NCBI GenBank assembly: GCA_012522535.1
Contig: JAAYKF010000003.1
Coordinates: 1 to 37,569 of the forward strand
Direction: 5' to 3'
DNA from: Bacteroidales bacterium
GTDB taxonomy: Bacteria; Bacteroidota; Bacteroidia; Bacteroidales; WCHB1-69
DNA length: 37,569 nucleotides
Positions 1-37,569 of the stretch are shown here, piece after piece (the stretch's first letter is position 1; each line of letters starts with the position of its first letter). Under the pieces are notes generated by a model, which saw nothing but the letters and a program-made list of their open reading frames with translations, did no database searches and was not told the DNA's origin. The translations under genes were made by a program, and so were the position numbers.

Positions 1-27
1 CGGATGTTTTGATTTCTTTTTCATATA

Positions 28-41
28 TACCTAATTAGGTA
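28..41. repeat. 14-bp perfect palindrome
   Basis: TACCTAATTAGGTA is a perfect palindrome. A related half-site pair, CCTAA and TTAGG, sits at 105-120. It could be an operator or part of a small structured 3' region. No gene in the window clearly depends on it. Confidence 0.35.
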
Positions 42-64
42 GTGCAAAGTAAACACAAAAAAAC

Positions 65-95
65 CGAATAAACAAGCTTTATTCGATTTTTTTTA
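65..95. terminator. hairpin with T-runs on both sides (bidirectional terminator)
   Basis: A perfect 8-bp stem (65-72 with 78-85, arm CGAATAAA, loop CAAGC) is followed on the plus strand by an eight-T run and preceded by a seven-A run. It can therefore stop transcription in either direction, either the minus-strand unit that ends at 208 or a gene lying left of the window. Confidence 0.55.
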
Positions 96-152
96 TGATA
101 ATTACCTAATTTTTGTTAGGGTTTGGGAATAAGTTACGATATGGTAAAAAAT

Positions 153-190
153 AAAAGAAGCAAAATTCAGAAATAAATTTTGCTTCTTTT
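153..190 (-). terminator. Rho-independent terminator of the 1350-208 unit
   Basis: A 15-bp perfect stem (153-167 with 176-190, 8-nt loop) begins 17 bp beyond the stop codon of the minus-strand gene ending at 208. Read on the minus strand it is followed by ATTTTTT, the U-run expected of an intrinsic terminator. Confidence 0.75.
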
Positions 191-207
191 GTTCTTTATT
201 TTCAATA

Positions 208-798
208 TTACAATAAAAATAGTAGTAATAACCAAGTAGCAGAACTACCTGCATAGCTTATCCATACTTTTTTCTTTTTTGCTTTGTGAGCCTCTTTTAC
301 ATATGCCTGATTATAGTCATAGTTTTTCATCAACTCTGCATCTGGGAAATTTAAGTTTTTCTCTGACGGTTCAATAGAGGAAAAAACTGCTGCTGGAATA
401 ACACCAAGCACTGGTGAAGTTAAAATAGTTATGGCAGAAGTCCAACCAGCTCCTGACCTTCTTCCTTTATAGTTCAATTTAGAATCTATTTGCCCTTTCA
501 TTCTCATATCTTCCGCTGAAGAAGTTGAGGTTGAGGTTGAAATAGGGTTTGATTCTTTTACTTCATCAAAAATATCTTTTGTTCCATTTTCATACCGCAC
601 CATTAAAATATCAGATTTTAATAAAGTATATGTTGGACCTTCTTGATTGCTATAAAGTTTATATTTAACTTCAGAATGGCTTATTTCTAAAACCTTTGTT
701 TGAATATCTTCGCCTGATTTTTTAGTTATTATATCCTGCGAAAACACTATATTATTTATAGCTAATAATGCTATTATTGTAAAAAATATTCTTTTCAT
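208..798 (-). CDS. small exported protein with N-terminal beta domain and C-terminal membrane segment
   Basis: 196 residues. A signal peptide (residues 1-20, ending NIVFSQ) is followed by a segment of the type DIITKKSGEDIQTKVLEIS...VKYKLYSN...GPTYTLLKSDILMVRYENGTKDIF. This beta-strand unit recurs in exported Bacteroidota proteins of unknown function. A Ser/Thr-rich linker (about residues 87-95) comes next, then a hydrophobic stretch (about 115-140) and a final hydrophobic helix (WLLLLFLL). It lies 12 bp downstream of the lipoprotein gene on the same strand and is closed by the hairpin at 153-190, so the two probably form one transcript. I recognise the domain pattern but no function. Confidence 0.75.
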   Translation of the reverse strand: MKRIFFTIIALLAINNIVFSQDIITKKSGEDIQTKVLEISHSEVKYKLYSNQEGPTYTLLKSDILMVRYENGTKDIFDEVKESNPISTSTSTSSAEDMRMKGQIDSKLNYKGRRSGAGWTSAITILTSPVLGVIPAAVFSSIEPSEKNLNFPDAELMKNYDYNQAYVKEAHKAKKKKVWISYAGSSATWLLLLFLL

Positions 799-810
799 AA
801 TACTTTGTTT

Positions 811-1350
811 TTAAAAGATTTCTTCTTGTTTATCTACTAAATTAAAAGCTTTAGATACTTCTTCATAATCGGTAAAATCTACGTTTGGGTTAGTATATAT
901 TATTTTAGATCTAATCAAAACAAACTTAAATCCTCTTGTATGTGAAGAGTTGAATGGCGAACTACCATCGGATTTTTCAGCATTTATATACATTAAACCA
1001 TTGTTGTCTGAAAACTCTGCAAACCAATTTATATCATAATAATCTTCTTTAAATGGAAGAGCTACCCAAAACTGCTCGCCTCCTAATTTTTCATATAGAT
1101 AATATGTTAATACCACATCACCTCTTTCAAAATAAGGCGTTATTCCGCTATAAGTTGCAAACGTAAAGCCAGCATTAAAAGTTATATTTTGTGAGAATAC
1201 TTTTGGTTGATTGTCATATACTGTTGAATTAGTGGCATAACCATATAAATCTTCATGTTTTAAATATTCAGACATATCTTTTTTACATCCAGCAAATATT
1301 GCTATAATAGCAAAAAAAACTCCCATTAATAAAATTTTATTTTTTTTCAT
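811..1350 (-). CDS. hypothetical lipoprotein
   Basis: 179 residues. The N-terminus has a hydrophobic signal of about 20 residues and a lipobox IFAGC, followed by KKD, so the mature protein should be lipid-anchored. The rest is rich in Tyr, Phe and Asp and looks like a small beta-rich periplasmic or surface protein. I do not recognise a family. It is the first gene of a two-gene minus-strand unit with the 196-residue protein. Immediately upstream the frame stays open back to a TGA at 1456-1458, so a longer N-terminus is formally possible, but the lipobox position supports the ATG at 1350. Confidence 0.7.
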   Translation of the reverse strand: MKKNKILLMGVFFAIIAIFAGCKKDMSEYLKHEDLYGYATNSTVYDNQPKVFSQNITFNAGFTFATYSGITPYFERGDVVLTYYLYEKLGGEQFWVALPFKEDYYDINWFAEFSDNNGLMYINAEKSDGSSPFNSSHTRGFKFVLIRSKIIYTNPNVDFTDYEEVSKAFNLVDKQEEIF

Positions 1351-1455
1351 TTTTAAAAGTTTAAATTTATAATTTTTATTATTCGTGTGACTTTTCGAAT
1401 ATCGCCCCGTTTTTACTGGTTTCTGGACTCCTTTTTTTTGAATTACTATTCTGCG

Positions 1456-1629
1456 TCACGGAGGCACTTTAGGTGGTAATTTTTTATTTGCTTTTTTTCT
1501 TTTCATTTGGACTTTAAAGTTTTGTGCCTTTGCATAGTCCCAAAAATAAAAAAACGTGGGACAATTGCTTACTCGTAACCGAGGGAGTCCAAGCCCTGAA
1601 CAACAGAGTAAAGCAAAAGCCCACGCCAT
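1456..1629 (-). CDS. possible small protein (57 aa), perhaps a degenerate repeated ORF
   Basis: From ATG at 1629 to TGA at 1456 the minus strand reads 57 codons, starting MAWAFALLCCSG, then GLPRLRV, with a Lys-rich tail ending LPPKVPP. Past the TGA the same frame stays open through a segment containing GVQKPVKTGRYSKSH and continues in frame into the lipoprotein at 1350. The composition (Trp, Cys, Pro, Arg) is unlike the AT-driven neighbours. It may be a real small gene, a repeat-borne ORF interrupted by TGA, or a by-product of the inverted repeat that overlaps its 5' half. I see no Shine-Dalgarno sequence. Function unknown. Confidence 0.25.
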   Translation of the reverse strand: MAWAFALLCCSGLGLPRLRVSNCPTFFYFWDYAKAQNFKVQMKRKKANKKLPPKVPP

Positions 1630-1687
1630 AGCGTGAGCATTTAACTAAACTTCCCTGTTGTTCCCTAAATTTGGACTTTTCGGTTAC
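1575..1687. repeat. nested imperfect inverted repeat, about 113 nt, RNA-like fold
   Basis: Three stems stack in register: GTAACCGA (1575-1582) with 1680-1687; AGTCCAA (1586-1592) with 1671-1677; and GAACAACAG (1598-1606) with 1655-1663. Inside lies a hairpin CACGC-cata-GCGTG (1622-1635), flanked by one further GC pairing. The arrangement of small internal loops and a terminal hairpin resembles a structured RNA or a recombination-site-like stem-loop. It matches no family I can name, and the integron attC core sequences do not fit. Confidence 0.5.
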
Positions 1688-1787
1688 AGGTAGCGTAGCA
1701 AACGCAATATTTTATACTAATTTAATTTATCTCATTCAATTTTATTTGGTTTCAATTATATTACCTTGCAATATTAAATAATATTAC

Positions 1788-1841
1788 AACAAACTGCAAG
1801 TATATTTTAATAAAATTATTAAAATATACTTGCAGTTTGTT
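1788..1841. terminator. perfect 25-bp inverted repeat, possible terminator
   Basis: Arms 1788-1812 and 1817-1841 are perfectly complementary around a 4-nt loop (AAAT). The plus-strand 3' side runs into TTTTTG. It lies 56 bp beyond the stop of the minus-strand MORN-repeat gene, so it could end that transcript, although the minus-strand flank has no clean U-run. The stem is unusually long and unbroken for a terminator. Confidence 0.5.
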
Positions 1842-1896
1842 TTTGCTATCCTTATTTGATTTTAAAATTGAGTTTTAATAATATAAAAATCCTCAA

Positions 1897-3423
1897 CTAA
1901 TCTTCCAAAGTTTCGGGCAATTCGGGAATAATTTTTGTGCTGTCGTAGCTTATTTCAACGCCTTTGCGATAGGTAACACGCAAAAACATTTCGCCACTTT
2001 CGTCAAAATATTGCCATACTCCATGCTTGCGACCAAGGATATATCTTCCCGACTCTTTTAATTTTCCATTAAACCAATACGATTTGTATGAACCATCGGG
2101 ATTGTCATCATTAAAAGTGGTTTCGTACGATTTATTTCCGTTTTTATAAGTTCCTTTCCAAGCTCCATTTCTTAAGCCTTCGAAATATTTTCCCTCTTCC
2201 ACAAAATCGCCATGCACTTCTGTCCAATTACCCTCTTGTTCATTATCTTGGTAAACTCCTTTCGACAAAACATTTCCATCTTCGTCATACTCCACAAACT
2301 CTCCCTCCAATTTTCCCAACTCATAGTTTGCTTCGCGAAGTGGCTTAGAATTTTCGTAATACCAAAACCATTCCCCTACTCTACGCCCCTGATTATCATA
2401 TGTTCCCTCTATTTCTAATTGTCCATTGGGTAAATAATATTTCCACTTTCCAACAGGTCTGGAATCCACATAATTTCCTTCTGCTTTTAAAACATTTCTC
2501 TTATATAGCTCTTTCCAAGGTCCCTGTTTTTTGCCATCTAAATCGATTATCCCAATTCCCAAAAGTTCACCCTCATAAAAGAGATAACTCTCTATAACTT
2601 CGCCTTTTGGCGAATATTCGCGTCTTACACCGTGAGGTTTTCCTTGGTAGTAAGTTTGAATTACCTTTTGACGACCATTTTTGTAATAGTCAACACGTGT
2701 TTCCAAAACTCTCGTCTCCTCAACACCCTCAACTATTTCGCCATTATTATATTTTTCTAAACTTATCAAATTGCCCTCTTCATCATAATATTTGAAAAAA
2801 CCATCTTTTTTATCATTCAAATAAAAACCCTCTTCCTTGAGAATATCATTGGCATAAAAAATCTTCCACAAACCTTGTTTAAATCCACTTTGATCTTTTC
2901 TATTTATATGTTCGCGGCGAAGAATATAACCTCTTTTATATTCTAAAATAGAAATTATTGTACCTTCGGAATCATACTCTTTTGCTATGCCCTCCTCCAC
3001 CCCATCAACAAAAGGAATTTCTTTTATTAGATGATTATCTTTATCGAAATGCTTTTCGTTTCCTTGTTTTAAATCATCTATAAAACTTTCTAAAATTCTA
3101 TCTCCATTGGGTTTAAAAGTGGTTTTAATTCCATCTTTTTTGTCGTTTTTATAATTCAACGACATATATAATTCACCTTCAGAATTGTAGAATTTCCACT
3201 CTCCATCCAAAAGTCCATCTTTTCTATTTCCCTCCGAAACCAAAACACCATTTTCGTTATAGCTTTTCCAGTAAGCATCTGGTTTTCCGTCTTTTAGATA
3301 ACCTTCACTGGATTTTACGCCATTGGCGTGATAAAAAATATTATAACCATTAGGATCTATGGTTTGGCATATTAGCGATAAACTTAGAAAAATGAATATA
3401 GACAGATTTAGAAGTTTTTTCAT
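1897..3423 (-). CDS. exported MORN-2 repeat protein (YwqK-like)
   Basis: 508 residues. A short signal peptide (residues 1-19, ending SLICQ) is followed by about fifteen repeats of the type YYxNGxLxxEGxYxxGKxxGxWKxY. These are MORN-variant (MORN_2 / YwqK-like) beta-hairpin units common in exported Bacteroidota proteins. Examples visible are YHANGVKSSEGYLKDGKPDAYW and YLPNGQLEIEGTYDN...GEWFWYYEN. No catalytic domain is visible, so it is probably a structural or envelope-associated scaffold. Some relatives are annotated as antitoxins, but nothing here supports that role. It starts 6 bp after the nadA stop, so the two genes are likely co-transcribed. Confidence 0.85.
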   Translation of the reverse strand: MKKLLNLSIFIFLSLSLICQTIDPNGYNIFYHANGVKSSEGYLKDGKPDAYWKSYNENGVLVSEGNRKDGLLDGEWKFYNSEGELYMSLNYKNDKKDGIKTTFKPNGDRILESFIDDLKQGNEKHFDKDNHLIKEIPFVDGVEEGIAKEYDSEGTIISILEYKRGYILRREHINRKDQSGFKQGLWKIFYANDILKEEGFYLNDKKDGFFKYYDEEGNLISLEKYNNGEIVEGVEETRVLETRVDYYKNGRQKVIQTYYQGKPHGVRREYSPKGEVIESYLFYEGELLGIGIIDLDGKKQGPWKELYKRNVLKAEGNYVDSRPVGKWKYYLPNGQLEIEGTYDNQGRRVGEWFWYYENSKPLREANYELGKLEGEFVEYDEDGNVLSKGVYQDNEQEGNWTEVHGDFVEEGKYFEGLRNGAWKGTYKNGNKSYETTFNDDNPDGSYKSYWFNGKLKESGRYILGRKHGVWQYFDESGEMFLRVTYRKGVEISYDSTKIIPELPETLED

Positions 3424-3429
3424 ATAAGA

Positions 3430-4368
3430 TTATTTAGTTTTAAACGAGATATCAAACATTCTCAAAAGTGGAAGTTTTGCTTTTTCCATCAATTCATAAT
3501 CCAAATTTAACTCATTTGTCTCATTTTTCAAGCAGTCGACAATTTTTTCCAAAGAGTTTAGTTTCATGTATGGACAATCGTTGCAATTACAATTTTCGTC
3601 CGAAGGCAAAACTATAAATTCTTTATTGGGCGATGCTTTTTGCATTTGATATATAATACCAGTTTCGGTGGCAACTATATATTTTTGCGATTCATCTTTT
3701 TGTGTATATTCCAACATTGCTTTTGTGGAACCTATAAATTCTGCAAAATTCAAAATAACATCTTTACATTCGGGGTGTGCAATAACTTTTGCATCTGGAT
3801 GTTCTTGAACCAATTCCAACAATCTATCAGAATTTAATCTATCATGAACATGGCAAGCACCATCCCAAAGCACCATTTCTCTGCCAGTTTTACTATTTAT
3901 GTAGCTACCCAAATTTTTATCGGGAGCAAATATCAACTTTTGCTCTTTTGGAAAAGATTCAACCACATCAACTGCATTGCTGGATGTGCAAATAACTGTT
4001 GATAATGCTTTAATATCGGCACTACAATTTATGTATGAGATTACTTTGTGGTCGGGATGTTTTTTAAGAAATTTCTCAAAATCTTCTGCCGGATACGAAT
4101 CTGCCAATGAACAGTGAGATTCCAAATCTGGAACTAACACTTTTTTGTCGTGGTTTAATATTTTTGCTGTTTCTGCCATAAAGTTTACACCAGCAAAAAC
4201 TATTATATCTGCTTCAACATTTTGTGCAAAATGTGCCAAAGCTAAGCTGTCGCCAACAAAATCTGCCACTTCTTGAACTTCTGGTACTACGTAATAATGA
4301 GCTAAAATTATTGCATTTTTTTCTTTTTTCAACAATTCTATTTCATTAATAATATTATTATTTTTCAT
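3430..4368 (-). CDS. nadA: quinolinate synthase NadA
   Basis: 312 residues, the normal length for the compact form of the enzyme. NadA condenses iminoaspartate with dihydroxyacetone phosphate to quinolinate in de novo NAD synthesis, using a [4Fe-4S] cluster. Visible signatures are AHYYVVPEVQEVADFVGDSL near the N-terminus, FMAETAKIL, the first cluster cysteine in LESHCSLAD (C86), WDGAC (C172), AHPEC, and the C-terminal CNCNDCPYMKLN (C260/C262/C265) that supplies the last ligand. nadB and nadC are not in the window. It is the first gene of a minus-strand unit with the MORN-repeat gene and starts beside the 370-bp AT-rich gap at 4369-4738. Confidence 0.97.
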   Translation of the reverse strand: MKNNNIINEIELLKKEKNAIILAHYYVVPEVQEVADFVGDSLALAHFAQNVEADIIVFAGVNFMAETAKILNHDKKVLVPDLESHCSLADSYPAEDFEKFLKKHPDHKVISYINCSADIKALSTVICTSSNAVDVVESFPKEQKLIFAPDKNLGSYINSKTGREMVLWDGACHVHDRLNSDRLLELVQEHPDAKVIAHPECKDVILNFAEFIGSTKAMLEYTQKDESQKYIVATETGIIYQMQKASPNKEFIVLPSDENCNCNDCPYMKLNSLEKIVDCLKNETNELNLDYELMEKAKLPLLRMFDISFKTK

Positions 4369-4738
4369 TTTAAAAAAAGTATTATTGTTATTATATGCTG
4401 TGAATTAGTGTATATTTTTATACGAAAATAATTGCTTTTTAATAAGTATGTGTTTTATCAACTACTTGTCAACTATTTTGTTTTTTATAACGTACTGATA
4501 TATAAATTAAAACTCCTTTTTATTAACTGAATTATTTTTTATTGTTTTTGATATATTTGATATTTTTAGTAAAAGTAAATACTTGATATTTTGTTCATAA
4601 ATAGCAAGTTTTCAACAAATGTAAGTGCTTTTTTTCAAACTTTCTACATTTTAAATATTTTTCAACATTTATCAACAATCTATTCACGCTTTATTCACTA
4701 ATTATGAACAAAAACCATTAATTTTGTAGAAAAAAGAG
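4369..4738. other. AT-rich divergent gap with DnaA-box-like cluster (candidate oriC)
   Basis: No gene. The gap separates divergent nadA and rpiB. It contains about nine 9-mers near the DnaA-box form TTATNCACA: TTATCAACT 4455, TTGTCAACT 4466, TGTTCATAA 4592 (reverse of TTATGAACA), TTTTCAACA 4609 and 4659, TTATCAACA 4669, CTATTCACG 4680, TTATTCACT 4691 and TTATGAACA 4702. The stretch around 4500-4600 is almost pure A/T and could serve as an unwinding element. All four confident genes to the left run minus and all genes for 18 kb to the right run plus. Two perfect parS sites lie at 10064 and 11957. No dnaA gene is adjacent in the window. Confidence 0.4.
4719..4726 (+). promoter_or_regulatory. 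Bacteroidota -7 promoter element for rpiB
   Basis: TAATTTTG matches the Bacteroidota -7 consensus TAnnTTTG and ends 12 bp before the rpiB ATG, implying a very short leader. No strong -33 TTTG is seen at ideal spacing. Confidence 0.5.
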
Positions 4739-5167
4739 ATGAAGATATATTTAGGTTCAGATCATGCAGGTTTTGCAATTAAGGAATTTGTGAAACAATT
4801 GCTTGAAAATAGAAAAATAGAGGTAATTGACAAGGGTGCTTTTTCATACGAAAGTGTAGATTATCCCGATTTTGCTCATAAAGTAGCAAAACATGTTGCC
4901 AACGACGAGGGTTTGGGAATATTAATTTGTGGCTCAGGAAATGGTATTTGTATGACAGCAAATAAACACAAAAAAATTAGAGCAGCACTCTGCTGGAATG
5001 CTGAAATGGCAAGCCTTGCAAAAGCTCACAATAATGCAAATATTTTATGTATGCCAGGTAAATATGTTACTACGCTTATGGCTGAAGAAATTGTAGATGC
5101 ATTTTTAAATACTATCTTTGAGGGTGGAAGACATCAAAATAGAATAAATAAAATTGATAATGAATAG
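4739..5167 (+). CDS. rpiB: ribose-5-phosphate isomerase B
   Basis: 142 residues, typical for RpiB/LacAB isomerases. It interconverts ribose 5-phosphate and ribulose 5-phosphate in the pentose phosphate pathway. The N-terminus IYLGSDHAGFAIKEFV is the family hallmark (phosphate-binding SDHAG). The region GILICGSGNGICMTANKHKKIRAALCWNAEMASLAKAHNNANIL contains the catalytic Cys loop (CGSGNG) and the HNNANIL motif. It is the first gene of a long plus-strand unit, and its last 8 bp overlap the next start (ATGAATAG). A TAnnTTTG element lies just upstream. Confidence 0.97.
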   Translation: MKIYLGSDHAGFAIKEFVKQLLENRKIEVIDKGAFSYESVDYPDFAHKVAKHVANDEGLGILICGSGNGICMTANKHKKIRAALCWNAEMASLAKAHNNANILCMPGKYVTTLMAEEIVDAFLNTIFEGGRHQNRINKIDNE

Positions 5168-5876
5168 TATTATTCTTAGTTCTAAGAAAAAAATAATCAA
5201 TCTTTTGAATGAATATCTTTTGGAGATTGATAAAAATGTAAAAAATAGTAAGCATGAGCTTCAATGGTTTTCCGATTCAAGTAAATTGGATTCGATACTA
5301 TTTAAAGAAAAGAGTGTTTATTATGTTGTTGAAGGCAATATAATAATATATATGGGTGATGAACTGAATAAAAAGGATAATACTTTTTTTATTTCGCCAC
5401 GAAATATATTGCTTTCTATGAATGAATTTTTTGAAATATTGAATTATAAGCCCATAAATTCTTCCTATCAAATTATAAATTTAAACACAAGTAAATCGAG
5501 ATATAGATTGGTGTTTTCTTTTACATCAATAGATGAGAAGTTTTTGAAAAATTTAGATTATCGAAAATTATATTATTGCATTGATTGTAATTTGTGTCAA
5601 ACTGTATGCCCAATTTCCAAAGTAATACCCGATTTTTATCCCATTGAAGATATTAAACGACAAATAATGGAAAAAAATATGGTTTCCGAACCTTTATGTA
5701 CCAGCTGTAAAGCTTGCGAAACAGTGTGTCCGGCAAACATAAAAATGTCTGAATATCTATTAAATTTAAAATTCAAAAAAGAAAAAACTTTCTTAGAACG
5801 TATCTTAATTATGCTGAATAATAAACCAAAATATCAAGAAAAGGTAAACAATTACATTAATAACAGGTTGAAATAG
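5160..5876 (+). CDS. HdrC-like 4Fe-4S dicluster protein
   Basis: 238 residues from the ATG that overlaps the rpiB stop; a TTG 6 bp upstream is less likely. Residues 1 to about 130 are a Lys/Asn-rich domain I cannot assign. The C-terminal half carries two complete cluster motifs, C140xxC143xxC146xxxC150P and C180xxC183xxC186xxxC190P, spaced as in 8Fe ferredoxin-like and heterodisulfide reductase subunit C-like proteins. It presumably passes electrons to an unknown partner; no HdrB-type or flavoprotein subunit is adjacent. There is no signal peptide, so it should be cytoplasmic. It is translationally coupled to rpiB and lies 1 bp before the next gene. Confidence 0.75.
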   Translation: MNSIILSSKKKIINLLNEYLLEIDKNVKNSKHELQWFSDSSKLDSILFKEKSVYYVVEGNIIIYMGDELNKKDNTFFISPRNILLSMNEFFEILNYKPINSSYQIINLNTSKSRYRLVFSFTSIDEKFLKNLDYRKLYYCIDCNLCQTVCPISKVIPDFYPIEDIKRQIMEKNMVSEPLCTSCKACETVCPANIKMSEYLLNLKFKKEKTFLERILIMLNNKPKYQEKVNNYINNRLK

Positions 5877-5877
5877 A

Positions 5878-8800
5878 GTGAAGAAGAAATCATTTATTAA
5901 AGAGTTTTATAGTGCAGAAAAAAAAGTAAGACTTTATCCCTTTTATTTTAATATTGCAAAAGGAATCTTAATCTATGCACTATTATTTTTCTTAATAATA
6001 AATCTTGAGCTTTTTTTATATCTTTCTCCAAGTATAAAAATCACCTTTTTTATACTATTTTTCATTAGTGCTGTTTTCTATTTTGTTGATAATTATATCT
6101 ATTTCAAAAAGAAAAAAATATATAAATCAAAAAAAATCAAATCCAATTTCAGAATATTTGAAATAATACAAAATACTTTTCAACTATTTGAACTACAAGG
6201 AGTTACATATTATTCCAACGATTTAATAAATTCAGCAATTGATGAAAAAAGCGAAAAATTAAACCTTGAATTGCAAGATACTGAGTATGTTAAACATACC
6301 AGAAAAAGACGAAGACGCTCGCTATATTTATTACTTATTTCGCTTTTAATATTTTTAATTCCATTGTTTTCAAAGGAGTATAAAAGTGCCTTGGACAGAA
6401 CCATAGATATCACTACAAAATATCAAAAACCATTATCTTATAGCATAGAAATTATAAATGATAATTTTGAAGTTTATAGAAATGAAAACTTTAGCCTTGA
6501 AATTGAATTGAAGGGAGAAAAATATCCAAGCGAAATTTTTATACGATCAAATAATAAATTAAATAAATTCAAAAAAGTGAAAAATAATAAATTCACTTAC
6601 GAATTTATAAATATTCGCGAGAATATTGACTTTACCATAGAAACCGATGAATATATTTCTCAAATTCACACCATAAACATTATAGATAAAGCCAAAATTT
6701 TACATTATAAAATGTACTTAAGTTATCCAGATTATTTGCAAAGAGAAAATGAGGTGGAGGAGAATATAAATAATATTAGTGTACCTTTTGGCACCAATAT
6801 TCGATTTGAAATATTGGCAGATAATGCTGATAAATTTGTCTTGAATGACTTGGATAAAAACGTAGAAATTCAAAAAAACAATAATGTTTATACCCATAAA
6901 TCAATTTTTATTGAGAATATAGATTTGTTTTTTACTGCTCACAATAACACCAATAGTTTTATAGATTCGCTTGAAATTTTTGTGAAAGTTATTGATGATG
7001 AGTATCCAAAAATCAATCTTATGGCTTATCAGGATTCACTTTATGATAATGTAATTTATCTTTTAGGACAAGCTAATGATGATTATGGATTGACTAAACT
7101 AAATTTGATATTTGATATTTTTGAAGATGAAAATGATGATAAAACAGAGACTTATACAGTTCCAATTCCAGTGGAAAATAACTCTTTGATGTATAATTTA
7201 AGTGAAATAATAAATCTTTTAAATTATGTTGATACTCTTCCACGACGCGTTGATATTTATGCAGAAGTGTTTGATAATGATAGAATTAGGTTGTTCAAAA
7301 AATCAGTTTCTCAAAAACATAGTTTTATATTTAAAACTTTAGAAGAGAAGCAAAAAGAGTTGGAAAAACAAAAGGATGAAAATATAAGTTCTCTCTCGGA
7401 AATGTCTAAGGAAGCTGACGAATTGGAAAAGGAGCTTGAAGACTTGAAAAATTTCCTAAAAACAGAAACAAAAAAAGATTGGAAAACTCAAAAGAAAATT
7501 GAAGAACTTCAAAAACGCTATGAAGAGCTTAAAGAAAAAACCGATAAGCTAAATAGCCAAATGGATCAAAATCCATTGGAACAGCTCAAAAGCGATGAAC
7601 AGAAATCCACTGAAAAGATGTTAAAAGAGACCCTTGAAGAGGAGATGAAATCTATTTTGGAAGAATTGGAAAATATGCTTAAAGAGGACAAAATTGATAA
7701 ACTTCGCGACCAAATTGATAAAATCAAAGAGAGAAATGATTTTATGAAAAATACAATGGAGATGAGTGCCGAAGATATGAAGCAACAACAATTTGAAGAT
7801 AAATTAGATGAAATTATTGACAAATTAAAAGATATAAATGAGCAGCAAAAAGATTTGAATAAAGAGGTAAATACAAAAGAAAATGTTCAGAACAATTTAG
7901 AAAAGCAGAAAGATATTCAAAAGCAATTTGAGTCGCTTAAAAAGGATATTAATCAGCTTGAAAAGCTCAATAAAAGCATGGAGCGTCCTAATAATTTAAT
8001 GGATACTCAACAGGAGCAGAGCGAAATAGATGAATCATTGGAAAATTCCATTGAAAACTTGGAGGATAATAAGCTTAATAAAGCTGGGCAAAATCAGAAA
8101 AGTACTCAAGAAAAGATGCAAGATTTATTAAATAAAATGGAGGAAAATCGCGATGATATGGCAGACGATAATCTTGCGGAAGATATTGAAGCAGTTAGAG
8201 AGTTGCTTAAAAACCTTATAAATATAAGTTTTATGCAAGAGGAGTTGATGAAAGATATTAAAAGAATTAAACTTATAGACCCTAAATTCAACACTTTAGT
8301 CAAAGAACAGCAACATATTGAAAATCAATATTATATAATTGGTGATACTCTAAAATCATTAGCTAAACGACAACCGCAGGTGAGAAATTATGTTCTTAAG
8401 GAGTATAATTTAATAAGTCAGAATTTGAGTGGTTTGGTGGATATAATGTTGGATAAGAAAATTGGTGAAGCTGGTAGGCGTCAACAATTTATAATGACTT
8501 CCACCAATAATTTAGCCTTGATGTTAGCTGAATCTTTAAAGAATATGCGTATGCAACAGAGCAGTAGTTCATCCTCTTCAAAAGATAAACAAAACAGTGA
8601 TAATCAGTGTGATAGCACAGGAAAGTCAAAAAAGAAAAAAGGCAAACCTCAACTCCCAGATATTAATAAACTCCAAGAACAGCTAAGTGAGATGATTAAA
8701 AGTGCTGGAGAAAAGATTAGCGAAGGTCAGGGTTCCCAGATGAGTGAGGAATTGGCACGTTTAGCTGCCCAGCAAGAGGCAATTAGGAAAATGTTACAAG

Positions 8801-9171
8801 ACTATTTAGAAGGTTTAAAAGATGAGGGTGCAGCTGCTGGCATGGATGGAAAATTGGATAGAATTTTAAAAGAGATGAATCAGATAGAGAGAGATATTCT
8901 CAATAGAAATATCAATCCAACAACCATAAATAGACTTAGAAATATTCAAACCAGACTTTTGGAATCTGAGAAAGCTGAAATAGAAAGAGAGAAGGAAGAG
9001 AAGCGTAAATCTCGTGAAGCAGAAGACTTTGTACCCAACAACATGGATATGCTTGAGATTATTGAAAAATACAAATTAAACCAGCAAGAACTCTTAAAAC
9101 AGAATCCCATAAAATTAAAAAAATACTATAAAGACAAAGTTTCGGATTATTTTCTTAATTTTGAGAATTAA
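5878..9171 (+). CDS. large DUF4175-like membrane coiled-coil protein
   Basis: 1097 residues with a GTG start 1 bp after the previous stop. Three hydrophobic segments occur near residues 25-48, 52-72 and 147-165. A probable extracytoplasmic beta-rich region (about 170-490) follows, then a very long Glu/Lys/Gln-rich coiled coil from about 490 to 960 (for example KELEKQKDENISSLSEMSKEADELEKEL). A Ser tract with a Lys-rich linker (near 900-925) and a Gln/Glu-rich C-terminal helix region end the protein. Size, layout and position before the ATPase, ybeY and mnmG match the DUF4175-type proteins of Bacteroidota. Function is unknown; the build suggests an envelope-spanning structural or tethering role. 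Confidence 0.75.
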   Translation: MKKKSFIKEFYSAEKKVRLYPFYFNIAKGILIYALLFFLIINLELFLYLSPSIKITFFILFFISAVFYFVDNYIYFKKKKIYKSKKIKSNFRIFEIIQNTFQLFELQGVTYYSNDLINSAIDEKSEKLNLELQDTEYVKHTRKRRRRSLYLLLISLLIFLIPLFSKEYKSALDRTIDITTKYQKPLSYSIEIINDNFEVYRNENFSLEIELKGEKYPSEIFIRSNNKLNKFKKVKNNKFTYEFINIRENIDFTIETDEYISQIHTINIIDKAKILHYKMYLSYPDYLQRENEVEENINNISVPFGTNIRFEILADNADKFVLNDLDKNVEIQKNNNVYTHKSIFIENIDLFFTAHNNTNSFIDSLEIFVKVIDDEYPKINLMAYQDSLYDNVIYLLGQANDDYGLTKLNLIFDIFEDENDDKTETYTVPIPVENNSLMYNLSEIINLLNYVDTLPRRVDIYAEVFDNDRIRLFKKSVSQKHSFIFKTLEEKQKELEKQKDENISSLSEMSKEADELEKELEDLKNFLKTETKKDWKTQKKIEELQKRYEELKEKTDKLNSQMDQNPLEQLKSDEQKSTEKMLKETLEEEMKSILEELENMLKEDKIDKLRDQIDKIKERNDFMKNTMEMSAEDMKQQQFEDKLDEIIDKLKDINEQQKDLNKEVNTKENVQNNLEKQKDIQKQFESLKKDINQLEKLNKSMERPNNLMDTQQEQSEIDESLENSIENLEDNKLNKAGQNQKSTQEKMQDLLNKMEENRDDMADDNLAEDIEAVRELLKNLINISFMQEELMKDIKRIKLIDPKFNTLVKEQQHIENQYYIIGDTLKSLAKRQPQVRNYVLKEYNLISQNLSGLVDIMLDKKIGEAGRRQQFIMTSTNNLALMLAESLKNMRMQQSSSSSSSKDKQNSDNQCDSTGKSKKKKGKPQLPDINKLQEQLSEMIKSAGEKISEGQGSQMSEELARLAAQQEAIRKMLQDYLEGLKDEGAAAGMDGKLDRILKEMNQIERDILNRNINPTTINRLRNIQTRLLESEKAEIEREKEEKRKSREAEDFVPNNMDMLEIIEKYKLNQQELLKQNPIKLKKYYKDKVSDYFLNFEN

Positions 9172-9184
9172 ATATACTTGCCAT

Positions 9185-9625
9185 ATGGAAATAATATTAA
9201 AATCTGAAAACAATTCTCTACAAGTTTTGGATAATATTGTAGAGCAGCTAATGGACAATTTTCAAATTGATAGGGAGATGTTTGCTTCTTTATTAGTAGT
9301 TTTAGACGAAGCTGTTGAAAATGCTATAAAGTTAGATTTAAACAAGTCGCAGCAGAATGATATAATCATAAATTCGACTCTTGTAGATAATATTTTTTCC
9401 ATAAGTATTACCCATTCAAATACAGGATTTAGTGCCAGTAGTGATTTGCAAATTATCACAAAATTGGCTGATAAAGTAGAATTGTATAATAATGGTCAAT
9501 CAATAAAACTTGACTTCGATTTAGTTCTTTTCGAGCAAATGCGTTTAAGCGAAAAGAGGAGAGAGGCAATTTTAGCTGAAAAATCAAAGCATTTACAAAT
9601 TAGTAAAAAGCAAAATGTCCAATAA
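9185..9625 (+). CDS. RsbW-like GHKL ATPase-fold protein, divergent
   Basis: 146 residues from the ATG at 9185; a TTG at 9161 inside the upstream gene is less likely. The segment LLVVLDEAVENAIKLD matches the N-box of the anti-sigma-factor/histidine-kinase ATPase fold (E and N for Mg-ATP). The next motif, normally D-x-G-x-G, reads THSNTGF, so the adenine-contacting Asp is replaced, and no later glycine-rich lid is evident. It may bind nucleotide poorly or act only as a protein partner. No anti-anti-sigma factor or sigma factor is adjacent. It overlaps ybeY by 11 bp. Annotated relatives at this position are usually called ATP-binding protein. Confidence 0.7.
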   Translation: MEIILKSENNSLQVLDNIVEQLMDNFQIDREMFASLLVVLDEAVENAIKLDLNKSQQNDIIINSTLVDNIFSISITHSNTGFSASSDLQIITKLADKVELYNNGQSIKLDFDLVLFEQMRLSEKRREAILAEKSKHLQISKKQNVQ

Positions 9626-10034
9626 GATTTCTTTTTTCTACGAAAATACAGATTTCAAACTCGACAAAATTATGAAGCGTCGAGCATGGATTCTTGAAGT
9701 TCTAAAAATTCATTCTTTTAAATTGGGTGAGTTAAATATTATTTTCACCGATGATGAATATTTATTGGATATAAATAAAGAGTATTTGAATCATGATTTC
9801 TATACGGACATTATTACTTTTAATAATTGTGAGGGGGATGTTATAAGTGGAGATTTGTTTATTAGCGTTGATAGAGTAAAAGAAAATTCAGTCTCTTATA
9901 ACGAGTCTTTTGAAAGAGAATTAAACCGTGTTATTATACATGGCATTCTTCATTTGATGGGTTATGATGATTTAACAAAGGAGGATGAAAAATCCATGAG
10001 AGCAATGGAAAATAACTTTCTTGAATTGTTCTAA
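9615..10034 (+). CDS. ybeY: endoribonuclease YbeY (rRNA maturation factor)
   Basis: 139 residues, normal for the family. YbeY is a zinc-dependent RNase involved in 16S rRNA 3'-end processing and ribosome quality control. The motif HGILHLMGYDD carries His109 and His113. The third ligand position, His in E. coli HGxxHxxGYDH, is Asp119 here. The upstream DFYTDIITFN...GDVISGDLFIS block is also typical. The ATG lies inside the end of the preceding gene (11-bp overlap), indicating translational coupling. It is followed by a 50-bp gap with a parS site and then mnmG. Confidence 0.95.
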   Translation: MSNKISFFYENTDFKLDKIMKRRAWILEVLKIHSFKLGELNIIFTDDEYLLDINKEYLNHDFYTDIITFNNCEGDVISGDLFISVDRVKENSVSYNESFERELNRVIIHGILHLMGYDDLTKEDEKSMRAMENNFLELF

Positions 10035-10063
10035 TTGTTTAATATACAGGATATTATGTCCTG

Positions 10064-10079
10064 TGTTTCACGTGAAACA
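10064..10079. promoter_or_regulatory. parS: parS site (ParB-binding palindrome), copy 1
   Basis: TGTTTCACGTGAAACA is a perfect match to the conserved 16-bp parS of chromosomal ParB/Spo0J systems. It sits between ybeY and mnmG, 5 bp before the mnmG ATG, where bound ParB could also affect mnmG expression. parA and parB are not in the window. Confidence 0.93.
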
Positions 10080-10084
10080 ATATT

Positions 10085-11953
10085 ATGTTTGAAAAATTTG
10101 ATACTATAGTTGTAGGTGCAGGACATGCAGGATGTGAAGCTGCTTATATTTCTGCAAAAATGGGGTCAAACACTTTATTGATAACCCAAAACTTAAATAC
10201 TATTGCACAGATGTCGTGCAACCCAGCCATGGGTGGAGTAGCCAAAGGACAGATTTTGAGAGAAATTGATGCCCTTGGTGGGATGAGTGCCATTATTTCG
10301 GATAAAAACACCATTCAGTTTAGAATGCTCAATAGGTCGAAAGGACCTGCAATGTGGAGCCCAAGAGCACAAATTGAAAGAGCTAACTACTCTCTTGATT
10401 GGAAACAAGTTTTGGAAAATACAGAAAATCTTTCGCTTTGGCAAGATGATGTTGTAAACTTGATTATAGAGGATAATGTTGTAAAAGCAGTAATTACGCA
10501 AACTGGCTTAGAGTTTTTTGCCAATTCTATAATTTTAACTAATGGTACTTTCTTGAAAGGAAAAATTCATATTGGTTCGGTAAATTACGAAGGCGGTAGG
10601 ATAGGGGAGCAGGCAAGTTTGCACTTGTCTGATAATTTGTTAGAGAGAGGCTTTACAGTAAAAAGACTTAAAACTGGAACACCTGTTAGGGTAGATGGTC
10701 GCAGTATAGATTTTTCTGTTTTAGAAGAGCAAAAAGGAGATGAGCATCCCGAGAAGTTTTCTTTTACTGAGACTTCAAAAGTTCAAGAGCAAAAAAGCTG
10801 TTGGATAGCTTATACCAGTTTAGAAGTTCATAATATTCTACGAACAGGTTTTGACGAGTCTCCGATGTTTAGCGGACGTATTGAGGGTGTTGGTCCAAGA
10901 TATTGTCCATCAATTGAAGACAAAATTGAGAGATTTAGTCATAGGGATAGACATCAACTTTTTGTTGAGCCAGAAGGTAAAAATACTACGGAATATTATA
11001 TAAACGGTTTTTCTTCATCATTACCCATTGATGTCCAATTTACTGCTTTAAGAAAGATTAAAGGATTTGAGAAAGCCAAAATAGTAAAACCCGGTTATGC
11101 CATAGAATACGACTATTTCGATCCTACACAATTGAAATATACTTTAGAGACCAAGTTGGTGGAGAATCTATATTTTGCTGGTCAAATTAATGGAACAACT
11201 GGATACGAAGAGGCGGCAGGTCAGGGGTTGCTGGCTGGTATAAATGCATCTTTAAAGCAGCAATCAAAGCCAGAGTTTGTACTTAAAAGAACAGAAGCTT
11301 ATTTGGGCGTATTAATAGATGATATTGTATCAAAGGGCGTTGATGAACCATATAGGATGTTCACTTCAAGGGCTGAAAATAGGATACTTCTTCGTCACAG
11401 CAATGCCGACGAACGTTTGTATAAATATGCCTATGAATTGGGAACAATTGATGAAGATAGATATTTGTCAATTGAAAATAAATATGCCAATGTAGATAAA
11501 ATAATCAAGTTTTTAGAAAATAATTCGGTAGAGCCTAAAGAGGTTGAAACTTATTTAAGTGAAATTGGAACTAGTGTTTTAAATCAAAAAGATAGACTTT
11601 ACAAGTTGGTGTTACGACCTCAGCTTAGCATTAATTCTATATCAAAACATGTTGCTGTCCTTAAAGATTATATTTTGGAGAATGGCTTTTCGGAAGAGGA
11701 GATTGAAGAGGCAGAAATAAGAATTAAGTATAAAGTTTATATTGAAAAAGAGATGGAAATGGCTCAAAAGATTTTGAAATTTGAGCATATTGCCATTCCA
11801 GAAAACTTCGATTACTTTTCTTTAAAATCCATTTCTATGGAGGGGAGAGAGCGTTTATCCAAGCATCGTCCTCAAAATATTGGTCAAGCTTCAAGGTTAA
11901 GTGGAGTCAGCCCCGCAGATATTTCAGTTTTACTTCTATATTTTGGCAGATAG
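10085..11953 (+). CDS. mnmG: tRNA uridine-5-carboxymethylaminomethyl modification enzyme MnmG (GidA)
   Basis: 622 residues, full length. With MnmE it installs the carboxymethylaminomethyl group on U34 of certain tRNAs, using FAD and folate. The N-terminal dinucleotide-binding motif [10 protein letters not shown] (residues 11-20) is intact, as are [56 protein letters not shown] and [16 protein letters not shown], all diagnostic of MnmG. The C-terminal helical MnmE-binding domain (REN... to [15 protein letters not shown]) is complete. mnmG lies near the origin in many bacteria, and here it is bracketed by two parS sites. Confidence 0.98.
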
Positions 11954-11956
11954 TAA

Positions 11957-11972
11957 TGTTTCACGTGAAACA
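11957..11972. promoter_or_regulatory. parS: parS site (ParB-binding palindrome), copy 2
   Basis: A second perfect TGTTTCACGTGAAACA, beginning 4 bp after the mnmG stop and extended to a 20-bp palindrome by flanking AA/TT. Its centre is 1893 bp from copy 1, so the pair exactly brackets mnmG. Confidence 0.93.
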
Positions 11973-12071
11973 TTTAGCTAAGTTGCTGATATTCATCTTA
12001 TATTGATGATTTACAAAAAAAAAATTACCTTTTTCGATTTATCCTGATTATAGCAAAATGCCAAGTCCATA

Positions 12072-12122
12072 AACCGCTGATAATCAGTTGGTTGTGTTTT
12101 GCGATAATCTAAAACGTTTTAG
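12072..12122. promoter_or_regulatory. two palindromes upstream of the kinase gene
   Basis: 12072-12093 folds as AACC/GGTT plus CTGAT/ATCAG. 12109-12122 is the perfect 14-bp palindrome CTAAAACGTTTTAG. They lie 75-150 bp upstream of the kinase start and about 70 bp or more before its TAnnTTTG element, a position that fits an operator or upstream activator site. Confidence 0.35.
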
Positions 12123-12194
12123 GTGTGCAATAATTTTTGCATATAATTGGTCAAAAAAATAATTTAAATCTCTTATATGTAAACTTTATTTTCT

Positions 12195-12202
12195 TAAGTT
12201 TG
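12195..12202 (+). promoter_or_regulatory. Bacteroidota -7 promoter element for the sensor kinase
   Basis: TAAGTTTG fits TAnnTTTG and lies 18 bp before the ATG at 12221. This supports 12221 as the true start over the upstream in-frame codon at 12137, which would lie before the promoter. Confidence 0.5.
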
Positions 12203-12220
12203 TATTTTATTAATACACAG

Positions 12221-15200
12221 ATGTTTATGTTTTTAAAACAGAAGATAAAATACAAATCTTTTAGATTTCTGCTTGGTTTCTTTCTATTTTCGCTATTAGC
12301 CATCTCATATGCACTTTATGTAAATAAGGTTGATAAGATTTCAGATATTCAAACAAAGATTGAAAAGAAGTTAAGAGAAAAAGAGAAAAGCTTAAACCAG
12401 CTTTTGGACATAATTGAATTTAATATTGAAGAAAATAATTTTGATAAGATTTTTTCGGACATAAATTTTATAACTAGCTATTATGCCGAAGGTATATTTT
12501 TCTACTATTATTCGGAGGATCATTTACGAAATTGGTCAACAAATTCTGTTCCCATATCCAATAGTTTTAGCAAACTAAAATTAAACAATGAAATTTGGCA
12601 ATTGAAAAATGGGATTTATTTACAAAAACACAGAAAAATCCCCAATTCTGAAGATAATATTGTTGTCTTATCACTTATTAAAAATAATTTTGTTTTCGAG
12701 AATAATTATTTAAGTAACACATTTCACAAAAGTTTTAATCTTTGTCCATGCGTTAAATTATCTATCACAGAAACAGACAATAAAATCTTTTCCAGTGATG
12801 GAAATTATCTTTTCTCAATTTATAAAGATGGAGATGTGAAAGATGAAGCTTATATGTTCATAATCATAATGTTAGTAGGAATGAGCTTCGTCTTTTTGCT
12901 CCTGTTTTTTGATTTATATATTAAAAATCTAAGAGTTAAACGCTCTAAAAAGACCTTGATATATTTGGGAATTTGTGTTTTTGTACTTTTAATTCGTGTG
13001 CTATCTTTTGTATTTACTTTCCCCGCTTCAATGTATGAAAACACTCTTTTTAGCCCTGTTCACTATGCTTCTTCAGACTTTTTACCCTCTTTGGGTGACA
13101 TTCTTTTAAATTCAATAGTTGTTTTTATAGTTGTTTTTATTTTCTTTTTCCGAATAAAAGTAAAGAGATTCTCCGGAAATTCTAAACTATGGAGGATATT
13201 AAACTGCTTTATTGCAGTCATATTATTATCCACAATTCCATTACTGTTTGCTTTTCTTTTCAACACTTTCAAAGGATTGGTTTTAAACTCCAATATATTG
13301 TTGGAAACTGAAAACTTATTCAAATTAAATCTTTTAAGCTATATAGCATTTTTGATATTTGCCATACTTTTGGCAATATTTTATATTGTAACTCTTAAGG
13401 TTTTTATCATTGCAAAACATTTCATACGAAGGATTAAAACATTCTATGTCCTTTTTGCAGTTTTGTCTATTGTAAGTTCCGTTTATATCTATCTCCAAAC
13501 TCAGACATTACAATTCTCTTTTTTGACCCTTTTAAGTCTCTTTTTGTTGTTCTATCTTAGCCTAATATTCAAATCGAGGAAATTTGCAAACTCTATTTTA
13601 ATTTTAATTCTGCTGTCGTCGCTTTTTACAACCATCACTTTAAATGTTTATACCAAGCAGAGGGAGCACGATTTAAGGCTTTTTACGGCAATGAAAATTG
13701 CCAATGAGCATGACCCGATTTTGGAATATAGAATGACAGAAATTTTGAAAGAAATTCCTGATGATGAGTTTTTATCTAAGCAATTTAATAATGTAGTAGA
13801 GAATGAAGCTCGCATTATAGATTACATTACTGAGAAGTATTTTGGAAGCTTCCAAAATAATTATAAGATATTGATTACCATTTGTTTACAAAATCAGAAC
13901 TTAAATATTCAGCCCGAAAATTATGATATAAATTGTAATCAATACTTCAGAAATAAATTAAATATTTTTGGCAGCTATAAGCTCAACAATCAAATTTGGT
14001 ATATGTCGTATGAGCCAGGGATGGTTAGTTATTTTGGCTCCATAAAGATAAAACGCAGTCAGAAAGACTCTAATGCAGAGGAGTTTACCATCTTTTTTGA
14101 GTTAGACAGTAAATCTTATATTAATGATATTGGTTACCCAGAGTTGCTTATCGACAAGCGGAACACCAGCACAAATCCTGATATTAGCAATTATTCCTAC
14201 GCCCGATATTATTATGATGACTTGGTGAGTCAATATGGAAAGTTCTTTTATAGTACCAATTTGTCAACCTATAATATTGATAAAAAAGAGCCAAATTACT
14301 TTGAAAATAATGGTTATAAACATCTGATATACAAGGCAAACGAAAAGGAAACCATAATTATTGGCAAACGAATAAACGGAGTTTTTGAAAACACCATTCC
14401 CATCTCGTTATTTATCTTCTTCTATGGTTTTTTAATTATTATCTTTTTGCTAATTACCGGTCTATTCTCCACAAGAGGAAGTTTTATTATGCTAAACTTT
14501 AAAACGAAATTGCAGTTTGCCATGATTCTCACCCTTATTTCTTCATTTATTATAATTGGTTTTTTGACGGTATTCTATTTTTTCAATATGAATATTGAGA
14601 AGAATAAGGAGATTGTGGCTGAAAAATCGCACACAATTTTAATTCAGATGGAACAGAATTTCAACTACTTATCTGAAATTGGTGGGCATAGTTTGGATCA
14701 GATAAATGACTTAATATTAAAACTATCGCGTCAGCTTTTTGTGGACATTAATTTATATAACCGTCAGGGTCATTTAATCTCTTCATCGCGTCCGCAAATG
14801 TATCAGCATGGTCTAATTTCGAGGCGTATCAATACGGAAGCCTTTTTGGAACTGCGTGCCAATAGAGAGACAATTTTTATGCACAACGAAACCATCGGAA
14901 AGCAGTCGTACTTGTCGTCGTATATGCCTTTGCGTAACAATGTAGGTAACACTATAGCCTATATTAATATTCCATATTTTGCACAACAAGAGGATGTAAA
15001 TAAGGAGGTTTCCAATTTTATGGTTGCTTTTTTGAGTGTTTATTTCCTTATTATAATTATTGCCATAATTATTGCCATAATTTTTTCGAGATATATCACT
15101 CGTCCGTTGGAGTTGATGAAGCGTAATATTGGTCAAATAAAGCTTAGGGGTTCGAACAAAAAGATAGAGTGGAAATCTAAAGATGAGATTGGCGAATTGA

Positions 15201-15934
15201 TTTTGGAGTACAATCGTATGGTTGATGAGTTGGCATTGAGTGCCGAGAAGCTTGCCAGTTCGGAGCGTGACTACGCATGGCGCGAAATGGCTCAGCAGGT
15301 GGCACATGAAATAAAAAACCCCCTTACGCCCATGAAGCTCAATATTCAATATTTACAGCGAGCATGGCAAAATCAGGAGGAAGATTGGGGTGATAGATTG
15401 GAAAGGTTTGCCCAGTCGCTTGTGGAGCAGATAGATACCTTATCGGATATTGCAACTTCATTTTCAGATTTTGCGAAGATGCCCAAAGGAAGTAATTCAA
15501 AAGAGAATTTGGTATCCATAATAAGCTCTGTGATTTTATTGTTCCAAGAGGAGGATTTTGATATAAACTTTGAGTTTAGTGATTCTAGTTTATTGATAGA
15601 AGGGGACAAAAATCAGTTGATTAGGGTGTTCAACAATTTGATTAAAAATGCTACACAAGCCCTAAGAGGTGTTGAAGGAGGCAAAATAAATATTGCTATT
15701 ACAAAAGAGACGCAAAGTGTACTTGTGTGCATAAGCGACAATGGTGTGGGCATTCCGGAGGACTTGAAACCAAAAATTTTCTATCCAAATTTCACCACCA
15801 AGAGTTCTGGCACAGGCTTGGGCTTAGCAATGGTGAAAAATATTGTAGAGTCGATGGGTGGCAGTGTTTGGTTTAATTCTGAAGAGGGTAGGGGTACAGA
15901 ATTTTATGTAAGCTTCCCTTATTTGTCAGAATAA
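12221..15934 (+). CDS. large NtrY-like sensor histidine kinase, multi-pass membrane protein
   Basis: 1237 residues from ATG 12221. One membrane helix lies near residues 12-34, a first sensor loop follows (about 35-205), then a cluster of helices (about 207-475), a second loop (about 480-720), helices near 725 and 766, a third loop (about 790-930) and a helix near 935-955. The cytoplasmic part has HAMP (about 955-1010), HisKA with HEIKNPLTPMK (phospho-acceptor His about 1029), and HATPase_c with NLIKNATQAL, DNGVGIP and GTGLGLAMVKNIVESMGG. HEIKNPLTPMK plus HAMP is typical of NtrY-type kinases. No response regulator is nearby, so it is an orphan here. The sensory half is far longer than in classical NtrY and matches no sensor domain I recognise. 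Confidence 0.9.
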   Translation: MFMFLKQKIKYKSFRFLLGFFLFSLLAISYALYVNKVDKISDIQTKIEKKLREKEKSLNQLLDIIEFNIEENNFDKIFSDINFITSYYAEGIFFYYYSEDHLRNWSTNSVPISNSFSKLKLNNEIWQLKNGIYLQKHRKIPNSEDNIVVLSLIKNNFVFENNYLSNTFHKSFNLCPCVKLSITETDNKIFSSDGNYLFSIYKDGDVKDEAYMFIIIMLVGMSFVFLLLFFDLYIKNLRVKRSKKTLIYLGICVFVLLIRVLSFVFTFPASMYENTLFSPVHYASSDFLPSLGDILLNSIVVFIVVFIFFFRIKVKRFSGNSKLWRILNCFIAVILLSTIPLLFAFLFNTFKGLVLNSNILLETENLFKLNLLSYIAFLIFAILLAIFYIVTLKVFIIAKHFIRRIKTFYVLFAVLSIVSSVYIYLQTQTLQFSFLTLLSLFLLFYLSLIFKSRKFANSILILILLSSLFTTITLNVYTKQREHDLRLFTAMKIANEHDPILEYRMTEILKEIPDDEFLSKQFNNVVENEARIIDYITEKYFGSFQNNYKILITICLQNQNLNIQPENYDINCNQYFRNKLNIFGSYKLNNQIWYMSYEPGMVSYFGSIKIKRSQKDSNAEEFTIFFELDSKSYINDIGYPELLIDKRNTSTNPDISNYSYARYYYDDLVSQYGKFFYSTNLSTYNIDKKEPNYFENNGYKHLIYKANEKETIIIGKRINGVFENTIPISLFIFFYGFLIIIFLLITGLFSTRGSFIMLNFKTKLQFAMILTLISSFIIIGFLTVFYFFNMNIEKNKEIVAEKSHTILIQMEQNFNYLSEIGGHSLDQINDLILKLSRQLFVDINLYNRQGHLISSSRPQMYQHGLISRRINTEAFLELRANRETIFMHNETIGKQSYLSSYMPLRNNVGNTIAYINIPYFAQQEDVNKEVSNFMVAFLSVYFLIIIIAIIIAIIFSRYITRPLELMKRNIGQIKLRGSNKKIEWKSKDEIGELILEYNRMVDELALSAEKLASSERDYAWREMAQQVAHEIKNPLTPMKLNIQYLQRAWQNQEEDWGDRLERFAQSLVEQIDTLSDIATSFSDFAKMPKGSNSKENLVSIISSVILLFQEEDFDINFEFSDSSLLIEGDKNQLIRVFNNLIKNATQALRGVEGGKINIAITKETQSVLVCISDNGVGIPEDLKPKIFYPNFTTKSSGTGLGLAMVKNIVESMGGSVWFNSEEGRGTEFYVSFPYLSE

Positions 15935-15940
15935 TAATTT

Positions 15941-15969
15941 TTGTATGGGTTTTAATTTTTGTAATTTTG
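15941..15969 (+). promoter_or_regulatory. Bacteroidota promoter for tRNA-Arg
   Basis: TTG at 15941-15943 (-33 region) and TAATTTTG at 15962-15969 (-7) are 18 bp apart, close to the Bacteroidota sigma-A arrangement. The tRNA gene begins 10 bp later. This is the clearest two-part promoter in the window. Confidence 0.65.
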
Positions 15970-15978
15970 CTTTTTCTT

Positions 15979-16052
15979 GGCCCCGTAGTTCAGCTGAATA
16001 GAACGTCAGATTCCGGTTCTGAAGGTCGTGGGTTTGAATCCCGCCGGGGCTA
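15979..16052 (+). tRNA. tRNA-Arg (anticodon CCG)
   Basis: A 74-nt cloverleaf can be drawn by eye. The acceptor stem is GGCCCCG with CGGGGCT (the first pair is G-U), the D arm is GTTC/GAAC with loop AGCTGAATA, and the anticodon stem is TCAGA/TCTGA with loop TTCCGGT. The anticodon is CCG, the variable loop AGGTC, and the T arm GTGGG-TTTGAAT-CCCGC. The discriminator is A and CCA is not encoded, so it must be added post-transcriptionally. It reads the Arg codon CGG, which should be rare in this AT-rich genome. Confidence 0.95.
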
Positions 16053-16243
16053 CTTTTCTCAAACAACACATCTAATTCTCCTAAATGTTTAGTGTGATCT
16101 TTTTCCTTTCTTAACAAAACTTATCACATAAATTTGTACACATAATTGTTGGATTTATGGACTTCAAATGGTTTTTCTTTACTTTTTGTTCTTTTTTTAA
16201 CAAAATAAATGGTTTGTGATGTAATTTGTATTATAATAAAATG

Positions 16244-16251
16244 TAATTTTG
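16244..16251 (+). promoter_or_regulatory. Bacteroidota -7 element for the TPR gene
   Basis: TAATTTTG, matching TAnnTTTG, lies 26 bp upstream of the ATG at 16278. A TTTG at 16225-16228 is closer than the ideal -33 spacing. Confidence 0.45.
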
Positions 16252-16277
16252 CACCTGAAAAAATTTGTAAATAAAAA

Positions 16278-16802
16278 ATGAGAAAAACAGCAGTTATTTT
16301 AATAAGTTTAGTTCTTTTTTTAGGAAATATTAATTCTGTTTTTGGAGATGATTTTGAGAAGTCATTTATAGAGAGTGCCAAGCAAAAAATGACCCAAAAT
16401 AAATATAAAGGAGCTATCAAGGATTTGGAGATGGTTATAAATTCTTCACCCGATAATGCAGAGGCTTATTATTTAAAAGGTGTTGCTAATTTTCACTTAC
16501 GTAGAAACGACAAATCTATTGAGAATTTAGAAATTGCCATTGCTTTGGACCATAGAGATGCAAGATTTTATTATTATAAAGCATTGTCTCATGCCGATCA
16601 GGATGAATTGAAGGAGGCTTTTCGTGAAATGAATTTTGCTTTAGAGTATGATAAAAACAATATTGAATATTTGTTATTTAGAGCAGATTTAGAATTTGAA
16701 TTAAAATATTACACAGATGCAATTCAAGATTGGGAACATGCAGCCAGTTTGGGTTCTGTTGATGCAAAAGATATGCTTGAAAAGCACGCATTGAAGATGT
16801 AA
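16278..16802 (+). CDS. exported TPR protein
   Basis: 174 residues. A signal peptide (about residues 1-23, ending NSVFG before DDFEK) is followed by three to four tetratricopeptide repeats, for example KYKGAIKDLEMVINSSPDNAEAYYLKGVANFHLRRNDKSIENLEIAIALD and ELKEAFREMNFALEYDKNNIEYLLFRADLEFELKYYTDAIQDWEHAASLG. The canonical W/L/G/Y/A/F/A/P positions are largely kept. TPRs bind protein partners, but the partner cannot be read from the sequence. The gene stands alone, with a promoter element upstream and a terminator at 16825-16859. Confidence 0.85.
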   Translation: MRKTAVILISLVLFLGNINSVFGDDFEKSFIESAKQKMTQNKYKGAIKDLEMVINSSPDNAEAYYLKGVANFHLRRNDKSIENLEIAIALDHRDARFYYYKALSHADQDELKEAFREMNFALEYDKNNIEYLLFRADLEFELKYYTDAIQDWEHAASLGSVDAKDMLEKHALKM

Positions 16803-16824
16803 AATTTTACTAATAAAAATATTT

Positions 16825-16859
16825 AAGGGCTGTTTTAACATATAAAGACAGCCCTTTTT
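16825..16859 (+). terminator. Rho-independent terminator of the TPR gene
   Basis: A 9-bp stem, AAGGGCTGT (16825-16833) with ACAGCCCTT (16848-16856), is followed by a T-run. It begins 22 bp after the stop codon. Confidence 0.85.
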
Positions 16860-16916
16860 GTATGTACTAAAAAAAGTAAATATTATATTTATTTTCCTGT
16901 TTTGAGTTTTGCAATA

Positions 16917-16924
16917 TATATTTG
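16917..16924 (+). promoter_or_regulatory. Bacteroidota -7 element for the RRM gene
   Basis: TATATTTG fits TAnnTTTG and lies 36 bp before the ATG at 16961. It supports that start, since the upstream in-frame codon at 16922 would overlap the promoter. Confidence 0.45.
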
Positions 16925-16960
16925 CTTACATTTGTCTTTTCTAAACAAATTAAAATTTTT

Positions 16961-17212
16961 ATGAACATTTTTTGTGCAAGTCTTCCATTCAGTATGAATG
17001 ATACAGAATTGAAGGAATTATTTGAAGGTTACGGAGAAGTTAGCTCTGTACGTATTATTAAAGATAAATTTTCGGGAAGAAGCAAAGGTTACGGCTTTGT
17101 AGAGATGGATGATGATGCTCAGGCATTAAAAGCTATAGAAGAGCTTAATGGTACTGAGGTAAGTGGTCGTCCCATCGTAGTAAATAAAGCTGAGCCACGC
17201 GCTGAAAGATAG
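16961..17212 (+). CDS. small RRM RNA-binding protein
   Basis: 83 residues from ATG 16961, one RNA-recognition motif and nothing else. RNP2 reads IFCASL (usually IFVGNL), and RNP1 is KGYGFVEM with the aromatic positions kept. The C-terminus ends in a short basic/acidic tail (KAEPRAER). Such stand-alone RRM proteins, common in Bacteroidota and cyanobacteria, bind single-stranded RNA and affect mRNA handling; in Bacteroidota some are global post-transcriptional regulators. The Val-to-Cys and Asn-to-Ser changes in RNP2 are mild departures. It is monocistronic, with a promoter element upstream and a strong terminator at 17257-17290. Confidence 0.92.
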   Translation: MNIFCASLPFSMNDTELKELFEGYGEVSSVRIIKDKFSGRSKGYGFVEMDDDAQALKAIEELNGTEVSGRPIVVNKAEPRAER

Positions 17213-17256
17213 TATATTTAACTACGGTATCGACAATATTATCAGAATAATATTTT

Positions 17257-17290
17257 AATTTAGGCTCGCAATTGCGAGCCTAAATTTTTT
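17257..17290 (+). terminator. Rho-independent terminator of the RRM gene
   Basis: A perfect 30-bp palindrome (17257-17286, outer sequence AATTTAGGCTCGC) is followed by TTTT. The outer ten bases, AATTTAGGCT, also open the terminator at 35411. Confidence 0.85.
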
Positions 17291-17379
17291 GTATTAGTTT
17301 TTAATCAACACGTAAACAACCACCTTACTATTTTTTAAGTAGTTGTATTTTTTACTAATTATAATTCAACTAAATTACA

Positions 17380-17856
17380 ATGAAAACACTTTTTTTTATT
17401 CGTCATGCTCAAGCAAAATATAATTCTCCTTCTGGAAAAGATATAGACAGGGAAATTGACCCTACGGGATATGTAAAGGCACAGCTACTTGCAAATGAGC
17501 TTAAGCGAAATAATTTCGATATTCAGAGAATAATTTCAAGTCCGGCTAAACGAGCTTTGCAAACCGCCAAAATCTTGAAAGAGGGTCTTTCAATATCCCA
17601 TGAAATAAGCCTTGAAAAGTCTTTATACTTCGGCAATAGAGACGACTATTTGAAACTTTTATATGCACTGCCCGACGAGCTAAACTCTGTAATGATAGTG
17701 GGACACAACCCAACAATTTCTGATGTTGTTTGGGAATTTAACAGGGAAATATTTATGATGAAAACTTCGCAAATGCATATGTTTCAAATAGATACAGATT
17801 TATGGACAGATATAAATATTTCTAAAACTGTTTCACACTTTTCGTTTCTTCAATAA
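17380..17856 (+). CDS. sixA: SixA-like histidine phosphatase
   Basis: 158 residues, a compact histidine-phosphatase (phosphoglycerate-mutase-like) domain of the SixA type. The N-terminal catalytic motif is IRHAQAKY (R8, H9), where classic members have RHG or RHA. SSPAKRALQTAKIL follows, and the second histidine is in VMIVGHNPTISD (H109). SixA of E. coli removes phosphate from phosphohistidine proteins such as those of the nitrogen-related phosphotransferase system. The substrate here is unknown. No phosphorelay genes are adjacent, although the large kinase gene lies 1.4 kb upstream on the same strand. Confidence 0.85.
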   Translation: MKTLFFIRHAQAKYNSPSGKDIDREIDPTGYVKAQLLANELKRNNFDIQRIISSPAKRALQTAKILKEGLSISHEISLEKSLYFGNRDDYLKLLYALPDELNSVMIVGHNPTISDVVWEFNREIFMMKTSQMHMFQIDTDLWTDINISKTVSHFSFLQ

Positions 17857-17893
17857 AATAGAGCTAAAATTAATTTTGCTTTAATGAAAATAC

Positions 17894-17901
17894 TACCTTT
17901 G
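17894..17901 (+). promoter_or_regulatory. Bacteroidota -7 element for the methyltransferase gene
   Basis: TACCTTTG fits TAnnTTTG exactly and lies 24 bp upstream of the ATG at 17926. Confidence 0.45.
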
Positions 17902-17925
17902 TGAAATAAATTAACATAATTGGGA

Positions 17926-18690
17926 ATGAAAAAAATTCTATCGTTTATATTAAATAAAATGGGCTATTCGGTAGTCAGTAACGATTTGCAAAAACGTTTT
18001 TCCGACATCAAAGAGGAGGAGTTTTGGGAAATATACAATCTTTGTAAAGACTACACCATGACCTCCGTTGAGCGAATGTACAGCCTCTATTCATCTGTAA
18101 ATTATGTTTTGCAAAACAATATTGAGGGCGACTTTGTGGAGTGCGGAGTGTGGCTTGGGGGCAGCTCCATGCTTATGGCTAAAATGCTGAAAAACAGAAA
18201 TATTAGCGATAGAAAAATCTATCTATACGATACCTACGAAGGAATGTCGGAACCTACAAAAATGGATGTTTCCATAGCCGGAGACGATGCTGATAAACTT
18301 ATGGAAAAAGAAAAAAATAATAAAGAAGAGTCGGTTTGGTGCTTGGCAGATTTGGCAGATGTTAAGCAAAATATGAAAAAAACAGGCTTCGCAGATGAAA
18401 ACTTAGTTTATGTTAAAGGAAAAGTTGAAGATACACTTACTAACGATTTGCCAATGAGTAAAATAGCACTCCTTAGATTAGATACCGATTGGTACGAATC
18501 CACCAAACATGAACTCAATGTTTTATACCCAATTTTAAATCAAAGCGGAGTTCTACTAATAGATGATTATGGACATTGGCAAGGTTGCCGACAAGCCGTT
18601 GACGAGTATTTTCAAGAACATAAAATAAACCCCCTAATGTCCAGAGTTGACTACACGGGAAGAGTAATGATAAAAAATAAAATCTTATAA
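17926..18690 (+). CDS. TylF/macrocin O-methyltransferase-like protein
   Basis: 254 residues from ATG 17926; a TTG two codons upstream is in frame but less likely. The SAM-binding region GDFVECGVWLGGSSMLMAKML matches the TylF motif, followed by IYLYDTYEGMSEP (acidic D at the end of strand 2). LRLDTDWYESTKHELNVLYPIL and GVLLIDDYGHWQGCRQAVDEYF carry the metal-binding DD(Y)G-type residues of this family. It should be a cytosolic methyltransferase acting on a sugar or polysaccharide hydroxyl; the substrate cannot be named because no glycan cluster surrounds it. It lies 2 bp before the M1 peptidase gene, so they are likely co-transcribed. Confidence 0.88.
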   Translation: MKKILSFILNKMGYSVVSNDLQKRFSDIKEEEFWEIYNLCKDYTMTSVERMYSLYSSVNYVLQNNIEGDFVECGVWLGGSSMLMAKMLKNRNISDRKIYLYDTYEGMSEPTKMDVSIAGDDADKLMEKEKNNKEESVWCLADLADVKQNMKKTGFADENLVYVKGKVEDTLTNDLPMSKIALLRLDTDWYESTKHELNVLYPILNQSGVLLIDDYGHWQGCRQAVDEYFQEHKINPLMSRVDYTGRVMIKNKIL

Positions 18691-18692
18691 AA

Positions 18693-21017
18693 ATGAGAAA
18701 CCTAATTTTAAGTATTTTCTTTCTTTTTTACCTTATAAATTTTCATAATCTAAACGCTCAAGTACCTGGCAGATCCGATACTTTAGATGTGCTTCACTAC
18801 GATATTAATCTCTCAATTTTAGATTTCGAAAATCAGAAAATAGATGGATTTACTGAACTTACATTAAGGGCTTTAATGCCAAATATTCAAGTAATAAAGC
18901 TCGACTTACTCAAATTGAATGTAGATTCAGTTTTTATTAATGAAGCAGCTCTTTCAGATTTTAGTCATAATGATACTATTCTCAAAATCAACCTATTAGA
19001 CCCCATTGGTCTAAATGATACCATTTCTTTAAAGATATATTATTCAGGAAATCCGGTAAAAGACCCCTCCACGTGGGGTGGATTTTATTTTAGCAATAAT
19101 GTAGCTTACAATTTGGGAGTGGGTTTTGAGTCAATTCCGCACAATTTTGGACGTGTTTGGTACCCTTGTATTGATGAGTTTGTGGATAGAGCCACCTACG
19201 ATTTCAGAATCACCACTTCCATGGATCATACTGCTGTTTGTGGTGGAGTTTTGCAAGGCGTAAATCAAAATGATGATAACACTCAAACTTTTCATTGGAA
19301 ATTGAGTCAAGAAATACCAACATATTTGGCTTCTGTCGCAGTGGGTGAATTTCAAAAGCACAATATTGAAACCGACCAATCCATACCTTTGGAAATTTAT
19401 ACTCAGCCTAACAATATCCACAAAATAGATCCTACATTTGCCAATTTAGATACGATTTTCAAAATTTTTGTTCACCGCTTTGGACCCTATAAATGGGATA
19501 GAGTGGGATATGTAACCGTGCCTTTCAATGCTGGTGCCATGGAGCATGCCACAAATATTGCCTATCCGATAGCCACTCTAACTTCCAACAACACCTATGA
19601 AAGTCTTTATGCACACGAACTATCGCACCACTGGTTCGGAAATCTTATAACTTGCTCCAAAGCCGAGGAGATGTGGATTAACGAGGGCTTTGCCCGATAT
19701 TCTGAAGCTATTTATAAGGAAATTTTATACGCCAGTGAAGATATAAATGAAGATGGTTATAGGGTTGAAATTCGCGATTTGCAACACAGTGTTTTAAGAA
19801 ATGCACATAACGACGATGGCGGATATTTTGCCCTTGCTGATATGCCTCAAAATGTTACCTATGGCACAACATCGTACGATAAAGGCGCTTTGGTAATTCA
19901 TACTTTGAGAAATTATATGGGCGATGAAAAGTTCTTTACCGCCCTAAAATCTCTTTTGGAGGAGTACTCTTTTCAGGCTGTAAATACTCAGCAAGTTTGT
20001 CAGCATATGAGTCAAAATTCGGGAATTGATTTAAGCGATTTTTTTGATGCTTGGATTTTTCAAGCTGGATTTTTACATTTTTCTTTCGATTCTTTGCAAA
20101 AGATTGATAATGAGGACAATACCTACAAATACACCATACGTCAGAAATTACATCAAGCACCAAATTTTGGAAATTCCAACAAAGTTGAGGTTCAGTTTTT
20201 TAGTCAAAATTGGGAGAAATTTACCGATATAATTGAATTTTCGGGAGAGTTTGGAAGCAAAACAGTTCAACTGCCCTTTGAGTCAGTTTTCTACACAGTA
20301 GATTTTGATGAGAAAATGTCAGATGCGGTGAGCGATTATCAAGATATTATTAAAGCTCCCGGAAACAGGGCTTTTAGTAATGCATTTTGTGTTTTAAATG
20401 TTAATGAAATATCCGATTCAGCTCTGATAGTTGCCCAACATCATTGGGTGAAACCCAGTGGAGAAATCAGTCCTGATGGGGCTTTATCAAGATTATCTTG
20501 CGGAAATTATTGGAGAATAGATGGAATATTTCCCGAAAATTTCAAAGCAGGAATAACACTTAATTTGAGTAATGGCGAACTAAATTCGGATATCTTCGAT
20601 AATTACCCTGCCGATTCCATTGTAATTGCCCACAGAAAAGATATTCATCACCAGTGGAAAATAATTCCTTTTTCGAGAGTTGCTACCTCTAAAATTTTCA
20701 AAATAGAAGATTTTAAACCCGGTGAATATTGCTTAGCTATTGGCGATAAAACACAAGTGAGTGTAGAAAATTATGAAAAAGAGGAAGCTTTGGAGATTTT
20801 CCCCAATCCTGCACAAGATTTTATATACGTAAAAAATAATATTAGCTCCAAATCTGAATATAAAATTTATGATGTCAATGGAAAACTTTGTCAATGGGGG
20901 AGCTTGGAAGAGAATTCGAATAAAATCAATTTTAAAAATCTGAAAACTGGAACATATACCATAGAAGTTAGGGGCAATAATTACCAAAACAGCACTAAAT
21001 TCTCTGTTTTAAAATAG
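18693..21017 (+). CDS. secreted M1 family metallopeptidase with T9SS sorting domain
   Basis: 774 residues. A signal peptide (1-22, ending LNAQ) precedes a gluzincin aminopeptidase. GAMEH stands in place of the usual GAMEN exopeptidase motif, and the zinc site is HELSHHW (H308, E309, H312) with the third ligand in NEGF (E331). The C-terminal 80 residues begin LEIFPNPAQDFIYVKN and end in beta strands with YDVNGK and LKTGTYTIEV, a type A T9SS C-terminal domain. The enzyme is therefore probably exported by the type IX system and released or attached at the surface to trim peptides. Asn-to-His in GAMEN may alter N-terminus recognition. It follows the methyltransferase gene by 2 bp. Confidence 0.93.
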   Translation: MRNLILSIFFLFYLINFHNLNAQVPGRSDTLDVLHYDINLSILDFENQKIDGFTELTLRALMPNIQVIKLDLLKLNVDSVFINEAALSDFSHNDTILKINLLDPIGLNDTISLKIYYSGNPVKDPSTWGGFYFSNNVAYNLGVGFESIPHNFGRVWYPCIDEFVDRATYDFRITTSMDHTAVCGGVLQGVNQNDDNTQTFHWKLSQEIPTYLASVAVGEFQKHNIETDQSIPLEIYTQPNNIHKIDPTFANLDTIFKIFVHRFGPYKWDRVGYVTVPFNAGAMEHATNIAYPIATLTSNNTYESLYAHELSHHWFGNLITCSKAEEMWINEGFARYSEAIYKEILYASEDINEDGYRVEIRDLQHSVLRNAHNDDGGYFALADMPQNVTYGTTSYDKGALVIHTLRNYMGDEKFFTALKSLLEEYSFQAVNTQQVCQHMSQNSGIDLSDFFDAWIFQAGFLHFSFDSLQKIDNEDNTYKYTIRQKLHQAPNFGNSNKVEVQFFSQNWEKFTDIIEFSGEFGSKTVQLPFESVFYTVDFDEKMSDAVSDYQDIIKAPGNRAFSNAFCVLNVNEISDSALIVAQHHWVKPSGEISPDGALSRLSCGNYWRIDGIFPENFKAGITLNLSNGELNSDIFDNYPADSIVIAHRKDIHHQWKIIPFSRVATSKIFKIEDFKPGEYCLAIGDKTQVSVENYEKEEALEIFPNPAQDFIYVKNNISSKSEYKIYDVNGKLCQWGSLEENSNKINFKNLKTGTYTIEVRGNNYQNSTKFSVLK

Positions 21018-21146
21018 TCGTTAACAATTTTGTTTTGTATGTTCTTTTTTATTGATAATTCAGCGATAAGGGAAGAAAAATTGTTTAAATAGCCTCATTC
21101 TTGTTTTTATAAATTCACAAAAAAGGGCTTTGTTTTATTCTTTTAT

Positions 21147-21154
21147 TAAATTTG
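21147..21154 (+). promoter_or_regulatory. Bacteroidota -7 element for the acyl-CoA synthetase gene
   Basis: TAAATTTG fits TAnnTTTG and lies 19 bp before the ATG at 21174. TTTG at 21129-21132 is a possible but short-spaced -33 element. Confidence 0.5.
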
Positions 21155-21173
21155 TGTTTTAAAATAATCGAAA

Positions 21174-22964
21174 ATGGAAGTAACAAGATTGTTTGATATT
21201 CTTGATAATTATCTAAAAAAATTCCCAAAAGAAGATGCATTAGCGGGCAAAGAAAATGGAGTTTGGATAAAATATAGCACCGAAGCTTATGTGCAAAATG
21301 TAAATGATTTATCCTATGGATTGATGCAGTTGGGCATAAAAAAAGGTGATAAAATAGCCACCATAACCCCCAATCGTCCAGAGTGGAACTTTTTAGATAT
21401 GGCAATTTTGCAACTTGGGGCTGTTCATGTTCCCATTTATCCCACCATCAGCGAAAGCGACTATGAGCATATTTTGAAGCATGCTGAGGTTAAAATGGTC
21501 TTTGTGGCTGGCTGGGAGCTATTGCGAAAAATTGAACACATATTGCCAAATATTCCAACTCTCAACAAAGAGGAGATGGTTTATACCTTTAAAAACCTTA
21601 GAGATTATAAACATTTGAGCGAAATAATTGAGCTCGGAAAAGCAAATCCAAGCCCAGAATATCTGCAGCAGATAAAAGACTCCATAGACCCCCACGATGT
21701 TGCCACAATGATATACACCTCCGGCACAACAGGATTGCCCAAAGGGGTAATGCTTTCGCATAATAATATTTTGAGCAACGCCATTGCAATTTCGCCCATT
21801 CCACCCGTTGGACCAGAAGGCAAAGCATTGAGTTACTTGCCATTATGTCATATTTATGAGCGAATGATTAATTATGCATGGCAATATTTAGGTTTTTCAA
21901 TCTATTATGCCGAAAGTTTGGCTACCATTGCCGATAATATCAAAGAGATTAGACCCCAATTAGTTACTACTGTACCGCGACTTTTGGAGAAAATATATGA
22001 CAAAATTATTTTGACTGGAAGAAAGCAAAAATGGTTAAAACGCAAAATTTTCTTCTGGGCAAATAGCTTAGCCCTCGATTTTGAATTAGAGGGTAAAAGC
22101 TGGTGGTATGGTAAAAAACTTGCAGTGGCTCGCAAATTAGTCCTCAGTAAATGGAAAGCCGCCTTGGGTGGAAATATTAAAGTAATTGTTTCGGGTGGAG
22201 CAGCCCTGCAACCCCGATTGGCAAGAGTTTTTTGGGCAGCCGAAGTGCCAATTCTTGAAGGCTATGGACTCACAGAAACATCACCAGTTATTGCAGTGAG
22301 CAACTTTGACGAGAATGGAATAAAATTTGGCACTGTGGGACCACCCCTATCCAATGTAGAGGTGAAAATTGCCCATGATGGCGAAATCCTTTGTAAGGGA
22401 CCATCTATAATGCTTGGCTACTACAAAGATGATGAACTCACAAAAGAAGTTATTGATGATGACGGCTGGTTTCATACCGGCGACTTAGGCGTTATTGAAC
22501 CCGAAGGACAACTGAAAATTACTGGCAGAAAAAAGGAGATGTTCAAAACAGCCTTTGGAAAATATGTGGTGCCAACATTGATAGAAAGTAAATTCTGCGA
22601 ATCGCCATTTATAGACACAATGATGGTGGTGGGAGAAAATGAAAAATTTGCTGCTGCAATTATTGTCCCCGACTTTATCGACCTTCGCAACTGGTGCACA
22701 AGAAAAGGAATTGAATATACCACAAATGGCGAAATGGTGAAAAATCCTGATGTGATAAAAAGGTATAAAAAAGAAGTAGCAAAATATAATGCACTATTTG
22801 GAGATACCGAACAAATAAAAAACTTTGCTCTGATGGACTATGAATGGACAGTGCAAACAGGCGAACTAACACCAACTCTTAAACTTAAACGTGGATTTAT
22901 TTCCGAGAAACACGCCGATGTAATAGAGAGACTTTTTGACCCTAACGGGAGTAGAAATAAATAA
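21174..22964 (+). CDS. long-chain fatty acid--CoA ligase (AMP-forming)
   Basis: 596 residues, the usual size. It activates fatty acids through an acyl-AMP intermediate to acyl-CoA. The P-loop-like A3 motif is IYTSGTTGLPKGVMLSH. Also present are YLPLCHIYER, VSGGAALQPRLARVFWA, EGYGLTETSPVI, GWFHTGDLG and GRKKEMFKTAFGKYVVP, the last carrying the C-terminal lysine region; together these match the FAA1/FadD15-like long-chain group. There is no signal peptide, so it is probably a peripheral membrane enzyme. It has its own promoter element and ends at a bidirectional terminator (22982-23015). Confidence 0.95.
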   Translation: MEVTRLFDILDNYLKKFPKEDALAGKENGVWIKYSTEAYVQNVNDLSYGLMQLGIKKGDKIATITPNRPEWNFLDMAILQLGAVHVPIYPTISESDYEHILKHAEVKMVFVAGWELLRKIEHILPNIPTLNKEEMVYTFKNLRDYKHLSEIIELGKANPSPEYLQQIKDSIDPHDVATMIYTSGTTGLPKGVMLSHNNILSNAIAISPIPPVGPEGKALSYLPLCHIYERMINYAWQYLGFSIYYAESLATIADNIKEIRPQLVTTVPRLLEKIYDKIILTGRKQKWLKRKIFFWANSLALDFELEGKSWWYGKKLAVARKLVLSKWKAALGGNIKVIVSGGAALQPRLARVFWAAEVPILEGYGLTETSPVIAVSNFDENGIKFGTVGPPLSNVEVKIAHDGEILCKGPSIMLGYYKDDELTKEVIDDDGWFHTGDLGVIEPEGQLKITGRKKEMFKTAFGKYVVPTLIESKFCESPFIDTMMVVGENEKFAAAIIVPDFIDLRNWCTRKGIEYTTNGEMVKNPDVIKRYKKEVAKYNALFGDTEQIKNFALMDYEWTVQTGELTPTLKLKRGFISEKHADVIERLFDPNGSRNK

Positions 22965-22981
22965 AAAGTCTGTAAAATGAT

Positions 22982-23015
22982 TCACAATAAAGCTAAGTTT
23001 ATGGCTTAATTGTGA
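22982..23015. terminator. bidirectional terminator between convergent genes
   Basis: An imperfect 12-bp stem pairs 82-94 with 103-115 (offset 22900): TCACAAT with ATTGTGA, then AAGC with GCTT after one mismatch. It fills the 56-bp gap between the acyl-CoA synthetase stop and the convergent J-domain gene stop. No long T-run follows. Confidence 0.5.
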
Positions 23016-23020
23016 GAGAA

Positions 23021-24067
23021 TTACCTATCTCTTTTCCTAAAATATTCATCGAAGCCGACAAATTCGTAGTGTTTTATTACGCGTATTCCAAAAATACCTT
23101 CGCCGATATAATATCGCACACCTGCCACTTCTTCGTAATCGATAGAGTGAAAGAATCTTACAAAACTGTAGTTTTTATAAGCGTCATTTTCTAATGCAAT
23201 TAAATCATCATCATTTTTATCGCTAATAAGGCTATTTTCGTAATAATCTACAATATATCTAAAATAGTGAGTTTCGGGTTTTATATTACTTACATTCAAC
23301 GAGTTAATCATAAAAATTCCGCTTACAATTAGTGGCATAATTCCCAATGCCATAATGTGTGGTTTTGATGTTTTTATAAGTTTGAAAACCCAAAAAACCA
23401 ATACTCCAATCAACACAGATGATAGATAAAGAATTTGCAAAACCGAATCGCTGACAATAACTTTTGTACTAAACTTTATAAAGAGAAATATGTTTAAAGC
23501 AAGATAGAAAAATGCCTGAAAAGGAGTAGATAATCCTATAACAATCAGTGATTTATAAATGTCTTTAAGACTCATTTTATCACCTTCTTTCAGCTTCAGC
23601 ATAAAAAACACTATGCTAAGAATACTTAACATCCCAGTGAAAATTATAGGCTCATAAGCCTCTTCGCTCAAAAGGAACAGAGATAGTAAGCTGAAAATAA
23701 TAAACGATATACCGAAAAAGATAAGTGAACCAAGTTTTAGAACATTCACCATGGTTTTATAATAATCAGAATTTATAAACTCCTCATATTGCATTTTAGC
23801 CATTTGGCGAGCCTTTTCACGTGCGGCTCTTTGCCTATCTTCATCCCATTGTGTGGCAGTTTTTTGATGAGTTCGGACATGTTTATTTTGAATATAATGC
23901 AACATGTATTCATAAGCTTCAGTGAGAAGTACAAACTGCTCGTGGGCGTTTTCGCTAGAATTAACGTCCGGATGTAGTAGTTTTGCCTTCTGTCTAAAAG
24001 CTTTTTTAAGCTCCTCTTCCGAAACATTTAAAGGCACTCCTAATACTTGTAGATACTTCTGTTGCAT
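23021..24067 (-). CDS. membrane-anchored J-domain protein
   Basis: 348 residues. Residues 3-60 form a J domain with helix II basic residues (KKAFRQKAKLLHPDVN) and an intact HPD (H32-P33-D34), which stimulates Hsp70 (DnaK) ATPase. A charged linker follows (to about 90), then about five hydrophobic segments (near 105-130, 140-157, 170-195, 205-225 and 232-252) and a soluble C-terminal tail of about 90 residues. There are no Gly/Phe region or zinc fingers, so it is a class C-type DnaJ that would localise Hsp70 to the membrane. It is the last gene of the GH3 / exported protein / J-domain unit. Client unknown. Confidence 0.85.
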   Translation of the reverse strand: MQQKYLQVLGVPLNVSEEELKKAFRQKAKLLHPDVNSSENAHEQFVLLTEAYEYMLHYIQNKHVRTHQKTATQWDEDRQRAAREKARQMAKMQYEEFINSDYYKTMVNVLKLGSLIFFGISFIIFSLLSLFLLSEEAYEPIIFTGMLSILSIVFFMLKLKEGDKMSLKDIYKSLIVIGLSTPFQAFFYLALNIFLFIKFSTKVIVSDSVLQILYLSSVLIGVLVFWVFKLIKTSKPHIMALGIMPLIVSGIFMINSLNVSNIKPETHYFRYIVDYYENSLISDKNDDDLIALENDAYKNYSFVRFFHSIDYEEVAGVRYYIGEGIFGIRVIKHYEFVGFDEYFRKRDR

Positions 24068-24107
24068 TGAAATAAACTCTTTCTTAATATAGATTTAGGG
24101 CAAAATA

Positions 24108-24911
24108 TTAATCCACAATTTCATAAATTGTCAATTTGCCATCTGTTTGCAAAATTGCTAAAAACTTTTGATTTATATCAAAATCAGCAATCTCATTTTC
24201 CATCTCTATAAGCTTAAAATCTTCAAAAGTTTTGGTATTATAAATCATAATGGAGTTCCCTTTTATATAAAAGAACTGATTGTTAATAAAGCTAGATTTT
24301 TTCTCAAAAATTATGGGAATTTTCTTCACAAAAGCTGCAAATTTGTCAAAAATCAATACACCATTATTTGGTATAAACAGATATAGTTTTTCATTGTATT
24401 CAACCATATGCTTGGGTAAAAAATCTTCACTACTCAAAAGATAAATTGGACTACTTTGGTGTGTTTTTGTTAGCGACATATTATACCTTTCAATCCTTTT
24501 TTCGGAAGCATTGAAAAGCCAAAAACAGTTGTCGTAGGAAGTACAAACCAATGGAATATTGTCCGAAGTGAATCTATCCAAATAGATAGTTTTTGCACTT
24601 TCGGTCATTTGGTTGTTTATATATTTAAGCGAGTAATTATTTGGCGAAAATATTAATATTTTGAAAGGATTACTAACGTCAACAATCATTTCAGAATCAG
24701 GTATTTGAAAGTTGTAATTGACGATGGTTTTATGGCTAAAATTATACTTTTCAACTTTGTTATCTGTAATAAGGTAGATGTTATTTAAAACATCAATTTT
24801 CACCTTTTTCGCTTTGGATTCTATTGTTTTAAAAGGCTTCAAACTTTGCTGTGCAAAGCAGGGTGCCAAGGCAAGGCTTATTATCAGAAAAATAAAAAAT
24901 CGTCTATTCAT
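24108..24911 (-). CDS. hypothetical exported protein, possibly beta-propeller
   Basis: 267 residues with a clear signal peptide (1-20, ending PCFAQ). The mature part is a run of short beta-strand units with a weakly repeating pattern (KVKIDVLNNIYLITDNKVEKYNF, LVCTSYDNCFWLFNASEKRIERYN, KLYLFIPNNGVLIFDKFAAF, FLAILQTDGKLTIYEI). This resembles the blades of a small propeller. I recognise no catalytic residues. It starts 8 bp inside the GH3 gene end (ATGAATAG overlap, the same string as at rpiB) and ends 40 bp before the J-domain gene, so the three are likely one transcript. Confidence 0.7.
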   Translation of the reverse strand: MNRRFFIFLIISLALAPCFAQQSLKPFKTIESKAKKVKIDVLNNIYLITDNKVEKYNFSHKTIVNYNFQIPDSEMIVDVSNPFKILIFSPNNYSLKYINNQMTESAKTIYLDRFTSDNIPLVCTSYDNCFWLFNASEKRIERYNMSLTKTHQSSPIYLLSSEDFLPKHMVEYNEKLYLFIPNNGVLIFDKFAAFVKKIPIIFEKKSSFINNQFFYIKGNSIMIYNTKTFEDFKLIEMENEIADFDINQKFLAILQTDGKLTIYEIVD

Positions 24912-26415
24912 TTAATTTTAATATCTCCTCAATATGTTTTCTATTATTGGCAAGTCGGGGCACTTTGTACTGACCTCCTAATTTGTTTCTCTCTTTCATC
25001 CATTTCAAGAAAGTGCCTTGTGGCATCACCCTGATAATGGGCTTTTGTAGCAGAATATCCGATGCACGTTTGGCTTCATAATCTGAGTTTACAGATTTCA
25101 AAGTTTTGTCTAAAATCTCTTCAAATAGAGCCATATCTTGAGGCTCTTGTTCAAACTCTATTAGCCATTCGTGGGCTGCCTTGCTGTGGTCAGATTGATA
25201 GATGGGTCCGGCGGTATATTCCGAAACCTTAGCATTGGTAATTTTGCAGGCTTCAGAGATAGCCTTTTCGGCATTCTCCATTATCACCTCTTCGCCAAAA
25301 GCGTTGATAAAGTTGGCAGTTCTGCCGGTAATTTTTATCCTAAAAGGGTGCAGATTAGTAAACATCACCGTATCTCCAATAATATATCTCCACAAACCAG
25401 CATTGGTAGATATCAATATTGCGTAATTGGTGTTTAGCTCTACATCGGCAAGGCTGACTGCTTTGGCATTGGAGCTACCAAGTTCGTCTGGACGAATAAA
25501 TTCATAGAAAACTCCCACATTGGGAAGCAAGAGCATATCGTCCGACTCCTTTGTATCTTGAAAAGCAAAAAATCCCTCCGAAGCATTATAGGCGTTGAGG
25601 TAGAACATGCTGCCTGGCTCCACAATGGCGTTAAATTGTTCCACATAAGGGGCAAAATTAACACCACCATGCAAAAAAAGTTCCAAATTGGGCCAAACTT
25701 CATTTATGGTTTTTACGCCCTTTATTTCGATTATCCTTTTCAAGAGAATAAGCATCCACGATGGCACTCCAGAAAGGTTTGTAACATCCTGATCCATAAT
25801 GCTTCTTGCCATCAATTCTAATTTTTCGTCCCAATCTTCCATCAGTGCAATGGATTTATGTGGAGTTCGGAACGATTCCACCCAAAAAGGGGTGTTGGCA
25901 ATCAAAATAGAGGAAAGGTCGCCTGTGATAGCCTTGGGATTTATATCATTTTTTTGCTTCGAACCACCCAGAGCTAAAGATTTTCCCTTAAACATTTTCG
26001 ATTTTGGAAAGAGCTTAAAATAATTTGAAAGCAAGTACAGTCCGCCCCTCAAATGGCATAAATGCAGCGAGGCGTAGCTAATGGGTATAAATTTACTTTT
26101 ATCGCTGGTAGTCCCCGATGATTTTGAGAACCACTTGGTGCGTCCGGGCCAAAGTACATTTTTTTCTCCCAGCATCATTCGCTCAATATCCCCCTTCAAA
26201 TCGTTATAGGAAGCTATGGGAACATTGCGAGTGTAATCAGAATAAGTTTTTATATTTTTAAAGTCGTGCTTTTTGCCAAAATCCGTCTTTTTAGCCCTGC
26301 TAATGAGCCTGTTAAAAGTTTTTTCTTGTAACTCAAGTGGCTTCGTTTTGGCTCTATTTACTCTGGGATAGAAACGAAGAAAGTTTCTTTTTATCAGAAA
26401 GTTTAGCACAGACAT
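24904..26415 (-). CDS. GH3 auxin-responsive promoter family protein
   Basis: 503 residues, the normal length for bacterial GH3-like proteins. The family is related to acyl-adenylating enzymes that, in plants, conjugate amino acids to auxin or jasmonate; bacterial substrates are mostly unknown. Visible signatures are the N-terminal TDFGKKHDF region, the nucleotide motif WFSKSSGTTSDKSKFIPIS, YNASEGFFAFQ, the region with LWRYIIGDTV and FRIKITGRTANFINAFGEEV, and a C-terminal thumb domain with GTFLKWMKERNKLGGQYKVPRL. There is no signal peptide. It heads a minus-strand unit starting from a promoter element at 26451-26458. Confidence 0.93.
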   Translation of the reverse strand: MSVLNFLIKRNFLRFYPRVNRAKTKPLELQEKTFNRLISRAKKTDFGKKHDFKNIKTYSDYTRNVPIASYNDLKGDIERMMLGEKNVLWPGRTKWFSKSSGTTSDKSKFIPISYASLHLCHLRGGLYLLSNYFKLFPKSKMFKGKSLALGGSKQKNDINPKAITGDLSSILIANTPFWVESFRTPHKSIALMEDWDEKLELMARSIMDQDVTNLSGVPSWMLILLKRIIEIKGVKTINEVWPNLELFLHGGVNFAPYVEQFNAIVEPGSMFYLNAYNASEGFFAFQDTKESDDMLLLPNVGVFYEFIRPDELGSSNAKAVSLADVELNTNYAILISTNAGLWRYIIGDTVMFTNLHPFRIKITGRTANFINAFGEEVIMENAEKAISEACKITNAKVSEYTAGPIYQSDHSKAAHEWLIEFEQEPQDMALFEEILDKTLKSVNSDYEAKRASDILLQKPIIRVMPQGTFLKWMKERNKLGGQYKVPRLANNRKHIEEILKLNE

Positions 26416-26427
26416 TGATGTTTTGTT

Positions 26428-26435
26428 TAATTTTG
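26428..26435 (+). promoter_or_regulatory. Bacteroidota -7 element for ispE
   Basis: TAATTTTG fits TAnnTTTG and lies 31 bp before the ispE ATG. It is interleaved with the divergent GH3 promoter in a 51-bp gap. Confidence 0.45.
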
Positions 26436-26450
26436 ATTTTTAAAAGTCTC

Positions 26451-26458
26451 CAAATTTA
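26451..26458 (-). promoter_or_regulatory. Bacteroidota -7 element for the GH3 unit
   Basis: On the minus strand TAAATTTG fits TAnnTTTG and lies 35 bp before the GH3 ATG at 26415. Together with 26428-26435 it makes a compact pair of divergent, crossing promoters. Confidence 0.45.
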
Positions 26459-26466
26459 ATAATAAA

Positions 26467-27282
26467 ATGATAGCATTCTCGAATTGTAAAGTCAATATTG
26501 GTTTAAATATTCTTAAAAAACGAAAAGATGGTTTTCATGATATTGAAACGCTTTTTTACCCCATATATTTTGTAGAAGATATTATAGAAATCGTAGAAAG
26601 TAGTTCTAATGCAGACACTTATCACTTTTCGGGGAAGAAAATAGACTCCCATTTGGAGAAAAATTTATGTTTTTTGACTATCCAAAAAATGAGAGAAAAA
26701 TACAAGTTTCCCAATATAGATTTATACCTACATAAAAATGTTCCAATGGGAGCTGGTTTGGGTGGTGGCTCTGCCAATGTAGCCACTATCATAAAGCTAA
26801 TTGACAAAAATTTTGACTTAAATATTTCTCAAAATGAGCAGATAGAAATTGCTTCAAAATTGGGTAGCGACACTGCTTTTTTTATCTTCAATAAACCTGC
26901 ATTGGGCGAAGGAAGGGGCGATGTTTTAAGCACAATAGATTTAACTTTAAGCCCCTATGAGATGCTTATAATTCATCCTGAAGTTCACATTTCGACAGCT
27001 CAAGCATACGCCAATGTCAAACCAAAACCAGCTGATTTTTCTCTGAAAAGTATTAATGAAATAGATATAAAAGATTGGGAAAAACATCTTAAAAATGATT
27101 TTGAGGATTCGATTTTTAAAATTCACCCTCTATTGGGAGAAATAAAATCATATTTGTATGATAAAGGAGCCATTTATGCTCAAATGTCGGGAAGCGGTTC
27201 GGCAATTTTTGGAATTTTCGATAAATTACCCAAAGATATTTCTACTGATTTCGGAAAAGTCTATTTTGGGAAATCAGGCTAA
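26467..27282 (+). CDS. ispE: 4-diphosphocytidyl-2-C-methyl-D-erythritol kinase IspE
   Basis: 271 residues, normal length. It phosphorylates CDP-methylerythritol in the MEP isoprenoid pathway. It has the GHMP-kinase layout: KVNIGL near the N-terminus (residues 8-13), DGFHDIETLFYPI, the glycine-rich ATP motif PMGAGLGGGSANVATI (about 93-108), LGSDTAFFI with the catalytic Asp, and the C-terminal AQMSGSGSAIFGIF. It is transcribed alone and ends 7 bp before the convergent BtuG-like gene, so the two 3' ends abut with no visible terminator. Confidence 0.96.
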   Translation: MIAFSNCKVNIGLNILKKRKDGFHDIETLFYPIYFVEDIIEIVESSSNADTYHFSGKKIDSHLEKNLCFLTIQKMREKYKFPNIDLYLHKNVPMGAGLGGGSANVATIIKLIDKNFDLNISQNEQIEIASKLGSDTAFFIFNKPALGEGRGDVLSTIDLTLSPYEMLIIHPEVHISTAQAYANVKPKPADFSLKSINEIDIKDWEKHLKNDFEDSIFKIHPLLGEIKSYLYDKGAIYAQMSGSGSAIFGIFDKLPKDISTDFGKVYFGKSG

Positions 27283-27289
27283 CATAATT

Positions 27290-28360
27290 CTAATCATTTT
27301 TAAAAGCGAAATATCCGGGGGCAATATCAACTTTAAAAGAGTCAATTATTTCGCCAGATGATTTATATCGATAAACCCATCCCTTTTGTGAAAAATCCTT
27401 AGCATCGGAGACATAAATTATATTTTGTTGAGGATCAACGCCTAAGGCGTAAAACATTTTATTATTTTCGGGAATAAAGGCAGACTCGGGTGTGTTGTTA
27501 TCGTTGATGGACATCTTATAAATTCCCGATTCTTGGGCATTGCTACCCCAACTCCCATTGATGAAATATAGGCTGTCTTTTGCCCCGTTGCAACTCAAAA
27601 ACGAAGGAGAACTGTTGATGTCCAAAAACTCAATCTTCAATTCAATCTCCATATTCTCCACATCTATTTTGGAGAGTGAGGCTTTTTCCTCACCGTAGGG
27701 CGAGCCTTGATAACCGCCATCAGACAAAACCCAAAGCTTGTTGTTTTTGTCGAAAACCATGCTGTTGGGCTGTTTGCCAACTGCCAATGAGTCCACAACT
27801 TTGTTTTGTGAAATGTCTATTTTGAAAATCTTATTGTTATATGACCAAGAGCTTACATACAGAAAGTTGTTTAAAATCAACATAGACTCGCTGGAAGAGC
27901 CAATATCAATATTGCCTGTTTTTTCTAAACTTATGGGGTTGAAAACCACTATTGAGTTTGAATTTATATCGCTAATAAAAGCTTTACTATCGGAAAAAAC
28001 AGAGATAAATCTGGGAGACGATAATCCAGAAATAGTACCTTTATGCTTGAAATTTTTCACATCGAGGACCACAATTTTTCCTGAATTATTTATTACGGCA
28101 TAGGCAAGGTTTTTATATATATAAATAGATTGTAGAACATCGCCCAACGGGAAATTATTGGCATTGAAAAACACCTGATTTTCCATTTTTTTTGTCTCCG
28201 TGTTGAAAAAAGAGAGGCTGGCATTTCCACTCATAAAGTTACCTTGATTGCAGATAAATACGCCCTTTTCGACAGAATAGTCAATATTAGAATTGTCATC
28301 TTTTTTACAAGAAAATAAGAAGATAAGGAGAGCTAAAATTAGACTTAATTTTGTTTTCAT
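27290..28360 (-). CDS. BtuG-like surface lipoprotein, beta-propeller (putative cobalamin-binding)
   Basis: 356 residues. A signal peptide with lipobox FLFSC (Cys17) is followed by KKDD, consistent with lipidation and, in Bacteroidota, surface export. The rest is a YncE/DUF5074-like propeller with repeated blades ([69 protein letters not shown]-like segments). In Bacteroides, BtuG lipoproteins of this fold are encoded next to BtuB, cap it and bind B12 with extreme affinity. The position here, 11 bp after a riboswitch-controlled BtuB-like gene, makes the same role likely. Other YncE-like functions cannot be excluded from sequence alone. Confidence 0.8.
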   Translation of the reverse strand: [356 protein letters not shown]

Positions 28361-28371
28361 ATTTTATATTT

Positions 28372-30333
28372 TTAGAATGTCATTTTTATAAAAAATTGAT
28401 AGTGTCGGCCTGGCATTGCTCGCCACAAAATGGCTTGATAGTCGGTATCGAGAAGATTTTCGATGGAAAATTTGGCTTCAAAAATTTGCTTGCCAACTTT
28501 CAAACTTTGACCCAGAGTCAAGCTGTGTAATTTGTATTGAGGGAGTTTGTGTCGCGAGTTTTCCGCCTCCTGAACAGTATATCTGGCACTTGTATAATTG
28601 AATCCGTAGTTAAAAAAACTATTTTTATATACAATACTTATATTGGCATTTGCCACATGTTTTGGAATGTATAGGAGTTGATTTTTGTAGTCGGTAAATA
28701 AGTTTCCGTTAGCCTCTTTGGCAGAGGTAAAATTCATGGAGTAGCTGATTTTGGTATCTATGGTAAATTTTCCAAGAATGGTGTTTAGCGAAATAAATCT
28801 TTCAGCACCCCTTGCAAAAACCTTTTGTAAGTTTGTTGGTCTCCAGTATCTAAAGTCGCTGGGTTGCCAAATAATCCAATCGTCTATTAGTGATGCATAC
28901 AGAACTAATTTGGCATCTAATTTATTATACTTCCCTAACTGTTTTGTAAAATGAAAACCCCAATCTATCGAGTACCCATTTTCCGATTTCAAATGGGGGT
29001 TTCCGCCGGGTTGCCAATACATGTCGTTGAGTGTGGGTCGATGATGCACTTTAGATAGGTTTGATTTTAGCTTCAGGTCATCAGTTTTAAAAGGTGCTAT
29101 TTCAAATCCTATGGTGGGCACAAAGGCAATTTCGCCATCGTTGGCATAATCGAGGTTTAGAAGAGCAAAAGATGAAAATTTTCTCGACCACTCATAAAAC
29201 ATGGATACGCCTCCCAATAGCTGCAATCTTTGTGCGTCAAACTTGCTCTCTTCTTTGATATCCCAATAGTCGGCATTATCAAAATTGGCTATGGCAAGAG
29301 TTTTTAAAACAATTTTCTTTTTCGGTGTCCATTCCGATTTGTATTTCAGAAAGCTTGTGTTTGTGGTGCTTTGGGTATTGTGATTTACAAATGGTCCAAT
29401 TATGGTTTGGCTGGACAAAAAGTAGGAAGTTTTATTGTGGGAGTGTCCAAGACTTAGCGAAGAGTAATATTTCTCCGAAAATCGTTGCCACTGGAGGCTC
29501 CATCGCAAATCGTCGTCGTTTTGTGTTTCTCTCCTTCCGCTGCCTTCATACGACATAATGGCTGGTAAATTTCGGAACGAATGTAGCTGCCACAATGAAG
29601 TTGTTATAAGATGATTTTTTGTTCTGTAAAACACCTCCGACAATGTGCCATATTTATTATATGATGCATTTTTTTGTTTTTGGTAGTTCCACAGTCCGTT
29701 GGCGGTGTTGTAAAATTCAAAATTATTTTCCGATTGCTCATAAATGGCTCTGAATCTAAATTGTATGTTTTTGAAACCACCTCCAATTTTCACTAAGCTT
29801 TGATAGTTTTCGAAGCTTCCGGCTCCAAGTGCTATGGCTCCATATATGGGAGTTCCGAAGCTGGGCAAACTTTGAATATTCACACTGCCGCCAATGGCTC
29901 CAACGCCAGTGTGCGATGAGTTTCCACCGGGCAAAACTTCAAAGTCGTCGATAAACCAAACAGGGATTTGCGAAAAATCGACCTGTCCCAACATGGGGTT
30001 ATTTATATTCATGCCATTCCATTCAACCCTTGTGTGTGAGGCTGCAGTACCGCGAAATGAAACTGTGGAAAGGGAATTTTGCCCGTAGGATTTTACAAAA
30101 ATGGGAGTATGATTTATTAATATTTCCGACAGAGATTTACTTTGCTGAAGGGAGAGGGCTGATGAGTCGGCTTTTATTTTATAAATGGCTTTATCTTTCA
30201 GCAGGCTTTTCGACTCTATGGTTATTCCATCAATAAAAATTATGCTATCATTTATTTGTGCTGTGGCAAAATATTGAAACAGGCACAAAGTGGCTATTGA
30301 CATTAAAATTTTTGCAATGGGTTTTTTTTTCAT
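28372..30333 (-). CDS. btuB: BtuB-like TonB-dependent receptor (vitamin B12 uptake)
   Basis: 653 residues from ATG 30333, chosen because it gives a proper signal peptide (MKKKPIAKIL to YFATAQ); an upstream in-frame start at 30381 would add 16 hydrophilic residues. The plug domain shows LSEILINHTPIFVKSYGQNSLSTVSFRG, the VEWNGMNINNPMLGQVD and EVLPGGNSSHTGVGAIGGSVNI blocks. A 22-strand-type barrel follows and ends in ...QFFIKMTF with the C-terminal Phe. It imports a TonB-dependent ligand across the outer membrane. Substrate assignment to cobalamin rests on the cobalamin riboswitch upstream and the BtuG-like partner downstream. No inner-membrane BtuCDF genes are in the window. Confidence 0.9.
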   Translation of the reverse strand: MKKKPIAKILMSIATLCLFQYFATAQINDSIIFIDGITIESKSLLKDKAIYKIKADSSALSLQQSKSLSEILINHTPIFVKSYGQNSLSTVSFRGTAASHTRVEWNGMNINNPMLGQVDFSQIPVWFIDDFEVLPGGNSSHTGVGAIGGSVNIQSLPSFGTPIYGAIALGAGSFENYQSLVKIGGGFKNIQFRFRAIYEQSENNFEFYNTANGLWNYQKQKNASYNKYGTLSEVFYRTKNHLITTSLWQLHSFRNLPAIMSYEGSGRRETQNDDDLRWSLQWQRFSEKYYSSLSLGHSHNKTSYFLSSQTIIGPFVNHNTQSTTNTSFLKYKSEWTPKKKIVLKTLAIANFDNADYWDIKEESKFDAQRLQLLGGVSMFYEWSRKFSSFALLNLDYANDGEIAFVPTIGFEIAPFKTDDLKLKSNLSKVHHRPTLNDMYWQPGGNPHLKSENGYSIDWGFHFTKQLGKYNKLDAKLVLYASLIDDWIIWQPSDFRYWRPTNLQKVFARGAERFISLNTILGKFTIDTKISYSMNFTSAKEANGNLFTDYKNQLLYIPKHVANANISIVYKNSFFNYGFNYTSARYTVQEAENSRHKLPQYKLHSLTLGQSLKVGKQIFEAKFSIENLLDTDYQAILWRAMPGRHYQFFIKMTF

Positions 30334-30435
30334 CACATCTATATTTTGTGTATATTTTGTGGTGAAAATTCCGAATAACAAGCTTTTGCTTTTTACTCAT
30401 TGCCTTTCACCCGAAAGCATTCAAGTTTTAAACTA

Positions 30436-30590
30436 CAAGCAGGTTTTCTGGCTTGTTCCAATTTAGGCACCTTCCCATTTTCACAAACAGTGGTTTATAG
30501 CCTAATTTTAGCAGAACTCACAGCTACGGGTATAGCTCTTGAATTTCACAAGATTCCCTTTCTTCTTTTGGAAGAATTACCTGTAATTTG
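30436..30590 (-). ncRNA. cobalamin riboswitch
   Basis: On the minus strand, upstream of the BtuB-like gene, the conserved parts occur in order: an AAAGGGAAT block near 30555, GAGCTATACCCGTAGCTGTGA (compare GAGCTGTCCCGCAACTGT), CCACTG and ATGGGAAGGTGCC, and the B12 box AAGCCAGAAAACCTGC (plus strand 30439-30454). A CTTTC-GGGT-GAAAG hairpin at 30404-30417 lies between aptamer and gene and may be part of the expression platform. Binding of adenosyl- or methylcobalamin is expected to reduce receptor expression. No T-run is seen, so control is likely at translation. Confidence 0.9.
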
Positions 30591-30594
30591 CCTG

Positions 30595-30602
30595 CAAAGA
30601 TA
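30595..30602 (-). promoter_or_regulatory. Bacteroidota -7 element for the riboswitch transcript
   Basis: On the minus strand TATCTTTG fits TAnnTTTG. Transcription would begin about 30588, just before the aptamer. No -33 TTTG is found at ideal spacing. Confidence 0.5.
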
Positions 30603-30828
30603 GTTCTTTTATTTATAACAGTTATAAACAAAAGGTCATAAGAGGGAATTAATTTTATTTACACATTAAAAAAGTCAACATTAATTATGGTTTTAGAATT
30701 ATTTCATTTTATTCAGCTTGTGTTTAGGTTTAATTCAATAAAATATATTTAAAAACTTGTAAAGTGATGTCAATATCACCCCTCTTCCTTGTTTTGGTTA
30801 ATTTAAGTGTTAATTGTTTTTTTGTTTT

Positions 30829-30857
30829 TGTTAAGTGTATGAATTTCATTAAATTTG
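30829..30857 (+). promoter_or_regulatory. Bacteroidota promoter for the methylmalonyl-CoA operon
   Basis: TTTG at 30829-30832 and TAAATTTG at 30850-30857 (17 bp apart) form a near-consensus promoter 28 bp before the epimerase ATG. Confidence 0.6.
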
Positions 30858-30885
30858 CATCAAATTAATTTAAATTGTATAAATC

Positions 30886-31296
30886 ATGAAACTGACTCAC
30901 ATTGAGCACATTGGAATTGCCGTGAAAGATCTCGACAGTTCCATTCGTTTTTACGAAGACGTATTAGGTTTGAAATGTTATGCCATTGAAGAGGTTGTTG
31001 ACCAGAGGGTTAAGACAGCTTTTTTTATGGTTGGACAGGTAAAAATTGAACTTTTAGAGAGTACCGACCCCGAGGGACCCATTGGAAAATTTGTTGAAAA
31101 GCGAGGCGAGGGTGTTCATCACATTGCATACGCTGTTGAGGGTCTTGAAGAGACACTTCCAGAGTTGGAGGCTAAGGGCATTCAGCTAATCGACAAGAAG
31201 CCTCGCAAGGGAGCCGAGGGTCTGAACATTGCATTTTTACATCCGAAATCAACGGGTGGTGTTTTGACTGAATTGTGTGAAAATCCGAATAAATAA
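30886..31296 (+). CDS. mce: methylmalonyl-CoA epimerase
   Basis: 136 residues, usual length, vicinal-oxygen-chelate fold. It interconverts (S)- and (R)-methylmalonyl-CoA, linking carboxylase/decarboxylase and B12-dependent mutase. The start [25 protein letters not shown] supplies the first metal His. [32 protein letters not shown] contains the second set (E and H), and the C-terminal [10 protein letters not shown] carries the final Glu. It is the first gene of the five-gene plus-strand operon and lies 17 bp before the decarboxylase alpha gene. The divergent neighbour is the B12 uptake unit. Confidence 0.96.
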
Positions 31297-31313
31297 TCAA
31301 AAAACATAGAACT

Positions 31314-32873
31314 ATGACAATGCAAGAAAAAGTAAAGCATTTACTTGAATTAAGAGCCCAGGCAAAACTGGGGGGTGGTCAAAAACGAATTGACAAACAG
31401 CATAGTTTAGGCAAACTAACTGCTCGTGAGCGTATTTATGCACTTCTTGATGAGGGTAGCTTCGAGGAGTTTGATATGTTTGTTACACATCGCTGTACTA
31501 ATTTTGGAATGGAAAAACGTACACCACTTTCAGATGGTGTTGTTACAGGCTATGGTACAATTGATGGACGATTAGTTTATGTTTTTTCGCAAGATTTCAC
31601 TGTTTTTGGAGGTTCTTTGTCTGAAGCTTTCGCACAGAAAATTTGCAAAATAATGGATCAAGCCATGAAGGTTGGTGCACCTATTATTGGTATTAATGAT
31701 TCGGGTGGAGCTCGTATTCAAGAAGGCGTTAACAGCTTGGCTGGATATACAGAAATTTTTCAACGTAATATTTTAGCATCGGGTGTTATACCTCAAATTT
31801 CGGCAGTATTTGGACCTTGTGCCGGAGGAGCAGTTTATTCTCCAGCACTAACCGACTTTATAATGATGTCGAAAGATACAAGCTATATGTTTTTAACTGG
31901 ACCTAAGGTGGTTAAAAGTGTTACAAACGAAGATGTTACAACCGAAGAGTTGGGCGGAGCATCGGTTCATGCCACAAAATCGGGTGTTGCACACTTTGTT
32001 GCCGAAACAGAAAAAGAGGGCTTGATGATGATTAGAAAACTTTTACATTATCTGCCATCCAACAACTTAGAAGAGCCGCCAGTTGAGATCAACGAAGACC
32101 CAATTAACAGATTGGAAGATTTCTTGAATGATATAATTCCTGATAATCCAAATAAGCCTTACGATGTAAAAGATGTAATTCACGCCATTGTTGATAATGG
32201 TGAATTTTTGGAAGTTCAGGCTGCTTATGCACCAAATATTGTTATCGGCTTTGGTCGTTTTGACGGAGTTTCGGTGGGTATTGTTGCCAATCAGCCAAAA
32301 TATTTAGCTGGAGTTTTAGATATAAATGCATCGCGCAAAGCAGCACGTTTTGTTCGTTTTTGCGATGCCTTCAATATTCCCATAGTAACATTGGAAGATG
32401 TTCCCGGATTCCTTCCCGGAACGGCACAAGAGTATGGCGGAATAATTCTTCATGGTGCAAAACTACTTTATGCATATGGCGAAGCCACAGTTCCAAAAGT
32501 AACAATTGTATTGCGTAAAGCATACGGTGGTGCATACTGTGTGATGGGTTCTAAGCACCTTCGTGGAGATATTAATTACGCTTGGCCAACGGCAGAAATT
32601 GCAGTTATGGGAGCAAAAGGAGCTATCGAGGTTCTTATGAGTAAAGATATTCAAGCAATAGAAGATGCAGAAAAGAGAAATGAATTTATTGCCGAAAAAG
32701 AACAAGAATATAGAGATAGCTTTGCAAACCCATTTGTAGCAGCCAAATATGGATATATCGATGATATAATTGAGCCTAGAAATACTAGATTCAGAATTAT
32801 TAGAGCATTGCAGTCGCTTAGAAATAAGCGTCTTGAAAATCCTGCTAAAAAACATGATAATTTACCACTATAA
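31314..32873 (+). CDS. mmdA: methylmalonyl-CoA decarboxylase alpha subunit (carboxyltransferase)
   Basis: 519 residues, the standard length for MmdA/PccB-type carboxyltransferases. It moves the carboxyl group from methylmalonyl-CoA to biotin on the carrier subunit. Features include [22 protein letters not shown] at the N-terminus, the oxyanion-type motifs [19 protein letters not shown] and [42 protein letters not shown] and [15 protein letters not shown]. Propionyl-CoA carboxylase beta is nearly identical in sequence, but the sodium-pump subunits downstream make the decarboxylase assignment stronger. Located in the cytoplasm, on the membrane complex. Confidence 0.94.
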
Positions 32874-32883
32874 TCCTAGAGTA

Positions 32884-33774
32884 ATGAGAAAAATACTAAT
32901 ATATACATTGTTCTTTTTCATTCCTTTGATTTATGGCCATAGCCAAGGAAGCGATCAGTTGAAGATTAACGAAATAATGGTTCGTAACGACTCAACAATA
33001 ATCGACCAATATGGAAATCGAAGTGGGTGGATAGAGATTTTTAATACAGATTATAAAGCCGCAGGAATGGGAGGGCTATATCTAAGCAACGATACGGCAA
33101 ACCCCAAAATGTATCCCATATCTAAAAACGACCCAGAAACCAATCTTAAAAAGAGAGGTTACTATCTGTTTTATGCCGACAATAAGCCATATAGAGGAAC
33201 CAGCCATTTGAATTTCACACTGGAAGAGAGTGAATATGTTGCTCTTTATGATTCGGACGGAAAAACACTTTTGGATATAATACCTGTGCCGGAGGAGATT
33301 AAAGAGATGTCCAATCAGTCATTTGGAAGAGAGGAAGATGGCGAAGGGGATTTTGTTAATCTCAAAAGATACACCCCCGGAGCCACCAATACTTGGAAAG
33401 AGGCTGAATCTAAATCTAATAGAATAGCTCAATTAGACCCCTATGGCGTTGGGATGATTATTGTTGCAATGTCGGTGGTTTTTGCTTGTTTAGTTTTCAT
33501 CTTCATAATGTTAAAACTTTTTAGAGTTTTCGAAAATATGAAGTTTAAAAAGTATAGAAAAGCACAACCCGAAGAGACACAAACAGCAACCGAGGGTCAA
33601 GTTCTTGAAGATACCAGCGGAGAGGCAATTGCAGCCATATCAATGGCATTGCACCTTCACACTAGTAATATTCATGATCTAGAGAGCGAAATAGTTACAA
33701 TTTGTCACGCCAAGAGAACATATTCTCCTTGGGGAAGCAAACATCTTGTTTTGAAGAAAAACCCAAAAATCTAA
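32884..33774 (+). CDS. lamin-tail domain / OadG-like gamma subunit fusion
   Basis: 296 residues from ATG 32884; an upstream start at 32770 would run inside mmdA. A signal-like helix (1-20) leads to a lamin-tail-like extracytoplasmic domain (INEIMVRNDSTIIDQYGNRSGWIEIFNTD...GGLYLSND, about 27-160). A membrane helix follows (about 187-210, GMIIVAMSVVFACLVFIFIMLKLF), with the cytoplasmic stretch typical of OadG. The tail AISMALHLHTSNIHDLESEIVTICHAKRTYSPWGSKHL is the conserved end seen in Bacteroidota OadG-like proteins. It should anchor and assemble the decarboxylase. The lamin-tail part faces the periplasm and has no known role in this complex. Confidence 0.85.
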   Translation: MRKILIYTLFFFIPLIYGHSQGSDQLKINEIMVRNDSTIIDQYGNRSGWIEIFNTDYKAAGMGGLYLSNDTANPKMYPISKNDPETNLKKRGYYLFYADNKPYRGTSHLNFTLEESEYVALYDSDGKTLLDIIPVPEEIKEMSNQSFGREEDGEGDFVNLKRYTPGATNTWKEAESKSNRIAQLDPYGVGMIIVAMSVVFACLVFIFIMLKLFRVFENMKFKKYRKAQPEETQTATEGQVLEDTSGEAIAAISMALHLHTSNIHDLESEIVTICHAKRTYSPWGSKHLVLKKNPKI

Positions 33775-33787
33775 AACAAAAATCATT

Positions 33788-34225
33788 ATGAAACAATATA
33801 AATTTATAATAAATGGCAATGATTATCAGGTAGATATACTCGATATTGAAGATAATATTGCAGACGTTGAGGTTAACGGAACCCCATATAAAGTTGAGCT
33901 TGACAAAGAGATGAATGTTAGGAGTACACCTAAAATAGTGCAAGCTAAACCAGCACCTAGTGCAGAAGCTAGCACTGCTGCTCCAAAGGCAGCTAGCCCA
34001 GCATCAACGGGAGGCGAAGCAATTAAATCACCACTCCCAGGAGCAATAATAGATGTTTATGTGAATGTTGGAGATACCGTAAAAACTGGACAGCAACTTC
34101 TTATGCTTGAGGCTATGAAAATGGAAAACAATATCGACTCAGATAGAGATGGAAAAATTTTGGAAGTAAAAGTATCTAAGGGCGATAATGTTCTTGAGGG
34201 TGATGTCTTAATAGTAATTGAATAA
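33788..34225 (+). CDS. mmdC: biotin carboxyl carrier subunit of the decarboxylase
   Basis: 145 residues. An N-terminal domain (1-45) is followed by an Ala/Pro-rich flexible linker (about 50-76, AKPAPSAEASTAAPKAASPAS) and a biotinyl domain with LEAMKMENNI, whose Lys111 is biotinylated. The arm shuttles CO2 from the alpha to the beta subunit. Neighbours are the gamma-like gene 13 bp upstream and the beta subunit 10 bp downstream. Length and linker match MmdC/OadA-C-terminus type carriers of Na+-translocating decarboxylases. Confidence 0.94.
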   Translation: MKQYKFIINGNDYQVDILDIEDNIADVEVNGTPYKVELDKEMNVRSTPKIVQAKPAPSAEASTAAPKAASPASTGGEAIKSPLPGAIIDVYVNVGDTVKTGQQLLMLEAMKMENNIDSDRDGKILEVKVSKGDNVLEGDVLIVIE

Positions 34226-34235
34226 TATTTGTGAA

Positions 34236-35390
34236 ATGGGAAATTTAGGAGAATTTTTTTCTAGTGGACTTTTAGAATTCTTTAATTATTCAGCGTTTGC
34301 CAACATTGAATGGGGGCATATCATAATGATAATTATAGGGATTTTCTTTATAAGTATAGGAATTTTAAAAGAGTACGAACCCCTTTTACTTATCCCAATA
34401 GGCTTTGGAATTTTAGTGGGAAATGTCCCATTTCTTCAAGGCGAAGGAATTGGAATTTATGAAGAGGGTTCAGTGTTAAACTATTTATATTTTGGAGTTT
34501 TATATGGGGTCTATCCCCCCTTAATATTCTTAGGTGTTGGTGCCTTAACAGACTTTTCGGCACTTATATCAAACCCCAAATTAATACTTGTAGGAGCTTC
34601 GGCACAGCTGGGTATTTTTGGTGCCTATGTTGTGGCTCTATTGCTTGGATTTACTCCACACGAAGCTGGTGCAATTGGAATAATTGGAGGGGCCGACGGA
34701 CCAACGGCAATATTCCTGTCATCGCGGTTGGCACCGCACTTTATGGGGGCAGTGGCAATATCTGCCTACTCATATATGGCATTAGTGCCAGTGTTGCAAC
34801 CACCTGTTATGAGGCTACTTACAACCAAAAAAGAACGCCAAATTCGCATGCGTCCACCACGTGCAGTATCAAAAAGAGAGAAAATAATGTTTCCAATTAT
34901 TGGATTCTTATTAACCTCATTTATAGTGCCAAGTGCATTACCTTTACTGGGTATGCTATTCTTTGGTAACTTGTTGAAAGAGAGTGGTGTAACCCGCCGA
35001 TTGGCTCAAACAGCCGGAGGTTCTATGGTTGATATTGTTACAATTCTAATAGGTATAACAGTAGGTGCATCAACGCAAGCAAGCACATTCCTTACAACAA
35101 AATCAATTATGATTTTTGGACTTGGAGCTGCCTCGTTTATTGTGGCTACATTTGGAGGAGTTTTGTTCTGTAAAATACTTAACCTATTCCTTAAGGATGG
35201 AAACAAAATTAATCCGCTAATTGGAAATGCAGGAGTTTCGGCTGTGCCAGCTGCTGCACGTGTTTCGCAAATGATAGGTTTGGAGTATAACAAAACCAAC
35301 CACTTGCTAATGCACGCCATGGGACCCAACGTAGCGGGTGTTATAGGTAGTGCCGTTGCTGCTGGTGTACTATTGAGTTTCTTATACTAA
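34236..35390 (+). CDS. mmdB: sodium-translocating decarboxylase beta subunit
   Basis: 384 residues from ATG 34236; a TTG 18 bp upstream overlaps the previous stop and is less likely. It is a polytopic membrane protein that decarboxylates carboxybiotin and exports Na+. It has about nine to eleven hydrophobic segments and the diagnostic blocks FLGVGALTDFSALISNPKLILVGASAQLGIFG, GAIGIIGGADGPTAIFLSS (with the Na+/carboxybiotin Asp in GADGPT), YSYMALVPVLQPP and IGNAGVSAVPAAARVSQMIG. It matches OadB/MmdB/GcdB. It is the last gene of the operon and ends at the bidirectional hairpin 35411-35442. Confidence 0.95.
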   Translation: MGNLGEFFSSGLLEFFNYSAFANIEWGHIIMIIIGIFFISIGILKEYEPLLLIPIGFGILVGNVPFLQGEGIGIYEEGSVLNYLYFGVLYGVYPPLIFLGVGALTDFSALISNPKLILVGASAQLGIFGAYVVALLLGFTPHEAGAIGIIGGADGPTAIFLSSRLAPHFMGAVAISAYSYMALVPVLQPPVMRLLTTKKERQIRMRPPRAVSKREKIMFPIIGFLLTSFIVPSALPLLGMLFFGNLLKESGVTRRLAQTAGGSMVDIVTILIGITVGASTQASTFLTTKSIMIFGLGAASFIVATFGGVLFCKILNLFLKDGNKINPLIGNAGVSAVPAAARVSQMIGLEYNKTNHLLMHAMGPNVAGVIGSAVAAGVLLSFLY

Positions 35391-35410
35391 AAATTAATTT
35401 TAACAGATAT

Positions 35411-35442
35411 AATTTAGGCTGTCGATTTCGACAGCCTAAATT
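35411..35442. terminator. bidirectional terminator between the decarboxylase operon and glyS
   Basis: A 15-bp perfect inverted repeat (35411-35425 with 35428-35442, outer sequence AATTTAGGCTGTCGA) lies between the convergent genes. Its first ten bases equal those of the 17257 terminator. Confidence 0.75.
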
Positions 35443-35469
35443 GTATGTAATAAACCTTCAAGGTTTGGA

Positions 35470-37002
35470 TTATGGTCTATAAATATTAGCCTTCAACCTA
35501 TCACCAATAATTTTAGATAGCATAGAAATATCCACTCTCTCTTGTTTCATGCTGTCGCGCTCGCGAATGGTAACAGTATTGTCTTCCATTGTTTGAGTGT
35601 CGATGGTAACACAGTATGGAGTTCCAATGGCATCCTGACGGCGATAGCGTCTGCCAATGGCATCTTTATCGTCATACTGACAGTTGAAATCAAACCTTAA
35701 ATCATCAAGTATCTCTTTTGCCTTTTCGGGCATACCATCTTTTCTTACCAAAGGTAAAACTGCAACTTTGTATGGCGACAAAATAGGTGGAATATTCAGA
35801 ACTGTACGCAAAGAGCCATCTTCCAATGTCTCTTCGTTGTATGCATTACTAAATATTGCCAAAAACATTCTATCCATTCCAATGGAAGTTTCCACCACAT
35901 AGGGAATGTAGTTTTCGTTGGTTTCGGGGTCGAAATATTGAAGTTTTTTGCCCGATAAATCTTGATGTGCCTTTAGGTCGAAATCGGTTCTTGAGTGAAT
36001 ACCTTCCAATTCTCTAAATCCAAATGGGAAATCAAACTCAATATCTGTTGCAGCATTGGCATAATGGGCAAGTTTTTCGTGGTCGTGATAGCGTAGTTTT
36101 TCTTCGCTAATGCCAAGAGTACCAAGCCATTTGTAACGCTCTTCTTTCCAATACTCAAACCATTTAAGCTCTTCGCCGGGGCGAACAAAAAACTGCATCT
36201 CCATTTGCTCAAATTCACGCATACGGAAAATAAATTGGCGAGCTACAATTTCATTACGGAAAGCTTTACCAGTTTGGGCTATGCCGAAAGGAACCCTCAT
36301 GCGACCACTTTTCATAACATTCAAAAAGTTTACGAAAATACCCTGAGCAGTCTCTGGACGTAAATAAATTACCTCAGCACCTTCAGAGGTGGAACCCATT
36401 TGAGTAGAAAACATTAGGTTGAACTGACGTACGTCGGTCCAGTTACGACTTCCAGAAATGGGACAGGCAATTTTCAGCTCTTCAATAAGTGCCTTAACGC
36501 CCACCAAGTCATCGTTGCCAAGAGTTTCGTTCATCTTAGTGCGAACATCTTCAATCTCTTCCAAATATCTCATCACTCTGGGGTTGGTCTCGCGGTACAT
36601 TTTTTCGTCAAAATTTTCACCAAAACGCTTGTTAGCTTTCGCCACCTCTTTGTTTATTTTATCTTCAATTTTCAGAATATAATCTTCCAATAAAATATCT
36701 GCACGATAACGTTTTTTCGAGTCCCTGTTGTCAATCAATGGGTCGTTGAATGCATCAACGTGTCCCGATGCCTTCCATATGCTTGGATGCATAAAAATAG
36801 CCGAGTCAATACCAACAATATTTTCGTGCATCTGAACCATGGATTTCCACCAATATTGACGAATGTTGTTTTTTAGTTCAACACCATTTTGACCATAGTC
36901 ATAAACAGCACTTAAACCATCATATATCTCGCTGGAGGGAAAAATAAAACCATATTCCTTAGCGTGCGAAATTATTTTTCTAAATAGATCTTCCTTGCTC
37001 AT
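35470..37002 (-). CDS. glyS: glycyl-tRNA synthetase (class II, alpha2 type)
   Basis: 510 residues, matching the single-chain (GRS1/glyQS) form rather than the alpha/beta tetramer. It charges tRNA-Gly. Blocks include EIYDGLSAVYDYGQNGVELKNNIRQYWW, motif-2-like RMRVPFGIAQTGKAFRNEIVARQFIFRMREFEQMEMQFF, ELEGIHSRTDFDLKAHQ, VVETSIGMDRMFLAIFSNAY (motif 3), then the C-terminal anticodon domain with YKVAVLPLVRKDGMPEKAKEI and GTPYCVTIDTQTMEDNTVTIRERDSM. The enzyme is complete. It converges with the decarboxylase operon and shares its terminator. Confidence 0.97.
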   Translation of the reverse strand: MSKEDLFRKIISHAKEYGFIFPSSEIYDGLSAVYDYGQNGVELKNNIRQYWWKSMVQMHENIVGIDSAIFMHPSIWKASGHVDAFNDPLIDNRDSKKRYRADILLEDYILKIEDKINKEVAKANKRFGENFDEKMYRETNPRVMRYLEEIEDVRTKMNETLGNDDLVGVKALIEELKIACPISGSRNWTDVRQFNLMFSTQMGSTSEGAEVIYLRPETAQGIFVNFLNVMKSGRMRVPFGIAQTGKAFRNEIVARQFIFRMREFEQMEMQFFVRPGEELKWFEYWKEERYKWLGTLGISEEKLRYHDHEKLAHYANAATDIEFDFPFGFRELEGIHSRTDFDLKAHQDLSGKKLQYFDPETNENYIPYVVETSIGMDRMFLAIFSNAYNEETLEDGSLRTVLNIPPILSPYKVAVLPLVRKDGMPEKAKEILDDLRFDFNCQYDDKDAIGRRYRRQDAIGTPYCVTIDTQTMEDNTVTIRERDSMKQERVDISMLSKIIGDRLKANIYRP

Positions 37003-37019
37003 AAAAATTTTAGTTTTTG

Positions 37020-37027
37020 CAAAAATA
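37020..37027 (-). promoter_or_regulatory. Bacteroidota -7 element for glyS
   Basis: On the minus strand TATTTTTG fits TAnnTTTG and lies 17 bp before the glyS ATG. Confidence 0.4.
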
Positions 37028-37085
37028 CAAAAATTCTATGAAAATGAGAAATCTCAAATATCAATTAAGATAGCCAATACACCCC

Positions 37086-37358
37086 TTATCTCAGCTTCCG
37101 CTTTATATCATCTAAATCTTTTTGAATTTGCGATAGCTGTGATTTCAATCTGTCTATTTCGCGTTTCTGATTGTCTATGATTTTTTGCTGTTCGCTGATG
37201 GTTCTTTGGTTATTATTTGTCTGTTTTTCTAAGTCTCTAATATTGTTTTGATAGGTGTTAATCAATCTTTTTAGATTATTAAAATCATCTATGGAAATAT
37301 TCGAACGACCTATTTTGTCGAAAGTTGTAGTACCAATTGTAATAATAAAATAGTCCAA
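37086..37358 (-). CDS. possible small coiled-coil protein or gene remnant
   Basis: A 90-codon frame whose only plausible start is TTG at 37356-37358; no ATG or GTG lies in its first part. The sequence from about residue 25 onward is a strongly heptad-like coiled coil (FNNLKRLINTYQNNIRDLEK, then IIDNQKREIDRLKSQLSQIQKDLDDIKRKLR). The first 20 residues (FIITIGTTTFDKIG) are unlike it. The start lies in the loop of a palindrome (37333-37381). It may be a small regulator or structural protein, a truncated remnant of a longer gene, or not a gene. It ends 83 bp before the glyS start on the same strand. Confidence 0.35.
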   Translation of the reverse strand: MDYFIITIGTTTFDKIGRSNISIDDFNNLKRLINTYQNNIRDLEKQTNNNQRTISEQQKIIDNQKREIDRLKSQLSQIQKDLDDIKRKLR

Positions 37359-37381
37359 ACTATTTTATTATTTTACAATGG
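37333..37381. repeat. long AT-rich palindrome 1 at the right edge
   Basis: 14 perfect base pairs (37341-37354 with 37359-37372, loop CCAA) extend through two small bulges to about 21 pairs, CCA...TGG. It covers the TTG start of the small coiled-coil ORF, so it is either that gene's 5' hairpin or a separate element. Confidence 0.6.
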
Positions 37382-37398
37382 TAAATGCCGATATAATA

Positions 37399-37445
37399 GC
37401 TGTTTAGTACAATTGGAATAAAATGAAAATTGGACTAAAACAGCT
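37399..37445. repeat. long palindrome 2 at the right edge
   Basis: AGCTGTTTAGT pairs with ACTAAAACAGCT (one extra base), and inside it CAATT pairs with AATTG around a short loop. The inner part repeats the CAATTG...AATAAAAT words of palindrome 1. Confidence 0.55.
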
Positions 37446-37477
37446 CACTACATGACAAAAAATTAACTCACTGATAA

Positions 37478-37497
37478 TCAACATTTTAGTGTTGATA
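37478..37497. repeat. small palindrome with DnaA-box-like word
   Basis: ATCAACA and TGTTGAT form a 7-bp stem around TTTTAG. The right arm continues as TGTTGATAA (reverse of TTATCAACA), the same 9-mer seen in the 4369-4738 gap. A T-run follows on the plus strand. No gene is visible from here to 37569. Confidence 0.4.
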
Positions 37498-37569
37498 AGT
37501 TTTTCAAAATATCAACATAAAAATTTGGATAAAAGACTGATATTCAGTAATTTAGATGAAAAAGTTAGC

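Follow-up and report, generated by a model that had tools for sequence, protein, structure and literature searches.

A large family of leader RNAs in Bacteroidota with two predicted, mutually exclusive folds

RESULTS

A nested hairpin between two genes of a Bacteroidales genome

The window analyzed here is a stretch of 37,569 nucleotides, taken as a whole, from a Bacteroidales bacterium (assembly GCA_012522535.1, contig JAAYKF010000003.1). Close to one end of it, the gap between two genes on the minus strand, at 811 to 1350 and 1897 to 3423, holds a nested hairpin (Table 1). A sequence-only reading of this DNA had described stems of 8, 7, and 9 bp around a tetraloop hairpin at positions 1575 to 1687. 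Direct inspection of the letters found all three nested stems and the apical hairpin at that place, the middle stem consisting of 6 bp, or 7 bp with one neighbor included. Two flanking hairpins that the same reading had named, GTCCCA/TGGGAC (1537 to 1542 and 1557 to 1562) and GCGT/ACGC (1693 to 1705), exist as well and are designated P5 and P1, respectively. As had also been remarked, the gap is noncoding and less AT rich than its surroundings, with a GC content of 0.46 compared to 0.31 and 0.20 on its two sides. The suspicion that the layout is selected for folding was borne out; the region from 1560 to 1700 gave fold energies of −52.2 kcal/mol on the plus strand and −56.6 kcal/mol on the minus strand, and 0 of 200 dinucleotide shuffles folded as well (z = −6.64 and −5.64, respectively). 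The extent given in that reading holds for the stems, but the conserved unit is longer, 1551 to 1707, and it is the minus strand that matters. The lipoprotein-like gene and the gene that follows it are probably cotranscribed, since the gap between them is only 12 nt.

Table 1. Features of the window discussed in the text, with their coordinates
Feature	Position	Strand	Remarks
Next gene downstream	208-798	−	196-aa secreted-type protein; no Pfam match
Downstream gene	811-1350	−	179-aa lipoprotein-like protein; no Pfam family
DUF805 RNA match (Rfam RF03081)	1372-1438	−	Full length, 50.9 bits (gathering 51.1); between element and start codon
P5 hairpin	1537-1562	−	Segment 3 (1557-1562) with segment 4 (1537-1542), GTCCCA/TGGGAC; U-run inside loop; in competition with 2:3 helix
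Half B (3′), state II	1547-1626	−	Terminator-like hairpin ending at U-run
U-run	1548-1554	−	7 T on minus strand, directly 3′ of segment 3
Leader RNA element	1551-1707	−	Span of R1 covariance-model match; 98.8 bits, E = 4.9e-15 in whole own genome
Segment 3, GTCCCACG	1555-1562	−	3′ strand of terminator-like helix
Stem 1, state I	1575-1582 / 1680-1687	−	GTAACCGA (3′ arm) / TCGGTTAC (5′ arm); 8 bp
Stem 2, state I	1587-1592 / 1671-1676	−	GTCCAA (3′ arm) / TTGGAC (5′ arm); 6 bp, 7 with one neighbor
Stem 3, state I	1598-1606 / 1655-1663	−	GAACAACAG (3′ arm) / CTGTTGTTC (5′ arm); 9 bp
Segment 2, GCGTGGGC	1619-1626	−	With segment 1 in state I, with segment 3 in state II
Apical hairpin	1622-1626 / 1631-1635		CACGC/GCGTG; loop of 4 nt
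Half A (5′), state II	1627-1713	−	Hairpin; CTACCTG 1687-1693 paired near CAGGG in 1650-1657
Segment 1, GCTCACGC	1631-1638	−	Partner is segment 2 (apical hairpin, state I)
P1, 5′ local hairpin	1693-1705	−	GCGT/ACGC in window copy; consensus AAAGC-GTTA-GCTTT
20-bp hairpin	1793-1836		Terminator-like on both strands; separates upstream gene from leader
Cobalamin riboswitch	30421-30599	−	Elsewhere in the window; 93.2 bits

Distribution of the element

A BLAST-style DNA search of the bacterium's own genome with the whole 361-nt region gave no second copy. A search of 99 relatives returned short matches to the apical hairpin only, and when the loci of those relatives were folded, the same three-stem architecture appeared with other stem sequences. 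Among 393 genomes from the order, the pattern GCTCACGC-N2-7-GCGTGGGC was present in 45, compared to one match for a control read backwards. Seventy-three copies were aligned with MAFFT to give a consensus, and a later alignment comprises 134 copies. The covariance model R1 detected two copies in the own genome, that of the window, which is itself among the 73 training sequences, and a second at 178 to 334 of contig C101 (E = 2.2e-21); the remaining copies were matched independently of the training. The second copy was accessible to the covariance model alone because the stems vary in sequence.

More than 200 copies occur in Bacteroidota, with up to 30 per genome, and 10 chosen genomes carried 3 to 30 each. 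Under stringent filters, a sample of the phylum yielded a match in 30 of 248 genomes, some of them from other orders or from lineages beyond the class; among the carriers are Paraprevotella clara, Flavobacterium cupreum, Chryseobacterium sp. FH2, Mucilaginibacter oryzae, and Belliella kenyensis. A negative control of 67 non-Bacteroidota loci bearing the apical pattern by chance produced no R1 match below an E value of 0.1. In Rfam, searched with gathering and E-value thresholds, no family matched 1551 to 1707, and the only hit nearby was to the DUF805 RNA. The nested hairpin belongs, as a single copy, to a large, unlisted RNA family without an Rfam match. Thus, the undescribed structured RNA suggested by the sequence-only reading is upheld by homologues, by base pairs kept through very many compensatory changes, and by the want of any Rfam family covering the element. 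A phage origin was rejected after two strict patterns gave no match in IMG/VR.

Covariation of the nested stems

The compensatory changes that the same reading had proposed seeking in the three stems were abundant. Stem sequences differ almost completely between copies while the pairing is retained, and in the consensus of 73 copies, 22 of the 30 predicted pairs showed double changes. We compared each pairing with its own and with swapped partners, the swaps being made either over all 134 copies or only within one genome. Over the 134 copies, this permutation gave z values of −40.5, −31.4, and −43.4 for stems 1, 2, and 3, respectively, and swaps confined to a genome still gave −14 to −17. The local hairpin P1 scored −7.8 over 134 copies and −3.2 within genomes; for P5, own versus swapped partners gave a z value of 9. 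By mutual information in the 134 copies, stems 1 and 2 rank first, followed by stem 3. The next pair, 112:164 (z = 8.3), links nucleotides that follow the apical hairpin with nucleotides that precede the U-run.

G-U pairs outnumber A-C combinations in the stems, 68 to 40, and an apical U-G wobble is retained in 119 of the 134 copies, which together argue for an RNA of the minus strand in the window. The apical hairpin was invariant among the 73 copies, in part because the search pattern selected for it, and later copies found by the model show compensated changes there.

A second fold

The 5′ half (A) and 3′ half (B) of the element are each predicted to fold alone into a hairpin, with energies of −18.7 and −29.7 kcal/mol, respectively, in the window copy. 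Folded in isolation, half A formed a linker:bulge helix in 128 of 134 copies, and half B formed a helix of segments 2 and 3 directly before the U-run in 133. The core columns of the latter, segment 2 (GCGTGGG) with segment 3 (TCCCACGC), are 95 to 100% paired across the 134 copies, with compensatory changes. Over the same alignment, permutation gave z values of −16 for the linker:bulge helix, −9.4 for the 2:3 core, and −13.8 for the 2:3 extension, and −5 to −6 remained when swaps were restricted to a genome; the segment 1:2 helix gave −12.3. Taken together with stems 1 to 3, these helices retained values of −5 to −17 under swaps within a genome. Compensatory types were seen at state II column pairs 36:76, 37:75, 39:73, and 133:142. 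The conserved GAAA, TTT, GGT, and ACC residues, which in the nested fold have the look of internal loops, pair in the second fold. Its terminator-like 2:3 hairpin is long, with interruptions. Nearly all copies have the U-run, and the nine nucleotides after segment 3 contain on average 7.4 T residues in the 134 copies, against a background of 2.8.

Stems 1 to 3 and the 2:3 helix presumably cannot coexist, because segment 3 directly follows stem 1. From the covariation and the spacing, the element is predicted to have two conserved, mutually exclusive folds: the nested hairpin (state I) and two separate hairpins (state II). As A and B are mutual inverted repeats, each fold depends in part on the other. 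In 123 of the 134 copies the nested fold has the lowest energy overall, and the mean advantage of state I over the two separate hairpins in that alignment is 13 kcal/mol.

Position relative to genes and promoters

In 127 of 130 copies the next open reading frame downstream lies on the same strand as the element, whereas those upstream are mixed, 84 to 43. A Bacteroidota −7 box, TAnnTTTG, was located in the 120 nt that precede the element in 107 of 155 copies (69%); shuffled sequence had it in 6.6%, and the opposite strand in 16 of 155. About 30% of the copies have none that was found, and the window copy has a near match only. Between the element and the ATG the box appears in 5 of 155 copies (3%), not above chance. 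A box that lies upstream and almost never between the element and the start codon places the element in the 5′ untranslated region. On this positional evidence, the predicted RNA is a 5′ leader, encoded by the minus strand in the window. The sequence-only reading had seen the P5 hairpin; it had missed the second fold, the promoter upstream, and the adjoining DUF805 RNA match.

The promoter data bear also on a different explanation, that back-to-back terminators insulate a gene that has its own promoter. As such an arrangement would have it, half B is terminator-like on one strand, and on the other the complement of A has a T-rich end. Nevertheless, it is highly unlikely, given the scarcity of boxes between element and gene, a gap of 35 nt or less in 21 of 155 copies, and an A-B complementarity that insulation would render needless.

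Once the element is placed in a leader, it might instead act on translation or on RNA stability, its structure being protective or controlling ribosome access and the U-run serving as a linker rather than as part of a terminator. The element ends near the start codon (median distance to the ATG, 69 nt), and P5, which is clear in many copies but not in all, is located just before it. Upstream mini-ORFs of one or two codons (ATG-ACA-TAA, ATG-GAA-TAA, and ATG-TAA) are enriched, with 53 of 133 copies having one compared to 21 expected by shuffling, although a conserved GACATAA motif explains part of the excess. However, a leader of this type does not require a helix that abuts the U-run and is conserved with compensatory changes, nor a U-run that is itself conserved at 7.4 of 9 positions, and we judge it unlikely.

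In copies outside the Bacteroidales, a small divergent gene starts approximately 116 to 177 nt upstream (loci L301 to L304, L306, L307, L309, L310, L146, L153, L260, L262 to L265, and L267 to L270). Several of these genes clearly encode XRE-type helix-turn-helix proteins, and the small proteins differ greatly between loci; the proteins encoded downstream there include SusC-like TonB receptors and sigma-factor-like proteins, among others. Two further loci, L298 and L308, have a transposase-like open reading frame, resembling IS1595 by eye, that is divergent and just upstream of the element.

Divergence of copies

Copies within a genome share a mean identity of 46 to 70%, the best pairs reaching 0.90, and within genomes identity is lower in the stem columns (46%) than in the others (63%). 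An orthologous pair, L277 3359-3539 and L327 1501-1683, is 95% identical overall, and its three compensated double changes are confined to stem 2. This pair suggests that stem replacement is fast and blockwise, and stems may diversify in whole compensated blocks.

Structure that persists while stems vary is also a property of integron attC sites, in which a strand folds likewise. An element acting at the DNA level, whether a folded recombination site of the attC kind or a mobile repeat of the MITE or REP kind, would fit with this property and with copies that are numerous in a genome and stand in islands, sometimes in element-gene-element order. We consider it very improbable, since the orientation bias of 127:3, the upstream promoter, the U-run, and the excess of G-U over A-C point to RNA. 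The remark in the sequence-only reading that the layout matches no integron site it could name agrees with our search, in which 0 of 134 copies had RYYYAAC and GTTRRRY core sites (R″/R′) at both ends on either strand. No match to the integron integrase (TIGR02249) exceeded the cutoff in nine genomes, a result with which attC clusters lacking an integrase would be compatible. Gene cassettes were rejected as well, because element-gene-element runs exist, yet the upstream genes are of mixed orientation and attC features are absent. The same reading had offered a dispersed or MITE-like repeat of Bacteroidota; dispersed it is, but a recently spread MITE does not agree with copies so diverged (mean identity within genomes, 0.46 to 0.70), of which 127 of 130 point towards the next gene.

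Downstream genes and the DUF805 RNA

The genes downstream of the element share no obvious function. One hundred sixty downstream proteins fell into 103 similarity clusters, 78 of them single, and by a crude rule approximately 104 of the 160 begin with a signal peptide or a lipobox-like sequence. One sampled SusC-type protein is a TonB-dependent receptor, and an MmeI-type restriction-modification protein is also represented. A distant homologue of the window lipoprotein (27% identity), from a different family of the order, likewise has the element before its gene; a third homologue, in a genome of the bacterium's own family (G017), gave no R1 match.

The source of DUF805 in the literature is reportedly Weinberg 2017. 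DUF805 and DUF805b (RF03081 and RF02914; clan CL00115) are classed as cis-regulatory in Rfam and in several loci adjoin the nested element on its 3′ side; the DUF805 model describes 68 nt downstream, and the nested element lies outside it. Matches to DUF805 above the cutoff stand directly 3′ of the element at L213 3380-3445 (75.9 bits) and on the minus strand at L070 1319-1387 (79.2 bits), and matches to DUF805b just below the cutoff follow it at L123 5059-5094 and L240 3251-3287. This recurrence in several loci suggests that the Rfam motifs may be the 3′ modules of longer leaders. Locus L213 has a second DUF805 without an R1 match beside it.

DISCUSSION

Two exclusive folds, one of which resembles a transcription stop signal, make an on/off switch for the downstream genes probable. 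We think it likely, on grounds of structure and position, that the element is a 5′ leader of the two-state transcription attenuator type, with termination and read-through as its presumed outcomes. Counting against it are the length and interruptions of the 2:3 hairpin, the greater stability of state I, the partial dependence of the folds on each other, the copies in which P5 is not clear or no −7 box was found, and the lack of an obvious function common to the downstream genes. In state II, A and B would each close on themselves, and B would then have the layout of an intrinsic terminator, with a GC-capped hairpin and a U-run immediately behind it. State I would consist of A paired with B as the nested three-stem hairpin, and the terminator strand, segment 3, could close with a segment downstream in P5. 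State II would stop transcription before the gene, and state I would let RNA polymerase through. Half A would presumably fold first, the 1:2 hairpin, whose arms are adjacent, would then start the strand exchange, and state I would be built from the inside out. Since state I is the more stable by 13 kcal/mol on average, switching must be kinetic or driven by a factor; the outcome may be set by the speed of RNA polymerase or by a protein that stabilizes or opens A.

Attenuators of the trp type are likewise 5′ leaders that carry a U-run and in which the 1:2, 2:3, and 3:4 pairings exclude one another. Here, in contrast, the U-run is placed after segment 3, which would make 2:3 the terminator; moreover, the copies showed no leader peptide in common, and unrelated genes have this same leader in front of them. 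Riboswitches and other multicopy leader RNAs are comparable in being two-state 5′ leaders with many copies per genome, a phylum-wide range, and variable stems, but the element has no extensive set of residues that are both conserved and unpaired, as a ligand pocket would lead one to expect. Since almost all conserved residues are accounted for by the two folds, a factor or the transcription machinery is a likelier input than a small-molecule pocket.

NusG paralogues of the LoaP/UpxY type occur in Bacteroides, and the antitermination leaders associated with that type, known from Bacteroides-type genomes among others, likewise combine a leader signal with a downstream terminator. The element could be such a site of factor-dependent processive antitermination, in which the nested hairpin would serve as the loading signal and B would be the terminator that has to be overcome. 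That explanation overlaps with a two-state attenuator and differs from it in the purpose of the nested hairpin. It would account for an element common to many unrelated operons in one genome and for a transcribed leader with a terminator-like hairpin downstream. We hold it possible but doubtful, as two folds alone could suffice; the element differs from LoaP/UpxY-type leaders in that its leader hairpin pairs directly with the terminator strand.

A broader proposal can be made, though we lean somewhat against it: the copies, each with private compensated stems and all with the same two folds, could form a phylum-wide class of RNA switches through which one cellular signal or antitermination factor controls dozens of unrelated genes, mostly for surface proteins but also for defense. 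Few general RNA regulators are known in the Bacteroidota, although the phylum is dominant in the gut and in many soils and waters. If the leader is a switch, it would define an extensive regulon made up mainly of envelope and secreted proteins, with TonB receptors and a restriction-modification enzyme also included, that present Rfam-based annotation leaves unmarked. The covariation for two alternative folds of one RNA is unusually clear, and the mechanism is directly testable by paired mutations.

HMP2_4205, HMP2_1065, and HMP2_1032, Bacteroidetes candidate RNAs from comparative genomics, are described as palindromic and terminator-like (PMC8040213), and in those respects they resemble the element.

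Some loci have more than one element. A tandem pair precedes a single gene at L222 258-630 and L224 3003-3371, an arrangement kept in two related genomes. At L033 6727-8339, an island of two elements, each before a lipoprotein gene, lies between housekeeping genes, and a similar order is found on contigs G073:C295 and G230:C931.
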